A stretch of DNA of 64,000 nt from Psychromonas sp. SP041 (lineage in GTDB: Bacteria > Pseudomonadota > Gammaproteobacteria > Enterobacterales > Psychromonadaceae): contig NZ_CBRF02000002.1 of the NCBI RefSeq assembly GCF_000470315.2, forward strand, positions 186,001 to 250,000, given 5' to 3'. Made by a program: the position numbers and the translations under genes. A model generated the notes under the pieces. The model saw only the letters and a list, made by a program, of their open reading frames with translations. It had not been told where the DNA came from and did no database searches. Shown in pieces: positions 1 to 64,000 of the stretch. Positions within the stretch are counted from its first letter, which is position 1; each line of letters starts with the position of its first letter.

Positions 1-157
1 CCTTGTAAAAGCCTTTTTCTAATGCCGTGTAATAACCTGCAAATTGCGCCTGAGTAACCCATTTAAGTTGCAATGTGAGTTTGTCCGCTGCGCTAGCGCT
101 GAAGCTTGATGCCAATAAAGCGGCACCTGTTGCGAGTGTGATTAGCGTTCTTTTCAT
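1..157 (-). CDS. ABC transporter substrate-binding protein, NMT1/THI5-like (N-terminal part only)
   Basis: Only the first 52 codons are in the window; the gene continues beyond base 1. The protein starts with a basic n-region, a hydrophobic core and an Ala-rich cleavage region (SFSASAAD), so it is an exported periplasmic protein. The mature start, KLTLQLKWVTQAQFAGYY, is the usual opening of NMT1/THI5-like binding proteins that capture pyrimidine-type or aromatic compounds. It is the last visible gene of a minus-strand set with two permeases, an ATPase and dihydropyrimidinase, so I infer it binds a pyrimidine, hydantoin or ureide. The ligand cannot be fixed from this fragment. Confidence 0.85.
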   Translation of the reverse strand, partial: MKRTLITLATGAALLASSFSASAADKLTLQLKWVTQAQFAGYYTALEKGFYK

Positions 158-189
158 AGTGTATTCCCTTTTCTATTAATAGGATGACA

Positions 190-1173
190 TTAACGACTGT
201 TATTACCTTCTCGGTACGAGGGGTGCCAAAACAGTAATGATTTTTCTAATAAGGCAAGTGCCCCATAACTTAATGAACCCGCGATAGCGGCCACCACAAT
301 CGTGGCCCATACTAAGTCCATATTCATTCGACCAACTTCAGTCGAAATTCTGAATCCCATGCCCACAATTGGCGTGCCAAAAAACTCGGCTACAATGGCG
401 CCTATTAATGCCAAAGCAGAATTAAGCTTTAAAGCATTAAAAATAAACGGTAGGGCATGGGGTAATTGATTTTTAAAGAATATTTGTGATTTTTTAGCCG
501 CATAGGTATGCATTAAATCGTTATGTAATGCATCGGTTGACTGTAAGCCTGTGAGTGTATTAATAAACATAGGAAAGAAGGTCATTACGACGATCACGGC
601 GGCTTTAGATTGCCAGTCAAAACCAAACCACATCACCATGATCGGTGCGATCCCAACAATTGGAATAGCTGACATAAAGTTACCTAAAGGCATTAAAGCA
701 TCTCGTAAAGCTTGGTTTCTGACCGCCCATTGTGCAACGATAAATCCCGATGAACAGCCTATGATGTAGCCTGCTAATACCGCCTTTAAGTATGTCTGTT
801 TAAAATCAGCCCATAACATTGGAATATTATTAATTAAGGCATTAAATATGTTACTCGGCGCGGGCATTAAAATAGGTGAAACGGCATACCCTTTAATAAT
901 ACTTTCCCAAGTTAGTAGCAGCATAAAAGCAAATAAGCTTGGAATAAGTACTTTAATCGACTTGTGCTTTCCTTCTAAGTTCGTCAATTGTCCTAGTAAC
1001 ATCGCCATACTGAAAGCAGCTGCAATTAATACTAAAATCAGCAGCGGTAAGCTTTTGTAGAAACCAATTTCATTGCTGGCGACGATGATCACCTGTAATG
1101 ATATTAAGGCAATATAAACGGCGTTCTTTATGCTTTGAGACATAAACGAATTCGGTTTAGTTGAATTAAGCAT
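190..1173 (-). CDS. ABC transporter permease (second permease of the pyrimidine-type importer)
   Basis: This is a 327-residue inner-membrane permease of the BPD_transp_1 (SsuC/TauC/ThiX-like) type, with about six membrane segments. The EAA-type loop that contacts the ATPase lies in the region reading LMHTYAAKKSQIFFKNQLPHA. I chose the ATG at 1173, not an in-frame codon 42 bases upstream, because it follows GAGGAG at good spacing and overlaps the stop of the preceding permease gene by 8 bases, which implies translational coupling. It pairs with the other permease, the ATPase and the binding protein to make an importer. The substrate is inferred from the neighbouring pyrimidine-degradation genes. 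Confidence 0.88.
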   Translation of the reverse strand: MLNSTKPNSFMSQSIKNAVYIALISLQVIIVASNEIGFYKSLPLLILVLIAAAFSMAMLLGQLTNLEGKHKSIKVLIPSLFAFMLLLTWESIIKGYAVSPILMPAPSNIFNALINNIPMLWADFKQTYLKAVLAGYIIGCSSGFIVAQWAVRNQALRDALMPLGNFMSAIPIVGIAPIMVMWFGFDWQSKAAVIVVMTFFPMFINTLTGLQSTDALHNDLMHTYAAKKSQIFFKNQLPHALPFIFNALKLNSALALIGAIVAEFFGTPIVGMGFRISTEVGRMNMDLVWATIVVAAIAGSLSYGALALLEKSLLFWHPSYREGNNSR

Positions 1174-2038
1174 GAGTAAGTTCTCCTCGACGACGTAATA
1201 ATACTTTTTCAGCAAGTCCCACTAACCAAACTAATATCGACCCTAACGTCGCAGCGACAATTAATGCAGCCCATATTTGTTCCGTTTGTCCGTAATAAGA
1301 GCCACTTAATAAGCGCGCCCCTAAACCACCTTGAGCGCCTGTTGGAAGTTCTGCCACAATCGCCCCCACTAATGCCGCTGCAATCGCTACTTTTAAACTC
1401 GCAAATAAGTAAGGTTGTGCGGAATACCAACGTAGTTTCCAAAAGATGTCTTTGGCACTTGCGCTGTAGGTATGCATTAATTCTTCGTGTAATTTGTCTG
1501 ATGAACGTAGTCCTTTCACCATGGCAATCGTGACGGGAAAGAAGGACAGGTACATGGATATGATGGCTTTAGGGATCACACCGGTAATATTAATTGCACC
1601 GAGCACCACCACAACCATTGGCGCAATCGCTAAGATTGGGATAGTTTGTGAAGCTATTACCCAAGGCATTAAACTCGACTCTAAGGTTTTATTGTTGACG
1701 ATACCGACCGCAATTAAAATGCCGAGTAGCGAACCAAATACAAAGCCTAATAAGGTGGAGTTAAGGGTTATTTGTGCATGAAAAATAAGTGAGCGTTTAG
1801 AAGTAACCGGTTTATCAATTATCGATTTGATCAACTCTTGACCCACTTGATGTGGCGCAGGTAGCATTGGCCTTTTAACTTCATAGGCTTGAGATATGAC
1901 TTGTTGATAAGTCCACTCTTGGTTTTTTCGTTCCAAGTTATTGATCAGTTGATTGCCATTCATAATTAACGCAGCGAGGTACCATATCGCGATCACTATG
2001 ATGAACAAACTGACAAAAGAGAATATTTTTTGCTTCAT
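1166..2038 (-). CDS. ABC transporter permease (first permease of the pyrimidine-type importer)
   Basis: This 290-residue inner-membrane permease is of the same family as the next gene. An N-terminal membrane anchor (about residues 5-25) and a periplasmic stretch precede the BPD_transp_1 core. The EAA-loop equivalent reads LMHTYSASAKDIFWKLRWYSA, close to that of the partner permease, so the two are paralogous and probably form a heterodimer. The ATG at 2038 follows GGAG nine bases upstream. It lies 26 bases after the ATPase gene and overlaps the next gene. The transporter class is clear; the substrate is inferred from context only. Confidence 0.88.
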   Translation of the reverse strand: MKQKIFSFVSLFIIVIAIWYLAALIMNGNQLINNLERKNQEWTYQQVISQAYEVKRPMLPAPHQVGQELIKSIIDKPVTSKRSLIFHAQITLNSTLLGFVFGSLLGILIAVGIVNNKTLESSLMPWVIASQTIPILAIAPMVVVVLGAINITGVIPKAIISMYLSFFPVTIAMVKGLRSSDKLHEELMHTYSASAKDIFWKLRWYSAQPYLFASLKVAIAAALVGAIVAELPTGAQGGLGARLLSGSYYGQTEQIWAALIVAATLGSILVWLVGLAEKVLLRRRGELTHA

Positions 2039-2064
2039 TCTTGTCTACTCCTTTAGACTGGAAA

Positions 2065-2898
2065 CTAGTCGATAGCATGCTCATGTGCTAGTGCAGAACG
2101 AATCTCACTGGCTAATGCATGAAACTCAGGTCTATCTCTTAATGCCAGTGTTTTAAGTCTTGGTAACGGGCTCTCAATGACTTTTAATATTCGTCCTGGA
2201 CGTGGCGACATCACTACGATATGCGTTGAGAGCAAAACGGCTTCATCAATGGAATGCGTCACAAACACCACGGTTTTTTGTGTTTCACTCCAAATACGGA
2301 GTAACTCAATATTCATGTGATCACGGGTTATTTCGTCTAGTGCACCAAAAGGTTCGTCCATTAGTAATAGGTCTGGGTTAAGGCATAACGCACGTGCTAT
2401 CGAAGCTCGTTGTTGCATACCACCTGAAAGCTGCCAAGGGAATTTGTTGTGAAAGTCTTGTAACCCAACCATCTGTAGGTATTTATCAATCTGCTTATTC
2501 TTATGAGCATCTGATTGTTTTGATATTTCCATCGGGAGTGCACAATTTTGCTTTATATTTCGCCAAGGCAATAATGCTGGGGCTTGAAAAACATAACCGT
2601 ATAAACGATTTAAACGCGCATCTTCTGCATCGGTGCCATTTACTTTAAGACTACCTGATGTTGGGCGTTCTAAATCTGCAATGACACGTAATAAAGTGGT
2701 TTTTCCACAACCGGAAGGACCAATAAAAGAGACAAAATCACCACTCTTAATGCTTAAATTAATATTAGATAACGCGTGTACATCACCGTCTTTACTTGGG
2801 AAAACTAATGATAAATCCTGCACAGATATCATTTCGCGTTTTGGCTTAACAGTTAGGCTCGGCTCTGTCAGTGTGGTTTGTTCTGCAACTGCTAACAT
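2065..2898 (-). CDS. ABC transporter ATP-binding protein (nitrate/taurine/pyrimidine type)
   Basis: This 277-residue ABC ATPase energises the importer. The Walker A motif is GPSGCGKTT, the signature motif LSGGMQQR, and Walker B with the catalytic Glu is LLLMDEPFGALDE, followed by the switch His in FVTHSID. The family is that of SsuB/TauB/ThiZ-like importers using NMT1 binding proteins. A short N-terminal extension of about 20 residues precedes the nucleotide-binding domain. The gene starts 78 bases after the hydantoinase gene on the same strand, so the transporter is probably co-transcribed with that enzyme. Confidence 0.92.
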   Translation of the reverse strand: MLAVAEQTTLTEPSLTVKPKREMISVQDLSLVFPSKDGDVHALSNINLSIKSGDFVSFIGPSGCGKTTLLRVIADLERPTSGSLKVNGTDAEDARLNRLYGYVFQAPALLPWRNIKQNCALPMEISKQSDAHKNKQIDKYLQMVGLQDFHNKFPWQLSGGMQQRASIARALCLNPDLLLMDEPFGALDEITRDHMNIELLRIWSETQKTVVFVTHSIDEAVLLSTHIVVMSPRPGRILKVIESPLPRLKTLALRDRPEFHALASEIRSALAHEHAID

Positions 2899-2976
2899 AT
2901 TACCTCTCTTATCTTGTTAATTTTTTATCTTACTCATTTTTGATGTTGTGAATTATTGAGCTTGTTAACCAGCAGA

Positions 2977-4422
<1,446 letters not shown>

Positions 4423-4610
4423 TCAATCCTCCATGGTAGTGCCGATATTGCACTTTTTAAAATAGTTAAGATGCTAAAAGTGGGTTGCTGCATCTCGATG
4501 AAATATTTTTTATCGTCATCGGTTACAAAAAATCTTTTATAACCATTATTTTTATAACGATAAATATGTCTCTTTATGCGGTTGCAATTAACAAGCCAAT
4601 AACAAACTAG

Positions 4611-4626
4611 TTGACCAATTGGACTA
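4611..4626. promoter_or_regulatory. Putative RutR-type operator
   Basis: The site TTGACCAATTGGACTA matches 12 of 14 defined positions of the E. coli RutR operator TTGACCANNTGGTCAA (consensus recalled, not searched). The left half is perfect. It lies about 190 bases upstream of the hydA start, in the divergent control region. A RutR-like regulator is encoded nearby. Confidence 0.6.
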
Positions 4627-4850
4627 CTTTTTGTTGTGAGTCAGCGTGTTTGCTAGTGTGTTAATTCATTGGGTGGTTGTTATTGTTGATGGTGTTGTCG
4701 ATATTTAAAGAGCACCTTGCTCATTATTAGCGCATTTACTCCCTCATTTGGTGCGTTAAATTTGTACTACTTTCGGTTAATATAAAACCTAATTGATTTT
4801 ATGGTACTCAAAGCCTTTGAAATACGGCATTTAAGTAAAATTAAATATTC

Positions 4851-4866
4851 CTGTCCTGTTGGTCAG
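4851..4866. promoter_or_regulatory. Putative weaker RutR-type operator
   Basis: The site CTGTCCTGTTGGTCAG matches 10 of 14 defined RutR-operator positions, with the right half best preserved. It lies 70 bases upstream of the amidohydrolase start, where a repressor could block its promoter. Support comes mainly from the stronger sites nearby. Confidence 0.4.
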
Positions 4867-4936
4867 TATTTTGCATTATGTTTAATTGATTATGTTTTTT
4901 GGAATGTAGATTAATTCAACTTTATTGGAGTCAATC

Positions 4937-6166
4937 ATGGAAGCTTTAAAAATTAATAGTGATCGTCTATGGGATAGTTTGATGGAAATGGCGAAAATAG
5001 GCGGTACAGTAAAAGGTGGTTGTTGTCGTTTAGCCTTAACTGATTTAGATAAACAAGGAAGGGAACTCTATATAAAGTGGGCTGAGGAAGCTGGCTGTAC
5101 TGTTAAGGTTGATGCCATTGGCAATATAATGTGTACGCGTCCTGGTGAAGATATGAGTTTACCGCCAGTAGGCACAGGCAGTCACCTCGATACACAACCG
5201 ACCGGTGGCAAGTTCGATGGGGTTTATGGTGTGTTATCGGGTTTAGAAGTAGTGCGTTCAATGAACGATCAAGGCATTAAAACTAAGCATCCCATCGAAA
5301 TATCTGTCTGGACAAATGAAGAAGGCTCTCGATTCGCGCCAGCGATGATGGGCTCTGGTGTCGTATCAGGACGTTTTACCCTTGAAGAAATTTTAGATAA
5401 AACTGATGTAGATGGGTTACGTTTAGGTGATGAATTGGAACGTATAGGCTTTGCTGGTGAAACACCTGTGACAGGGCGCGACTTCCATGCCTTTTTTGAA
5501 GCACATATCGAGCAAGGGCCGTACCTAGAAGCAGAAGAAAAACAAGTCGGTATCGTGACAGGTGGACAAGGGCAACGTTGGTATAATGCAACCTTCATGG
5601 GCCGTGAATCACATGCAGGTACTACACCGATGCATTTACGTAACGATGCATTAATTGCCAGCTCACAATTGGTATTGAAGGTAGAGGAAATTGCTAAAGC
5701 ACATCCTCCAGGTTGTGGCACTGTTGGATTCATGCAAGTTACCCCTAATTCCCGTAATACCATTCCGGGTTCAATTTCTATGAGTATTGACTTACGCCAT
5801 CCTATTGATGGTGAGTTAACCTTGATGGATAAAGCATTAACAGAAGCAATCGCTGAAATTGAAGCCACTGGTGTTTCTGTGGAATTGGACCCATTTTGGT
5901 ATTACGAGCCTATTCACTTTAACACTGAATGTGTAAGTGCAGTGCGTAAAGCCGCTGCTGACTTGGGCTACAGCCACATGGATATTATTGCTGGCGCTGG
6001 GCATGATGCTTGTTATGTCTCTGATTTCGCACCAACAAGTATGATTTTCACGCCATGTTTAAATGGGATTAGCCATAATGAAATTGAAAGTACAACACAA
6101 GAAGAGTGTGAGGGGGGCTGTTCAGTTTTACTTAATGCGATGCTGACAATGGCAGAAGTGGTGTAG
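4937..6166 (+). CDS. N-carbamoyl-beta-alanine amidohydrolase (M20 family hydantoinase/carbamoylase)
   Basis: This 409-residue enzyme should hydrolyse N-carbamoyl-beta-alanine to beta-alanine, CO2 and ammonia, step 3 of the pathway. It belongs to the M20/allantoate-amidohydrolase family with two metal ions. Visible ligands are GSHLDTQ, the Asp of GGKFDGVYG, NEEGSRF, HIEQGP and the final His in AGAGHDA. The ATG at 4937 is preceded by TTGGAG at good spacing; an in-frame TTG 12 bases upstream overlaps that ribosome site and is unlikely. Allantoate or N-carbamoyl-L-amino acid hydrolase activity cannot be excluded from sequence. The adjoining dihydropyrimidinase and PreTA make the beta-ureidopropionase role most likely. 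Confidence 0.88.
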   Translation: MEALKINSDRLWDSLMEMAKIGGTVKGGCCRLALTDLDKQGRELYIKWAEEAGCTVKVDAIGNIMCTRPGEDMSLPPVGTGSHLDTQPTGGKFDGVYGVLSGLEVVRSMNDQGIKTKHPIEISVWTNEEGSRFAPAMMGSGVVSGRFTLEEILDKTDVDGLRLGDELERIGFAGETPVTGRDFHAFFEAHIEQGPYLEAEEKQVGIVTGGQGQRWYNATFMGRESHAGTTPMHLRNDALIASSQLVLKVEEIAKAHPPGCGTVGFMQVTPNSRNTIPGSISMSIDLRHPIDGELTLMDKALTEAIAEIEATGVSVELDPFWYYEPIHFNTECVSAVRKAAADLGYSHMDIIAGAGHDACYVSDFAPTSMIFTPCLNGISHNEIESTTQEECEGGCSVLLNAMLTMAEVV

Positions 6167-6184
6167 GCTATATAATTTATTTTA

Positions 6185-6216
6185 TATCGTTAATATTATC
6201 TATAATATTAACGATA
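6185..6216. other. Perfect 15-bp inverted repeat, very short loop
   Basis: TATCGTTAATATTAT and its exact complement are separated by two bases (CT). It lies just after the amidohydrolase stop and 64 bases beyond the convergent regulator gene. The 2-base loop and AT content suit a cruciform or protein site better than a classical terminator. Confidence 0.5.
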
Positions 6217-6223
6217 ATATATT

Positions 6224-6270
6224 AAATAACAGTAAGTTAGCTAAATTAATTAACTTACTGTTATTTTATT
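6224..6270. terminator. Bidirectional terminator between amidohydrolase and rutR-like gene
   Basis: A perfect 16-bp stem (6224-6239 with 6251-6266, arm AAATAACAGTAAGTTA) has an 11-base loop. It is followed by a T-rich stretch on the plus strand and preceded by an A-rich one, as expected between convergent genes. Confidence 0.75.
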
Positions 6271-6279
6271 TAAATCGCT

Positions 6280-6930
6280 TTAAAGTAACTTCACACCACA
6301 GCCTTTTAATACGACCTGCGTGATCAATTCTGCTCCTGTTTCAAAATCACTTTCTTCTAATTCAGTTTTGCCCATCAAAATACTGCTTTGTAGACCATAG
6401 TCAGCATATGCTTGGGTTGATGACCAGATCATAAATAATAGATGCTCCGGACTGATTGGGTTCATCCATTGTTTTGCTATCCATTCTCGAAATACCTGAC
6501 AGGTTTTCATGAATTGATCTTTTAAGTCTGTTTGTAGCTTTTCACGTAAGAAAGGTGCGCCGTGTAGAAGCTCTGAAGCAAAGATACGTGATGCATTTGA
6601 GTGATCTTTAGACTGTTTTACTTTGAGTATAATGTAGTGTCTAAGCGCTTCCCTTGGGTGTTGATCTGCACTCATCCCCTCCATATCCACTAACCAAATT
6701 TTTAAAATTTGAATTAAGACTTCTTTATATAGCACTTCTTTTGTTTTGAAATAATAGAGAATATTAGACTTTGGCAACTGTGCTTGTTCTGCAATAGATG
6801 AAATAGTGGTGCCATTATATCCATATTCAGCAAAGCGTTGTTCTGCGACAGACAGAATAAGCTGCAGATTATCTTTACGAATATCTGCTGATTTACGACG
6901 TGTGGTACTGACTTTTTTATTTTCTTTCAT
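6280..6930 (-). CDS. rutR: TetR-family regulator, RutR-like (pyrimidine-responsive)
   Basis: This 216-residue DNA-binding regulator has an N-terminal helix-turn-helix at about residues 37-58 (TTISSIAEQAQLPKSNILYYF). It resembles E. coli RutR beyond the HTH: NILYYFKTKEVLYKEVLIQI followed by LKIWL, and the C-terminal HLLFMIWSSTQAYADYG, which in RutR forms part of the uracil/thymine pocket. RutR senses uracil/thymine and controls pyrimidine use, so I infer the same ligand here. It converges with the amidohydrolase gene and diverges from preT across 305 bases that contain a 12/14 RutR-type site. No rut monooxygenase genes are visible; here the regulator sits with the reductive pathway instead. 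Confidence 0.85.
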   Translation of the reverse strand: MKENKKVSTTRRKSADIRKDNLQLILSVAEQRFAEYGYNGTTISSIAEQAQLPKSNILYYFKTKEVLYKEVLIQILKIWLVDMEGMSADQHPREALRHYIILKVKQSKDHSNASRIFASELLHGAPFLREKLQTDLKDQFMKTCQVFREWIAKQWMNPISPEHLLFMIWSSTQAYADYGLQSSILMGKTELEESDFETGAELITQVVLKGCGVKLL

Positions 6931-7118
6931 TTAGTTTTCTCTGCACTGTTATGTCGCAATCGGATACTTCATGGTGCGACATCATCTCATATTTTTATTT
7001 GTAAATAATAGTGATAATTATTCTCTTTTTGATCGGTTAAATCTAAGAAAAATTATATTCATATTTATTTCATATAAAACAAAAGCTTAACTGTTAGTTT
7101 GTTTTTTGATCTAACTTG

Positions 7119-7134
7119 TTGACCCCGTGGTCAG
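7119..7134. promoter_or_regulatory. Putative RutR-type operator upstream of preT
   Basis: The site TTGACCCCGTGGTCAG matches 12 of 14 defined positions of TTGACCANNTGGTCAA and is itself nearly palindromic. It lies about 115 bases upstream of preT and 190 bases upstream of the divergent regulator gene, so it could serve both control and autoregulation. Confidence 0.65.
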
Positions 7135-7235
7135 TTAGTTGGCTTGCTGATTGCATTGTCTTAATTGTAACTCAAACGTAAATGAACACTTAGACACTGG
7201 CTGATCATTAATTACCAACAGGAGAGATCATCGTG

Positions 7236-8645
7236 ATGAATATGGACAATTCAGTAAATTATTCGCAGCAACAACTGGCATTAAATCAAATGTTTAAAGA
7301 TATTAACCCCGCCCTCAGTGCCCGCCAAGCCGGCATTGAAAGTTCTCGTTGTTATTATTGCTACGATGCTCCCTGCATTAAAGCTTGCCCATCTAAAATT
7401 AATATCCCTAGTTTTATCGCTAGTATACACGCAGATGACCTGACGGGTGCTGCAAAAACCATTTACAAAGAAAATATAATGGGCGGCAGTTGTGCGCGAG
7501 TTTGTCCTACTGAAATTCTTTGCGAACAGGCTTGTGTTAGAAATAAAGAAGAAGAGAAAGCCCCAGTAAGAATTGGTTTGTTGCAACGTCACGCAACCGA
7601 TAATGCTGAATTCGATGGGCATCCTTTTGAACGTGCAGCATCGACAGGTAAAAGAATCGCGGTAGTGGGTGCAGGACCCGCAGGCTTAAGTTGTGCTCAT
7701 CGTTTGTCATTATTAGGTAATGATGTAGACGTCTTTGAAGCCGAAGATAAAGCCGGCGGTTTAAATGAGTACGGTATCGCTAAATATAAATTGACTGAAA
7801 ACTTTGCACAAAAAGAAGTTGATTTCATTTTAAGTATTGGCGGTATCACTGTGCACTATGAAACGGCATTAGGTAGAGATATTACCCTCGATAAATTAAA
7901 AGAAGATTTCGATGCTGTGTTTTTAAGTATTGGTTTACAAGACACATCATCATTGTATTTAGATAACGAAGATAATGAGATGGTGATTAACTCAGTTGAT
8001 TACATTAAAGAGCTACGTCAAGCAACGGATCTCAAACAGTTAGACATTCCCAAAGATAGTGCGGTTGTTATTGGTGCTGGTAATACAGCAATTGATATCG
8101 CATGTCAGTTAAAACGTTTAGGCACAGAAGAAGTGACGTTGGTTTACCGTCGTGGTGAAGAGCAAATGAGTGCAACAAAGCATGAGCAACAAATTGCTAA
8201 GAATCATCAAGTCAGAATCAAAACATGGAGCCAGCCAGAAAGTATCGATGTCGATGATAACGGTAAAGTCACAGGCATGAGCTTTCGTAAAACCTATTTA
8301 GAAGATGGCAAGCTTAAGGGCGGTGATGTGCAGTTTGATGTTGCGTGTAGTGCGATTTTTAAAGCGGTAGGTCAAAAAATGGCTTACCCAGAAACTGAGC
8401 AATTAATTCCTACTATTAGTAACGGAAAAATTGCCACTTTCCATAATCAATTAACCAGTGTCGATGGCGTGTTTGCTGGTGGAGATTGTACTGGTGTGGG
8501 ACAAGACCTCACCGTTGAAGCTGTACAGCAAGGAAAGCTAGCAGCAATCGCGATTAATGAGCAACTTAATGCCTCAATCACTACACCGACTACATCAACT
8601 ATTGCACCAATTAATGCTGCACTTAATAAAGCACTTAGTGCATAA
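7236..8645 (+). CDS. preT: NAD(P)-dependent dihydropyrimidine dehydrogenase subunit PreT
   Basis: This flavoprotein passes electrons between NAD(P)H and PreA, which reduces uracil/thymine. It is 469 residues long. The N-terminal Cys-rich iron-sulfur region (CYYCYDAPCIKACPS near residue 40, and CARVCPTEILCEQAC) precedes an FAD-binding GAGPAGLSCAHRL (about residue 150). A second nucleotide-binding GAGNTAIDIACQL follows (about 285), and FAGGDCTG lies near the C-terminus. Translation could begin at GTG 7233 or ATG 7236; AGGAGAG at 7220-7226 suits either. preA follows after 14 bases, consistent with the known PreTA heterodimer. Confidence 0.93.
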   Translation: MNMDNSVNYSQQQLALNQMFKDINPALSARQAGIESSRCYYCYDAPCIKACPSKINIPSFIASIHADDLTGAAKTIYKENIMGGSCARVCPTEILCEQACVRNKEEEKAPVRIGLLQRHATDNAEFDGHPFERAASTGKRIAVVGAGPAGLSCAHRLSLLGNDVDVFEAEDKAGGLNEYGIAKYKLTENFAQKEVDFILSIGGITVHYETALGRDITLDKLKEDFDAVFLSIGLQDTSSLYLDNEDNEMVINSVDYIKELRQATDLKQLDIPKDSAVVIGAGNTAIDIACQLKRLGTEEVTLVYRRGEEQMSATKHEQQIAKNHQVRIKTWSQPESIDVDDNGKVTGMSFRKTYLEDGKLKGGDVQFDVACSAIFKAVGQKMAYPETEQLIPTISNGKIATFHNQLTSVDGVFAGGDCTGVGQDLTVEAVQQGKLAAIAINEQLNASITTPTTSTIAPINAALNKALSA

Positions 8646-8659
8646 CAGGGAGAAATAAC

Positions 8660-9934
8660 ATGGCTGACTTATCAATTGACTTCGTAGGTATTAAATCTCC
8701 TAATCCATTTTGGCTGGCATCAGCGCCGCCAACAGATAAAGCGTATAACGTTGAACGTGCCTATGAAGCAGGGTGGGGGGGAGTGGTATGGAAAACATTA
8801 GGTGAAGACCCAGCAGCGGTAAACGTGTCTTCTCGTTACTCTGCTCTTTACGACCATAACGGTGATGTCTCAGGTTTTAATAATATTGAATTAATCACCG
8901 ACCGTAGTTTAGAAATCAATTTACGTGAAATTACAGAAGTTAAAAAGCGCTGGCCAGATCGCGCATTAGTGGTGTCTTTGATGATGCCCTGTGAAGAGCA
9001 AGTCTGGAAACGTATTCTTAAACTGGTTGAAGCAACGGGGGCGGATGGTGTTGAGCTCAACTTTGGTTGTCCGCATGGTATGCCTGAACGTGGTATGGGT
9101 GCGGCTGTTGGACAAGTCCCTGAATACGTTGAAATGGTCACTCGATGGTGTAAACAGCACAGTAACATGCCAGTGATTGTTAAATTAACACCGAATATTA
9201 CCGATGTACGTCTTCCTGCTCGTGCTGCTAAAAGCGGTGGTGCGGATGCTGTTTCTTTAATTAATACTATCAATTCAATCACTGGTATCGACCTTGATGC
9301 GATGTCTGCGCGTCCGATGGTGGATGGTAAAAGTACCCATGGTGGTTATTGTGGTCCAGCGGTCAAACCGATTGCGCTGAGTATGACCAGTGAGATTGCA
9401 CGTGACCCTGAAACAGCTGGTCTGCCAATTTCTGGTATCGGTGGTATTGGCAACTGGAAAGATGCGGCTGAGTTTATTGCATTGGGTGCGGGCTCTGTTC
9501 AAGTATGTACGGCAGCGATGATTTACGGATTTAACATTGTTCAAGAAATGAAAGAAGGTCTATCAAATTGGATGGACAGTAAAGGTTATGAAAATATCAA
9601 TGATTTTAAAGGTTTAGCGGTACCCAATACAACGGATTGGAAAAAGCTCAACATGAACTACAAAGTGGTTGCAACTATTGATGAAGATAAATGTATTGGT
9701 TGTGGTCGTTGTTATCAAGCCTGTGAAGATACGTCGCATCAAGCTATTACGGTGACGTCTAATGATGATGGCACCAACACCTTTGGCATTATTGATGATA
9801 ACTGTGTGGGATGTAATTTATGTGAAATTACTTGCCCAGTTGATGATTGTATCACTATGGATGAACGTTCAACGGGTCAGCCATATATGAACTGGATGGA
9901 AGATGTGCGTAACCCTCATAGAGAAGAAGCATAA
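8660..9934 (+). CDS. preA: NAD-dependent dihydropyrimidine dehydrogenase subunit PreA
   Basis: This catalytic subunit reduces uracil and thymine to their 5,6-dihydro forms, the first step of the locus. The 424-residue protein has an FMN-binding DHOD-type TIM barrel, with the conserved ELNFGCPHGMPERGMGAA loop holding the catalytic Cys and a C-terminal phosphate site around GIGGIGNWKDAAEFIALGA. A C-terminal ferredoxin domain carries two 4Fe-4S motifs, CIGCGRCYQAC and CVGCNLCEITC. The usual length and both clusters are present. It is translated from a start 14 bases after preT with AGGGAG upstream. Confidence 0.95.
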   Translation: MADLSIDFVGIKSPNPFWLASAPPTDKAYNVERAYEAGWGGVVWKTLGEDPAAVNVSSRYSALYDHNGDVSGFNNIELITDRSLEINLREITEVKKRWPDRALVVSLMMPCEEQVWKRILKLVEATGADGVELNFGCPHGMPERGMGAAVGQVPEYVEMVTRWCKQHSNMPVIVKLTPNITDVRLPARAAKSGGADAVSLINTINSITGIDLDAMSARPMVDGKSTHGGYCGPAVKPIALSMTSEIARDPETAGLPISGIGGIGNWKDAAEFIALGAGSVQVCTAAMIYGFNIVQEMKEGLSNWMDSKGYENINDFKGLAVPNTTDWKKLNMNYKVVATIDEDKCIGCGRCYQACEDTSHQAITVTSNDDGTNTFGIIDDNCVGCNLCEITCPVDDCITMDERSTGQPYMNWMEDVRNPHREEA

Positions 9935-10016
9935 ACAGCGAGCTTTATTGAGGCAATTACTTAGATTGGTATTGTTGTGATGTTATGCGATGTTAAAGAA
10001 ATCAACAGCACAATGA

Positions 10017-10032
10017 ATGACCACAGGGTAAA
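10017..10032. promoter_or_regulatory. Possible RutR-type operator upstream of the aminotransferase
   Basis: The site ATGACCACAGGGTAAA matches 11 of 14 defined positions of the RutR operator. It lies in the 135-base gap between preA and the aminotransferase, 38 bases before its start. It is the least symmetric of the stronger candidates. Confidence 0.35.
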
Positions 10033-10069
10033 TAAAAATGACGTTAATCAATTGATTTTGAGGTGAACA

Positions 10070-11407
10070 ATGAACAATGAACAACTAAACAGTGGCATTA
10101 CTCAATCCCAACTCGATGCACATTGGATGCCTTACACAGGCAACCGTGAATTTAAAAAAGACCCGCGCATTATTACCTCTGCACAAGGTAAATATTATAC
10201 TGATTCAAAAGGCCGACAAATATTCGATGGTTTATCTGGGCTATGGTGCTGTGGTTTAGGGCATGGTCGACCAGAGATAGCTGAAGCAGTGAGTGAGCAA
10301 CTAAAAACATTAGATTACTCACCAGGCTTTCAATTTGGCCACGTAAAATCATTCCAACTTGCAGAGCAAATTACTGATTTTATGCCTAAGGGACTTAATC
10401 GAGTTTTCTATACCGGGTCGGGCTCTGAAGCGGCTGAAACGGCATTAAAAATGGCCCGTGGTTATTGGCGTAAAAAAGGCATGGCCAGTAAAACTAAATT
10501 AATTGGACGTGGTTTAGGTTATCACGGCAGTAATTTCGGTGGTATTTCAGTAGGTGGCATTGGTGGTAATCGTGCTTTGTTTGGTCCTGCCGTGGAAGCA
10601 GATCATCTACGCCATACACTCTTACCTGAAAATTTATTTTGCAAAGGTCAACCTAAAGCAGGAGCTGAACTAGCCAATGAATTAATAGAGCTGATTGCAC
10701 TACATGATGCTTCTAATATTGCCGCTGTGATCGTTGAGCCGTTATCTGGATCGGGCGGTGTTATGCCGCCTCCTATCGGTTATTTAAATCGTTTACGTGA
10801 AATATGTGACCAAAATAATATCCTACTTATTTTTGATGAAGTTATTTGTAGCTTTGGTCGCATGGGCGAAAACACAGGTGCTGAAGCTTTTGGTGTTGTG
10901 CCAGATATTATTAACATTGCTAAGCAAGTGACGAACGGCACTATTCCAATGGGCGCGGTAATTGCGAAACAAGAAATATACGATACTTATATGGACCAAG
11001 GTGGTCCTGAATATATGGTTGAGTTCCCTCATGGCTATACCTATTCAGCTCATCCCGTGGCTTGTGCCGCTGGCATTGCAGCCTTAGATATATTGAAACA
11101 AGACAAACTAGTTGAACGCGTTAAAGCGCTTAGTCCTTATTTTGAAAATGCAGTGCACAGCTTAAAGGGCTGTAAGTATGTTACTGATATTAGAAACTAT
11201 GGTTTCTCCGCTGGTTTTAGCATTGAACCTTTTCCTGGTGAACCGGCATTACGTCCTTATCAAATTGCTATGAAAATGTGGGAAAAAGGATTTTATGTCC
11301 GTTATGGCGGTGCAACGATTCAATTAGGTTTGCCTTTTACCAGTGAGAAAGAAGAGATCGATTCTCTGATCAATGCACTTGGCGAAACTTTTAATGAAAT
11401 AGCTTAG
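10070..11407 (+). CDS. bauA: Beta-alanine--pyruvate type aminotransferase (class III, PLP)
   Basis: This 445-residue class-III omega-aminotransferase probably moves the amino group of beta-alanine to pyruvate, giving malonate semialdehyde and alanine. The N-terminus HWMPYTGNREFKKDP is the usual opening of beta-alanine/omega-amino acid:pyruvate aminotransferases. PLP residues are visible: YTGSGSEAAETALKMAR, the Asp in LIFDEVICSFGRMG, and the Schiff-base lysine in AKQVTNG (Lys285). It lies between PreTA and MmsA, which supports the beta-alanine role. Other omega-amino acids such as beta-aminoisobutyrate from thymine may also be substrates. Confidence 0.88.
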   Translation: MNNEQLNSGITQSQLDAHWMPYTGNREFKKDPRIITSAQGKYYTDSKGRQIFDGLSGLWCCGLGHGRPEIAEAVSEQLKTLDYSPGFQFGHVKSFQLAEQITDFMPKGLNRVFYTGSGSEAAETALKMARGYWRKKGMASKTKLIGRGLGYHGSNFGGISVGGIGGNRALFGPAVEADHLRHTLLPENLFCKGQPKAGAELANELIELIALHDASNIAAVIVEPLSGSGGVMPPPIGYLNRLREICDQNNILLIFDEVICSFGRMGENTGAEAFGVVPDIINIAKQVTNGTIPMGAVIAKQEIYDTYMDQGGPEYMVEFPHGYTYSAHPVACAAGIAALDILKQDKLVERVKALSPYFENAVHSLKGCKYVTDIRNYGFSAGFSIEPFPGEPALRPYQIAMKMWEKGFYVRYGGATIQLGLPFTSEKEEIDSLINALGETFNEIA

Positions 11408-11449
11408 AAAATTAAACGAGTTGGCATCAATAGCCACATGGAGATTTTT

Positions 11450-12943
11450 ATGACACAAGTAGTAGGCCACCTTATTGATGGCGAAATAGTAAATGACAAT
11501 GATCAAACTCAAGATGTTTTTGACCCTGCGCTAGGTGCAGTGGCAACGCAAGTTGCATTAGCTTCTAAAGAGACGGTTGAACTCGCTATTGCATCGGCAC
11601 AGAAAGCCTTTCCCGAATGGCGTAATACACCGCCTTTAAAACGTGCTCGTGTTATGTTTAAATTTAAAGAGTTGTTGGAAACCAATAGAGATAAAATTTG
11701 CCATTTGTTAGGTAAAGAGCACGGTAAAATTTTACATGACGCTGCTGGTGAGTTACAGCGAGGCATTGAGAATGTTGAATATGCTTGTGGGGCACCGGAG
11801 TTATTAAAAGGTGAACACAGTAAGAACGCAGGGCCAAATATTGATTCATGGAGCGAATTACAACCCTTAGGCGTGGTTGCTGGCATTACGCCTTTTAACT
11901 TTCCTGCGATGGTGCCGATGTGGATGTTTCCGTTAGCGATTGTATGTGGTAATTGCTTTATCTTAAAACCTTCAGAAAGAAATCCGAGCGCCACTTTATA
12001 TATTGCACAGTTATTACATGAAGCAGGTTTACCAAAAGGCGTCTTGAATGTGGTTAATGGTGATAAAGAAACCGTTGATGCATTATTAGCAGATACTCGT
12101 ATTAAAGCGGTTAGTTTTGTGGGTTCAACACCGATTGCTGAACACATTTATACTAAAGCAACGGCTAACGGAAAACGTTGCCAAGCATTAGGTGGCGCTA
12201 AAAACCATGCGATTATTATGCCTGATGCCGATATGGATAATGCTGCTAATCAGCTATTAGGTGCTGCATTTGGCTCTTCTGGTGAACGTTGTATGGCATT
12301 GTCTGTGGTTGTTGCAGTCGGTGATAAAGCGGCCGATGACTTGATTGAAAAAATGACGGCTTCGATGAAAGCGTTAAAAGTGGGTGTATTTGATAATACT
12401 GATAATGACTTTGGCCCTTTAATTACAAAACAGCATCAAGAAAAAGTAATCGGTTACATTGATAGTGCCGAGCAACAGGGGGCTGATATTGTTGTTGATG
12501 GACGTGCCTTGAAAGTAGAAGGTTATGAAAATGGCTATTTTGTTGGTGCAACTTTAATAGATAAAGTTGAAGCTGAAATGGAGAGTTATAAAGCTGAGAT
12601 ATTTGGTCCGGTGTTACAAGTTATGCGTGTAAAGACGATGGAACAAGCAATGCAGTTAATCAATGACCATGAATATGGTAACGGCACTTGTATTTTCACC
12701 CGTGATGGTGAAGCGGCTCGTTATTTCTCTGACAATATTGAGGTGGGTATGGTGGGTATTAATGTGCCATTACCTGTGCCTGTTGCTTACCACAGCTTTG
12801 GTGGATGGAAACGTTCATTATTTGGCGATTTACATGCTTATGGCCCAGATGGTGTTAAGTTTTACACTAAACGTAAAACCATCACACAACGTTGGCCATC
12901 AAGTGGCGTAAGAGAAGGTGCAAGCTTTGCTTTTCCTAGCTAA
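11450..12943 (+). CDS. mmsA: CoA-acylating (methyl)malonate-semialdehyde dehydrogenase
   Basis: This aldehyde dehydrogenase-family enzyme converts malonate semialdehyde to acetyl-CoA, and methylmalonate semialdehyde to propionyl-CoA, with NAD+. It completes uracil and thymine breakdown here. The 497-residue protein shows the MmsA hallmarks: GVVAGITPFNFPAMVPMWMF, the SFVGSTPIAEHIY nucleotide site and catalytic Cys281 in GSSGERCMA. The C-terminus keeps the ETMmsA-type KTITQRWP. ATG 11450 follows GGAGA at good spacing; the in-frame ATG at 11438 overlaps that ribosome site and is less likely. It lies 42 bases after the aminotransferase and ends at a strong terminator. Confidence 0.93.
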   Translation: MTQVVGHLIDGEIVNDNDQTQDVFDPALGAVATQVALASKETVELAIASAQKAFPEWRNTPPLKRARVMFKFKELLETNRDKICHLLGKEHGKILHDAAGELQRGIENVEYACGAPELLKGEHSKNAGPNIDSWSELQPLGVVAGITPFNFPAMVPMWMFPLAIVCGNCFILKPSERNPSATLYIAQLLHEAGLPKGVLNVVNGDKETVDALLADTRIKAVSFVGSTPIAEHIYTKATANGKRCQALGGAKNHAIIMPDADMDNAANQLLGAAFGSSGERCMALSVVVAVGDKAADDLIEKMTASMKALKVGVFDNTDNDFGPLITKQHQEKVIGYIDSAEQQGADIVVDGRALKVEGYENGYFVGATLIDKVEAEMESYKAEIFGPVLQVMRVKTMEQAMQLINDHEYGNGTCIFTRDGEAARYFSDNIEVGMVGINVPLPVPVAYHSFGGWKRSLFGDLHAYGPDGVKFYTKRKTITQRWPSSGVREGASFAFPS

Positions 12944-12989
12944 CCTTATTTGTTGATAAAATTATTTTAGCCTTTGTTTAATTCAAACC

Positions 12990-13017
12990 AAGGGCTTTTT
13001 TTCAGAGCCCTTTTTTT
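12990..13017 (+). terminator. Rho-independent terminator after mmsA
   Basis: The stem AGGGCT (12991-12996) pairs with AGCCCT (13006-13011) and is followed by seven T residues. It closes the preT-to-mmsA run. The rest of the gap to 13302 shows nothing else I can name. Confidence 0.8.
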
Positions 13018-13302
13018 AACTTAACTTTTTAACTAGCTTTTTAAACAGTTAAGTTAAAGAATAGTTTACCTCACCCAAGGTCAAGCTCTCACATCGATAA
13101 CCTTCAACACCGATACCTTTATTACATTATTGCCAGAAACCATTTATAACTCTGTTTATTCCATTAATGACTAAAATAGAAAAACGCATTGAATATCAAG
13201 CAAATGTAAATTACTGTGCTCGCTGATTTAAATCAGTAGGCTGCAAATGAGTTATTCTACAGCCGCGTAAAATAATAATAATAAAATCAGAGGAAATGAC
13301 TA

Positions 13303-13869
13303 ATGGAAATAATAAATCGTTCTTTATTAATTAAAATTCATGCATTGCTAGCCGCCTTTATCTTGCCAGTGGCGATCATGTTTTTTGTGACTGGTGCGCT
13401 TTATACTTGGGGTATAAAAGGTGGTTATGAGAAAACGACTCAGGAGTTACATCTTAAGGAGCCAATCCAAGGTGAGCTCACAGAGCTCATGGTATTAGCA
13501 AAAAATGAGTTGAAAAAACAAGATGTGGCGATGCCATCGGGTAAAGCGAAAATCAAAAAAATGGGTTCAGCTTTTCAGCTCGAATGGAGCGGCTCAGATA
13601 TTAATGTTACTTTAGCGCCTACATTTCAGCCACTAATTGCGACACTAACAATAGAAAAGACTAGTTGGTACCGACAATTTGTACAATTACATAAAGCAAA
13701 AGGTGGGACTCCTTTTAAAGTCTATGCGACTGCCTTTGCTATTGGGTTACTGTTAATAATTATTTCAGGTTTTATGATGGCCTTACAGTTACCAAAACTA
13801 CGCCAGTTAACTATTGTCTCTGTTTCTTTGAGTGTTGTGTTATTTATTGCGATGGTTATAAGCAGTTAA
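13303..13869 (+). CDS. PepSY-associated membrane protein
   Basis: This 188-residue protein has an N-terminal membrane helix (about residues 12-34, with HALLAAFILPVAIMFFVTGALY), a roughly 100-residue extracytoplasmic domain and two C-terminal helices (about 142-162 and 168-186). The HA...TGALYTWG pattern and the overall layout match small PepSY-TM proteins, which occur with siderophore or metal-reduction genes. No such partner is adjacent. AGAGGA lies eight bases before the start. The function is not known. Confidence 0.6.
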   Translation: MEIINRSLLIKIHALLAAFILPVAIMFFVTGALYTWGIKGGYEKTTQELHLKEPIQGELTELMVLAKNELKKQDVAMPSGKAKIKKMGSAFQLEWSGSDINVTLAPTFQPLIATLTIEKTSWYRQFVQLHKAKGGTPFKVYATAFAIGLLLIIISGFMMALQLPKLRQLTIVSVSLSVVLFIAMVISS

Positions 13870-14215
13870 AGTTGGTCTCTACAGACTTAACTTGTTAGGA
13901 TAATCTGATCATTTATATATCGTTTCACTTTCCGGTGCTCTGTAAATGGTCAGTCATTATGATTATCTCCCTTTGTTAATATAAATCACATCATCACATA
14001 AGAGTATATTTTCAGATAGTGACATTAAACTGACTGTTATTTTCCCTTTGGATTAAATAGCGCCATTTTTAAATTAAAGCTGAAGCTTATTTCACTTTCT
14101 TAGCATCAGCGCATCCTTGTCTATAGATTGATTTTATAACTTACCTAAACTCACTATTTCAATACACTAGCTGTTTTCAATATATGCGGTAAACTGTGCG
14201 ACCTAATTATTTAAA
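13870..14215. other. Gene-free stretch
   Basis: This 346-base AT-rich gap lies between two plus-strand genes. It must contain the promoter of the downstream transporter. I see no hairpin terminator, repeat or known RNA motif in it. Confidence 0.5.
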
Positions 14216-15082
14216 ATGGATTTTTGTATGGGTTATTTATTATCAGTGACGTTGCTTTGGGCTTTCTCATTTAGCTTGATTGGTGTTTATTTAGCGGGCC
14301 AAGTAGATGCTTGGTTTAGTGTGTTTATACGTATTGCATTGGCGACACTATTGTTTTTACCCTTCCTCAAAATCAAACAAATACCGGGTGCAGTAGCTTT
14401 TAAAATCATGTTAATTGGCGCAGTACAGTTAGGCATGATGTATATATTTTACTATCATTCTTTCTTGTATTTATCGGTCCCTGAAGTATTACTTTTCACT
14501 GTAATGACGCCAATTTATGTGACTTTATTGAATGATGTGATGAGTAAACGTTTTAATCCTCGATTTCTACTGGTCGCTGTGATCGCTGTATTTGGAGCGA
14601 TTACGATACGTTATGAAAATATTAATTCAGATTTTTGGTTTGGTTTGTTATTAGTGCAAGGTGCTAACATTTGCTTTGCGATAGGGCAGGTGGCTTATAG
14701 TCGTTTAATGGTTAATAGCACTATTGACCATAAAACTGTATTTGGTTGGTTCTTTGTCGGCGCGCTTTGTGTGGCAACGCTTTGTTATCTTTTATTTGGT
14801 AACGTAGATAAGTTGCCAACTACCATCACACAATGGGGAGTCCTTATCTACTTAGGCACCATTGCTTCAGGTTTAGGTTATTTTGGATGGAATAAAGGGG
14901 CTACGTTAGTCAATATAGGAACACTCGCGATAATGAATAATTTATTGATTCCTGCCGGTATTGCGGTCAATGTTATTATTTGGAATAAAGACGCTAATCT
15001 ATTGAGGCTTAGTATTGGTGCGTCGATCATGCTAGTTGCTTTGTTGCTTAACTATTACCTTAATAAAAAGGCGATAAAATAG
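14216..15082 (+). CDS. EamA/DMT-family transporter
   Basis: This 288-residue polytopic membrane protein has about ten hydrophobic helices arranged as two EamA repeats, typical of drug/metabolite exporters of the RhaT/YedA type. The second repeat contains LIYLGTIASGLGYFGWNKG, a characteristic EamA segment. The start may be ATG 14216 or ATG 14228; neither has a good ribosome site. It stands alone with gaps on both sides. The substrate cannot be predicted. Confidence 0.8.
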   Translation: MDFCMGYLLSVTLLWAFSFSLIGVYLAGQVDAWFSVFIRIALATLLFLPFLKIKQIPGAVAFKIMLIGAVQLGMMYIFYYHSFLYLSVPEVLLFTVMTPIYVTLLNDVMSKRFNPRFLLVAVIAVFGAITIRYENINSDFWFGLLLVQGANICFAIGQVAYSRLMVNSTIDHKTVFGWFFVGALCVATLCYLLFGNVDKLPTTITQWGVLIYLGTIASGLGYFGWNKGATLVNIGTLAIMNNLLIPAGIAVNVIIWNKDANLLRLSIGASIMLVALLLNYYLNKKAIK

Positions 15083-15295
15083 ACGTTAGTATTAGATAAA
15101 TAGACTTTATTGAGAAGCAAATAATATATTTATTATGATGTTTTTTTTATTTTTACACTGATTTTTGATTATAAATCGAACTAACTCTTTATATTTTCTG
15201 ATTCTGACTCTATAATCAAGGTTAATTAATTTATAAACAATCTAATGCACTAATGCATTTATGCACCTGATTCAGTAATTGCAATATTATTAGCT
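15083..15295. other. Gene-free stretch upstream of the GEMM riboswitch
   Basis: This AT-rich gap follows the DMT transporter. It presumably holds the promoter for the riboswitch-led transcript. No terminator hairpin is apparent. Confidence 0.4.
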
Positions 15296-15395
15296 AGAAA
15301 AAGGCAAGTTAAGGGAAACCTTAATACGCAAAACCACCGGCCTGTAGACTAACGTCAATGGCAGCGGAGTTACCGAGGCGATGATACAACATACC
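15296..15395 (+). ncRNA. GEMM-I cyclic di-GMP riboswitch
   Basis: The sequence carries the hallmarks of the GEMM-I aptamer in order. There is a GNRA-capped hairpin TTAAGG-GAAA-CCTTAA (15309-15324). The conserved ACGCAAAACCACCGGCCT (about 15326-15343) follows, matching the family core ACGCAAAGCC-CCGGCC. The receptor-like GGCAGCGGAGTTACCGA (15360-15376) resembles the family GGTAGCGGGGTTACCGA. It lies about 70 bases upstream of an exported FN3 lipoprotein gene, the usual kind of target. No clear intrinsic terminator follows, so control is more likely at translation. Outer boundaries are approximate. Confidence 0.85.
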
Positions 15396-15462
15396 TCTCT
15401 TTGTTTTTCTTCTGTTATATATAAAAATTTCTGGATCATCAATTTTGTTGGAGACAAAACTG

Positions 15463-16047
15463 ATGATTTTAAACCCCCTAATACTTAGAACGACACTATT
15501 ACTGTGTTCAACTTTCTTATACGCTTGTGGTGGTTCTTCAGGCTCTAGTAACTCTGTTGCTGTAGAGGAAAAAACATCTGAAGAATCGACTTTAGAAGAT
15601 ATGACTACAGAGGAAAAAGTTGTAGTTTCCTCCTCTGAAGAAAATGCTAATGAAGATATTGTGACTACAAATGAAACAGACGAGGATATTGATGTCGATG
15701 ATATATTTTCCTTTCTTCCGACAACCGAATCTGTGGCAGACGAGTTAATTATCCCAGACGATTCTAATTCAGAATCGGATGAAGGACTTGTTTCTACGCC
15801 TATTATTGAAGATGAAACTGTAAATTTAAATATAACATGGGACGATAACTCTGATAATGAAGTAGAGTTTATCATTGAACGCCGTATGGAGTCTGAAGTC
15901 GATTATGGAGAAACGTATTATGTTGCTGAAAATACCACATCATACGATGATTTAGATGTTCAAGCGGGTGAAACCTATTGTTACCGTATTAGTGCGTCTA
16001 ATAGCGTTGGTGACTCTCCATCATCTGAAAAATGCATAACATTATAA
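15463..16047 (+). CDS. Secreted lipoprotein with C-terminal fibronectin type III-like domain
   Basis: This 194-residue protein has a lipoprotein signal peptide ending in the lipobox LYACGG (Cys at about residue 21). A long acidic Ser/Thr/Glu-rich linker (about 25-115) follows. The C-terminal FN3-like domain (about 118-194) contains NITWDDNSDNEVEFIIER, the typical fibronectin WDDNSDNE...ERR pattern, and ends with ETYCYRISASNSVGDS. ATG 15463 follows TTGGAG at suitable spacing. Placement directly behind a c-di-GMP riboswitch suggests a surface or matrix adhesion role made in response to c-di-GMP; this is an inference. Confidence 0.8.
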   Translation: MILNPLILRTTLLLCSTFLYACGGSSGSSNSVAVEEKTSEESTLEDMTTEEKVVVSSSEENANEDIVTTNETDEDIDVDDIFSFLPTTESVADELIIPDDSNSESDEGLVSTPIIEDETVNLNITWDDNSDNEVEFIIERRMESEVDYGETYYVAENTTSYDDLDVQAGETYCYRISASNSVGDSPSSEKCITL

Positions 16048-16368
16048 CGATTAACCAATGGTAGATTAGTCAGGTTTTCTGGCTAATCTCTGATGACGTT
16101 TAAAAGAGATTCTACAAAGATAAGTAAATTATTCATTGTAGAAAGCTAATCACTAATTGTTAACCAATTATTCATGGTTAAATCGGTTATTAAACACTGA
16201 TGTTTTTAACTTAATTATCATTCCTCAATAACTTTTTCTCTTGATACTTATTACTTCTATACCTGTTATCCTTCAAGGTCCTTTGTTCATTCGTTAGCTT
16301 GGGTGCCAAATCAAGGTGCAACATGATGACGATCCCTTATCGAAGGTTGCAATGCAGAGTTGGTTTTT

Positions 16369-16504
16369 AAGCTAACGACTCAGAGGGCAAGGGGCGAAGT
16401 AAACACCTTCGTTGTTAGAAAGTGTTGATTTAACCTGTTAGATATTCCTCTTTCTGCCTAGTGTCTGTTCACTTCACCGTTTGCTGAATTTTTCACCTTG
16501 AATA
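16369..16504 (+). repeat. Dispersed repeat C, copy 1 (uninterrupted)
   Basis: The stretch from AAGCTAACGACTCAGAGGG to CACCTTGAATA is clearly similar to 46538-46556 joined to 46719-46835. Shared blocks include GAAGTAAACACCTT and ATTCCTCTTTCTGCCTAG (TTCCTCTTTCTGCCTAG in the second copy). This copy lacks the 159-bp insertion present in the other. No coding sequence or known RNA is recognised. Confidence 0.7.
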
Positions 16505-16508
16505 GTAA

Positions 16509-16668
16509 TACCAATCACACTAATTAAGTTATCTATTTTACTTGTTAAAATAACTTATTTCTTCGTTGTAAATTTCGTAAAGGGAACAACCATTTAGCTC
16601 AATTTTCGCCTTGAACTAAGTCATTTTTCCTGCGCAAAATTTAGAACACTTATTTAATGTAATCGGTA
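16509..16668 (+). mobile_element. MITE-like element, family B, copy 1
   Basis: This 160-bp non-coding element starts TACCAATCACACTAATTAAG and ends TTTAATGTAATCGGTA, so its ends are imperfect inverted repeats. TAA flanks both sides (16506-16508 and 16669-16671). It shares TTTTTCCTGCGCAA and terminal bases with family A but differs internally. The right TAA is shared with the adjoining family A copy. Confidence 0.75.
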
Positions 16669-16671
16669 TAA

Positions 16672-16830
16672 TACCAAAAGAATTAATAAGGTGATCATTC
16701 TTGCTGGTTAAAATCCCCCCTAACTGCGTTGTGAGTTTTGAAGTGAGAACAACTATCTCCTACAACTCACGCCTTATTAGTGCTAATTTTTCCTGCGCAA
16801 TCTCTGAACACTTATTTAATTCCATTGGTA
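16672..16830 (+). mobile_element. MITE-like element, family A, copy 1
   Basis: This 159-bp element has terminal inverted repeats TACCAAAAGAATTAATAAGG and, at the other end read inward, TACCAATGGAATTAAATAAG. TAA flanks both ends (16669-16671, 16831-16833). An inner GTGAGTT/AACTCAC stem lies in the middle. Three more copies of identical length lie at 29571, 44813 and 46560. It has no coding capacity, so any movement would need a transposase supplied elsewhere. Confidence 0.85.
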
Positions 16831-17022
16831 TAACGGATATAGTTAACCCACATTAAACCAACATACTCGAATATTAGAGACACTATATAAATGGACTAAA
16901 AATCCGCTTTAATCAGTCACCTGAGTATTATCCTCCAACATCATTTAATATCTAAATGCGTGGACTTTCTTTATGTTTAATACAGAGCATTGTTCATAAT
17001 ATTTTTGGCTATGTCATTGTTA

Positions 17023-17248
17023 TACCTATTACATTAAATATGTCATCTAAATTTTTCGCTGGAAAAACAGTTCAATTCAAGGCGTAAATTGAGCCTTTCG
17101 AAGATTAACTTTGTTAATCGTCTATCGGAGAATTAACCAAAAGATGTTAATTCTTTAATGGCTGTTCCTGTTCCCTTTACGACATTTCCAACGAGGAAGT
17201 GGGCTGTTTTAACAAGTAAAATAGATAAGCTATTTATGGTTATTGGTA
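17023..17248 (-). mobile_element. MITE-like element, family B, long variant
   Basis: Read on the minus strand it begins TACCAATAACCATAAATAGC and follows family B copy 1 through TTATCTATTTTACTTGTTAA and GTCGTAAAGGGAACA. About 66 extra bases lie in the centre, built of small inverted repeats such as GAATTAAC...GTTAATTC. TTA flanks both ends (17020-17022, 17249-17251). Length is 226 bp. Confidence 0.75.
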
Positions 17249-17397
17249 TTAGGCTATGGCTGTATCAACCTTTGTCTAGGTGCTTAAGCAATGGATATTA
17301 ATAGAATGGATATGAAACGATCGAAATAAACTATCAGAGAATGGTTTATGGGATTAAGCGGGATTACCTTGAGAATAGGCTGCTTTGTTTAGGACAT

Positions 17398-17433
17398 AAA
17401 AAAAGGTCGAATGTTAAACATTCGACCTTTTTA
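17398..17433 (-). terminator. Rho-independent terminator downstream of mscS
   Basis: A perfect 14-bp stem (AAAAGGTCGAATGT at 17401-17414 with its complement at 17418-17431) has a 3-base loop. A run of A on the plus strand becomes the U tract for the minus-strand mscS transcript. Confidence 0.85.
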
Positions 17434-17451
17434 GTCAGCTTTTAAATTAGC

Positions 17452-18261
17452 TTACTTGTGTAAATGTACATCCATTTGTGGGAAAGGAATACTAAGTCCT
17501 TCAGTCGCAAATGTTTTGTATACATTTTCATTCATTGCAAAGAATACACCCCAGTAATCTGGCGCCTGTACCCATGCACGAACAGTGAAGTTAACTGAGC
17601 TATCCGCTAATGCTGAAACAACAATAACAACTTCTGGATCTTTTAATATACGAGCATCTGCATCACACATTTTTTTGATTACAGCACGTGCTTTATCAAT
17701 GTCATCGCCGTATGCAATACCGATAGTCCAATCTACACGACGTTTTTCTTCCGTTGAAAAATTAGTCATTGAACCAGTCGATAAACCACCATTTGGTAGG
17801 ATGATTGTTTTGTTATCACCTGTTTTTAAAATAGTGTTGAATATTTGAATTTCTTTAACTGAACCAGCATGGCCTTGTGCGTCAATGAAATCACCTACTT
17901 TGAAAGGTTTGAATAACAAGATCATTACACCACCTGCAAAGTTTTGCAGTGTGCCTGATAATGCCATACCTACTGCTAAACCAGCTGCTGCTAAAATCGC
18001 AACGAACGAAGTCATTTCGATACCTAGCATGCCAAGTACAGTAATACCCAACATTACTTTCAGTATCATACCAGTAAGGCTATTTAAAAATGGTATTAAT
18101 GATGCATCAACATTACTTTTCGTCATGACTTTATTTAAGCCGCTTAAAAGCAACTTAATAATCCACGAACCAATAATCCAAACGACCACTGCTGCGATCA
18201 ATTTAGGTCCATATACTAGGGCGATATTCGTTACCGAATCTACCATCTCTTCTGGCTTCAT
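17452..18261 (-). CDS. mscS: Small-conductance mechanosensitive channel MscS
   Basis: This inner-membrane channel opens under membrane tension to release solutes on osmotic downshock. The 269-residue protein has three membrane helices. TM3 carries the Gly/Ala-packed pore segment AILAAAGLAVGMALSGTLQNFAGG, written here as its start AILAAAGLAVGMALSG. The beta domain (LFKPFKVGDFIDAQGHAGSV) and the C-terminal domain ending in FPQMDVHLHK follow, all as in E. coli MscS. I place the start at 18261, where AAGGA precedes ATG, not at an in-frame ATG 69 bases upstream. It ends at a strong terminator. Confidence 0.93.
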   Translation of the reverse strand: MKPEEMVDSVTNIALVYGPKLIAAVVVWIIGSWIIKLLLSGLNKVMTKSNVDASLIPFLNSLTGMILKVMLGITVLGMLGIEMTSFVAILAAAGLAVGMALSGTLQNFAGGVMILLFKPFKVGDFIDAQGHAGSVKEIQIFNTILKTGDNKTIILPNGGLSTGSMTNFSTEEKRRVDWTIGIAYGDDIDKARAVIKKMCDADARILKDPEVVIVVSALADSSVNFTVRAWVQAPDYWGVFFAMNENVYKTFATEGLSIPFPQMDVHLHK

Positions 18262-18353
18262 TTTACTATCCTTAGTGTGTGCGTACATAAAATTGACAAT
18301 GTACCGAAATATGTCAAATACATCCAGCATTCATTTAAAATAACACTTCTTCT

Positions 18354-18369
18354 AGTGACCTCAGTCACT
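18354..18369. promoter_or_regulatory. Palindromic site upstream of mscS, CRP-like
   Basis: AGTGACCTCAGTCACT is a perfect-armed palindrome AGTGAC/GTCACT-like site and matches 8 of 10 core positions of the CRP consensus TGTGA-N6-TCACA. It lies about 95 bases upstream of the mscS start. The binding factor is uncertain. Confidence 0.35.
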
Positions 18370-18489
18370 TATAAAGAATTTATTTTCCTATAAAACCAAA
18401 AAAACACCTCATGAGAGATGGTTTTGTTGTTGGAAGTTGAATAAGTTATTAATTAATACATAAAACATCAAAATTTAATAACTTCATCA

Positions 18490-18780
18490 CTAGCTATGCT
18501 TATGTTCTTCTGCAGTATCTTGCTCATTAGTATTATCAGTTTCAATTTTTTGAATCGGCTGATTTCTTACACACATCAACGTTTCTGACATGTATTGACA
18601 ACTACCAATGTATAAATTTTGATGACCATCTTCATATTGGCAAGATTGAGATCGAGATTTAACATCGCAAGCTTTAACTGCAATTTCACTTAATGGGCCA
18701 GAGTGAGCTTGCACCAAAGTAGTTGTAAATAATAACGTAACAACAGTAAATAATGTTCTTTTTAAAAGCATGATAAGCAT
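18490..18780 (-). CDS. Small exported Cys-containing protein next to the YHYH lipoprotein
   Basis: I do not recognise a named family. The 96-residue protein has a signal peptide (RTLFTVVTLLFTTTLVQA, cleavage after about residue 25). A mature part of about 70 residues carries four cysteines (ACDV, SCQY, SCQY, MCVR), compatible with two disulfides in the periplasm, and a charged His-ending tail. AGGAG lies nine bases before the ATG. It starts 17 bases after the YHYH gene on the same strand, so the two are probably one operon and may act together. Confidence 0.65.
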   Translation of the reverse strand: MLIMLLKRTLFTVVTLLFTTTLVQAHSGPLSEIAVKACDVKSRSQSCQYEDGHQNLYIGSCQYMSETLMCVRNQPIQKIETDNTNEQDTAEEHKHS

Positions 18781-18797
18781 TTTTGTTGATACTCCTA

Positions 18798-19856
18798 TTA
18801 TTCAGAAACGGGTGGTGGGCCTCGGTGCGCATCTGGTCCGCCATCTGGAGGACCACCTGCTGTTCGTACTGTTTCACCGTGCATACATCCAATAAACATA
18901 TTTTCACTCGGACTTGCTGTGTGGTAATGGTAACCTCTAATGTCATCTGTTGTGCCACGACATTCATCTAATGACTCTTCTTTACCTTCTGCGTCTTTCA
19001 TTGCGTAGATTCCGTAACCATCTGACGCGTAACCAATTAATGCAGCATGACCATCTTCAGTCTTATCACTTTTGTCTGTACAACCGGTTGTAGAATGATA
19101 GTGATAACCTTGATGTACGTTAATATGCCCACCACAATCATCAAACGCTGCAATCGTATAGCTTCCTAAGATTGCACCTATTGGCGCTGGTCCTGATAGT
19201 TCGGATCCGTCTAATGCAATGCCAACCGTTCTAACACGTCCTGGCTTATCGGCTGGGATAGGTGTTACAGGGATTAGGTAAGTTAATGAGAAGTCGTCAT
19301 CAAGATAAGATAGCTGACACTCGATACAGTTTTGCTTATATTGTTCTTCAACATCTGGACGAGCGGCACCTAAACAAGCTGCTTTAGTTGCGGTATAGCG
19401 CACTTTATTAGTTTTTGCATCGTAAACGACCCATTTTTCATCACCATAATATTCACTAAGTTTTAAAATAAACTTACCAGTAATATCAACTAAATCACCT
19501 GTTCCTTCTTTACTAAACCAACTTCCGCCTGCTTCAGGACCATCACTGGTTGTTCTTGGACAAAATGGGCCTGGCTCTCGTCCTGCTGGCGCACCTGATG
19601 TGGTTATTTCATAACAACTGGTTTTTGTGCCATCAGAGGTTTCACAATCAACAATGTTAGGTGTTTCGGTAAATGCACCGTCAGTAAATAATGAAAGGTT
19701 GATTCCTTTTGCTCTCGTCGTTTGAGCAGTGGCTTTAATTTCTTCTGAAGATGAATCCGTAGATAATAAGTCACATCCAGTTAATGTTATTGCACTAATG
19801 ATGATGGTCGTCATTAGGGATAATTTTTTAGGTATTGTCATTGTTGGTAAATCCAT
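18798..19856 (-). CDS. YHYH-domain lipoprotein
   Basis: This 352-residue lipoprotein has a signal peptide ending in the lipobox TLTGC (Cys28). The C-terminal half is the YHYH domain, with two GYHYH motifs (GYHYHSTTGC and GYHYHTASP) and HAALIGYASDGYGIYAM between them, the pattern that gives the family its name. The domain occurs in exported proteins of marine bacteria; its biochemical role is not established. The His and Cys arrangement hints at metal binding, which is my inference. AAGGAG precedes the ATG. The small Cys-containing gene follows in the same operon. Confidence 0.85.
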   Translation of the reverse strand: MDLPTMTIPKKLSLMTTIIISAITLTGCDLLSTDSSSEEIKATAQTTRAKGINLSLFTDGAFTETPNIVDCETSDGTKTSCYEITTSGAPAGREPGPFCPRTTSDGPEAGGSWFSKEGTGDLVDITGKFILKLSEYYGDEKWVVYDAKTNKVRYTATKAACLGAARPDVEEQYKQNCIECQLSYLDDDFSLTYLIPVTPIPADKPGRVRTVGIALDGSELSGPAPIGAILGSYTIAAFDDCGGHINVHQGYHYHSTTGCTDKSDKTEDGHAALIGYASDGYGIYAMKDAEGKEESLDECRGTTDDIRGYHYHTASPSENMFIGCMHGETVRTAGGPPDGGPDAHRGPPPVSE

Positions 19857-20287
19857 TATTTACTCCTTTTATCGTTCAGATAAATGACTTCGACGATTAA
19901 TATTAGCGCATAGTACAGATCAAATGTGTAAAAAATAAGGAAGTGTGTGAGGCTGATGACGCTAGTACATCGGTTTGTCGTATTCAATTTCGATAATAAA
20001 AAGGTAGGATGAATCACTTATGGGCAATAAAACCATGAGCGTTTCCAATAGAAAAGTTATTGCTTATTTTAATCATGCTCTAGTGAAAATGATGATCACT
20101 AATAGTAAAAAACGCTAAAGGAAATTGACTATGCGTTGAACTGAACTAGAACGGTAACTATTTATGCTTCTTTAAAAACACTGTTAATCAGAGCGATTGT
20201 AAATGATTTACGCCATCATCTATGAATATTCCACAGGTAATGGCGTGAAGACTATCGTAAATTTTCCTGCTTATTGCTAAGTACTTA
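19857..20287. other. Gene-free stretch
   Basis: This 431-base gap lies upstream of the YHYH operon and downstream of the BASS transporter, both on the minus strand. It must contain the YHYH promoter. I see only small imperfect inverted repeats (for example TTACGCCAT with ATGGCGTGA near 20207-20245) and no gene. Confidence 0.45.
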
Positions 20288-21238
20288 TTATTTATTACTA
20301 TGTTCTTTTATTGCTTTATCCGTTTCAATTTCATTTGATGTTCGAGACCAGTATCCCGCTAAAATAGAACCGCTGATGTTATGCCATATAGAGAAAATAG
20401 TCCCGGCAATAGCCGCTGTTGGGGCAAAGAACTTCATTGCCAACGCAGTAGCTAACCCTGAATTTTGTAAACCAACTTCAAAGGCAATCGTGCGACAGAC
20501 TTTTTCTTCAAAGCCTAGTTTTTTAGTGATCCAGTAACCAGCTAATAAACCAAACGAGTTATGTAAGATAACTGCAATAGCGACCATTGAACCTACTTCT
20601 ACTAACTTTTCTGCATTAAGTGCAACAACAATTGCAATAATAATAACAATGGCAGCCATTGATATTAGTGGTAAAGCTGGTGCAATTTTTTTGGTCGGTT
20701 TATGCAATAAAGTATTGAGTACGATACCCAGTACGACAGGGATTAACACAATCTTTATCAGGCTGATGATCATACCTGTAACAGGGATATCAATACTTTT
20801 ACCCGCTAGTAACTCAACGAGTAAAGGAGTGAAAATAACACTTAATAATGTACTAATAGCGGTCATTGAGATCGATAAAGCAACATCACCTTTAGCCAAA
20901 AAACACATTACGTTACTGCTTGTACCTCCAGCCACTGCACCAACTAATACTAAGCCAACGGTTAAGTTCGCATCAAAGTTCATTAATGTCGCAATGATCA
21001 ATGCAACAATGGGCATGACGGTAAACTGTAATATCACGCCTACAGAGACAGCTTTAATATTTTTGCTGACATTTGCGAAGTCTTTAGGTGTTAATGTTAG
21101 TCCCATAGCAAGCATAATAATGGTCAATAAAGGAACGATGAAAGTTTTTAAAGAGGTGAATAACGATGGCTGAAAGAAGGCTAATAAAGATAATAAAATA
21201 GCCCATACAGGGAATAGATTAGTGATGATTTTTAGCAT
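20288..21238 (-). CDS. Bile acid:sodium symporter (BASS/SBF) family transporter
   Basis: This 316-residue inner-membrane protein has about ten helices and the SBF fold. Typical family segments are LAMGLTLTPKDFANV near residue 45, GAVAGGTSSNVMCFLAKGD (about 105-123, a conserved sodium-site crossover) and EVGLQNSGLATALAMKFF near residue 250. In bacteria such proteins import organic anions, for example pantoate or keto acids, with Na+. It is not obviously in an operon. The substrate is unknown. Confidence 0.88.
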   Translation of the reverse strand: MLKIITNLFPVWAILLSLLAFFQPSLFTSLKTFIVPLLTIIMLAMGLTLTPKDFANVSKNIKAVSVGVILQFTVMPIVALIIATLMNFDANLTVGLVLVGAVAGGTSSNVMCFLAKGDVALSISMTAISTLLSVIFTPLLVELLAGKSIDIPVTGMIISLIKIVLIPVVLGIVLNTLLHKPTKKIAPALPLISMAAIVIIIAIVVALNAEKLVEVGSMVAIAVILHNSFGLLAGYWITKKLGFEEKVCRTIAFEVGLQNSGLATALAMKFFAPTAAIAGTIFSIWHNISGSILAGYWSRTSNEIETDKAIKEHSNK

Positions 21239-21525
21239 AGCGAGTCCATTCTAAGGAAGTAAAAAGGTAAAGCAGAATAAACTGTCATATTTCTTTATGC
21301 AATAGTGGTGATGAGACGAATGTGTAGAAGTGAGAGCTATGAAATTTGTAACCCTGTAAATAATTCAGTTTATATTATCACTCTTTATTCATTGAACAGG
21401 CTAGGCTTGTTCGGCGTAAAGATGCTCGAAAATCTACACATAAACCTGTTTACAAATTTACTCACAAACACTGTGATTTTTAGAGCATCTTTATTAAATC
21501 CTATTTACTTAAAGCAGTAGGAAAG

Positions 21526-22503
21526 TTACTGAGTTATATTTTCTGCATTAACGCAGTTTTGTGTTAAATCTCCCGAACAAGCCGCTTTAAGGCTGTCTAT
21601 TGCGCTGCAAATCATAGCGAGTCTCGTTTCTGCTGTAGCAGAGCCAATATGTGGAAATAGAGTGACATTATCTAAAGACATTAAAAGTGATGAGGTAGGC
21701 AAAGGCTCTACTTGATAAACGTCTAAACCTGCAGCTCTAATGTTTCGATTTTTAAGTGCCATTGCAAGCGCTTGCTCATCGACAACATTACCTCGGCCGC
21801 CATTAATGAAAATCGCTGAGGGTTTCATTAAATCTAATTCACGTTGACCGATCAGCAGGTCAGTTTGTTCATTTGCTGGTAAAATAGAACATACAAAATC
21901 AGACGTTGCTAATAGCTCATCAAGCTCTAACTTTTGTGCGTTAAGATCTTGTTCAGCTTGTTTGTTGACACTGCGATTATAGTAATTTATTTTCATATCA
22001 AAACCATGGTGTGCTCGCTTAGCAACAGCATAACCGATACGCCCCATACCTAATATTCCTAAGGTCTTGCCATGAACATCAACACCAAAGTACTGATCTT
22101 TTAAATTGTTGGTCCATTGTCCTGCTGTGACCATATTATTAAGTTCTGTGGTGCGTCTAGCGGCACACATTATCAGTGTGAATATAGTATCTGCTGTGGT
22201 GTTAGTTAATACATCTGGTGTATTGGTTAATGCAATATTGCGTTTATTTAAATAATCAAGATCAAAGTGATCAAAGCCAACTGAAATGGTTGAAATAACT
22301 TTTAATTGAAGGGCATTATCTAAAATCGCAGGTGTTAATTTTACACCCGCCCCAATTAATCCATCAGCGTCTTTAATCTCATGAATAAAAGCGTCCATAT
22401 TACTCGAATCGATTTTATCAAAGTACACAAGATTAAAATATTCACTTAACAGTTGTTGCTGTTGGTTTGGTATTTTTTTAAATAAAACAACTTTATCTTT
22501 CAT
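21526..22503 (-). CDS. ghrB: Glyoxylate/hydroxypyruvate reductase (D-2-hydroxyacid dehydrogenase family)
   Basis: This 325-residue NAD(P)-dependent cytoplasmic reductase is of the GhrB/TkrA type. Visible features are STISVGFDHFDLDYL, the Rossmann motif GILGMGRIGYAVAKRA (about residues 149-164), catalytic Arg in INGGRGNVVDEQAL, Glu in YQVEPLP and the His of LFPHIGSAT. The pattern favours glyoxylate, hydroxypyruvate or 2-keto-gluconate reduction. Which of these is used cannot be told. It is a single gene on the minus strand, followed by an unrelated transporter. Confidence 0.85.
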   Translation of the reverse strand: MKDKVVLFKKIPNQQQQLLSEYFNLVYFDKIDSSNMDAFIHEIKDADGLIGAGVKLTPAILDNALQLKVISTISVGFDHFDLDYLNKRNIALTNTPDVLTNTTADTIFTLIMCAARRTTELNNMVTAGQWTNNLKDQYFGVDVHGKTLGILGMGRIGYAVAKRAHHGFDMKINYYNRSVNKQAEQDLNAQKLELDELLATSDFVCSILPANEQTDLLIGQRELDLMKPSAIFINGGRGNVVDEQALAMALKNRNIRAAGLDVYQVEPLPTSSLLMSLDNVTLFPHIGSATAETRLAMICSAIDSLKAACSGDLTQNCVNAENITQ

Positions 22504-22589
22504 ATTGATCCTCTGTGTTAGGTGCCACTATTTTTAATATAAATGCTATTATTAATATAAATGTTATGTTTACTATAATGTTGCGTTTA

Positions 22590-23288
22590 TTACTCTGCAG
22601 TAAATACGATATCACCGTAATAGGATTCTGCTTTTCCTGCACTGTTGTCGGTATCGGTCATTATTGCGATCACGTCAATATATTGATAGGCCGCTAGATT
22701 TTTTTTGTCGCTGCCTTTATCGCCAAATTGATCAACTAAGTCCTGGAATACATTGCGTTTTTCATTATACCAATGATCTATTTTTGCTTGTTTGCCTCGC
22801 ACCGCAACCATTTTTACTTTGTCGCCTATGAACGCATTATCCCAAACTTCACCTTCACTTTGGTTACTTGACCAGACATAGCTTAAACATTTACTGTTCC
22901 AAATTTTAAACCCTCCGTCAATGACAACATAAACCCGTGCGACGTAATCATCACCACTTTTACTTTTTTCATCTAATCCAGTGAGCTTGTTTTTAGTTAG
23001 CCAAGTCCAATTGATATAAGGTGTTTTTAATAAATCTATTTTCTTTTTTAACACCAATCCTGATGCTGAGTTATTACTTTGAGCCTTTAAAACTTTACGA
23101 TTATCATATTCAACAAGGTTATAAGTTGATTCGCCTTCAAATGATTCGCTTTCCCAGTTATTAATGCCATCGCTTTCTAATGAAGTGACATTAATTGATG
23201 CATTTACATTGAAAGCAAGCCCTATACTAGACACTATTGCTAATTGAATTAACTGAGATGAAAACGAGACAGTTCCTCTAAATAACAT
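22590..23288 (-). CDS. DUF3047 exported protein
   Basis: This 232-residue protein has an N-terminal signal peptide (cleavage near VNA, about residue 30) and a single DUF3047 domain. Recognisable parts are LLKTPYINWTWLTKN, the DDYVARVYVVIDGG strand and the C-terminal YIDVIAIMTDTDNSAGKAES ending in YYGDI. DUF3047 proteins resemble carbohydrate-binding-type beta sandwiches, but no activity is established. The domain is complete. A hexamer repeat tract lies about 185 bases upstream of its start. Confidence 0.8.
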   Translation of the reverse strand: MLFRGTVSFSSQLIQLAIVSSIGLAFNVNASINVTSLESDGINNWESESFEGESTYNLVEYDNRKVLKAQSNNSASGLVLKKKIDLLKTPYINWTWLTKNKLTGLDEKSKSGDDYVARVYVVIDGGFKIWNSKCLSYVWSSNQSEGEVWDNAFIGDKVKMVAVRGKQAKIDHWYNEKRNVFQDLVDQFGDKGSDKKNLAAYQYIDVIAIMTDTDNSAGKAESYYGDIVFTAE

Positions 23289-23472
23289 GGGTTTTCTCTT
23301 TAAATAGAATTTGTTGAACGGTCATAATAACGTTGAATAAAGTAAAATAACAATAGTGGCTGACTCTGAAATGAAGAGTAATAGACAGAAAAGCGATTTA
23401 ACAGAGACTTAATTGATAGTCCGTTCCGATAAATAATTGAAGGCTTATTTTTTTGTAGAGAGACTTATTTGA

Positions 23473-23514
23473 GTAGAAGTAGAAATAGAAATAGAAATAG
23501 AAGTAGAAATAAAA
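23473..23514 (+). repeat. RTAGAA hexamer tandem repeat
   Basis: Seven consecutive six-base units (GTAGAA, GTAGAA, ATAGAA x3, GTAGAA, ATAAAA) are followed by an A run. The tract lies in the 446-base gap between the DUF3047 gene and the MFS gene, upstream of the former. Nothing else in that gap is recognised. Confidence 0.85.
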
Positions 23515-23734
23515 AAAGGAAGAGATTAAATTAACTTCTTGAAAATTTTTATTGCAGTCTCAATTATATTCACCGAAAAGTAAATTAATTAAGTATTAAA
23601 CCTTATTTATACATTGTCATATCATTGCTATGTCATGGCTACATTGCAGCATTTTATCAAATACTCATTCATCAAACTCTCACTCTAAAAAAATAAGAGT
23701 CTGATGTAATACTGCTAGCTATGTATTTATGTTG

Positions 23735-24931
23735 CTATGCAGAAACAGCGAGTTTCTTTTTTGCATTTAATTGCATATAGCTCAATACCCACATAATGAA
23801 GCCACCTAAAAATAAAGCCGCGGCAACGTAACCGGTTTGGTTCGGTTGTGCTCCTTGTGCAATCGCCATTCCTCCAACCCAAGGTCCAATAGCATTGGCC
23901 ACATTAAAAGCACATTGAACTAATGCACCGATCATCGCGTGACCATCGGGAGAAACATCCATTAATAATGTCTGAATCAATGTCGCTAAACCAATGCTGC
24001 ACCCAATTAAGAAAATAACAGCATATAACAACCAAATATTATGGCTTGCATTAACGTAAGCGATAGCAAATATAATGGTACAAATTAAACAGATACCCGT
24101 TGCTTTAATTGCGGATACATCAGCCGCTTTACCTAAAAAGTAATTACCTAAAGTACAGCCAATACCAAACATAACCATCGCAATTGAGATGGTGTAAGCA
24201 GGCGTTTGTGTGATATCTAAAATAGTGTCTGCGATATAAGTATAAATACAAAATACACCACCAAAACCAATGATCACTATGCCTAAAATAGACCAAACAA
24301 GCTTATCTTTTAATACGCTAAATTCATTAAGTAGGTTGGATGGTTTGCTGTTATCGACATTTGGAACTACTTTATAAACAAAGACTAAAGCAATAAGTGA
24401 TAAAATAGACGCCCCTGCTAAACAATAACGCCAGCTGAGGTTTTGTCCAACTAAAGTCACTATAGGTACTCCAACAATAGTGGCGATGGTTAAACCCATA
24501 AAAATTTTAGACATAAATGCAGATCGTTTTCCTTTTGGCGCTATATCTGCAGCTAAAAGAATCGCTGCACCAAAGTAAGCGCCGTGGGGCAATCCACTTA
24601 AAAAGCGAAAAAGAATTAATTGATTTAATGAGTTTGACAGCGCACTCAACCCATTAGCGATAAACATTAACGTTAAAAATATGACTAGTGCTTTACGTTT
24701 ACGCATATTCGCGGTGGTCAGCATTAAAATAGGGGCACCTACAACCACTCCCATTGCATAAGCACTAATGGCATAACCTGATTGTGTTGGTGTCACGTTA
24801 AATGTGTCACTAATTAAAGGTAGCATAGGCATCATTGAGAATTCAGTGAGACCTAAAATGAAAGTCCCTAATGCTAAGACAAACATAATCGCGACGCGGT
24901 TTGTTGGTTGAGGTAAGTGAGCTGACGTCAT
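23735..24931 (-). CDS. MFS transporter, AraJ-like (DHA1) exporter
   Basis: This 398-residue inner-membrane protein has twelve predicted helices. The N-terminus reads LALGTFILGLTEFSMMPMLP and the loop 2-3 motif area ANMRKRKALVIF follows, both typical of the AraJ/YdhP group of sugar or drug exporters in the DHA1 branch. The C-terminus ends in short basic sequence. It diverges from a GGDEF-EAL gene, and the shared control region carries a strong CRP-like site. The substrate is unknown. Confidence 0.82.
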   Translation of the reverse strand: MTSAHLPQPTNRVAIMFVLALGTFILGLTEFSMMPMLPLISDTFNVTPTQSGYAISAYAMGVVVGAPILMLTTANMRKRKALVIFLTLMFIANGLSALSNSLNQLILFRFLSGLPHGAYFGAAILLAADIAPKGKRSAFMSKIFMGLTIATIVGVPIVTLVGQNLSWRYCLAGASILSLIALVFVYKVVPNVDNSKPSNLLNEFSVLKDKLVWSILGIVIIGFGGVFCIYTYIADTILDITQTPAYTISIAMVMFGIGCTLGNYFLGKAADVSAIKATGICLICTIIFAIAYVNASHNIWLLYAVIFLIGCSIGLATLIQTLLMDVSPDGHAMIGALVQCAFNVANAIGPWVGGMAIAQGAQPNQTGYVAAALFLGGFIMWVLSYMQLNAKKKLAVSA

Positions 24932-25048
24932 ACATATCCTTTAAGGGATGATTACTTAGGGCATTCATATTTCGATAGAGACGTTATACCAAGCTCAAAT
25001 ATCAGAATGTTAATAGTAATGATTAAATAAAGACTGCATGTTAATTCT

Positions 25049-25070
25049 AAATGTGATCTTAGTCACCTAT
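25049..25070. promoter_or_regulatory. Putative CRP (cAMP receptor protein) site
   Basis: The core TGTGATCTTAGTCACC matches 9 of 10 core positions of TGTGA-N6-TCACA and is flanked by AAA on the left, as in the E. coli consensus. It lies 118 bases upstream of the MFS gene and about 145 bases upstream of the divergent GGDEF-EAL gene, so it could act on either. Confidence 0.6.
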
Positions 25071-25212
25071 AAATTGTATTAAGTTTTACTAAATATAATG
25101 GTTTTATCGAGGTTAGATTGATAAATCGTTTTTTAGTTATTAATTGAATTTGGTTTCACACTAAAAGGCGCTCATTTTTTATAATTGATGCTAAATAATT
25201 CATAAGAGGCTG

Positions 25213-27186
25213 GTGACAGAGTATGAAAAAATTGTAATGCTGATAAAAACCGAACAATTAAATACTGCTATTTGGGTGTACGATATTGACCAATCAAAAA
25301 TTGTTTGGGCAAATACTGCTGCCCTTAAATTGTGGAACAGTCCGTCACATGAGGAGTTATTAAGCAGAGATTTTAAAGCAGGGCAATCCGAGGTTATAAA
25401 AGAAAGTCTTTTAAATTATAAGCTTGCCTTTAAAAGGGGAGAAGTCATTAATGAGTATTGGTCATTTCACCCTAAAGGAGAAGAGGTCCAGGCATTTTGT
25501 CAGTTTTCTGGTTTTGAACTAGAAGATGGCAGGGTAGGGATGTTGGTGGAAGCAACAACCAGTGAATTAATATCATCGAATGCAGAAGTCGGTAGTGTGA
25601 CCATTTTATCGATTTACCAAACTGACGGTAAATTGATTAATGGGAGTCTTCCTTTTATAAAATACTTTGGTAATAAACTCTCTCATTTAAATGAGTTATT
25701 TTGTGACCATCATGTATTGGAAAAACTATTTGTTATTACGTCGCAAAATATTAAATTTGAAGATGACGTTCGCCTAAAAACAATGAAAGGCGATCAATGG
25801 TTTAAGATAGATGCTATTGAAACAACACAAGAAGAAGGTAATAAAGCTATTTTACTTCACTTGTATGACATACATGAAAGGAAAACAATAGAGCAAACCT
25901 TACGTAAACAAGCATGGGAAGATCCACTGACTGGCCTGATTAATCGTAGAGGCTTAACACATCATATCGAACACAATATTAACAATAACATTCCTTTTTC
26001 ATTACTCTATGTCGACCTTGATGGTTTTAAAATGATCAATGATTCGTTAGGTCATGGGAAAGGTGACGATGTATTAGTTGAAGTCAGCTTCCGTTTGAAA
26101 GTTAATATGAACAAAGATGATATTATTTGTCGTTTTGGTGGTGATGAATTTATTTTGCTCATTGAGCATACATTAGGTGATGATACGGTAGCCGTTAGAT
26201 GTGATGCTATTTTGCATTCTTTTGTTGAAAATTTTATCAGTATTCATAGTAGAGATTTAACGCTTTCAGCGAGTATTGGCGTTGCTTGTTATCCAAAAGA
26301 TGCCAATAATTTTGAGCATATTATTGCCTGTGCTGATGCGGCTATGTATCACGCTAAAAAATTAGGTAAGAAGCGTTGGATAAATTATGAAAAAGGAATG
26401 GAGCATGCTTCCAAACGTATCAGTGTAATTTCTCAAAAATTGTCATTTGCAATTCCAAAGCAAGAGTTTAGCCTTTATTACCAGCCTATTATTGATATGG
26501 TAACAGGTAATATTTGCTCATTTGAAGTTTTATTGAGATGGAAAAATGAAGAGCTGGGTTTTGTAGACACTGAAGAAACAATACAAATTGCAGAGAAAAC
26601 AGGTTTAATATATGAAATCGAAAATTGGGTGCTCATACAAGCGCTTCATGATTTGGTTTTATTAAAAAAAGTGATTAATAAAAATGTAACCATGGCCATT
26701 AATATATCAGGCTTGCATTTATCTGATCCAACTTTAGTTGACACTATATTACAACAACTTAACAAACATCATTTACAACCTAAAGACATCAATATCGAGT
26801 TAACTGAACGAGTACTTTTTACACAAATCAATGATCAAAACAATCCCTTTAGAAGACTCGTTGATAATGAAATCAACATCAGTATTGATGATTTTGGAAC
26901 AGGATTTTCATCTCTTGCTTATTTACATAATATTCCTGCAACAACCGTTAAAGTCGATAAATCCTTTCTTGAAAGTATCGATAACAATACCGTAACGCTT
27001 GAATGTATTCACCGCTTAGTGGGCGCACTGGGTATGAAGAGTTTAATAGAAGGAATTGAAACTGAGGCACAAGCTAAAACACTTTTTGCTTTAGGGTTTA
27101 ATATACAACAAGGATACTTTCATGGTCGACCAAAGCCATTGGAGTATTATCTTTCGACTGATTATCGAACGATTTACTCTAAATAA
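25213..27186 (+). CDS. PAS-GGDEF-EAL cyclic di-GMP enzyme
   Basis: This 657-residue protein has N-terminal PAS-like sensing domains (about residues 1-225). A GGDEF domain follows with an intact RFGGDEF active site (309-313), then an EAL domain (about 400-650). In the EAL domain the signature is EVL (FEVLLRW), keeping the metal-binding Glu; IELTERVLF, IDDFGTGFSS, VDKSF and EGIET are also present, so both catalytic halves could be active. No membrane segment is visible, so it is probably cytoplasmic. The start is GTG with AAGAGG upstream. It diverges from the MFS exporter over a CRP-like site. Confidence 0.92.
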   Translation: MTEYEKIVMLIKTEQLNTAIWVYDIDQSKIVWANTAALKLWNSPSHEELLSRDFKAGQSEVIKESLLNYKLAFKRGEVINEYWSFHPKGEEVQAFCQFSGFELEDGRVGMLVEATTSELISSNAEVGSVTILSIYQTDGKLINGSLPFIKYFGNKLSHLNELFCDHHVLEKLFVITSQNIKFEDDVRLKTMKGDQWFKIDAIETTQEEGNKAILLHLYDIHERKTIEQTLRKQAWEDPLTGLINRRGLTHHIEHNINNNIPFSLLYVDLDGFKMINDSLGHGKGDDVLVEVSFRLKVNMNKDDIICRFGGDEFILLIEHTLGDDTVAVRCDAILHSFVENFISIHSRDLTLSASIGVACYPKDANNFEHIIACADAAMYHAKKLGKKRWINYEKGMEHASKRISVISQKLSFAIPKQEFSLYYQPIIDMVTGNICSFEVLLRWKNEELGFVDTEETIQIAEKTGLIYEIENWVLIQALHDLVLLKKVINKNVTMAINISGLHLSDPTLVDTILQQLNKHHLQPKDINIELTERVLFTQINDQNNPFRRLVDNEINISIDDFGTGFSSLAYLHNIPATTVKVDKSFLESIDNNTVTLECIHRLVGALGMKSLIEGIETEAQAKTLFALGFNIQQGYFHGRPKPLEYYLSTDYRTIYSK

Positions 27187-27399
27187 TTTTGTTGTACTTG
27201 AAACTAGGCTTCATAAGGTTAGACATAGATTTTAAAAATTATCGCTACACAGACTTATTTACAGGGGCCGGATTATAGTTAAAATGGTCAAGAATCAACA
27301 ATTAAGCTTTATCATTTAATTATTTCTAATCCTTTTTAGTCAATATTAACTATTAAAGTCGCTTATTTTAGTCTCAATAAATGTTTTATGGAGCACTTC

Positions 27400-28347
27400 G
27401 TGTCAATTACGAATCAATTAATGTTATTTATCGATGTAGTACAGCAAGGGTCATTTGCTAAAGCCGCCGCCATTCACGATATGGATAACTCATCATTATC
27501 CAAGCAAATTAAAAAGCTAGAAGCGACATTAGGCGTACAGTTACTTAACCGCTCAACACGTTCTTTTTCTCTAACGTCGGCAGGTGAAGAAATATTGGTT
27601 CAAGCACATACTGTTGTTGATACACTGAATGACATTAAAAGCACTGCTGATTCCTATCAATCTCAACCTAAAGGTATGTTACGTATTACATCCGGTATGT
27701 TTTTTGGACAGCAGTATATCCAGCCTGTTATCAATCAATTTATGCGACAGTATCCTCATGTAAAAATAACGCTTATGTTAGATGATAAACGAAGCGATAT
27801 TATTGGTGACCATTTTGATTTAGCTTTTAGGATCGGTAAGTTAAATGATTCAAATTTAATGGTTAAAAAAATCGCTAATGCGCATTTTGCGTTAATTGCT
27901 TCACATGATTTTATTGCTCATTACGGACTACCTACAACACCAGAAGAGTTGATTGCTTTACCTGCTATTATTTATGGGAATGGCGATGTCAGCCTTGACC
28001 AAATAAAAGTAAGTGAGCAACCTCATAGTGAGCTAATGAAAACCTTTAAGATAAAGGGGAGTTATAAAGTCAGTGATGTCCGCGCCATGATGGGGGCAGT
28101 ACAAGCAGGGTTAGGTTATGCGATTATTGACTTATTTAACTTAGAAAAGCCAATGGAAGAAATGGGGTTAGTGACATTATTAACCGATTATAAACTGTCG
28201 ACAATGGATACGGGGATCTATGCGCTTTATCCACATCGAAAACAAACACCTTTGGTCAGTGAGTTTATCAAAACAGTTCAAGAGTATATCGGAACGCCCG
28301 CTTTTTGGGTTGACCATGTGCCTAATTATAAAAAGATGTATAAATAA
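27400..28347 (+). CDS. LysR-family transcriptional regulator
   Basis: This DNA-binding regulator has an N-terminal winged HTH (SFAKAAAIHDMDNSSLSKQI and following KKLEATLGVQLLNRSTR), then a periplasmic-binding-like effector domain from about residue 90. The start is uncertain: GTG 27400 has GGAG seven bases upstream, while ATG 27388 contains that ribosome site and has none of its own. I chose the GTG, giving 315 residues. The downstream oxidoreductase is convergent, a common but weak hint that the two are functionally linked. The effector is unknown. Confidence 0.85.
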   Translation: MSITNQLMLFIDVVQQGSFAKAAAIHDMDNSSLSKQIKKLEATLGVQLLNRSTRSFSLTSAGEEILVQAHTVVDTLNDIKSTADSYQSQPKGMLRITSGMFFGQQYIQPVINQFMRQYPHVKITLMLDDKRSDIIGDHFDLAFRIGKLNDSNLMVKKIANAHFALIASHDFIAHYGLPTTPEELIALPAIIYGNGDVSLDQIKVSEQPHSELMKTFKIKGSYKVSDVRAMMGAVQAGLGYAIIDLFNLEKPMEEMGLVTLLTDYKLSTMDTGIYALYPHRKQTPLVSEFIKTVQEYIGTPAFWVDHVPNYKKMYK

Positions 28348-28519
28348 AATGGCCAGATTAACTGCTTCCTCTTCCCCAAAACCCTCTTTCTCAAAATGAA
28401 GCAATAAACGCTGAACAAAAGAGTGATGATTAAGCTCTTTTTGTTCAGCAGTATTATTGACTGAGTTTGAACTCAACCAATAACTCATTGAGTAAATTGA
28501 TACCTGTTAAAAATCGTTA

Positions 28520-29527
28520 TTAAAACCCTTCTAAGACCACTTTACCTTTTGTTTTTTGTGTTTCCAGTTGTTGGTGAGCTTGTCGTAAATTAGCGGCATT
28601 AATCACCCCTAAATTTTCACCCACTGTGGTTTTAATGAGTCCGTTATCAATCATTTTTGCTACGTTATTTAAAATGGTATGTTGCTCTTGCATATCATCT
28701 GTTTTAAATAATGAACGAGTAAACATTAATTCCCAATGTACCGAAACAGCCTTCGTTTTAAAGGGTTTGATGTCTAGCGTTGTTGGGTCATCAATTAGTC
28801 CAAACTTCCCTTGTGGCTTAATAATTTTTATAATTTCAGGTAAATGTTGTTCCGTATTATTTAAGCTAACCACGTAATCGACTTCTTTTACATCTTTAGC
28901 TGCAAACTCTTCGCTCAATAGGTTGCGGTGATTAATGATGGTATCAGCGCCTAAATCCTCTAACCAAGATACCGTTTCTGGGCGTGACGCTGTTGCAATA
29001 ACCTCAAGTTGAGTCAGTTGTTTTAACAACTGCACCATGATTGAACCAACACCGCCAGCGGCACCAATTACTAAAATACGTTTTGACGGATCGTCTTTAA
29101 TGATATTCAGGCGATCAAATAATAGCTCCCATGCGGTGAGACTAGTTAACGGTAATGCTGCAGCTTCACCATAAGATAATGTATTGGGCATGTAACCAAC
29201 AATGCGTTGGTCAACTAATTGAAATTGTGCGTTACTGCCTGAACGAGTAATATCGCCAGCGTACCAAACTTTGTCACCTGGCTTGAATAATGTGACATGT
29301 TCGCCAACCGATTTAACGACACCTGTCGCGTCATAACCTAATATTTTATATTCATTTTCAACAGCAGGGGCTGTCTGGCGCACTTTAAAGTCAACTGGAT
29401 TGACTGATATTGCTTTAACTTCAACTAAAATATCATGCCCTTGTGCAATAGGTTGATCCAGTTCGATATCTTGTAGAGATAATTCATTTTCTATCGGCAA
29501 GTTATGTTGGTATCCAATGGCTTTCAT
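28520..29527 (-). CDS. Zinc-type alcohol dehydrogenase-like / quinone oxidoreductase (MDR family)
   Basis: This 335-residue NADPH-dependent enzyme is of the medium-chain dehydrogenase/reductase superfamily. The GroES-like N-terminal domain contains ISVNPVDFKVRQ and LGYDATGVVKSVGEHV. The Rossmann domain carries VIGAAGGVGSIMVQLLKQL (about residues 151-169). The catalytic-zinc Cys/His set is not seen, so a zinc-free quinone oxidoreductase of the ZADH-related group is more likely than a true alcohol dehydrogenase. GGGGAA lies at proper distance from the ATG. It converges with the LysR gene. The physiological substrate is unknown. Confidence 0.82.
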   Translation of the reverse strand: MKAIGYQHNLPIENELSLQDIELDQPIAQGHDILVEVKAISVNPVDFKVRQTAPAVENEYKILGYDATGVVKSVGEHVTLFKPGDKVWYAGDITRSGSNAQFQLVDQRIVGYMPNTLSYGEAAALPLTSLTAWELLFDRLNIIKDDPSKRILVIGAAGGVGSIMVQLLKQLTQLEVIATASRPETVSWLEDLGADTIINHRNLLSEEFAAKDVKEVDYVVSLNNTEQHLPEIIKIIKPQGKFGLIDDPTTLDIKPFKTKAVSVHWELMFTRSLFKTDDMQEQHTILNNVAKMIDNGLIKTTVGENLGVINAANLRQAHQQLETQKTKGKVVLEGF

Positions 29528-29570
29528 TTTCAGTTCCCCTTTATTTTATATGTCTGTATCGTTTTGATAA

Positions 29571-29729
29571 TACCAATGGAATTAAATAAGTGATCAGAGA
29601 TTGCGCAGGAAAAATTAACACTAATAAGGCGTGAGTTGTAGGAGATAGTTGTTCTCACTTCAAAACTCACAACGCAGTTAGGGATGATTTTAACCAGCAA
29701 GAATGATCACCTTATTAATTCTTTTGGTA
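29571..29729 (-). mobile_element. MITE-like element, family A, copy 2
   Basis: This 159-bp copy lies in opposite orientation to the others, beginning TACCAATGGAATTAAATAAG and ending TTAATTCTTTTGGTA on the plus strand. TAA flanks both sides (29568-29570, 29730-29732). It lies 44 bases upstream of the oxidoreductase start, so it may affect that promoter. The remainder of the gap to 30129 shows nothing recognisable. Confidence 0.85.
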
Positions 29730-30129
29730 TAAGGTTGTGTTTAGAAGGTTATGTTGATAAAGCCATTCTGGCTTGAACTGGTTAGATAAAAAAGAGATAA
29801 AAACCCCAATCATTATGGAATAAATAAACCATAGTAAAGTAGCTTGTTGGTTTTTCGAATTGAGGGCTACTCCACTGGTAGGAAGTCTATAATTTACACT
29901 TTATGCAATGATTAATTTAAGGTTAAACAGACTGAACAGCGATAAAAAGAAAGGGAAAACAGTTGAAAGTAGGTAAGAAAAACCAAAGCTGTTGCATGCC
30001 TAGCGTTTATATCATTGACGTTAAGGAGCTGACGCTAGATAAGGGAGGCTTGATAGCGAATAGTTGGATGGCTAGTCATTGACAAACTATCGATATACTT
30101 TGGTTTTTAATGTGGTAATACTTCACTCA

Positions 30130-30381
30130 TTACTTATTTAGTTTTTCTTTTGCTTCTTGAACTTTAGCAAAGTCTAGCCCTAACTCATCTGTTGCTTCTT
30201 TAATTAGGTGAGGCTGTGTCATGATAGTGCCCATCAATTGCTTTAACTCTTCTGGTGGAATACCTAGTTGCTGTACCAGGCCCATTGCCATCAGTGGATT
30301 GTCAGTTAATGCTTCAAAAAGTGATTTAATTTTTTCGTCACTGACATTGTGTTTTTTTAAAATTGCAATAATTGGATTCAT
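30130..30381 (-). CDS. DUF2999 family small protein
   Basis: This 83-residue, Met-rich, all-helical cytoplasmic protein starts MNPIIAILKKHNVSDEKI. The repeated pattern NPLMAMGLVQQLGIPPEELKQLM and the end ELGLDFAKVQEAKEKL match the small DUF2999 proteins of Vibrio- and Shewanella-like bacteria as I remember them. No function is established. It stands alone. Its codon use and completeness suggest a real gene. Confidence 0.75.
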   Translation of the reverse strand: MNPIIAILKKHNVSDEKIKSLFEALTDNPLMAMGLVQQLGIPPEELKQLMGTIMTQPHLIKEATDELGLDFAKVQEAKEKLNK

Positions 30382-31111
30382 TTTTAACCTTGTTATTTAT
30401 ATTGGTTTTTAGGTATAAAATGTAAACTCTATTTTTTATGATTTACATTTTATTGGTTATGTCTAAATTATATTAGTTGAGGGTGGGATTAACAATATAA
30501 ATACCATACGGCATTTTTATATGGTGGCGATTACGAGCACTTTCTCATCGAGAGCAAGACATTTACTTTAGTGGGGCATACACTTTATTCTTTCATAACG
30601 TTCACTAAACATTAATCATGACTTGTATGTCTTTAAAAACGTTATTAGTCTCACTGAAACTAAAATGTATGTTGTTAAGTTTATGTTTTTATTTGTAAGT
30701 TTCTTATCACTGTGTGAGTTATAAATGATAGATAGGTTTTTTTGTTATTTAAAGTTTTTTATTGCGGTATGACTTAATATTTAAATTATCATCGTTTATA
30801 AAGTAATATTCAGCTTCGTTATGAGAATAGTTTAATAAAACATGTATTTTAGCTTACTGCTTGAACAGTAAATCGATATTAAAATACTAAAAACTGATGG
30901 CTTCACAATTTATTGCTTATGTTCTTTTATTTTACGTTATTTATATTATTTAACTTATAAATCTGTCATTGTTGTTGCTTATGGTTTTTATGCTTTTAGC
31001 ATTCTGAATATTACATGAAATCCCCATGTAGTAAGGTTGTTCAGTGTTTTAGTGTTGAAATGGATGTTCTAGATAAACAATGTATTTTACTTGTTACAAG
31101 TAGGTAGGAAT
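30382..31111. other. 730-base gene-free stretch
   Basis: This very AT-rich gap lies between the divergent DUF2999 and EAL-HDOD genes. It must hold both promoters. I find no hairpin terminator, known riboswitch pattern, repeat element or short gene with a good ribosome site, though the length is unusual. Confidence 0.5.
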
Positions 31112-32314
31112 ATGTCTTCTTATGTAGCTCGACAACCGATTGTCGATAGAAATAAAAAAACCATTGCGTTCGAATTACTTTATCGTGATGGGAAAGAAAA
31201 TTCATTTCCAAATGTCAGTTCTGATTACGCCACTAAAAGCATCTTGGTTAATCAAACTTTAGTGCATCAAAAGCGAATTCTTGATGGTAAAAAAGGGTTT
31301 GTTAACTTTGGTTATGAAAGTTTACTCGACAGGCTCCCATTCGACTTCCCTAATAAAAACTATGTCATCGAAATTTTAGAAGATTGTCCACCTAGTGACA
31401 ACTTGTACAATATTATTGTCGAGTTAAAAAATAAAGGCTACACGATTGCTTTAGACGACTTTGTGCCGAGCAAAGAGTGGGAGCGTTTTTATAAACATAT
31501 CCATATTATAAAATTCGATATCACAACCTATTCCCTTTCCCAAGCTGCTTTGTATATCAAGTCTTTAGCTAACTATGACATTAAATTCTTAGCAGAAAAA
31601 GTAGAAACCTATGAAGAATTTAATACTGCAAAGGAATATGGGTTTGATCTATTTCAAGGGTATTTTTTTAGTAAACCTGAAATGATCTATAATAAAATAT
31701 TAGACTCTTCTCTCAATTCAAAAATACAGTTATCAGTCGCAGTGTCTAGCAGCGAACTTGACCTGCGTTTAATTGAAAAAATAATCGCAAGTAACCCTGG
31801 GCTATCCTTTAAATTATTGAACTTTGTTAATGAATTTTCAATGGTTAGGTCACCCATAAAATCACTACAACAAGCACTGGTTTACCTTGGTGAAGATCGC
31901 GTACGTAAGTTTATAACTTATGCGGTGATCAAAACATTAAACACAGGTAAACCTAGCATATTGTCTAATATGTCTTTACAGCGTGCAAAATTCTTTGAAA
32001 TGATCTTATCTTCAATGGGCTTACATCATAAAAAAGAGAGCGGTTACCTTTGTGGCATGCTGTCAGTTATCGATGCTTTACTCGATTCAGACATGTCCTC
32101 TATTGTTAAACCTTTAAATATTAATCAAGAAATTAAAGATGCATTATTAGGTGAAGAAGGTCGACTTCAAGATCTTATTAAGTTAGCGGAAGCTGTTGAA
32201 AATTCAAATTGGGGCAAAGTTGATGAATTGAGTAAGACGTTAAATATTACAGAGGCTGAAATCATTAACTCCTCTGTCGAATCAACATTATGGGCCGATG
32301 AGATCTCTACTTAA
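31112..32314 (+). CDS. EAL-HDOD domain signalling protein
   Basis: This 400-residue cytoplasmic protein has an N-terminal EAL-derived domain (YVARQPIVDRNKKTIAFELL near the start, FELLYRDG, LDDFVPSKEW) and a C-terminal HDOD domain (from about residue 200, with FKLLNFVNEFSMVRSPIKSL). The architecture is that of YuxH-type proteins, where the EAL half is usually degenerate: FELLYR replaces EALLR and several EAL metal ligands are missing. It is therefore more likely a c-di-GMP-related sensor or adaptor than an active phosphodiesterase. ATG 31112 follows AGGTAGGA. It is a single gene. Confidence 0.88.
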   Translation: MSSYVARQPIVDRNKKTIAFELLYRDGKENSFPNVSSDYATKSILVNQTLVHQKRILDGKKGFVNFGYESLLDRLPFDFPNKNYVIEILEDCPPSDNLYNIIVELKNKGYTIALDDFVPSKEWERFYKHIHIIKFDITTYSLSQAALYIKSLANYDIKFLAEKVETYEEFNTAKEYGFDLFQGYFFSKPEMIYNKILDSSLNSKIQLSVAVSSSELDLRLIEKIIASNPGLSFKLLNFVNEFSMVRSPIKSLQQALVYLGEDRVRKFITYAVIKTLNTGKPSILSNMSLQRAKFFEMILSSMGLHHKKESGYLCGMLSVIDALLDSDMSSIVKPLNINQEIKDALLGEEGRLQDLIKLAEAVENSNWGKVDELSKTLNITEAEIINSSVESTLWADEIST

Positions 32315-32552
32315 TGATATAATCATTTCTACTTCGACTTTAATTCCTTTAGTTATAACCTGCTAACGTTGTACTGCCTTTCTCAATAAATTAAGTGCAG
32401 CACATCAAAATAAATTCAACAGGTTGATTAAATCGTTATGTTTGATAGTGTAAATAAACAACAATATTGTTTTAATGAAGCCGTCTAATAAAGTGACTTA
32501 ATAACGTTATTAAATTAGGTCATTCAATGAAGTTCGGCATAAGGAGTAAATA

Positions 32553-33176
32553 TTGGATTTGATTATTTTTGATTGTGATGGGACTTTAGTCGACAGTGAG
32601 TTCCTTTGTAATCTTGCTCTACAACAGCAACTTGCTGAACTTGGTATTGATTCTGACGCTGAAGAATTAATGGCGCTATACAGAGGTGTTAAGCTTAATG
32701 TCACTCTGACCAGTTTAGAATCAGAGTTTGATACTTCTTTCCCAGAGACTTTCATTCCCGATTATCGCCTTAAGGTAAAGCATCTTTTTGAACACCATTT
32801 AAAAGCGAATGAAGGAGTTAAAGCGTTACTAAGCTCATTAACTATTCCGTTTTGTGTTGCTTCTTCTGCTCCTAGAGAGAAAATTGAGCAAGCTTTAAAA
32901 GTCACTGGGTTAGCGCCATACTTTAGCGATAACATTTTCAGCTCTTACGATATTGATACTTGGAAACCTGAGCCGGGGATTTTCTTACATGCCGCTAAAA
33001 AAATGAATACTGATCCTGCTCGATGTTTTGTTGTTGAAGATAGCTTAGTTGGTCTACAGGCTGCTAATGGAGCGAAAATGAAAAATATTTATTATGCGCC
33101 TACATTAGACGAGAAACATCCTCTAGCTTCTATACAAATTAAACACATGTCTGAGCTAATGACGTTATTAAATTAA
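32553..33176 (+). CDS. HAD-IA hydrolase, YieH-like phosphatase
   Basis: This 207-residue cytoplasmic phosphatase has the HAD motifs: DCDGTLVDSE (motif I, residues 6-15), the Ser of VASSAPREK (motif II), the Lys in DTWKPEPGIFLHAA (motif III) and VVEDSLVGLQAA (motif IV). The sequence RGVKLNVTL and the SSYDIDTWKPEP segment resemble E. coli YieH, a 6-phosphogluconate phosphatase-type enzyme. The start is TTG, supported by AAGGAG seven to eight bases upstream. The substrate is inferred only by similarity. Confidence 0.82.
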   Translation: MDLIIFDCDGTLVDSEFLCNLALQQQLAELGIDSDAEELMALYRGVKLNVTLTSLESEFDTSFPETFIPDYRLKVKHLFEHHLKANEGVKALLSSLTIPFCVASSAPREKIEQALKVTGLAPYFSDNIFSSYDIDTWKPEPGIFLHAAKKMNTDPARCFVVEDSLVGLQAANGAKMKNIYYAPTLDEKHPLASIQIKHMSELMTLLN

Positions 33177-33579
33177 GCTTCTTAAATCATTATCACTTTA
33201 TCGGCTAAATCGTCATGTTGCAGTTTGATATGACGACTTTGGCGTCTTGTGTTCTTTAAAGTAAAATAAGTCGTATAAATTCAATTGATCCGGTTTAATC
33301 TTACCTTTAACCAATACTCTTAATCATATTATTGACCAATAACTTTTTGGTTAAACCATGCTTTTCTCTTCTTTATTATTTCATTTCCCTTACTTGTTAT
33401 GATTAAACCTTGGTTAACTTATTGATTAAATTATTACGTTTGATATTGTGTGGCATCTTTAATATTAATATTAGAGTTATTTATCCACCGTAAATACGGA
33501 GTTATTGTACTTAACAAGGTGTTAAGACGATGGTACTTATAGGATTTTTAAGCTAACTAAAAATTAATGGAGATTTTTT
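33177..33579. other. Gene-free stretch
   Basis: This 403-base AT-rich gap lies between the HAD and YceI genes. It presumably contains the yceI promoter. A lone TTGACCAAT half-site at about 33332 has no right half and is not counted as a RutR site. Confidence 0.45.
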
Positions 33580-34155
33580 ATGAAAGCACTCTCTGGAGTT
33601 GCCCTGTTATTCGCCTTTTTGTCGCCAAGTGCATTTGCACAATGGGATTTATCTGGTGAGAGTTCAACACTCAATTTTATTACTGTTAAAAGTTTAAAAG
33701 TGGGAGAAGTTCATCGCTTCCAAAAACTAACTGGTACAATTAATGATTCTGGTCAGGTAGAACTCAATATCGACCTTAGTAGTGTTGAAACAAATATTGG
33801 CATTCGTAATGAAAGAGTGAAAACGATGTTATTTGATGCTGCCAAGTATGTGGATGCAAAAATATCTGGTTTTGTTGATGTAGAGAAAGTAGCCAGCTTA
33901 AATGTCGGCGATATGTATACGGAATCTGTCAAATTCAACTTATCACTTCATGGTGTTCTAAACCAAGTAACAAGCGATGTACAAGTCACTAAATTAAGTG
34001 GTGAAAGGTTATTAGTCACGTCTGTTATGCCGATCGTTATTAATGCAAGCGATTATGGCTTAGAGGAAGGTGTTGAGCAACTCAGAAATATTGCTGGTCT
34101 TCCATCAATTAGCACTGCAGTACCCGTTACATTTAACCTTATTTTTAAACAATAA
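33580..34155 (+). CDS. YceI family periplasmic protein
   Basis: This 191-residue exported protein has a cleavable signal peptide ending SAFAQW (about residue 20). It has the YceI lipocalin-like fold: SSTLNFITVKSLKVGEVHRF, then INIDLSSVETNIGIRNERVK-like strands (here LNIDLSSVETNIGIRNERV) and the Asp-Gly rich end. YceI proteins bind isoprenoid-type lipids, probably quinones, and often accompany cytochrome b561 or redox proteins. A peroxiredoxin-like gene follows 74 bases downstream. ATG has GGAG upstream. Confidence 0.88.
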   Translation: MKALSGVALLFAFLSPSAFAQWDLSGESSTLNFITVKSLKVGEVHRFQKLTGTINDSGQVELNIDLSSVETNIGIRNERVKTMLFDAAKYVDAKISGFVDVEKVASLNVGDMYTESVKFNLSLHGVLNQVTSDVQVTKLSGERLLVTSVMPIVINASDYGLEEGVEQLRNIAGLPSISTAVPVTFNLIFKQ

Positions 34156-34229
34156 AGGTTTTTAACGTAAACACACCCTTAATGATGTGCTTATTTTAAT
34201 TTTTTCAATATAAATCAGGAGTAAATATA

Positions 34230-34763
34230 ATGACACATTCAGCAATTGCAGCAGGTTCAGTGTTTCCATCTATCTTAGTGAAAGGTCTTGATGGCGTCGA
34301 AGCTGATCTGAGCAAAATATCTGAAGATGCAGATTGGAAAATGGTTGTAGTTTATCGTGGTAAACATTGCCCTTTATGCACTAAATACCTTAATTTACTT
34401 GAAACATATAAAGAAAGAATTACGGCGAACGGTGTTGAGATTGTCGCAGTATCGGCGGATAGTAAAGCGCAACTTGAAATGCATTTAGTCGATTTAGAGA
34501 TAAGCTTCCCTATCTATTACGGTTTAAGCATCGAACAAATGCAAACTTTAGGACTGTATCTTTCTAATCCTCGTTCAGAGAAAGAAACTGACCATGTATT
34601 TGCTGAACCTGGGCTATTTGTTATCAATGAACAAGGCCAAGTGCAAGTGCTTGATATTTCAAATGGTCCGCTTGCTCGACCTGAAATAGGTGTATTAGCA
34701 GGCGGGCTTGAATTTATTAAAGCTCCTGAGAACGATTACCCGATCCGTGGTACTTATTCGTAA
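34230..34763 (+). CDS. Peroxiredoxin-like (AhpC/TSA) family protein
   Basis: This 177-residue thioredoxin-fold protein has GSVFPSILVKGLDG at the start and VVYRGKHCPLCTKYLNLL with a CPLC pair (about Cys50 and Cys53) at the active site, followed by GVEIVAVSADSK. The CxxC after an RG motif is typical of the redoxin subgroup of AhpC/TSA, where the first Cys is peroxidatic. It has no signal peptide and is probably cytoplasmic. It lies just after the YceI gene, with AGGAG eight bases before its ATG. The reductant and substrate are unknown. Confidence 0.82.
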   Translation: MTHSAIAAGSVFPSILVKGLDGVEADLSKISEDADWKMVVVYRGKHCPLCTKYLNLLETYKERITANGVEIVAVSADSKAQLEMHLVDLEISFPIYYGLSIEQMQTLGLYLSNPRSEKETDHVFAEPGLFVINEQGQVQVLDISNGPLARPEIGVLAGGLEFIKAPENDYPIRGTYS

Positions 34764-35082
34764 AGACTATTTCCTAACTATTCGTAAAAATAGCTCTCAG
34801 TGTTTACTTATTAAGCTCTGGGGGCTTGAACGAAAGTGGTTAAGCTGAAACGGTTTTAAAGGTTCAACGATAAAAGTAATGCAAAGTATTGAGTTCTTTA
34901 ATACTTTGTATTAAATCATAGACAACATTATTTTTGTCTATACATATTTTTCACTATAAATTCATTTACATAAGTAGTATAAAACTACAAATAAAACTAC
35001 AAATAAAGTTACGTGTAAATTTAGAGCAGTAATAAGTACAAGAACAACAATAAAGATTAAGTTAGATAATGGAGTTAAATAA
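34764..35082. other. Gene-free stretch with a short direct repeat
   Basis: This 319-base AT-rich gap lies between the redoxin and lysE-like genes. The bases around 34980-35008 repeat AAAACTACAAAT twice. No terminator or RNA motif is clear. Confidence 0.45.
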
Positions 35083-35766
35083 ATGGAATTAAGTACTTGG
35101 CTAGTTTATGTCAGTGTTATTAGCGTACTGATATTTAGTCCCGGCCCTTCCGCGCTATTATGTATTTCCGATGGTGTTAAATTCGGTAACAAAAAAACAC
35201 TTCCTACCATTTTGGGTGGGGCTATTGCTGCATTATTGCTGATGACACTTTCTGCTGTTGGGCTTGGCGCTATTCTCACCGCTTCTGAAACACTTTTCTT
35301 TGTGATTAAAATGTTGGGTGCAGGGTATTTATTATATCTAGGATGGAGTGCTTGGAGAGAAAAGGCTGTAGACCATCACGATGAGACAACATCAATATTT
35401 CGCACCGAGCCTGAAGTAGAGGCCGATCAAAATAACACACTTATCACTTATTCTGCTTACTTATTATTTAGAAAAGGCTTTATGGTGGGGATCAGTAACC
35501 CTAAAGACCTATTATTTTTTATTGCATTATTCCCTAGCTTTATGAATGCGGACTTCCCTCAAATTGAACAATATGCCGTACTGGCTTGTACTTGGTTTTT
35601 TATAGATTGCACTTCCATGTTTATGTACGCAGGGTTAGGCGCAAAAATAAGCCCTCTACTAACAAAGCCAAGCACGATGATATTTGTTAATCGAACGGTT
35701 GGTAGCGTGTTTATTGTATTAGGCAGTGCCTTAGCAATATCAGCAGGAATGAGTAGAAAAAGCTAA
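35083..35766 (+). CDS. LysE/RhtB family amino-acid exporter
   Basis: This 227-residue inner-membrane protein has about six helices. The hallmark SPGPSALLCISDGVKFGNKK near residue 19 matches the LysE/RhtB pattern PGP...GxxxG. The second hallmark, FRKGFMVGISNPKDLLFFIA near residue 130, includes the conserved NPK. A hydrophilic insert of about 30 residues (90-120) lies between helices 3 and 4. GGAG lies eight bases before the ATG. It probably exports an amino acid such as threonine or homoserine lactone. A Nudix gene follows at short distance. Confidence 0.88.
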   Translation: MELSTWLVYVSVISVLIFSPGPSALLCISDGVKFGNKKTLPTILGGAIAALLLMTLSAVGLGAILTASETLFFVIKMLGAGYLLYLGWSAWREKAVDHHDETTSIFRTEPEVEADQNNTLITYSAYLLFRKGFMVGISNPKDLLFFIALFPSFMNADFPQIEQYAVLACTWFFIDCTSMFMYAGLGAKISPLLTKPSTMIFVNRTVGSVFIVLGSALAISAGMSRKS

Positions 35767-35811
35767 GTTAATAAGGATATTTGAACGTGATAGTTATATT
35801 TTGGGATGGTT

Positions 35812-36210
35812 ATGAAAAAAGAAATTGATAAGTTAGCTTGGTTATATATTTACGAGGGCAAGTTATTAAATGCTCGCTCTATAAATAAAACACTTTTTTA
35901 TCTTCCTGGTGGAAAGCGTGAGTTAGACGAATCAGATGAAGCGGCATTAATACGCGAAATTAAAGAAGAAATCTCTATTGATTTAATACCTGAGTCGATT
36001 AGATACGCAGCTACTTTTAAAGCAAAGGCAGACGGTCATGCTGACGACGTTATTGTTAAATTAACTTGTTATTTTGCTGAATTCAGAGGGCGTTTAGCCC
36101 CAGCAGCAGAAATAGAAGAAATTCAATTTATTGATTACGAAGACAAATCCCTTTGTTCGTTGGGATCAATTAAAGTAATGGAGTGGCTTAAAGAACAAAA
36201 GTTAATGTAG
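35812..36210 (+). CDS. Nudix hydrolase
   Basis: This cytoplasmic pyrophosphohydrolase of about 132 residues acts on nucleoside-diphosphate-linked substrates. The Nudix box reads GKRELDESDEAALIREIKEE followed by ISI, keeping the REXXEE metal-binding core; the Gly near its end is replaced by Ser. ATG 35812 has GGGA at suitable distance; an ATG two codons earlier is also possible. It follows the LysE-like gene by 45 bases on the same strand. The substrate is unknown. Confidence 0.82.
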   Translation: MKKEIDKLAWLYIYEGKLLNARSINKTLFYLPGGKRELDESDEAALIREIKEEISIDLIPESIRYAATFKAKADGHADDVIVKLTCYFAEFRGRLAPAAEIEEIQFIDYEDKSLCSLGSIKVMEWLKEQKLM

Positions 36211-36335
36211 AACAAAGTTCAATATAAAATAAAGCTTAATATAATAGAAGAAAGGTTGATGTCGACGTTATATCACGCCTTATCACTTTTATTTTATTTA
36301 CTTTATTCGCGTTAATAAGTTGTGCTTCTACTTTT

Positions 36336-36360
36336 CGAATCGATTAATCGATTAATCGGT
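36336..36360. promoter_or_regulatory. Tandem CGATTAAT palindromic tract
   Basis: The bases CGAATCGATTAATCGATTAA continue as TCGGT and form overlapping palindromes built on CGATTAAT. The tract lies about 45 bases before the CopD-like gene, where an operator would sit. No named regulator is implied. Confidence 0.3.
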
Positions 36361-36401
36361 TTATAGGGCATAACGTTAAGCGTAAATGTAAGGCGCTTTA
36401 T

Positions 36402-36869
36402 ATGGAACATCATTACTTTGTTATCGCTCGTGCATTACATGTTGTCGCTGTTGTGCTTTGGATTGGTGGTGTAGCTTTTGTTGCTACAGTATTAATTCCC
36501 GCCATTAGAAAGAATCCTTCTACCGAGAATAGATTAAGCTTATTTGAGACGCTAGAACATCAATTTAGTTTTCAAGCTAAGTTAACAACGTTAGTGACGG
36601 GGTTGACTGGCTTTTATATGTTGTACGTCTTGAATGGGTGGGCATCGATGCAATGGTGGATACACTTAATGCTCTTTATTTGGATGCTATTTATGTTGGT
36701 TTTATTTGTACTGGAACCTTTATTCTTACATAAATGGTTTCATCAACAAGCACAGAAAAACAGTGAAAGGGCATTTCATTATTTACAACTAATGCACACA
36801 ATTTTACTCTCAATTAGTTTGGTGGCTGTTTTTGCTGGTGTTGCAGGGGTACATGGTTTATTTTATTAA
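36402..36869 (+). CDS. CopD-like small membrane protein
   Basis: This 155-residue inner-membrane protein has four helices. The first contains ARALHVVAVVLWIGGVAFVA with the H...WxGG pattern of the CopD/DUF2269 group. Further His residues lie in helix 3 (WIHLMLF) and helix 4 (LQLMHTILLS), which could bind haem or copper. Proteins like this occur in copper-resistance or respiratory settings. No copper genes are adjacent, so the role remains open. A GFA protein gene follows 69 bases downstream. Confidence 0.7.
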   Translation: MEHHYFVIARALHVVAVVLWIGGVAFVATVLIPAIRKNPSTENRLSLFETLEHQFSFQAKLTTLVTGLTGFYMLYVLNGWASMQWWIHLMLFIWMLFMLVLFVLEPLFLHKWFHQQAQKNSERAFHYLQLMHTILLSISLVAVFAGVAGVHGLFY

Positions 36870-36938
36870 AGAAATCGAGTTAAAACTCTCTCGCTTTATT
36901 AAATAAAATATTTAATCGTTAGATTAATTAGGATTTTT

Positions 36939-37358
36939 ATGAAAATTAATGGTCAATGCCATTGTGGTGAAATTGAATACACTGCTGAAGTAGATGAAAA
37001 TAAAGTAGTAGGTTGTCATTGCTCTGATTGCCAAGAAATGTCTAGTGGACCTTTTCGTATTGCGGTGATGTCTTTGCCCAATAGCGTGGTTTTTACTGCA
37101 GGAAAGCCTAAAGAATATGTAAAAACCGCAGAAAGTGGTAATAAGCGAGCACAGGGCTTTTGCGAAAACTGTGGTACAACACTTTATGCAACATCGGTAG
37201 GTGATGGCGATAAAATATATGGTTTACGTATTGGGGCAATCAAACAACGAGAACAATTAACACCTAAAGCACAAATATGGTGTCGTTCTGCAGCCCCATG
37301 GCTTAAAGAGTTGAATTCAATTACTGCATTTGATACCGCACCGACTGCCCCAAAATAG
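36939..37358 (+). CDS. GFA family (CENP-V/GFA) zinc protein
   Basis: This 139-residue cytoplasmic protein has the zinc-binding Cys set of the GFA family: CHCGEIEY (Cys7, Cys9), GCHCSDCQEMSSGPFR and the FCENCGTTLYA pair. Family members include glutathione-dependent formaldehyde-activating and related S-(hydroxymethyl)glutathione enzymes, but most, including this one, have no proven activity. AGGA precedes the ATG. Confidence 0.87.
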   Translation: MKINGQCHCGEIEYTAEVDENKVVGCHCSDCQEMSSGPFRIAVMSLPNSVVFTAGKPKEYVKTAESGNKRAQGFCENCGTTLYATSVGDGDKIYGLRIGAIKQREQLTPKAQIWCRSAAPWLKELNSITAFDTAPTAPK

Positions 37359-37442
37359 TTAAGCTTTTTTATTAATGCCACTAACTTCGACTGTGTGTTT
37401 TGAATAGCTTTTAATTAAAAATAGCTGAGTACTAGTACTGTT

Positions 37443-37470
37443 AATTATCAATTATCAATTATCAATTATC
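37443..37470 (+). repeat. AATTATC heptamer tandem repeat
   Basis: Four exact copies of AATTATC lie end to end between the convergent GFA and MFS genes. No coding or RNA feature overlaps it. Confidence 0.9.
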
Positions 37471-37567
37471 GTTTATTAACTTTCATTGCGTCTTAGCTAT
37501 TTTTATATTATTACTTTTCCTGTCTTATCATTTTTCTAGTTTAGCGTAGCATTAGTTATTCAGGTAC

Positions 37568-38764
37568 TTATGCATCTTCACTTAAACTAATATTCCGTCC
37601 ACCTAAATAACCAAAAACACCACACAATAAACTGGCTAAAGCACATAACCACAATACAGGCGCCCAACTGTCAAAATGTGAATGTAAAGCACCGGCAAGC
37701 ATCGGACCGATAGCGGCTAGTAAGTAGCCAACACATTGTGCCATTCCTGATAACGAAGCCGCTTGTCCAGAATGATGAGTACGTAAGCTTATGTAAGATA
37801 AACCTAAAATGAAAATAGCACCGGCACAAAAACCTAACGTTGTTGACCAAATAAACGCAAAGTGAGGGAAGTACAATAATCCTAAAGCACAAATAAAGCC
37901 TAAAATCGCTAACGATAGCGCGAGTATTCGTTGATCTTTTAGTTTTGATAACAAGGGTATTAGTATAATTCCCGGCAGTGCAGAGGCCATTTGAAACGCA
38001 CCATGTAATACACCTGCTTGTTGCGCATTATGCCCACCTTCCATTAATATATTCGGTAGCCATGCAATCATCACATAAGTAAAAAATGAATTGAGACCAA
38101 GGCATAAAGTAACGTGCCATGCGATGGGATGATGCCAAATCTTACCTTTGGTATGTGACTGAGTCAGATCTTTAGTCGGTTTAGTATGTTGTTTTAATTG
38201 TGGTAGCCAAATAATCAGGCTAAATAAAGTAATTAAGCCGTAACAAGCTAACGCAACTTGCCAACCAAGGTCTTTGTAAGCTGCCAATGGAATTAATAAA
38301 GCCGAATAACTACCAGCAAAAACACCCATTGATAACACATAAGCGGATGTCATCACTGCCACTTTATGTGGGAAATCTCGCTTAATTAAACTCGGTAATA
38401 AAACGTTACCAATCGCAATACCCACACCAATCACGGCTGTGCCAACATAAAGGACAATTACTGAATCAACCAAGCGTGTACTTAACCCTAAACCAATTAA
38501 TACCAATGCAATAAACAGTGATATTTCAAGACCCTGTTTTTTAGCTAAAGTTGTTGCCATAGGTGAGGCGATAGCAAATGCGAGTAATGGTAATGTGGTG
38601 AGCATGCCCGCTTGAGAAGAGGTTAGTTGAAAGCTATCAATGACTTGATCCAACACTGGGCCAATACCTGTTATTGGGCCGCGTAAGTTGGCTGCTATCA
38701 ATAAAATGCCTAAAACTAATATAATGGAGGCAAAGGGAGAGCGAGTCGGCGAAATTGAATTCAT
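37568..38764 (-). CDS. MFS transporter, CynX/NimT family
   Basis: This 398-residue inner-membrane protein has twelve helices. The pattern IAANLRGPITGIGPVLDQVI near the N-terminus and the AGMLTTLPLLAFAIASP segment are characteristic of the CynX/NimT (YeaN) branch, which includes cyanate and 2-nitroimidazole exporters. The start at ATG 38764 follows TGGAAT; an in-frame start 45 bases upstream lacks a ribosome site. It is a single gene. The substrate is unknown. Confidence 0.85.
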   Translation of the reverse strand: MNSISPTRSPFASIILVLGILLIAANLRGPITGIGPVLDQVIDSFQLTSSQAGMLTTLPLLAFAIASPMATTLAKKQGLEISLFIALVLIGLGLSTRLVDSVIVLYVGTAVIGVGIAIGNVLLPSLIKRDFPHKVAVMTSAYVLSMGVFAGSYSALLIPLAAYKDLGWQVALACYGLITLFSLIIWLPQLKQHTKPTKDLTQSHTKGKIWHHPIAWHVTLCLGLNSFFTYVMIAWLPNILMEGGHNAQQAGVLHGAFQMASALPGIILIPLLSKLKDQRILALSLAILGFICALGLLYFPHFAFIWSTTLGFCAGAIFILGLSYISLRTHHSGQAASLSGMAQCVGYLLAAIGPMLAGALHSHFDSWAPVLWLCALASLLCGVFGYLGGRNISLSEDA

Positions 38765-38968
38765 AACAATATTCCACAATATAAAAAGACGGAAGATGAT
38801 AACAGACAAGTGATTTTTATTCGTATTAAATCCTTTTATGTATTATTAATATGAAAAATACTTTTAAATAATGAATGATATAAATAATTTTAACTATCTT
38901 TTAACCCCACTTTATTAAGTCATCCGTTTATAGCAGTAACAATACTGTTTTATTTAAAAGGTGATTTT

Positions 38969-40849
38969 ATGAATAACATTCCTAATTCTATTTCCTCTCG
39001 TTCAACGACTGCATTAATAAACACAGCGAATGCTACATTTGATTTAAAAGCGGGCTCTCATTCGAAATATAAGTTAACAATGCTTAGTTTACTGGTGTTA
39101 ACTAGTTTAACGGCTTGCAATCAAAGCGGTGCTGAAAAAAATAAACAAAAAGATAAACAAATTAAAGTCGACGTTGTTAATGACGTCATTAATGAAGGCG
39201 CACAAAAACAAATAATAGTTGGACAATCCCAACAAGAGCAGGGCGATGTTTATCAAAGTGCGTTAAAAAATCATCATGTTTTACAATCAAAAGAGCTGCA
39301 TATTGCTCGCACCGCTTCAACAAAAAAAATGGCACGGACAAAGCCTTCCTCGTTAGCTAACCATTTTATAGTTAATGAGTCTTTGCCTGTTGAATTACCT
39401 GCTTTCAGCACAACTGAAGATCGAGAACATTATTTATCTTCGTTATCAAACCCTATTAAACAAGTGAGTGTCGATCCCGTTTCTACTTTTTCAATTGATG
39501 TTGATACAGGCAGTTATAGTAATAGCCGTCGTTTTTTAAACAATGGCAAGCTACCTCCCAATGATGCAGTGAGAGAGGAAGCGTTCATCAACTATTTTAA
39601 TTACAATTATGCTTCTCCTACCAATATAGACGTTCCTTTTAAAGTGCATACTGAAGTCGGTAATGCACCTTGGAATGAGCAACGACAACTAGTTAAAATT
39701 GGTATCAAAGGATTCGAGGTGGCAAAAGTAGATTTAAAATCTGCTAATTTAGTTTTTTTATTAGATGTCTCAGGATCCATGAATGCCCCTGATAAATTAC
39801 CACTTCTGACATCAAGCCTTACGATGCTAACAAAACAACTTGATGAAGATGATTCTGTTGCCATTGTCGTTTATGCAGGCGCTGCTGGTGTCGTTTTGCC
39901 TGCAACATCTGGTAATAACCATCAAATAATCACTCAAGCGCTTAACCAGTTATCTGCTGGTGGTTCAACCAACGGTGCACAAGGGATTGAACTTGCTTAC
40001 CAAATTGCTGAAAAGAACTTTAAAAAGGGGGGAGTAAATAGAGTGATTTTAGCAACCGATGGCGACTTTAATGTCGGTACGCAATCGATTGATAAACTTA
40101 AGGCGTTAATTGCTAAAAAACGTCAAACTGGTATCGCATTAACAACCTTAGGTTTTGGTCAAGGCAATTATAATGATGGTTTGATGGAACAATTAGCAAA
40201 TATTGGTAATGGTCAACATGCTTATATTGATACCATTAATGAAGCACGTAAAGTATTAGTGGATGAGCTGACGAGTACCATGCAAATTATCGCTAAAGAT
40301 GTGAAAATCCAAGTTGAATTTAACCCTCAACAAGTTGCAGAGTATCGATTGATTGGATATCAAAACCGCTTATTAGCGAATGAAGATTTTAATAATGATA
40401 AAGTAGATGCCGCTGAACTGGGAGCCGGTCATACGGTAACGGCTCTTTATGAAGTCACTTTAGTCGGGGCTAATAATAAACAAATAGACGATTTACGTTA
40501 TCAGGATTTTAATTCTCAAACTAAGCGTAATAGTAAAGAGAAACCGTCAACATTAAATAATCAAGAACTCGCCTTTGTTAAGGTACGTTATAAGCAGCCT
40601 AATAGTGATATTAGCCAATTAATCAGCCAGCCTATTTTTGCTCAAGAGTTAAATAGGTCCACCAGTAAGGACTTTCAGTTTTCGGCTGCGGTTGCTGGAT
40701 TTACGCAATTACTTAAAGGTGCAAAATATACGGTCCAATGGCAATATCAGGATTGCATAGATTTAGCCATCGAGAATAAAGGTGAAGACCACTTTGGCTA
40801 TCGTGCTGAATTTATTCAATTAGTACGTACAGCACAAGCATTGCAGTAA
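38969..40849 (+). CDS. vWA-domain lipoprotein, YfbK-like
   Basis: This 626-residue lipoprotein has the lipobox SLTAC at Cys50 after an unusually long N-region; AAGGTG upstream supports this start. A YfbK-type N-terminal domain (about 150-240, with DVDTGSYSNSRRFLN) is followed by a von Willebrand A domain (about 258-430) with an intact MIDAS motif DVSGSM. The C-terminal DUF3520-type region ends near RAEFIQLVRTAQAL. An ECF sigma factor gene follows 91 bases on, then an anti-sigma-like gene. This conserved neighbourhood suggests envelope sensing or a metal-dependent protein interaction; the role is not proven. Confidence 0.88.
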   Translation: MNNIPNSISSRSTTALINTANATFDLKAGSHSKYKLTMLSLLVLTSLTACNQSGAEKNKQKDKQIKVDVVNDVINEGAQKQIIVGQSQQEQGDVYQSALKNHHVLQSKELHIARTASTKKMARTKPSSLANHFIVNESLPVELPAFSTTEDREHYLSSLSNPIKQVSVDPVSTFSIDVDTGSYSNSRRFLNNGKLPPNDAVREEAFINYFNYNYASPTNIDVPFKVHTEVGNAPWNEQRQLVKIGIKGFEVAKVDLKSANLVFLLDVSGSMNAPDKLPLLTSSLTMLTKQLDEDDSVAIVVYAGAAGVVLPATSGNNHQIITQALNQLSAGGSTNGAQGIELAYQIAEKNFKKGGVNRVILATDGDFNVGTQSIDKLKALIAKKRQTGIALTTLGFGQGNYNDGLMEQLANIGNGQHAYIDTINEARKVLVDELTSTMQIIAKDVKIQVEFNPQQVAEYRLIGYQNRLLANEDFNNDKVDAAELGAGHTVTALYEVTLVGANNKQIDDLRYQDFNSQTKRNSKEKPSTLNNQELAFVKVRYKQPNSDISQLISQPIFAQELNRSTSKDFQFSAAVAGFTQLLKGAKYTVQWQYQDCIDLAIENKGEDHFGYRAEFIQLVRTAQALQ

Positions 40850-40940
40850 AGCACCTCAAATAGCATTATTCAAACTTAAAATACCTTAAATAAAGGTATT
40901 TAAGTAAAAGCCATCAGGTAAAAGTACAGTAAAGGGACTT

Positions 40941-41537
40941 ATGACAGAGATCGTTGATGAAAGCTTAATGCTGCAATATGCACAGGGCGATATACAAGCT
41001 TTTACTGATTTGTACACTCGCCATAAAGATAGTTTATATCGCTATTTTTTAAGGCAAAGTGCTACACCTGAATTAGCTGAAGAACTTTACCAAAATGTGT
41101 GGAGTAAGTTGATTAAAGCGCGTTCAACTTACCAAGTCAGCAGTAAATTTACTACTTGGTTATATCGTATTGCGCATAATGAATTAATTGACCATTACCG
41201 TCGTAATACAACTGAAAATAAAGTGATTGCATTGAATGTTGAAGATAAAAGAACTGAAGCCACTAATGAAGCAGAAGTAGGGCACTTAGCTGATCAACAA
41301 CAAAAAACCATTGATGAACAATTACACCTGTCGCAGCAAGCAAGCCATTTAAGGTGGTGTTTGAAGCAATTACCTCGACAACAAAAAGAAGCCTTTTTAT
41401 TGAAGCACGAATCTGGTTTCACACTCAATGAGATTGCTAAGTTAGTTGGGGAGTCAAGCGAAGGCGTTAAAAGTCGGATTCGTTATGGCATCAATAAGTT
41501 AAAGCATTGTCTAATGCATAAAATGGGGAGAGTATAA
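40941..41537 (+). CDS. ECF-type RNA polymerase sigma factor
   Basis: This 198-residue protein has sigma region 2 (about residues 15-80: LYRYFLRQSATPELAEELYQ, then FTTWLYRIAHNELIDHYR) and region 4 (about 130-190: LPRQQKEAFLLKHESGFTLN with LNEIAKLVGESSEGVKSRIRYG). It has no region 1.1 or 3, as expected for an extracytoplasmic-function sigma. The stop codon overlaps the start of the next gene by one base (TAATG), so the next protein is translationally coupled and is the likely partner anti-sigma. The vWA lipoprotein gene upstream may be both partner and target. Confidence 0.9.
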   Translation: MTEIVDESLMLQYAQGDIQAFTDLYTRHKDSLYRYFLRQSATPELAEELYQNVWSKLIKARSTYQVSSKFTTWLYRIAHNELIDHYRRNTTENKVIALNVEDKRTEATNEAEVGHLADQQQKTIDEQLHLSQQASHLRWCLKQLPRQQKEAFLLKHESGFTLNEIAKLVGESSEGVKSRIRYGINKLKHCLMHKMGRV

Positions 41538-42211
41538 TGAGTGATAAATATACTGACCATGATATTACAAGGTTTTATAGTGAAGGTTCAACTGAAAAGC
41601 CGAGTGCTGAACTAGATGCTAAAATATTAGCATTAGCAACAATACCAATAGAAACAAAGAGTCAACCCACTTTGACGTCTGCTATCCCTATAAAAAAACC
41701 AGCGCTATATCAAACTTGGTATGGGCAGCTTTCAACAGCGGCTTCATTGGTGCTAGTCACAATGCTATACCTACATAACAGTGATTCATTCCATGAACCT
41801 GCTGACAACGTAAATGAACAAGCGACTAATCAATTAATGGAAAATGAAGCGACTGGGCTTTCATCGATTAAATCGACTGAGCAACCCGTCAAGAATTCAC
41901 TTAAAAAAAGCATTAAACAGAAGGTGAACATCGAAAAACGGAGTAAAAAAGAAGTGTCGAGTATTATGGCTGATTCAACCTTGCCATCAGCATCATCGGA
42001 CACTGAAATTAGGCAATTAAATAAAGTGAAATCAATAAGCGAAATGACACCTGAAGGGGCTTTAGAAGTGACCACAACCTTTAATAAAATAGATGGTTTA
42101 TTAGCAACAGAACAAAGAGAAAAAGCAAGGGAACGACTCATCGAATTACTGCAAAAGTATCCACAATTAAAAGCAGATTTGAATGCACGTTATATGAATC
42201 TATTAATGTGA
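41537..42211 (+). CDS. Single-pass membrane protein, probable anti-sigma factor
   Basis: I do not recognise a named family. The 224-residue protein has a cytoplasmic N-terminal part (about 1-60), one membrane segment (about 64-82, STAASLVLVTMLYLH) and a low-complexity Ser/Lys-rich linker. The C-terminal helical part (about 175-224, EQREKARERLIELLQKYPQL) resembles a solitary TPR-like helix pair. Topology and coupling to the sigma gene by a one-base overlap fit an anti-sigma factor, but no zinc-binding HXXXCXXC motif is present. Confidence 0.6.
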   Translation: MSDKYTDHDITRFYSEGSTEKPSAELDAKILALATIPIETKSQPTLTSAIPIKKPALYQTWYGQLSTAASLVLVTMLYLHNSDSFHEPADNVNEQATNQLMENEATGLSSIKSTEQPVKNSLKKSIKQKVNIEKRSKKEVSSIMADSTLPSASSDTEIRQLNKVKSISEMTPEGALEVTTTFNKIDGLLATEQREKARERLIELLQKYPQLKADLNARYMNLLM

Positions 42212-42287
42212 AAGAGTTGTGAACCTTTTTCATAATAAACTGTTAGAATACTGGGAGAAAAAATAATGAGTTTAAATAGGAAAATAA

Positions 42288-42740
42288 ATGTTAATAGTAG
42301 ATTACCAAAGCAAGAGCTATCACCGTTTTTTAAATGATATGCCACAAATTGCAAACCATAAAACACGTTTTTTAATTACGTTTAATGGCGCTAATGAAAG
42401 TGATTTAGCAGCAGTCTCTGCTGACTTAACATCGTATACAAAAAGTACAGTGCAACATACAACGGCAATTATCGAAAAAGCATCTGAAAGTGCTGTTGCT
42501 GAGCTGTTTACAGAAGCACGTATTAGTAGAAATATATTGTTGTTTGAAAACTCAGATCTCTTGTTTGATAAAAAAACTGAAGTAAAAAATTCACACGAAC
42601 GTGATAATGGGTTTGACTTGAATAACCTATTTAAAAATATCGCAAAACATAACGGTATGGTTATTTTAGCAACAGATAAAAAGCAAACGTTGAGTGCGAC
42701 TATGTCGACAAAAATGGATGTAGTGATCCGTTTTAAATAA
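42288..42740 (+). CDS. Truncated, degenerate AAA+ ATPase-like protein
   Basis: This 150-residue protein resembles the part of an AAA+ ATPase from Walker B to sensor 1. The segment ILLFENSDLLFDKKTEVKNS (83-102) aligns by eye with the LLFFDEADALFGKRTEVKDS of AAA+ ATPases found with contractile injection systems and similar modules. GMVILATDKKQTL (124-136) matches the sensor-1 ILATN region. The Walker B acid pair DE is changed to EN, the arginine finger region lacks RR, and no Walker A is present, so it cannot be a normal ATPase. The ribosome site is weak. It lies 76 bases after the anti-sigma-like gene. It could be a relic or a non-catalytic subunit. Confidence 0.55.
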   Translation: MLIVDYQSKSYHRFLNDMPQIANHKTRFLITFNGANESDLAAVSADLTSYTKSTVQHTTAIIEKASESAVAELFTEARISRNILLFENSDLLFDKKTEVKNSHERDNGFDLNNLFKNIAKHNGMVILATDKKQTLSATMSTKMDVVIRFK

Positions 42741-42985
42741 TATCTTATTGAACATCATGGTTATTTAAGTTGTTCAGTTAATATGATGAGTAATGATACT
42801 GCAGCTAAAGGGGGGCAGTATTATTTGAAAATAAAGGACTTAAAAAAAACAAGCTCTTAAAAAGTAAATGCTATCAATTCCTTAAAAGAACACGTGAAAT
42901 GATAAGTTGATATGCAAGGCCCGATGACCTTGAACTTTATTATTTATTTTACTTTTATCTCTGTTTTAATTAATTCCTACCTATT

Positions 42986-43366
42986 TTATTCATCATTAAT
43001 AATTGCATAAGTACCTGTTGCATAAGCAATGAGGGAGCCTTCATCATGCAATTCTATGGTTACAAATGAAGTAGTGCGTCCTTGGCGTTTAATCGATGCT
43101 GAAGCTAACAAGTATTTCCCTAATGCAGGTTTTAAATAGTTTATCTTTATTTCCATTGTCACCGCAGTAAAGCCATCCTCAAGTCCAGAAACCGCAGCAT
43201 ACCAACCTGTATTATCCATTAACGTCGATATTACACCTCCATGTACAAAGCCTTTATGCTGTAAATGGTAAGGTTTTACATGTAACTCTACTTCTGCTTC
43301 ACCTTTAGAGAAGCCTTTTAATGAAGCGCCAGTATGTTTAAGAAATGGGAAGTTAATATCCTTCAT
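42986..43366 (-). CDS. PaaI-type hotdog thioesterase
   Basis: This 126-residue cytoplasmic thioesterase has the hotdog fold. The segment HKGFVHGGVISTLMDNTGWY (about 36-55) carries the conserved HGG and the likely catalytic Asp. AVTMEIKINYLKPA and GRTTSFVTIEL follow, typical of the PaaI/YdiI acyl-CoA thioesterase group. Length is normal. AAGGAATA precedes the ATG. The acyl-CoA substrate cannot be named. It stands alone on the minus strand. Confidence 0.85.
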   Translation of the reverse strand: MKDINFPFLKHTGASLKGFSKGEAEVELHVKPYHLQHKGFVHGGVISTLMDNTGWYAAVSGLEDGFTAVTMEIKINYLKPALGKYLLASASIKRQGRTTSFVTIELHDEGSLIAYATGTYAIINDE

Positions 43367-43748
43367 ACGTTATTCCTTTGTTAAATTGAAATTAGGTTCA
43401 TAAAAATAGAAAGTATAAGCTTTTCTGGCTTATTAGTTGGAGTGGCCTATAAAAATTAGTATATGGGTATACTATTGTTTTTACTATGCTCTTTTAGTCT
43501 TAGGGTAGTAATCAATTAAGAAAAGTGATTTATCATTAGTTTTAATGAATGGGTCATATTTAACTTACCATCATTAAAGTAGAGGTGTTATGGTTGTACC
43601 AATACTTTTATTTTATACTAAAATTATAAAAGAAAGACTGTGTATAAAAGACGGTATAGAAAAGAAAAATTATGTGGTTATTTTTGATTTCAGTATGATT
43701 TCGGCTTTACGGTCGAAGTAAATATTTAAATTAATATCAGGGCTATTT

Positions 43749-44714
43749 ATGAAACAAGCAGATATTCCATTAAATGAAAAAGAACGTCTTAAAGTGCTCA
43801 AATCTATTAATGTACTTGATACCGTTGCCGAAGAACGCTTCGATCGTATTACGCGTATGGCGAAAAGAATGTTTAATGTGCCTATTGCATTGATTTCATT
43901 AGTCGATGAAAGTCGCCAATGGTTTAAATCTTGTATTGGCTTAGATATTAGTGAAGCTTCTCGAGAAATCTCTTTCTGTGGCCATGCGATATTAGGTGAT
44001 GACGTTTTTATTATTCCAGCCGCTAGTAAAGATGAACGTTTTTTTGATAACCCGATGGTTGTTGAGGAGCCTTATGCTGAATTTTATGCAGGTTGCCCGC
44101 TAACCGTGAATGGCTACCGTTTAGGCACATTATGCCTTGTTGATCATATTGAACGGACTTTTAATAATGAAGATATCGCTGCACTAAAAGATCTTGCTGC
44201 GACGGTTGCTTTAGAACTGTCTGCTGTACAAATAGCAACGCATGATGACCTGACTGGCCTGTTAAACAGACGAGGTTTCCTTTCTATGGCGCACAATACA
44301 TTAAGTTTAAGCGTTAGAAATGAATTCCCCGTCACGTTAGCTTATTTAGATTTAGATAAGTTTAAAGCAATTAATGATAATTTTGGCCATGCGACGGGTG
44401 ACCTTGTTCTAAGTACATTTTCAACATTATTAAGTGGCTCTTTTAGAGAATCAGATATTATTGCGAGGTTAGGTGGAGATGAGTTTGTTGTGTTATTGAG
44501 CAGCACTTCAATGACAGAGGCGAAAAAGGTTATTGATCAGTTTGAAATGACGTTACAGTCCTATCTAGAACAGAAAGAACCTGCGTTAGATGTCTCATTT
44601 TCATTTGGAATAGCAGAATTTGACCATAAAAAGCATGAAACGATTGATGCATTATTAGCTGAAGCAGATACACAGATGTATAAATATAAACATGCTAGAA
44701 AGAAGAGTGAGTAG
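43749..44714 (+). CDS. GAF-GGDEF diguanylate cyclase
   Basis: This 321-residue soluble protein has an N-terminal GAF domain (about 20-150). It contains the GAF pattern RITRMAKRMFNVPIALISLV, CGHAILGDDVFIIPAA and CPLTVNGYRLGTLCLVD. The C-terminal GGDEF domain (about 160-320) has an intact RLGGDEF (242-246), so it should make c-di-GMP. The RxxD inhibitory site before GGDEF is not obvious. The GAF ligand is unknown. A 159-bp mobile element lies 98 bases downstream. Confidence 0.92.
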   Translation: MKQADIPLNEKERLKVLKSINVLDTVAEERFDRITRMAKRMFNVPIALISLVDESRQWFKSCIGLDISEASREISFCGHAILGDDVFIIPAASKDERFFDNPMVVEEPYAEFYAGCPLTVNGYRLGTLCLVDHIERTFNNEDIAALKDLAATVALELSAVQIATHDDLTGLLNRRGFLSMAHNTLSLSVRNEFPVTLAYLDLDKFKAINDNFGHATGDLVLSTFSTLLSGSFRESDIIARLGGDEFVVLLSSTSMTEAKKVIDQFEMTLQSYLEQKEPALDVSFSFGIAEFDHKKHETIDALLAEADTQMYKYKHARKKSE

Positions 44715-44812
44715 ACTGGTTACTAAGGTTTCAGGATTTATGTGTAGAGACTTTTTTAGGGCCTGCGTTGAGAGGTTAAACTTTAAGCAAGTTAGGTTAA
44801 GCATAGTAATAA

Positions 44813-44971
44813 TACCAAAAGAATTAATAAGGTGATCATTCTTGCTGGTTAAAATCACCCCTAACTGCGTTGCGAGTTTTGAAGTGAGAACAACTATCTC
44901 CTACAACTCACGCCTTATTAGTGTTAATTTTTCCTGCGCAATCTCTGATCACTTATTTAATCCCATTGGCA
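44813..44971 (+). mobile_element. MITE-like element, family A, copy 3
   Basis: This 159-bp copy has TACCAAAAGAATTAATAAGG at the left and a slightly altered right end (TTGGCA in place of TTGGTA). TAA flanks both sides (44810-44812, 44972-44974). The gap from 44715 to 45114 holds nothing else recognised. Confidence 0.85.
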
Positions 44972-45114
44972 TAAAACATTAAGCCTACAATCTATTTTCT
45001 ATAACCTATTTTCTACAATATTGCTGATAACCGTTCTCAATAGTAGAGTAGCAATCAGCATTTTTCTTATTTTTAATGATTCACTTTTAATGATTTATTT
45101 TCAATTATTTACTT

Positions 45115-45720
45115 TTAACTTTTAATAAATAATTCAGGGTTAATAGAAGGATAAGCAAATGATTTATGTTGCTGAATCTCTTCAAGTGACAAACCTTGTA
45201 ATTCATAGGGAAAAACGACCCAGTCATCAGTCGCATTCACAAAATAATCTGGACCGCTATTTTCAGGTAATGATGCTTTCTTCCAGACCGTTGCAATTCT
45301 CACATCAGCAGGCATATTACGTTTAAGCCTTGCTTTGAGTTCGTTAATCACCGCATCTGCATTTTTTCCTGAACGGTACATGTCATCAACGATCAGTAAC
45401 TTATCATCAGCATTTAACTTTTTAACTAAATAAGTTAATCCGTGTACATGGATAGGTTGATCGCCATCAGCTTGTTGATGATAACTATCAACACCACCGT
45501 ATGACGTTCGAATAGAAATATGGTCGGTTTGTACACCGAGGGTCTGTAAACATTCTTGTACATAGATACCAACTGAACTACCGCCGCGCCATAAACCCAC
45601 AATAAAGGTTGGTTTAAAGTCACTAGCCATAATTTGCGTTGCTAGCTGAAATGACTCCTCGATTAACGTATCTTCATCTAAAAATATTTTTTCACCATAT
45701 TTAGCCAAGAAATCACCCAT
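45115..45720 (-). CDS. Phosphoribosyltransferase-family protein with altered PRPP loop
   Basis: This 201-residue type-I PRTase-fold protein is a clear paralogue of the divergent neighbour; both share SDFKPTFIV, WRGG, VHGL, YLVK and NMP.DVRIA. The PRPP loop reads LIVDDMYRSGKN, where active enzymes have DDVYDTGRS; the D-T-G is replaced by R-S-G, so catalysis may be weakened or the substrate changed. Hypoxanthine/guanine-type transfer is suggested by similarity. It has no strong ribosome site. The pair lies head to head across 107 bases and is probably co-regulated. Confidence 0.8.
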   Translation of the reverse strand: MGDFLAKYGEKIFLDEDTLIEESFQLATQIMASDFKPTFIVGLWRGGSSVGIYVQECLQTLGVQTDHISIRTSYGGVDSYHQQADGDQPIHVHGLTYLVKKLNADDKLLIVDDMYRSGKNADAVINELKARLKRNMPADVRIATVWKKASLPENSGPDYFVNATDDWVVFPYELQGLSLEEIQQHKSFAYPSINPELFIKS

Positions 45721-45827
45721 TTAATATGTTATGTTTGCAGGATTTTGAATCAAAAAATTAGAACATAAAGAAGATTTTTATTCAATCTTTAGTGGCACTA
45801 TCTTTAATGTTTTTACTTGGAACTAAC

Positions 45828-46406
45828 ATGGCTGATAAACAATATTTAACTGCGCAAAACCTATTAGAAGATTCTTATGCATTAGCTCGTAATATTCTAG
45901 ATAGTGACTTTAAACCTACTTTTATTGTTGCTGTTTGGCGTGGTGGAGCACCAATTGGTATAGCGGTTCAGGAATTTCTCGCTGTTCACGGTATTCAATC
46001 TGATCATATCGCGATTAGAACATCTTCGTATGCTGCTGCAATTGATCAACAGCAGAAAGAAGTTAAAGTGCACGGTTTAAACTACTTAGTTAAGAACCTT
46101 CAGCACCATGATAAGTTATTATTAGTTGATGATGTTTATGATACGGGCCGCTCTATCGAAGCTATTATTAAAGAGCTACATAGAAAAACCAGATTGAATA
46201 TGCCAGAAGATGTCAGAATTGCAGTGCCTTATTACAAGCCTTCACGTAATCAAACAGATCGTGTGCCTGATTATTATCTACATGAAACAGATGCTTGGTT
46301 AAAATATCCACATTCGTTAGAAGGGTTGTCAGCAGAAGATATCGCTGTGAAACGTCCTCGTTTATATGAAATTATTAAAGACTTCTTGCCAGCTACAAAT
46401 CAATAA
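45828..46406 (+). CDS. Hypoxanthine-type phosphoribosyltransferase
   Basis: This 192-residue cytoplasmic enzyme transfers phosphoribose from PRPP to a purine base, probably hypoxanthine or guanine. The PRPP loop is canonical (LLLVDDVYDTGRSIEAII), and the flexible WRGGAPIGIAVQEFL and DHIAIRTSSY motifs match the small PRTases of Vibrio-like bacteria. I chose ATG 45828, which has GGAAC upstream, not a start 36 bases earlier. Divergently paired with a paralogue whose PRPP loop is altered. It could salvage purines released by the extracellular nucleotidase set downstream. Confidence 0.85.
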   Translation: MADKQYLTAQNLLEDSYALARNILDSDFKPTFIVAVWRGGAPIGIAVQEFLAVHGIQSDHIAIRTSSYAAAIDQQQKEVKVHGLNYLVKNLQHHDKLLLVDDVYDTGRSIEAIIKELHRKTRLNMPEDVRIAVPYYKPSRNQTDRVPDYYLHETDAWLKYPHSLEGLSAEDIAVKRPRLYEIIKDFLPATNQ

Positions 46407-46537
46407 ATAGTTTATTAAATTGCACTTGTAATTAATCAAGTGCAATCACTTTCATTTAAAATAACTTAATTTTGAAACCCTCTAACAGGTATTGGCTACT
46501 TTATTCAATAAAACACATTCGATACCCATTACCGTTC

Positions 46538-46835
46538 AAGCTAACGGACCAGAGGGTAATACCAAAAGAATTAATAAGGAGATCATTCTTGCTGGTTAAA
46601 ATCCCCCCTAACTGCGTTGTGAGTTTTGAAGTGAGAACAACTATCTCCTACAACTCACGCCTTATTAGTGTTAATTTTTCCTGCGCAATTTCTGATCACT
46701 TATTTAATTCCATTGGTATAAGCTTTGAAGTAAACACCTTTGTTGTTACAAAATGTCGATTTAATCCGTTAGATCTTCCTCTTTCTGCCTAGCATCTTTT
46801 CGCATCACCGCTTACTGAATTTCGCTCCTTGAATG
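46538..46835 (+). repeat. Dispersed repeat C, copy 2 (split by a MITE)
   Basis: The two parts, 46538-46556 and 46719-46835, together match the uninterrupted copy at 16369-16504. The family A element at 46560-46718 splits them, so this copy is older than the insertion. Confidence 0.75.
46560..46718 (+). mobile_element. MITE-like element, family A, copy 4 (inserted in repeat C)
   Basis: This 159-bp copy has both terminal inverted repeats intact. TAA flanks both ends (46557-46559, 46719-46721). Comparison with the unfilled repeat C at 16369-16504 shows one TAA-like triplet (CAA) where this copy has TAA-element-TAA, which is the direct sign of a three-base target duplication. Confidence 0.9.
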
Positions 46836-47029
46836 GTCACGGATATGTATACGCCATTAACTTCTTTTTTATAGCTTGTTCATCATTCCTCTATTTAAAA
46901 TACCTCATTGAATTTGTCTGAATATTGTTATTTTTTTACATTTCTCATAACTTTTTTATGAATCAAAGGTCATTTTTATGTTTTTTGTAAAATCTTAAAA
47001 AAAGAGAGAGCACCAATACAGAGCAATTA

Positions 47030-47045
47030 CTGACCTTTTGGTCAA
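47030..47045. promoter_or_regulatory. Putative RutR-type operator upstream of the 5'-nucleotidase gene
   Basis: CTGACCTTTTGGTCAA matches 12 of 14 defined positions of TTGACCANNTGGTCAA, with a perfect right half and inner symmetry TGACC-GGTCA. It lies about 258 bases upstream of the nucleotidase start. It is far from the pyrimidine locus but has the same quality as the site before preT. Confidence 0.5.
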
Positions 47046-47302
47046 TATGTAGGTGCCCCCTTGTCTTTGATAGTGCTTACTTAACAAATAAAATCATGCC
47101 TTTAGACTGTGCAATATCTTCAAAGAAGGGCATTATTAGCACCAAAAAAGAGCAATTAAATAATATGAAATAAGATTACTTGCTATTGATTTCTATTGTC
47201 ATTTATAAGATGGTGTATTGAAAAATGGATTATTTGTAATATAAAAGTCACATAAACATGTGATCATATAAGACTATTTATTGAATTTAAAGGATTAGAT
47301 CT

Positions 47303-48952
47303 ATGAATAATAAACGCTTCATTGTGGCGAGCATTGCGTCTCTAATATTGACCGGATGTTCAACTCTCTCATCGACCACCACCACTCAGCAAAAATGGCT
47401 GCAAGATAAAGAATATAACCTCACTATTCTTCATACCAATGATAACCACGGACACTTTTGGCAGAATAAATATGGTGAGCGTGGCATGGCTGCACGTGCA
47501 ACGTTAGTTAATCATATCCGTGCTGAAGTCGAGTCTGCTGGTGGTTCTGTATTGTTACTGTCTGGTGGAGATATTAATACTGGTGTACCAGAGTCAGATC
47601 TTTTAGATGCTGAACCTGATTTTATTGGCATGAATATGATTGGTTATGATGCGATGGCGGTCGGTAACCATGAATTTGATAATCCTTTGGATGTACTTGC
47701 TAAGCAAGCGGATTGGGCAAATTTTCCCTTTCTTGCTGCCAATATATACAAAGATGGTAAACGTATGTTTGATGCTTACAAAATCTTTGATAAAGATGGC
47801 GTTAAAGTCGCTGTTATTGGTTTAACCACAGAAGACACTGTTAAAATTGGTAATCCAGAATTCATTAAAGATATGCAATTTACTGACCCCAAAGTCGAAG
47901 CTAAATTGGTGATTGCTGAACTTAAAGCCAAATATAATCCTGATATCATTATTGCAGCTACACACATGGGGCATTATTTAAATGGTGACAACGGGTCGAA
48001 TGCACCGGGCGATGTTCAATTAGCGCGTTACCTTGATGAAGGTTCTCTCGATATGATCGTAGGTGGCCATTCTCAAGAACCTGTTTGTATGGAAGGTGTG
48101 AATGTATATGCAGACTTTAAAGCAGGACAAACCTGTAAACCGGATATCCAAAATGGAACCTATATTGCACAAGCACATGAATGGGGTAAATATGTAGGGC
48201 GTGCGGATTACACATTTAAAAATGGCGAGCTTGAACTACAGTCTTACAATCTTATTCCTGTTAATTTAAAGAAAAAAGTAACAGACGCTGACGGTAATAA
48301 AACACGTGTGTTTATTCAAGATGAAATCCAACAAAATGAAACCGTATTCAACACACTAAAACCATTCCAAGAAGAAGGACAGGCGGCTTTAAATATTGTG
48401 ATTGGTAGTAGTAATGGATTACTACAAGGAGAGCGAAAAGTTGTTCGTAATAATCAAACTAACTTAGGTCGCTTGATTGCTACAGCCCACATGCAACGTG
48501 CTCAAGCTGATTTTTCTGTTATGAATTCTGGCGGTATTCGTGCTTCGATTGAAGCGGGTGATATTTCTTATAAAAGTGTTTTAACGGTACAACCGTTTGC
48601 CAATACGATCACTTATGTCGATATGACAGGAGTTGAAGTGGTTAGTTACCTTAATCAGGTTGCAACAAAAAGCAAAGATTCTGGTGCTTATGCACAATTT
48701 TCAGGTATTACAATGACGGTTGCTGACATGCAGGTTAGCAATATTGTTATTGGTGATAAACCGATTGATTTAAATCGTACTTATCGTTTTACCGTTCCAT
48801 CATTTAATGCTGCTGGTGGCGATGGTTATCCAAAGCTCTCTGAGCATTCCTCTTATGTTAATACCGGTTATGTCGATGCGGAAGTTTTAAAGGATTTTAT
48901 CCAACAAAACTCGCCGATTAATATTGCTGATTTCATACCTAAAAATGAATGA
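47303..48952 (+). CDS. nutA: 5'-nucleotidase lipoprotein, UshA/NutA-like
   Basis: This 549-residue surface or periplasmic lipoprotein hydrolyses 5'-nucleotides (and possibly UDP-sugars) to nucleosides and phosphate. The lipobox is ILTGC (about Cys19). The N-terminal metallophosphatase domain shows ILHTNDNHGHFWQ, LSGGDINTG, GNHEFDNP and GGHSQEP. The C-terminal nucleotide-binding domain contains NSGGIRASIEAGDISY and FNAAGGDGYP. The fit to Vibrio NutA is good, including the lipoprotein form. It starts the extracellular nucleic-acid set, and the porin follows after 198 bases. Confidence 0.92.
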   Translation: MNNKRFIVASIASLILTGCSTLSSTTTTQQKWLQDKEYNLTILHTNDNHGHFWQNKYGERGMAARATLVNHIRAEVESAGGSVLLLSGGDINTGVPESDLLDAEPDFIGMNMIGYDAMAVGNHEFDNPLDVLAKQADWANFPFLAANIYKDGKRMFDAYKIFDKDGVKVAVIGLTTEDTVKIGNPEFIKDMQFTDPKVEAKLVIAELKAKYNPDIIIAATHMGHYLNGDNGSNAPGDVQLARYLDEGSLDMIVGGHSQEPVCMEGVNVYADFKAGQTCKPDIQNGTYIAQAHEWGKYVGRADYTFKNGELELQSYNLIPVNLKKKVTDADGNKTRVFIQDEIQQNETVFNTLKPFQEEGQAALNIVIGSSNGLLQGERKVVRNNQTNLGRLIATAHMQRAQADFSVMNSGGIRASIEAGDISYKSVLTVQPFANTITYVDMTGVEVVSYLNQVATKSKDSGAYAQFSGITMTVADMQVSNIVIGDKPIDLNRTYRFTVPSFNAAGGDGYPKLSEHSSYVNTGYVDAEVLKDFIQQNSPINIADFIPKNE

Positions 48953-49150
48953 TTTATTTAATAAAGATAAATTCCAATCAATATTTAATAATAAAAAGTA
49001 TCAATTAATCAGTTACATATAACTGTCATAAACGCATGATAATTTCATACGCATTATGGTTATCGAGCTTTAAAAATTCATTTAAATTATTAGTAATACC
49101 TAATTATAGTAATACATTAAGACAAATAACATTCAATTAAGGATTATAAA

Positions 49151-50230
49151 ATGTTAAAAAAATCAACGCTATGCATCGCACTATCAACCATTTTGGCCGG
49201 GGCTACGGCACAAGCCGCAACCATTTATGAAAAAGAAAATGGTGACAATCTGAAAGTCTATGGTGAAGTCGGTGTCGGTGGACATATTGGTGCCGATTAT
49301 GAATATGGTGAATTTTATACGGATGATAAATCATATATCGATGACAGTTTTGCAACACTGGGCCTGAAAGGTGAATACGAGGATATTTATTACCGATTAG
49401 AGGTTGATTATGAACGTGAAAATTGGGCATACGGCTCAGGTGATTTGGAATTAACAATAGATAAATTATTTATCGGCTATAAGTTTTATAAAAATCATGC
49501 AATTGAAGTCGGATTAACCGACACCGCATTAGATGATTACGATAAATATGGAGACTTTACTTTCGATACAACGGTTGAAACTGGCGAAGCTGGCGATCAA
49601 GAAAATACGATTAAATATGAAGGTTCTTTTTCTGATTTTAAAATGGGCCTTTCTTATTCTTATGAAGGTGAAAGTTCATCTGGCTCTGAATTAGGCGACA
49701 TTATTAATGGTTATGTTGGTTACTTCAGTGATTATGTTGATGTGGTGATTGGGGCTGAAGCACGCAGTGGCTCAGAAGGTATTTCTAAGTACGGAGGGCA
49801 AAAACTTTTCTCTTTAGGCCTACGTGCCTACATTACGGATGATTTCGCTATCGGTTTAAATGGTTATATTGAAAATGAAGATATTGCACAAACGAGCACG
49901 GTTATTTCTATTAGTAATAGCTTTGAAAAAACAAGCTCTTATAACAATTACCAAACACTTAAGAATCAAGGTGGATTAGTTTCAGCTCGTTACACTTTAA
50001 ATAAAAAAGTTGAATTTACTGGTTCATTAAATTACGAAGAATATGAAATTTGGGATATTAACAGCACTTATGGTGTTTCGCCTGATAGTGAATTCTCATG
50101 GGGTAAAGAGCGAATTTGGGGGACGTTAGGTGTTAATTTCAAACCAACAAGTTCTGTTATTTTTGCATTGGAAGGCAACTTTGGTGAAGCAGCACAAGAT
50201 GCTTATGCATACGCTCGTGTTTATTTCTAA
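49151..50230 (+). CDS. Outer-membrane porin-like beta-barrel protein
   Basis: This 359-residue protein has a cleavable signal peptide (to ATAQAA, about residue 23). The mature part has alternating aromatic beta strands and ends in YARVYF, with the C-terminal Phe typical of outer-membrane barrels. LKVYGEVGVGGHIGADYEYG and the GLKGEYEDIYYRLEVDYE region resemble gammaproteobacterial trimeric porins. It is acidic overall. It lies between a 5'-nucleotidase and an extracellular nuclease, so it may admit nucleosides, nucleotides or phosphate; this is inferred. The nuclease gene follows after 46 bases. Confidence 0.82.
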   Translation: MLKKSTLCIALSTILAGATAQAATIYEKENGDNLKVYGEVGVGGHIGADYEYGEFYTDDKSYIDDSFATLGLKGEYEDIYYRLEVDYERENWAYGSGDLELTIDKLFIGYKFYKNHAIEVGLTDTALDDYDKYGDFTFDTTVETGEAGDQENTIKYEGSFSDFKMGLSYSYEGESSSGSELGDIINGYVGYFSDYVDVVIGAEARSGSEGISKYGGQKLFSLGLRAYITDDFAIGLNGYIENEDIAQTSTVISISNSFEKTSSYNNYQTLKNQGGLVSARYTLNKKVEFTGSLNYEEYEIWDINSTYGVSPDSEFSWGKERIWGTLGVNFKPTSSVIFALEGNFGEAAQDAYAYARVYF

Positions 50231-50276
50231 TTAGCTATAAAACTTAAAAAATAAAAGAAAATTGAAGGATCAAATA

Positions 50277-53200
50277 ATGAATAAGAATTTAAATAAAAGT
50301 CTATTAGCATTAGCAATAAGCGGTATTTTATCGAGCCATGCTAGCGCCGCAATAACCGATATTATTATCAGTGAATATTTAGAAGGTTCGGGTGATAATA
50401 AAGCGATAGAATTAACTAATACTGGCACAAGTAATTACACCTTCCCAAGCAATATCGAATTGCAATATAGTTCTTATAATAATCAAGTTCGTAATCCTGC
50501 TGGTGACAACGTACTTGAAGGTGTCACGATTCCCGCTAATTCAACATTAGTTATTTATAACAGTGGGGCAGATATCGCATTATCAGAAGCCATTGCAAGC
50601 AGTGCAACAAGTGTTATTGCTGCCACGTACGATGAACAATCATTTAATAGCTTAAGTTTCAACGGTGATGACAAAGTCTCTCTTATCAATACTGATACTA
50701 ATACTACCTACGATATTATCGGTATAGATGGAACTTATTGGGGATCTGGACAAACATTGCGCCGTAGATTTGTCGAGGGAAATGCAATACCGACTCAATC
50801 ATCAATCTACAAAGCAGCAGATTGGGAAGACTTTGGTGAAGATGTATATGATGATCTAGGAACGGCAACTTACTCAGAATATCAAGACGTTGTTGCTTCT
50901 ACATGTGCGTTAGATACGCAAACCACGATCGCAGAAGTGCAAGGTGCAGGTACATCTTCTCCATTGATCACAAGTGGTTTTACCACTGCAGAATCTTACA
51001 ATGTCACAGGTATTGTGACGGCTGTAACGACTTACCCTGAAAAAGGGTTTTATATGCAAGATGTTGTGCCAGATGGCGATGAACTGACCTCTGATGGTAT
51101 TTTTGTTAGCACTGCTAATGCAAGTGACGACATGATCGGTACTACTGTTTGTGTCACAAGTACGGTCACTGAATCTTATAATTTAACGCAACTTGAGACT
51201 GATGAATGGGATACCGTTGATGCAACATCGTCGGTACCAACTGCAACGGATATTGAAATTATCGCGGCAGATGGTGAGTCATTTAATGCAACATTAGAGC
51301 GTTATGAAGGTATGTTAGTTAATTTACCTGAAGATATTGATGCCAACACGAGTGGCAATCAAGATATGCGCGTATCTAAAACATTCGGGTTTAATTACGA
51401 TACATTCCGTAACGATATGAGCCTATCTTTCCAACGCCCTAACGTAAATCCGACGCAAGACAATGTACCTGGTAGTGATGACGCTTTAGCAGCTGTTGCT
51501 GAAAATAATGACTATCGTTTAGTGGTTGAAAGCAGTACAAGGGCCGCCGACGGTGAAATTCCTTATTATTCGAGCTTTAGCTCAGATCCTGCTAATAATT
51601 ATATTCGTGTTGACGATAGTGTTATCGGAATGGAAGGGGTGATCACCTATAGCTACAGTAACTTTAATCTAGTGGTTACCAATGAGTTATATAACAACAA
51701 CTTTGTACATAATACAGATAGACGCTCATCACCAGATTTAAGTACAACCACTGAAAATGGTCATTTTTCTATTACAGTTGGAACGAAAAATGTATTAAAT
51801 CTATTTAACTCGCCATACGGTGGAGAGACTAACTCACATGGTGAAAACCGTGGTGCAGATGACGAAGCTGAATACCAAAAACAATTAGCTAAGTTAGTGT
51901 CTGCTATTACAGGTCTAGACGCTGATATTGTAGGCTTAATGGAAATTGAGAATAACGGTTTTGGCAACGACAGTGCTATTCAAGCATTTGTTGATGCGAT
52001 TAATGAAGAATATTACGACGAAGACCCTAAAGATGAAGATAGTGCGGTATCTACAAGTAACCGTTACGTTTTTGTTGGATATGACTCTAACGGTGACTTA
52101 GTACTTGATGAGTCTGATTCTTTAGGCTCAGATGCTATCACGACGGGATTATTATACCGTCCATCTAAAGTCAGCATTGAAAGCATGAGCGTTATCTCTA
52201 TGCCAGAACAGCACGCACCCGTTGTGGTGAATAGTGCTAATACGGTCATGAAAGATAGCAGTGGTGCCGTACTTGAAAGTGGTGATAACTATCAACGTGA
52301 AACAATCGCCGCTACCTTTAAAGTTAACAATACAGGCAAAACATTAACGGTTGCTGTTAACCACTTCAAATCTAAAGGTTCAACTTGTTGGGAAGAATGG
52401 GATGGTGTTGAATTTGGTGATGAAAGCACATGGTCAGATGATGCCCCAGATGAAGATTTACAAGGTGCTTGTGAAAACCTACGTGTTGCCGCAGCTGTAC
52501 AGCTAGGTGAAGAGCTTGAAGACCTAGGTGGTGACCGTATTATTGTTGGTGATTTAAATTCTTACGGTCAAGAAGATCCTCTTTTAGTGTTAACTGAAAA
52601 TATAACAGGTAAAACCATTACTACTGCTCGTGATACGTTCATTGGTGATAAACCTCAGTTTACAGTGGCTGGTACCCCTCAAGAAATAACTAAAACCTAT
52701 GGTTACATCAATACTATTGCCTTAAAAGATGCAGAAAAAGGCCAATCAAGTTGGAGTTATTCTTACAATGATGAAATTGGTTCTCTTGATCATATTTTAA
52801 TTAGTACTTCATTAGAAACTCGTTTAATCGATGCAGTTGATTGGCACATTAATGCACCTGAATCTTCTTTATTTGACTACAACACTGAATATAAAGGTGA
52901 TGATTATGAGAACTTCTATGTTGATGACGAGTACCGTTCATCGGATCACGATTCAGCGATTATGTCATTAAGCTACGAATATGGAGAAGTGGGAGAAGGC
53001 GAGCCTGTTTACCTTACCATTAGCAGCAGTGCGGTCGATGTGCCTTATGTGCTTGAAGAAGGTGCTTTAATTGGTGATGTTGCACAAATTCAATTGTCTT
53101 CATCAACAGATATGAGCGATGTAGTTCTCCCTAATGTCACGATTACTGAAGATAACCAATCATTGGTTGAAATTGAAGTTTATGGCCTAGATGCAGGAAA

Positions 53201-53411
53201 TTACACTGCAAAAATGACATTAATACGCGACGCAGAAGTGATGTCAGAGTTTACAAAAACAATGTCCTTTGAAGCAGCGTCTAAAGATTCTACGACAACG
53301 AGTGTTGCGCCTGCAGAAGAGTACGATGGTTCAGGTGGTGGTTCATTCAGTATATTTGGCCTTATCTCATTACTAGGCTTAGGTTTTTTACGTCGTTATA
53401 AAGCGCAGTAA
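50277..53411 (+). CDS. ExeM/NucH-type extracellular nuclease with GlyGly-CTERM
   Basis: This 1044-residue secreted nuclease degrades extracellular DNA. Domains in order are a signal peptide (to SHASAA, about 25), a lamin-tail domain (about 26-150, IIISEYLEGSGDNKAIELTN), an OB-like region (about 215-310) and an endonuclease/exonuclease/phosphatase domain (about 500-905: GLMEIENNGFG, VNHFKSKG, VGDLNSYGQEDPL, SDHDSAIM). The C-terminal sorting signal is GGGSFSIFGLISLLGLGFLRRYK, noted here by its start GGGSFSIFGLISLLGLGF and the basic RRYK end. The start at 50277 follows AAGGA. GlyGly-CTERM proteins are processed by rhombosortase and exported by type II secretion, so those must lie elsewhere. Confidence 0.92.
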   Translation: MNKNLNKSLLALAISGILSSHASAAITDIIISEYLEGSGDNKAIELTNTGTSNYTFPSNIELQYSSYNNQVRNPAGDNVLEGVTIPANSTLVIYNSGADIALSEAIASSATSVIAATYDEQSFNSLSFNGDDKVSLINTDTNTTYDIIGIDGTYWGSGQTLRRRFVEGNAIPTQSSIYKAADWEDFGEDVYDDLGTATYSEYQDVVASTCALDTQTTIAEVQGAGTSSPLITSGFTTAESYNVTGIVTAVTTYPEKGFYMQDVVPDGDELTSDGIFVSTANASDDMIGTTVCVTSTVTESYNLTQLETDEWDTVDATSSVPTATDIEIIAADGESFNATLERYEGMLVNLPEDIDANTSGNQDMRVSKTFGFNYDTFRNDMSLSFQRPNVNPTQDNVPGSDDALAAVAENNDYRLVVESSTRAADGEIPYYSSFSSDPANNYIRVDDSVIGMEGVITYSYSNFNLVVTNELYNNNFVHNTDRRSSPDLSTTTENGHFSITVGTKNVLNLFNSPYGGETNSHGENRGADDEAEYQKQLAKLVSAITGLDADIVGLMEIENNGFGNDSAIQAFVDAINEEYYDEDPKDEDSAVSTSNRYVFVGYDSNGDLVLDESDSLGSDAITTGLLYRPSKVSIESMSVISMPEQHAPVVVNSANTVMKDSSGAVLESGDNYQRETIAATFKVNNTGKTLTVAVNHFKSKGSTCWEEWDGVEFGDESTWSDDAPDEDLQGACENLRVAAAVQLGEELEDLGGDRIIVGDLNSYGQEDPLLVLTENITGKTITTARDTFIGDKPQFTVAGTPQEITKTYGYINTIALKDAEKGQSSWSYSYNDEIGSLDHILISTSLETRLIDAVDWHINAPESSLFDYNTEYKGDDYENFYVDDEYRSSDHDSAIMSLSYEYGEVGEGEPVYLTISSSAVDVPYVLEEGALIGDVAQIQLSSSTDMSDVVLPNVTITEDNQSLVEIEVYGLDAGNYTAKMTLIRDAEVMSEFTKTMSFEAASKDSTTTSVAPAEEYDGSGGGSFSIFGLISLLGLGFLRRYKAQ

Positions 53412-53556
53412 TAACTGAATTTGAATCTAATCATTATAACGATAGCACTTACATTAATTGCGCTTTTACATTAGTTGAAAATACGCTTGTTGTAAGTGCT
53501 GTTGTTTTTATGATGATTAACCATCAATGATTAAATGGAATTTAAAGAGAGATATA

Positions 53557-55524
53557 ATGGATAATAAATTAAAAAAAACAGCACTATGTTTATTGGTGCT
53601 CGGAAGCCTTACTGCTTGTAATAGTAGTGATGATACATCAACGGTTTCTAGTAACGATTATATAACGGCAGTTCAAGCTACTGAAGAAGTTGAAGAAACG
53701 GTAGAAGATGCAAGCGAAGATAATGACTCAACAGTCACAGACGGTAATTTATTACTGAATAGTGATTTTGAAAGTTGGACAGATGGACTGCCTGACGGTT
53801 GGACCATCATTGATGATGGGATTAGTGTTGCACAGAGTACGAGTATTTATTATACAGGCGAAACTGCAACGTTTGCTGTTGGTGAAAATTCAGCAGCAAT
53901 AACTGTCACAACTGAAGTGCAAGGCGATACTGATTTCCGTCAATCAATTGATGTTGTTTCTGGCACAACTTACTTGTTTAGCACATGGATATATCATACG
54001 GAAGGGATGGTTAGTGCTCGACTTTATGTTGATGGTTACCAAGGATATTCTGATGCCGATCTAGTTAATCAATGGCAAGAAGTAACTTATAGCTATACGG
54101 CTGATGAAGATAAAAATATTGAAGTCGGATTACGTTTTTATGACCAAACGGGTTTTGATGGTGAGGAAATTGTTTATGTTGATAATTTCTCATTCTCATC
54201 TGATGGCGAGGAAACGATAACTGATGACACTGTGGAAGAAATAGTTGATGAAGTGAACGTTGAAGAAGAGACGACGGACAAGAACCGTGTAGATGATTCT
54301 AATGGTAATTTATTAGTTAATGGTGGTTTTGAAAGTTGGTCTACATCTTTACCTGATGAATGGACAACTATCGACAGCGACGTTAGTGTTTCACAAAATA
54401 CGACTATTTATAATGAAGGAGCATCTTCTGCAGAAATATCAGTTAACAGTGGTTCACAGGGTGACACTGATATTCGCCAATCGATTGATGTTACTGAAGG
54501 CATAACGTATAGCTTTTCAACGTGGGTTTATCATACAGAGGGCTTAATAAAAGCACGTTTATATATCGGTACTGAATATGCGACTTATTCAGATAATACT
54601 ATTTTAAATGCATGGCAAGAGGTGACTTATAGTTACACTGCCGCCGCTAGTGGCAGTATCGAAGTTGGGATTCGTTTTTACGATCAAACTGGATATGTTG
54701 ATCCTGAAATTGTTTATATTGATGATTTCTCAGTAAGCTCAGACAGCAGCTCTAATACAAGTGAGTACTATGCAAGTGCTGCGGATTTAACGGGTCTTGA
54801 GTTAAAAACAGCACTGTATAATATTATTAAAGACCATACGACTAAAACTTATAGTAACTTATGGGACTTTATGGGCACTAATTCTTTAGATGTTTATTAT
54901 GAAAATGATGGCACTATTTTAGATATGTATTCTGAAAACCCATCAAGTTCTGATACTTATAATTATACGCCAGTGACTGATCAGTGTGGTAATTATTCTG
55001 GTGAAGGTAGTTGTTATAATCGTGAACACTCTTTCCCGAAAAGTTGGTTTAATGACGACTACCCAATGTACACAGATATCCACCACCTTTTTGTAACGGA
55101 TGGTTATGTGAACGGTAAACGTAGTAATTACCCTTATGGTGTTGTTGGTACAAGTACATTTGTATCAGACAATGGTAGTAAAGTTGGCTCTGCAAGTAGT
55201 GATTTAGGTTACTCTGGTACGGTATTTGAGCCGATTGATGAGTTTAAAGGTGATTTTGCTCGTGCTTACTTCTACATGGCAACACGTTATGAAGATATCA
55301 TTTCTACATGGGAAGTTAACTCTGATTCTGCAGATGCTGTGTTAGATAGCAGTTCAGATTATGTGTTTGAAGAGTGGGTTATTACTATGCTGAAAAGTTG
55401 GAATGAGAATGATCCTGTGAGTCAAAAAGAGTTAGACCGTAATGAAGCGGCTTATGAGTTCCAAGGAAATCGTAATCCATTTATCGATCATCCTGAATAT
55501 GTTAGTGAAATTTGGGCTGATTAA
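53557..55524 (+). CDS. Endonuclease I lipoprotein with two duplicated N-terminal modules
   Basis: This 655-residue exported lipoprotein (lipobox SLTAC, about Cys22) has two successive modules of about 150 residues (about 63-215 and 248-402). They share NLL.N..FESW, LPD.WT, GDTD.RQSID, YHTEG, WQEVTYSYTA and FYDQTG, a carbohydrate-binding-like fold pattern. The C-terminal endonuclease I domain (about 425-655) has NREHSFPKSWFND, DIHHLFVTDGYVNGKRSNYP and RNPFIDHPEYV, like secreted EndA/NucM enzymes. It is probably a cell-surface DNase/RNase. ATG 53557 has AGAGAG upstream. It ends at a strong hairpin terminator. Confidence 0.9.
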   Translation: MDNKLKKTALCLLVLGSLTACNSSDDTSTVSSNDYITAVQATEEVEETVEDASEDNDSTVTDGNLLLNSDFESWTDGLPDGWTIIDDGISVAQSTSIYYTGETATFAVGENSAAITVTTEVQGDTDFRQSIDVVSGTTYLFSTWIYHTEGMVSARLYVDGYQGYSDADLVNQWQEVTYSYTADEDKNIEVGLRFYDQTGFDGEEIVYVDNFSFSSDGEETITDDTVEEIVDEVNVEEETTDKNRVDDSNGNLLVNGGFESWSTSLPDEWTTIDSDVSVSQNTTIYNEGASSAEISVNSGSQGDTDIRQSIDVTEGITYSFSTWVYHTEGLIKARLYIGTEYATYSDNTILNAWQEVTYSYTAAASGSIEVGIRFYDQTGYVDPEIVYIDDFSVSSDSSSNTSEYYASAADLTGLELKTALYNIIKDHTTKTYSNLWDFMGTNSLDVYYENDGTILDMYSENPSSSDTYNYTPVTDQCGNYSGEGSCYNREHSFPKSWFNDDYPMYTDIHHLFVTDGYVNGKRSNYPYGVVGTSTFVSDNGSKVGSASSDLGYSGTVFEPIDEFKGDFARAYFYMATRYEDIISTWEVNSDSADAVLDSSSDYVFEEWVITMLKSWNENDPVSQKELDRNEAAYEFQGNRNPFIDHPEYVSEIWAD

Positions 55525-55570
55525 TTCTATTGTGATTCCAGATTCATTATAAGATTAATACGATGATAAA

Positions 55571-55625
55571 AGCGTTACCTTTTAGCGAAGGCTCTGGTGA
55601 AAGGTAACGTTTATTTTTATTTTTA
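55571..55625 (+). terminator. Terminator after the endonuclease I gene
   Basis: A 10-bp stem CGTTACCTTT/AAAGGTAACG (55573-55582, 55600-55609) with a 17-base loop is followed by TTTATTTTTATTTTT. Confidence 0.75.
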
Positions 55626-55799
55626 AGCTTGGCAGATTCAAGCTTGAATAATGATAGTTAATATTAATTTATTTCACTCTGCTTAGCATGATAAAAAGCC
55701 TCTTCTGCACGCAATAAATATCAAGTAATAGATGTATAACATGTTAATATTTAACGGTTATACCTTGTCTCTTATCAATTACACTCTCCTGGAGAAAAA

Positions 55800-56633
55800 A
55801 TGAAGAACCTTTCTAAAAACCTATTAGGTCTTGCAATCGTCGTTGCATTCACTTCGACATCTTTTGCCGCTGATAAGCCATTTACGGCTAAAAATTTAAA
55901 TGACGAGTCAGTTTTAGCCCTTTCATGGGTACAAAACTCAGCTGAATTTACCGCGCTTTCTTACCAAGCATTTAATTTTGCTAAATTAAGATGGGACATG
56001 GATAAACAAGATGGTAAAAAAGCAATTGTTGTTGATGTTGATGAAACTATCATTGATAACAGCCCTTATAACGGCGGTTTAATTGGTAAAGATTATGGTT
56101 ATAGCGGCGATACATGGAAAGCTTGGAGTGAAGATAAAAGTGCAACTGCATTACCTGGTGCTGTCGCTTTTCTGAATCATGTTGTTGAAACCGGTGGTGA
56201 CGTTTTTTATGTGACGAACAGAAAATCAATGCCTGAGAAAAACATGGACTTGAAACCATCAACCATGGAAAACTTAAAGGCATTAGGGTTTCCACAGATT
56301 GATGATAAACACATGATGCTTAGAACCAGCACATCAGAAAAACAAGAACGACGTGATAGTATCACTGCGATGGGGTATAAAATTGTTTTACTCATGGGTG
56401 ATAACTTGGGCGATTTTGATGTTGCTTTTGAAGGTAGCACAATGGCAAGCAGAGCGAAGGCTGTTGAAGATCATAAAGCTATTTTTGGCGATAAGTTCAT
56501 TGTTTTACCAAACCCAACTTATGGAGCATGGGAAGCTGCGGTTTATGGTGGCGGTGAATGGTATAAAAAATCAGCACAAGAAAAGTCTGAACTTAGAAAG
56601 AGTACATTGAGAAAGTTTGAATTTGAAAAATAA
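55800..56633 (+). CDS. Acid phosphatase / 5'-nucleotidase, lipoprotein e(P4) family (HAD class C-like)
   Basis: This 277-residue exported phosphatase has the HAD signature DVDETIIDN (about 79-87), catalytic Asp pair DxD, and a later MGDNLGDFDVAF (about 198-209) in the style of class C acid phosphatases. Haemophilus e(P4) is a surface lipoprotein, but here the signal peptide (to TSFAADK) has no lipobox Cys, so it is likely soluble periplasmic. It would remove phosphate from nucleotides such as NMN or AMP. GGAG lies about six bases before the ATG. It continues the nucleic-acid scavenging set and ends at a convergent terminator. Confidence 0.87.
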   Translation: MKNLSKNLLGLAIVVAFTSTSFAADKPFTAKNLNDESVLALSWVQNSAEFTALSYQAFNFAKLRWDMDKQDGKKAIVVDVDETIIDNSPYNGGLIGKDYGYSGDTWKAWSEDKSATALPGAVAFLNHVVETGGDVFYVTNRKSMPEKNMDLKPSTMENLKALGFPQIDDKHMMLRTSTSEKQERRDSITAMGYKIVLLMGDNLGDFDVAFEGSTMASRAKAVEDHKAIFGDKFIVLPNPTYGAWEAAVYGGGEWYKKSAQEKSELRKSTLRKFEFEK

Positions 56634-56660
56634 AGTATCAACTGTTAGTTTTTAATTATT

Positions 56661-56694
56661 AATTGTTAATCGCTCATTGAGCGATTAATCAATT
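56661..56694. other. Near-perfect palindrome between two convergent genes
   Basis: TTAATCGCTCA and its complement, separated by a single T, form an almost perfect palindrome with AATT flanks. It precedes the terminator at 56701-56744. Confidence 0.5.
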
Positions 56695-56700
56695 CAAATT

Positions 56701-56744
56701 AACACAAAAGGCCTAATATAAAATATTAGGCCTTTTGTGTTTTT
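56701..56744. terminator. Bidirectional terminator between the phosphatase and HflX-like genes
   Basis: A perfect 19-bp stem (AACACAAAAGGCCTAATAT, 56701-56719, with 56723-56741) has a 3-base loop and a T run to 56744. It closes the convergent pair and suits both strands. Confidence 0.9.
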
Positions 56745-56784
56745 AACGATTGCGAGTTACTTTTTAGATCTCGTTATTAACTTT

Positions 56785-58146
56785 TTAAAAAGAAGATGTT
56801 AGTAACATTTTATGTAACCGTTCTAAGGCAATAGGGCTCGCCTTTAAAGTCAGTAACACACCATCCTCTTTATATTGCTCATCGATAACCTGCATTTTAC
56901 TGTGTATTTCACCCATAATCCCACTGGCGGTATAAGGGATATTAAAACAAGCTGAGCACATTTTTTTCTCTAAAAACACTTGGATTTGCTGGTGGACCAT
57001 AGCTACATCATTTTTATCTCGGGTGCTTATTTGTAGCGCATCAGGGTATTGCTCTAATAATGTCAATTGTTGATCTTCCGTTAAGCAATCAACTTTATTC
57101 AATATTAATAATTTATTATTGAAATCTACATTGAGTTCGCCTAACACTTGATCGACAACAGCAAGTTGAGATACAAAATTTGGATCTGAAGCATCAACTA
57201 CGTAAAGCAATAAAGAGGCTTCTTTTGCTTCTTCTAACGTAGAGTGAAATGAGGCCACTAAATCATGCGGTAATTTTTTAATAAAACCGACAGTATCAGA
57301 AATTAAAATTCGCGGTTGAGTAGCGGGTTGTAAGGTACGAACCGTGGTGTCTAATGTTGCAAATAGTTTGTCTTCAACTAGTACATCAGAATCCGTAAGT
57401 GCGCGCATTAAAGATGACTTACCTGCATTGGTGTAACCGACTAATGCAACACACAATTGCTCAATACGACCACTACGTCGACCTTGCATCTCTTTTTGTA
57501 GTTTTTGAATTTCTTTCTTTATATCGGCAATTTTATCACGAATGCGACGTCGGTTAATTTCAAAAGCAGTTTCACCTATCCAACGACCTTTTTGGCGTTC
57601 TCTGTCACCGCTGTTTTCATCGCGTACTCGGGGTGTTAAGTAATTAAGGCGTGCAATTTCTACTTGTAATTTTGCTGTTCGAGTACGTGCATGTTTACTG
57701 AATATTTCAATAATAATACGTGTGCGGTCGTAAACTTCTACACCTAATGCGGCTTGCACATTATGCAGTTGATTCGGACTTAATTCACAGTCAAAAACCA
57801 CCACATTAGCTTGCTCTTTAATTTCTGATGAGGCAATTAAGTCATTTAATTCATCCTGATCAAAGTCAACTGACTCAAACTCTGTTGCTGTGTCACTTTG
57901 CTCAGGCAGTTCCTCATCATTGGTTAGCGCTGCTAACTCTTCCAGTTTTCCTGAGCCTAATACTGATAACTGTTTAGTGGATCGTTGACGTTGTGTTTTA
58001 CTACCGACAACAGAAAAGCCTAAAGTATTCACTAAGCGACCCAACTCAGACAATGATTCATCTACTTCTTGTTGAGTTACATTAGGTGTACGGATAGAAA
58101 TTAGCAGGGCGCGGGTCGTTGTGTCTTCTGTGGTAGCGATTGACAT
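56785..58146 (-). CDS. hflX: HflX-family GTPase
   Basis: This 453-residue GTPase binds the ribosome. The N-terminal HflX domain (about 1-215) includes DRTRIIIEIFSKHARTRTAK. The coiled-coil/GTPase link keeps the GETAFEINRRRIRDKI pattern, and the GTPase part has GYTNAGKSSL (G1, about 228-237), DTVGFIKKLP (G3) and LNKVD (G4). It lies away from hfq and hflKC, where HflX is normally encoded in Enterobacteria. The N-terminus carries an extra acidic insert (about 75-102) not usual in E. coli HflX. It may therefore be a second HflX-like protein. Confidence 0.85.
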   Translation of the reverse strand: MSIATTEDTTTRALLISIRTPNVTQQEVDESLSELGRLVNTLGFSVVGSKTQRQRSTKQLSVLGSGKLEELAALTNDEELPEQSDTATEFESVDFDQDELNDLIASSEIKEQANVVVFDCELSPNQLHNVQAALGVEVYDRTRIIIEIFSKHARTRTAKLQVEIARLNYLTPRVRDENSGDRERQKGRWIGETAFEINRRRIRDKIADIKKEIQKLQKEMQGRRSGRIEQLCVALVGYTNAGKSSLMRALTDSDVLVEDKLFATLDTTVRTLQPATQPRILISDTVGFIKKLPHDLVASFHSTLEEAKEASLLLYVVDASDPNFVSQLAVVDQVLGELNVDFNNKLLILNKVDCLTEDQQLTLLEQYPDALQISTRDKNDVAMVHQQIQVFLEKKMCSACFNIPYTASGIMGEIHSKMQVIDEQYKEDGVLLTLKASPIALERLHKMLLTSSF

Positions 58147-58290
58147 TGAATGCTCATATTACTTAAGGAGTTATAGGTGCATCCTACGCTGTTGTGATGT
58201 GCTTATATATCTATTTCAAAACACTTTTGATTGCTTAGACGGTAAGCTATTGGTTTATCTTATGTTGGCGAGGTATTTTTAGACTGGTGC

Positions 58291-58350
58291 TTTAAATACA
58301 AAAGTACTTTAAATACACAAGAACTTTTAAATAAGAACTTTTAAATAAAA
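58291..58350. repeat. Degenerate TTTAAATA direct repeats
   Basis: TTTAAATACAAAAGTAC and TTTAAATACACAAGAAC follow each other, then two shorter variants (TTTTAAATAAGAAC and TTTTAAATAAA). They lie upstream of the HflX-like gene and past the alginate lyase terminator. Confidence 0.5.
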
Positions 58351-58358
58351 AACCGCTA

Positions 58359-58396
58359 ATAAAAAAGCACTATCAATGTGAAGTATGATAGTGCTT
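58359..58396 (-). terminator. Terminator downstream of the alginate lyase gene
   Basis: An 11-bp perfect stem (AAGCACTATCA, 58365-58375, with 58386-58396) with a 10-base loop ends in AAAAAA on the plus strand, the U tract of the minus-strand transcript. Confidence 0.85.
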
Positions 58397-58476
58397 AGGA
58401 TGTCTTTATACTGATATTTTACAATGAAATTCATATATATTTTATTGTAAAAAGTTAATAACTCTTATTGATATAT

Positions 58477-59451
58477 CTAGTGCGTTACTTTCAAGTCGTA
58501 AAATGTTGCTTGAACGTAATCTTTTGCATCACCGGTTTTGTTTTGGTTGTATACACCCGCTTTGAAGTACATGTATTGACCACCTACATCATATTTACTG
58601 TTAGACATATCAACTGTTTTAGTCGTATCAGCTTTACCTGGACGCATAATAGTGACGGCTAGTTCATGGCCAGTTACTTTAATACGGTAACTAAATTTCT
58701 CACCTAGCTCAATACCATCTTCTGGTTCTGCTGGTGTTGCATCTTGATTCCAATAATTAGGTAATGAGTTACCAATGATATCAACCCATTGTTCATCTGC
58801 TTCACTATTAGGTTCATGAGCAAAGTAAATTGACCCTTTTTGATGGTTAGGCAGTTTACGGTAATAAAGACGTACTGGTTCATCATCATTTGCATGAATT
58901 TGACCAATGATTACTCGCCCTTGTTGCCAACTGACACCGGTTGTCGTTACGTGGTTAACCGCTAATGTTGCTTCTAATGTTCCGTCAACGCCACCTGCCT
59001 TTTCTTGGTCAGATGTTGGCGCTGTTGAAAATACCCAGTTATTACCGCCAACGCCTTTTGTATTGTAAGACGTATTACCACGGCGCATCATTTCACGTAA
59101 TTCTGATCGTGTGTATTTTGTGTTTTTTGAGGTTTTAGCACCTTTAACTGGAGACTTAAAAACCATGCCGCTATCTTGAGCTAGGTAGAAGAAGTTTTCA
59201 TCAGAATAACCACCGGCTAAGGCTTTTTCTTTTATTTGATCTGACTTTCCGTTGCCATCAGCATCGACAGGAACACTGATTGTCCAACCTAATAAATCAA
59301 ATTGGCTTGCAGGAGAGCCTGCCTTTGTTTGTATTGATTGTGCGTTGTCAGAAGCTGTATTCGCGCAGCCTAATAAAACAAAAGAGCAAGCTAATGCAGC
59401 TAGTTTAAAAACCTTATTATTTACAGTAGCAAATGTGCTTTTATTTAACAT
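58477..59451 (-). CDS. PL7-family alginate lyase lipoprotein
   Basis: This 324-residue surface lipoprotein cleaves alginate by beta-elimination. The lipobox is VLLGC (about Cys28). The PL7 motifs are all visible: YTRSELREMMR (the R(S/T)ELR motif, about 112-120), QIH in VIIGQIHAND (about 180-182) and YMYFKAGVYNQNK (YFKAGVYNQ). Catalytic Arg, Gln/His and Tyr are thus present. Length fits one-domain PL7 enzymes. It is a single gene. It would release oligoalginate; no other alginate-pathway gene is in view, so use of the product is not shown here. Confidence 0.92.
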   Translation of the reverse strand: MLNKSTFATVNNKVFKLAALACSFVLLGCANTASDNAQSIQTKAGSPASQFDLLGWTISVPVDADGNGKSDQIKEKALAGGYSDENFFYLAQDSGMVFKSPVKGAKTSKNTKYTRSELREMMRRGNTSYNTKGVGGNNWVFSTAPTSDQEKAGGVDGTLEATLAVNHVTTTGVSWQQGRVIIGQIHANDDEPVRLYYRKLPNHQKGSIYFAHEPNSEADEQWVDIIGNSLPNYWNQDATPAEPEDGIELGEKFSYRIKVTGHELAVTIMRPGKADTTKTVDMSNSKYDVGGQYMYFKAGVYNQNKTGDAKDYVQATFYDLKVTH

Positions 59452-60111
59452 GAATTTACCTATAAGTTGTTGTTAGTCACAAAATGATATCACTACCAAT
59501 ATAAAACCTAACCTGCTTTAAGTAGATATGATGACTGCGTAGCAGTTCAGCGAAATTTGACACGGATTAATTCGGACATACTTCACATAATTTAAAATAT
59601 ATTATTAAATAGTTTACATTTAGCGTCATTTTTTAACTTTTCATTTGTCGATAATGCGTGTTTATTTCACTTCTTCTTTTAATTTATTGTCATACATATT
59701 GTTACTTTTTAACTTTAATTGTTATTGAACTCGTTTTTTATTACTTTTTTTGTAATGGAGAGCGTTTATGAGAGCAAATGAGGTGAGTGACCTTATTTAA
59801 AGTTGTGGTGTTATCAACCTCAAGACTAGCAGGCATTTGCTTGCTTTTTTTATTATGGCCAATTAATGAAATGACTGTTTCTTCATTATAAATTCAATTA
59901 AAAGTGATAAAGGTCTGATTTTTATATTAGTAAACGTGAGCAACGTCATACTCGAATATTTTGTTATTGTAATACTTAAGGCAGTTTGTAAGATGCCCTT
60001 GTTGTTACAGATCATCGAACAGTTTTTACTAAATATTGCAATAGCTTTTGTCGCTATTAACGATTAAACCGATTGTTGCAAAATAGATATTTTAATAAGG
60101 AAATGAAAATA
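59452..60111. other. 660-base gene-free region upstream of dctP
   Basis: The region between the divergent alginate lyase and TRAP genes is AT-rich. Near 59757-59860 lies GGAG, a ten-codon open frame (ATG at 59768, MRANEVSDLI), then a small hairpin AGCAGGCA-TT-TGCTTGCT followed by a T run (about 59827-59850). This could be a short leader or sRNA end. A weak CRP-like site CGTGAGCAACGTCATA lies at 59936-59951. Confidence 0.4.
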
Positions 60112-61068
60112 ATGAAAAAGATATTACTACCTTTACTGACTACATTACTTCTCACGCCAAGCGTGTATGCAAAAACATTGAACCTTGGTCATGCTATGTC
60201 ATTAGAAAGTGCTGCTCACCAAGGTATGGTGATCATGGCTGATAAAGTAAAAGAGAAGTCTAACGGTGATCTAACTATCCGTATTTTCCCAAATGGCCAA
60301 CTTGGTTCTGAACGTGATCAGGCAGAACAAGTGGTTACTGGTGCTATTGATATGGCTAAAATCAACGGTGGTTTAGCAGAATCTTTCGAACCAACGTTTA
60401 AAGTTAATGCACTACCTTTCTTATTCCGTGATGTTGCACACATGAGAAAATTCATGAAAAGTGAAGTAGCTGAAGAAATGTTAGGTTCAAGTAAAGGTAA
60501 AGGTTTTATCGGTCTGACTTTTTATGATTCAGGTACGCGTAGTTTCTATGCTAAAAAAGCAATTAAATCACCAGCAGATTTAGCGGGAATGAAAGTACGT
60601 GTTCCAGGGTCTCCAACGATGATGGAAATGGTTAACTTATTAGGTGGTAAAGCGACTCCTGTACCATTTAATGAAGTTTACACTGCTTTACAACAAGGTG
60701 TTATTGACGGTGCAGAAAATAACATTTCTAGCTTAGTTGAAATGAAACACAGTGAAGTTGCTAAATTTTACTCTATGGATCAACATTTAATGACACCTGA
60801 TGTCATTATCATTTCAGAAAATGCATTTAATTCATTAACGCCAGAAGAACAAAAAATATTAAAAGAAGCTGCAGCTGAATCTCTTGATGAACAAATTAAA
60901 ATCTGGGACGCAACAGATAACATGAACAAAGAGAAAGGTATTAAAGCTGGCGTAACATTTGTTGAAGTGGATAAAGCCCCATTCCGCGCAGCAGTTAAAC
61001 CAATGATTGATGCCGCTAAAAAAGATCCTAAATTAGCACCATACATTGAGAAAATTGAAGCACTTTAA
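60112..61068 (+). CDS. dctP: TRAP transporter substrate-binding protein DctP
   Basis: This 318-residue periplasmic protein has a signal peptide (to SVYAKT, about residue 21) and the TRAP DctP pattern: GHAMSLESAAHQGMVIMADK, FPNGQLGSERDQAEQV and MKVRVPGSPTMMEMVNLLGG with the conserved carboxylate-binding Arg. I chose ATG 60112, where AAGGA is at proper distance, over in-frame starts before it. It captures an organic acid such as a dicarboxylate, uronate or keto acid. The neighbouring alginate lyase hints at uronates, but that is only context. A terminator-like hairpin follows the gene. Confidence 0.92.
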   Translation: MKKILLPLLTTLLLTPSVYAKTLNLGHAMSLESAAHQGMVIMADKVKEKSNGDLTIRIFPNGQLGSERDQAEQVVTGAIDMAKINGGLAESFEPTFKVNALPFLFRDVAHMRKFMKSEVAEEMLGSSKGKGFIGLTFYDSGTRSFYAKKAIKSPADLAGMKVRVPGSPTMMEMVNLLGGKATPVPFNEVYTALQQGVIDGAENNISSLVEMKHSEVAKFYSMDQHLMTPDVIIISENAFNSLTPEEQKILKEAAAESLDEQIKIWDATDNMNKEKGIKAGVTFVEVDKAPFRAAVKPMIDAAKKDPKLAPYIEKIEAL

Positions 61069-61088
61069 TTAGTCTTAGTAAAAACATA

Positions 61089-61122
61089 ATTTTGCCCTGG
61101 CCTTGCTGGGGCAAAATTTTTT
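61089..61122 (+). terminator. Terminator-like hairpin between dctP and dctQ (attenuator)
   Basis: The 9-bp stem ATTTTGCCC/GGGCAAAAT (61089-61097, 61109-61117) is followed by a T run. It lies inside the operon before the dctQ ribosome site. Such hairpins usually let dctP be made in excess over the two permease subunits. Confidence 0.8.
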
Positions 61123-61135
61123 GAGGTATCACCAC

Positions 61136-61615
61136 ATGTTAACATCTTTTAGAAACCTACTTGATAAGTCGATTCTATTTATTTCTTCTTTTGCATTAAT
61201 GTTGCTGGTAGTCACTGTCACTTGGCAAGTTTTTAGCCGTTATGTGTTGAATGACCCGAGCAGCTGGACTGATGAACTTGCTCGCTATGCGATGGTGTGG
61301 CTTGGCTTATTAGGCGCGAGTTATTTATTTGGTATTAAAGGGCACTTAGCGATAACGTTATTGGATGGTTACCTTAAGGGAAAAGCACATATTGCATTAC
61401 AAATTCTTGTCAACGGGATTTCTTTCGCATTTGTTTCTTTAGCAATGCTTAAAGGTGGACTTGCGTTGATGGGAAGAACGACACAACAACTATCTCCAGC
61501 ATTGCAATTACCGATGTCTACCGTTTATTCAATATTACCTATTTCAGCCGTTATTATTCTCATTTATTTGGCATTAAATACGCTTGAACTTTTTTGTAAA
61601 TCGAACAAAAAATAA
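61136..61615 (+). CDS. dctQ: TRAP transporter small permease DctQ
   Basis: This 159-residue inner-membrane subunit has four helices. The WQVFSRYVLNDPSSWTDELA motif after helix 1 and the following RYAMVWLGLLGASYLF are typical DctQ segments. ATG 61136 follows GAGG at nine bases; an earlier in-frame start lies within the hairpin and is unlikely. It works with DctM to import the ligand delivered by DctP using the Na+ gradient. dctM follows after 20 bases. Confidence 0.9.
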   Translation: MLTSFRNLLDKSILFISSFALMLLVVTVTWQVFSRYVLNDPSSWTDELARYAMVWLGLLGASYLFGIKGHLAITLLDGYLKGKAHIALQILVNGISFAFVSLAMLKGGLALMGRTTQQLSPALQLPMSTVYSILPISAVIILIYLALNTLELFCKSNKK

Positions 61616-61635
61616 ATTTTAAAAGGATTTATATT

Positions 61636-62943
61636 ATGGACTTGTCCATTGGTGTTTGGCTACTAGGCCTGTTTTTATTCATGATTGCGATAAGCATGCC
61701 CATTGCGATTGCTATTGCAATGTCATCTTTGACTATCATGTATTTCATTTTACCGTTTGATGTGGCAAGTATTACAGCAGGTCAAAAAATCATTACGGGT
61801 ATTGATAGTTTCAGTTTATTAGCTATCCCTTTCTTTATTCTCGCTGGGAATATAATGAATGTGGGTGGTATCGCGGGTCGTCTTATTAACCTTGCAAAAC
61901 TCATGGTTGGTTGGATCCCTGGTTCACTTTTACACGTTAACATCTTCGCTAATATGATGTTTGGTGCTGTTTCTGGTTCTGCTGTTGCTGCCGCTGCTGC
62001 GGTTGGTAAGACGTTAGGTCCAGAACTCGAAAAAGAAGGTTATGATAAAAACTTAGCGACAGCAGTGAACGTTGCTTCATGTCCTGCTGGTCTTCTGATT
62101 CCACCAAGTAACTCATTAATCGTATTCTCAGTTGTATCGGGTGGAACATCTGTTGCTGCACTATTTATCGCAGGTTATGTACCAGGTATTTTAATGGGAT
62201 TAAGCTGTATGGTAGTCGCTTATTTTATCGCTAAAAAGAAAGGCTATAAAACAAGTGCGAATGATGGTTACACTATTAAAGATGTGTTGAGAATTGTTTG
62301 GCAAGCAACGCCAAGCTTAGGGCTTATTTTTGTTGTTATTGGCGGTATTATTGGTGGTGTATTCACTGCAACAGAAGGGGCATGTATAGCGGTTCTTTAT
62401 TCTTTTGCATTGTCACTCTGTTACCGAACACTTAAATGGTCACATTTTTCAATCATCTGTAAAGAAACAACACAGATCACCGGTATTATGCTGTTCTTGA
62501 TTGGTGCTTCAACTATTATGTCGTGGGCAATGGCGTTTACAGGTCTACCAACAATGATCAGTGATTGGATGTTATCTATTTCAGATAATCCTATTATTAT
62601 CTTTATTCTGATGAACATCATTTTGTTGATTGTTGGTATGTTTATGGATTTAACACCAGCAGTATTAATCTTTACGCCTATATTTATGCCCATTGCGACT
62701 CAATTAGGCATGGATCCTATTCACTTTGCAATGATGATTATATTCAATCTATGTATCGGGATAGCGACACCGCCAGTGGGTACTGCGTTATTTGTGGGTT
62801 GTAGTGTCAGTGGTTCTAAGATTGAAGATGTCATAAAAAGTATTATGCCATTCTGTGCTGTACTGATAGTTACTTTATTGTTGATCACTTTTATTCCTGA
62901 AATCAGTTTATTCCTTCCTCGATTCTTCGGTTTAATCTCATAG
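61636..62943 (+). CDS. dctM: TRAP transporter large permease DctM
   Basis: This 435-residue inner-membrane subunit is the ion-coupled channel of the TRAP system. It has about eleven to twelve helices. Typical segments are IPFFILAGNIMNVGGIAGRL, GAVSGSAVAAAAAVGKTLGP, CPAGLLIPPSNSLIVFS and, near the C-terminus, NLCIGIATPPVGTALFVGCS. AAAAGGA lies at proper distance from the ATG. A strong hairpin terminator follows, so dctP-dctQ-dctM is a complete operon. Confidence 0.94.
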   Translation: MDLSIGVWLLGLFLFMIAISMPIAIAIAMSSLTIMYFILPFDVASITAGQKIITGIDSFSLLAIPFFILAGNIMNVGGIAGRLINLAKLMVGWIPGSLLHVNIFANMMFGAVSGSAVAAAAAVGKTLGPELEKEGYDKNLATAVNVASCPAGLLIPPSNSLIVFSVVSGGTSVAALFIAGYVPGILMGLSCMVVAYFIAKKKGYKTSANDGYTIKDVLRIVWQATPSLGLIFVVIGGIIGGVFTATEGACIAVLYSFALSLCYRTLKWSHFSIICKETTQITGIMLFLIGASTIMSWAMAFTGLPTMISDWMLSISDNPIIIFILMNIILLIVGMFMDLTPAVLIFTPIFMPIATQLGMDPIHFAMMIIFNLCIGIATPPVGTALFVGCSVSGSKIEDVIKSIMPFCAVLIVTLLLITFIPEISLFLPRFFGLIS

Positions 62944-62990
62944 TCTTTTAAACTTATAAGATTTATTTCTAGCAAAGTCTCACTTCTAAC

Positions 62991-63022
62991 AAAAGCTAAC
63001 CATTTATGGTTAGCTTTTTTGT
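62991..63022 (+). terminator. Terminator after dctM
   Basis: A perfect 12-bp stem AAAAGCTAACCA/TGGTTAGCTTTT (62991-63002, 63007-63018) with a 4-base loop is followed by a T-rich tract. Confidence 0.9.
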
Positions 63023-63309
63023 GTTTTTTAAAAAGTAACTGTTAGAATATGTATAGCTTACTTATCAATAGTGGTTGGTTTTTTAAATTTTCAACTGCCT
63101 TAAACCTCTGAGAGCTTTGATATACGTTATGTTTATTAAAGTAATTAGTTTATAAATTTAAAACGTTATCCCACCTTTTAATCGTATAAAGATAATTGAC
63201 CAATTTTATAATTGTTTTGCTAACTAAGACGGCATAATCAAATTAAGTAAATATACTTAATAGATTGCAATGCTATCAATCCAACCTATATCAAGAGATT
63301 AGGATATAC

Positions 63310-64000
63310 ATGAATAAATTAAATCTGCTCCAAAAGCTATTATTGCTCACCTTATTACCGCTTATCGTTATCTTAACTTTATTGTCATCTATCTCTTATA
63401 CTCTGGAAAAAGAAGGGCTTACTAATAACATTGCTGAATTTCGCAGCTCTTTACTTAAAGAAAGAAAACGCGAATTAAAAGAAGTGACTGAAGTCGCTGC
63501 GGGTATTATTGCTTACCAAATGTCTTTACCTAACCAAGGCGATGTAGAAGGGGCTTTGCGTAATATTCGTTTTGGTACAGCGGGGTATTTCTATATTTAT
63601 GACACAAGTGGGAAAAATATCTTTCATGCAATAAAACCTGAGTTGCAAGGTAAGGGCTTAATCAATTTAAAAGACACCAAAGGTAATAAAATTATTGAAG
63701 GCTTACTTCATACGGCACAAAAAGGAGATGGTATTTATTCCTTTTATTTTCAAAAGCCAGGTTCTTCTACTCAATTTGAAAAGTTAGGCTTTGCAACCAT
63801 GATCCCTAATACCAATTGGATGCTGGGAACGGGGGCTTATATTGATGATATTGAAGAGTCGATTAGTCAGTACTCTGCTTCAGTAACCAAAAATTTCAAT
63901 GAAAAAATATGGTTAATTGTTTCTATTTCAATTGCCTTAATTATTTTCACTACCGTTATTATTTTCTTCGTTGCAGCAAGAATGGTCAAACCTATTAAGC
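63310..64000 (+). CDS. Methyl-accepting chemotaxis protein, Cache-domain (N-terminal part only)
   Basis: The open frame runs from ATG 63310 to the end of the window (230 codons) without a stop. It has an N-terminal membrane helix (about 9-30), a periplasmic sensing domain of the single-Cache (Cache_2) type with GTAGYFYIYDTSGKNIFHAI near residue 90 and GTGAYIDDIEESI near residue 172, and a second helix (about 200-222) followed by MVKPIK, the start of a HAMP domain. The missing part should hold the signalling domain. Such receptors often sense small carboxylates, and the TRAP operon just upstream might take up the same ligand; that is inferred. Confidence 0.85.
   Translation, partial: MNKLNLLQKLLLLTLLPLIVILTLLSSISYTLEKEGLTNNIAEFRSSLLKERKRELKEVTEVAAGIIAYQMSLPNQGDVEGALRNIRFGTAGYFYIYDTSGKNIFHAIKPELQGKGLINLKDTKGNKIIEGLLHTAQKGDGIYSFYFQKPGSSTQFEKLGFATMIPNTNWMLGTGAYIDDIEESISQYSASVTKNFNEKIWLIVSISIALIIFTTVIIFFVAARMVKPIK

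Follow-up and report, generated by a model that had tools for sequence, protein, structure and literature searches.

The window considered here is the whole 64,000-nucleotide stretch of the Psychromonas sp. SP041 genome that was analysed. It carries a candidate regulatory site upstream of ushA, which is found in five Psychromonas genomes: SP041, G019, G020 (Psychromonas sp. 2B2-76), G018 (Psychromonas sp. 14N.309.X.WAT.B.A12), and G014 (Psychromonas sp. B3M02). The features of the ushA region in SP041 are as follows:

47010 to 47024, plus strand: NtrC-like box GCACCAATACAGAGC, separated from the operator by 5 bases; invariant across the five genomes at 14 of 16 columns
47030 to 47045, no strand: predicted RutR-family operator CTGACCTTTTGGTCAA, with the exact core TGACC-N4-GGTCA
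47139 to 47153, plus strand: second NtrC-like box GCACCAAAAAAGAGC, whose second half is not conserved in G018 or G014
47202 to 47217, plus strand: conserved block TTTATAAGATGGTGTA, a putative promoter part; 12 of 16 columns invariant
47303 to 48952, plus strand: ushA, 5'-nucleotidase / UDP-sugar hydrolase (NF007109, 875 bits against a cut-off of 600)
49151 to 50230, plus strand: putative outer-membrane protein (nothing in Pfam; YgjJ matched weakly, below cut-off)
50262 to 53411, plus strand: ExeM/NucH-type extracellular nuclease (NF033681, above cut-off)
53527 to 55524, plus strand: Endonuclease I domain protein with a carbohydrate-binding domain (PF04231, PF02018)
55800 to 56633, plus strand: lipoprotein e(P4)-type 5'-nucleotidase (TIGR01533, above cut-off)

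The association of ushA with the outer-membrane protein, the nucleases, and the e(P4)-type 5'-nucleotidase indicates a cluster for nucleic-acid feeding. The N-terminal start of UshA reads as a lipoprotein-like signal. An Rfam scan of positions 45000-56700 gave no match. Two divergent genes with phosphoribosyltransferase domains (45115-45720 and 45792-46406) adjoin the cluster, and a gene that by eye resembles the first of them adjoins the pyrimidine locus of G007 (L098:7512-8000). In G019, G020, G018, and G014 (L175:1146-2774 and L176-L178), a chemotaxis receptor gene, identified by Pfam in G019 only, lies between the phosphoribosyltransferase gene and ushA; the SP041 interval (46407-47302) has no match to it, flanking DNA only. 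A Pho-box-like repeat (49012-49040; 11 and 10 of 14 positions) precedes the outer-membrane protein gene; it recurs more weakly in G019, G020, and G018 and may be due to chance, since a match of 11 is reached at seven places in the window. Before ushA itself, the best Pho box matches 10 of 14 positions of what we take to be the consensus and is not kept across genomes.

The pyrimidine locus, where a RutR-like regulator (RutR1) is encoded, comprises:

2977 to 4422, minus strand: dihydropyrimidinase / D-hydantoinase (TIGR02033, above cut-off)
4583 to 4598, minus strand: sigma-54-like promoter TGGCTTGTTAATTGCA, directed at the dihydropyrimidinase gene (consensus matched at 10 of 12 positions)
4611 to 4626, no strand: RutR-type site before the dihydropyrimidinase gene (mismatch scan, matrix)
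4851 to 4866, no strand: weaker RutR-type site CTGTCCTGTTGGTCAG before the amidohydrolase gene (matrix score 15.1), overlapping a sigma-54-like motif at 4860-4875 (9 of 12)
4925 to 6166, plus strand: hydantoinase/carbamoylase-family amidohydrolase (NF006769, TIGR01879)
6280 to 6930, minus strand: RutR1, RutR-like TetR regulator (PF08362, PF00440)
7119 to 7134, no strand: RutR-type site before preTA (mismatch scan, exact core, matrix)
7140 to 7155, plus strand: sigma-54-like promoter TGGCTTGCTGATTGCA directly after the preTA site (10 of 12 consensus positions)
7233 to 8645, plus strand: PreT-like NAD(P)-binding partner of PreA, named from its position beside PreA; its matches are of the glutamate-synthase small-subunit type, below their cut-offs
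8660 to 9934, plus strand: PreA, dihydropyrimidine dehydrogenase subunit (NF006183, 708 bits against a cut-off of 335)

RutR1 exceeds the Pfam gathering scores for PF08362 (TetR_C_3, YcdC-like; 151 bits) and PF00440 (TetR_N; 44 bits). A paralogue, RutR2, 64% identical to RutR1, is encoded beside xanthine dehydrogenase (xdh) genes on contig C5 of SP041, so that one RutR stands beside pyrimidine genes and the other beside purine genes. Identity to E. coli RutR is 80/204 for RutR1 and 68/190 for RutR2. The E. coli protein is a TetR-family regulator with a palindromic binding sequence of approximately 16 bp, and its residues W77, Y97, W167, Q171, and Q179 contact uracil (PMC10891134). All five residues are kept in both RutR1 and RutR2, and so is K-x-N-x-L-Y-Y-F in the recognition helix. 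Scores against the NCBIfam RutR equivalogs TIGR03613 and NF011584 (cut-offs 368 and 230 bits) are 183 and 171 for RutR1 and 175 and 149 for RutR2; since these fall below both cut-offs, the two proteins are called RutR-like.

The original prediction was of a RutR-type site at 47030 as good as the best sites of the pyrimidine locus, and by mismatch count this holds: on the plus strand, CTGACCTTTTGGTCAA has two mismatches to TTGACCANNTGGTCAA, which we take to be the RutR operator consensus, and the sites at 4611 and 7119 likewise have two. The operator starts 273 bases before the ushA ATG, leaving 257 bases between operator and gene. Matches with up to three mismatches number 7 in the window, against 3.64 expected, and 7 were reached in 8 of 100 shuffles. 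A fourth two-mismatch match in the window lies within ushA itself, at 47348, 318 bases from the operator. In the whole SP041 genome there are 269 matches with up to three mismatches against 339 for the reversed control, and 30 with up to two, of which 19 fall inside reading frames and the other 11 are intergenic (places read singly, reading frames called mechanically). At this stringency there is no excess over the reversed control in G019 (22 vs 30), G020 (21 vs 30), or G018 (22 vs 21). The mismatch count was accordingly dropped as proof of an operator. By this measure a functionless chance match would seem plausible, as 30 genome places match equally well or better, 19 of them in genes, and the match at 47348 within a gene has the same count. 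The original prediction took many equally good coding matches as a sign against the site; mismatch counting does find them, but neither the exact core nor a matrix does.

The exact core occurs at three places in the 4.80-Mb SP041 genome, before preTA, xdh, and ushA, and base composition predicts 1.82. The number is ordinary; the placement at three nucleobase or nucleotide promoters is not. G019 and G020 also have three exact cores each, only at the preTA, ushA, and xdh promoters. G018 and G014 have four each, those of xdh and ushA plus two others, one within the same gene in both genomes and the other intergenic in G018 and coding in G014. In all, 13 of the 17 exact cores of the five genomes sit at preTA, xdh, and ushA promoters. 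G011 has a single exact core, before xdh, and four Psychromonas genomes that lack RutR have four in total, all coding. The core was chosen after the sites had been seen, which weakens it as a test; the matrix ranking and the upstream conservation are independent of that choice and stand apart from this weakness.

The matrix was built from 19 intergenic sites of the pyrimidine and xdh loci in six genomes, three of these sites being from SP041. It excludes ushA, coding sites, duplicate sequences, and the sites of G032, G007, G056, and the RutR3 loci. A genome scan with a matrix had been proposed with the original prediction, there with the 47030 site included. Among the 30 SP041 places, the ushA site ranks fourth and stands among sites of nucleobase genes (xdh 24.5, preT 23.7, uraD 22.0, ushA 20.3, dihydropyrimidinase 19.0). 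The xdh, preT, and dihydropyrimidinase sites rank high by construction, because all three are in the training set, while ushA and uraD are outside it. The best score below these five is 17.9, at a coding place. With its exact core and a score within the training range of 15.8-25.3, the operator resembles the palindromes found beside rutR genes. All five top sites recur at the same genes in G019 and G020. The coding match at 47348 scores 9.6 against 20.3 for the operator, which counts against chance as the source of the latter.

Upstream of ushA, the aligned DNA of SP041 and G018 is 51% identical, and 28% of the columns are invariant in the five genomes (final 45 columns at the start codon omitted). 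The operator window, with 13 of 16 columns invariant, and the preceding NtrC-like box are the two best blocks of the alignment. Retention of the operator block amid roughly half-identical DNA, with the exact core at the same promoter in five genomes, makes a functionless match very improbable. A conserved site of another regulator that shares the palindrome by coincidence is also improbable, if somewhat less so. Many TetR-type regulators recognise palindromes of such size, and the neighboring box is at least as conserved as the operator; elsewhere in the SP041 genome, however, the exact core is confined to two promoters that each lie close to a RutR gene, those of preTA and xdh. The placement of the exact cores, the matrix rank obtained with ushA left out of training, and the conservation in five genomes are the grounds on which the site is judged most likely a real RutR-family operator.

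The operator is found in 5/5 Psychromonas genomes with a near-type UshA and a RutR1 of at least 86% identity, and in 0/4 with a near-type UshA and no RutR (G001, which is 85% complete, G005, G009, and G016). In these four, UshA is 76-80% identical and there are only weak TetR-family matches to RutR1; their ushA clusters have different neighbors, so that the upstream DNA is not strictly comparable. In the UshA tree the five site-bearing proteins form one clade (99/98), and the co-occurrence with RutR therefore amounts to one event, a single gain that was then kept. Judged from the sequences, the history of the operator is one kept gain and not repeated co-evolution with RutR. Outside the genus, the site is lacking in G024 and G049, both of which encode a near-type UshA and, at 43% identity, a RutR-like protein; this counts against a simple rule. 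In G011, G007, G032, and G056, which have a RutR1-type protein and a UshA of about 65% identity, no site with up to three mismatches was found in the UshA loci. Among 30 named UshA loci, the exact core lies within 600 bases before the match in 3, all clade members; the remaining 27 include some RutR-less genomes, and 26 of them are testable, L135 having 1 upstream base. In G018 and G014, which each have two copies of UshA, the site search covered one.

The RutR-type sites beyond the window extend the predicted targets to purine breakdown. On contig C5 of SP041 (L076:1648-7952), the neighbors of RutR2 are xanthine dehydrogenase genes and one for a PnrA-like binding protein, and xdh is preceded by a perfect site. 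Some 15 kb further along (L179:1374-5607), another site has a nucleoside-type ABC transporter on one side and genes of urate breakdown on the other; this uraD site stands before the HIU hydrolase and urate oxidase genes. Since the predicted targets include xanthine dehydrogenase and urate breakdown, the link of ushA would be to nucleobase catabolism, not to pyrimidines alone. Other sites have been seen at transporter genes. In G032 (L211:1637-7159) and G056 (L212:1178-6585), a third RutR-like gene lies beside a two-mismatch site and an operon for an ABC transporter, the last gene of which is another of the 5'-nucleotidase family (Pfam check in G032 only). Here a nucleotidase may have become tied to a RutR relative a second time, independently. 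On contig C45 of SP041 (L213:5029 and 5103), two two-mismatch sites, 74 bases apart, precede an oligopeptide-type ABC transporter operon, and G019 has a one-mismatch version of this site (L214:4806).

The original prediction also held that, if the site is bound, one pyrimidine-sensing regulator would link outside nucleotide stripping with inside pyrimidine breakdown. The shared part is supported, as ushA appears to fall in one RutR-family site set with the pyrimidine genes, but "one pyrimidine-sensing regulator" is too narrow, because there are two RutR paralogues with uracil-contact residues and the predicted targets include purine breakdown. A narrower form of the shared-control reading assigns the operator to RutR2 alone, which would tie ushA to purine breakdown and make the originally proposed pyrimidine link inexact. 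All five site-bearing genomes have RutR2, its xdh sites are closest to perfect, and the SP041 ushA site shares more with the xdh sites (13-14/16 positions alike) than with the preT sites (11-12/16). However, RutR1 too is present in all five, ushA lies 38-46 kb from the RutR1 locus in the clade genomes that have both on one contig, and the G014 ushA site is at least as close to the preT sites (13-15/16) as to the xdh sites (13-14/16). The comparison of sites thus assigns neither RutR1 nor RutR2 to ushA, and control by RutR2 alone appears unlikely.

The boxes flanking the operator may connect it to nitrogen control. The exact sequence GCACCAANNNAGAGC occurs three times in the SP041 genome: twice before ushA, at 47010 and 47139, and once before glnA, where it lies 21 bases from a perfect GCACC-N5-GGTGC. 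Because the same motif is found near that perfect palindrome, the two boxes suggest NtrC. Each matches 8 of 10 positions of the NtrC consensus, a score reached nine times in the window; the NtrC and sigma-54 consensus words of these scans are those we presume to be correct. No GG-N10-GC sigma-54 promoter was found between the boxes and ushA, on the ushA strand, in any of the five genomes. A weak candidate on the minus strand (6-7/12) in SP041, G019, and G020 does not recur in G018 or G014 and was rejected. At the pyrimidine promoters, sigma-54-like motifs lie beside or over the RutR sites, with counterparts in G019, G020, G011, G018, and G014, and candidates are also found near the xdh and uraD sites; such motifs are not rare, the window having 21 at 9/12 or better and 5 at 10/12 or better. 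The sigma-70 scan gave 4 promoter-like sites against 5.0 in shuffles, an uninformative result. The conserved block TTTATAAGATGGTGTA is perhaps part of the ushA promoter.

From these comparisons, the site at 47030-47045 probably functions as an operator for a RutR-family (TetR) regulator, one that has ushA under its control along with nucleobase-breakdown genes. When bases are scarce inside the cell, RutR1 and/or RutR2 would occupy the site and keep ushA low. When bases arrive, the regulator would leave the site and more of the outer 5'-nucleotidase would be made, which would feed nucleosides to uptake and breakdown. The releasing base would be uracil or thymine for RutR1 and perhaps a xanthine-like base for RutR2; nitrogen shortage may be a further input, to judge from the two NtrC-like boxes. 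The operator lies 273 bases before the ATG with no promoter identified between, so repression by polymerase blocking is at most a candidate mechanism. In a broader form, which we put forward tentatively as somewhat less likely than not, the two paralogues, with the same operator and uracil-contact residues, would make up a single circuit that senses nucleobases, is linked to nitrogen control, and took over a secreted 5'-nucleotidase and so made outside feeding and inside breakdown one programme.

The proposed circuit resembles the E. coli RutR regulon (rutABCDEFG, rutR, and carAB) in having a TetR-family regulator, a palindrome of about 16 bp, uracil-contact residues, and a link, putative here, of pyrimidine breakdown to NtrC, the E. 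coli rut operon being dependent on NtrC (PMC10891134). It differs in having the reductive pathway (PreTA, dihydropyrimidinase) and two paralogues, and in its predicted targets, among which are xdh, genes of urate breakdown, and that of a secreted 5'-nucleotidase. The RutR regulogs of Proteobacteria, covering 68 genomes and 743 target genes, similarly place RutR over pyrimidine breakdown with lineage-specific gain of targets (PMC5343134). Unlike the present case, ushA is absent from the main text of that study; the supplementary tables or RegPrecise may list it. In Vibrio cholerae, secreted nucleases and UshA (UshA, CpdB, PhoX, Dns, and Xds) serve feeding on DNA and nucleotides (PMC9273947), a use described there as phosphate gain, whereas the sites here point to base breakdown and perhaps nitrogen. 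In the original prediction the coupling was not known to be described, and in line with this a literature search, within the text accessible to it, found no paper linking RutR or NtrC to ushA or xanthine. The predicted targets would be a new set for a known type of regulator.

A common switch on an outside nucleotidase and inside base breakdown suggests, from the arrangement of the sites, that nucleic-acid feeding is run as one programme. The RutR paralogue that has uracil-contact residues and yet stands beside purine genes merits separate study, and the pair offers a test case of how duplicated regulators with the same operator split purine and pyrimidine signals. If the proposal is true, some marine bacteria strip outside nucleotides according to the bases sensed inside, and dissolved DNA and nucleotides would be for them a source of bases and nitrogen, beyond phosphate alone.
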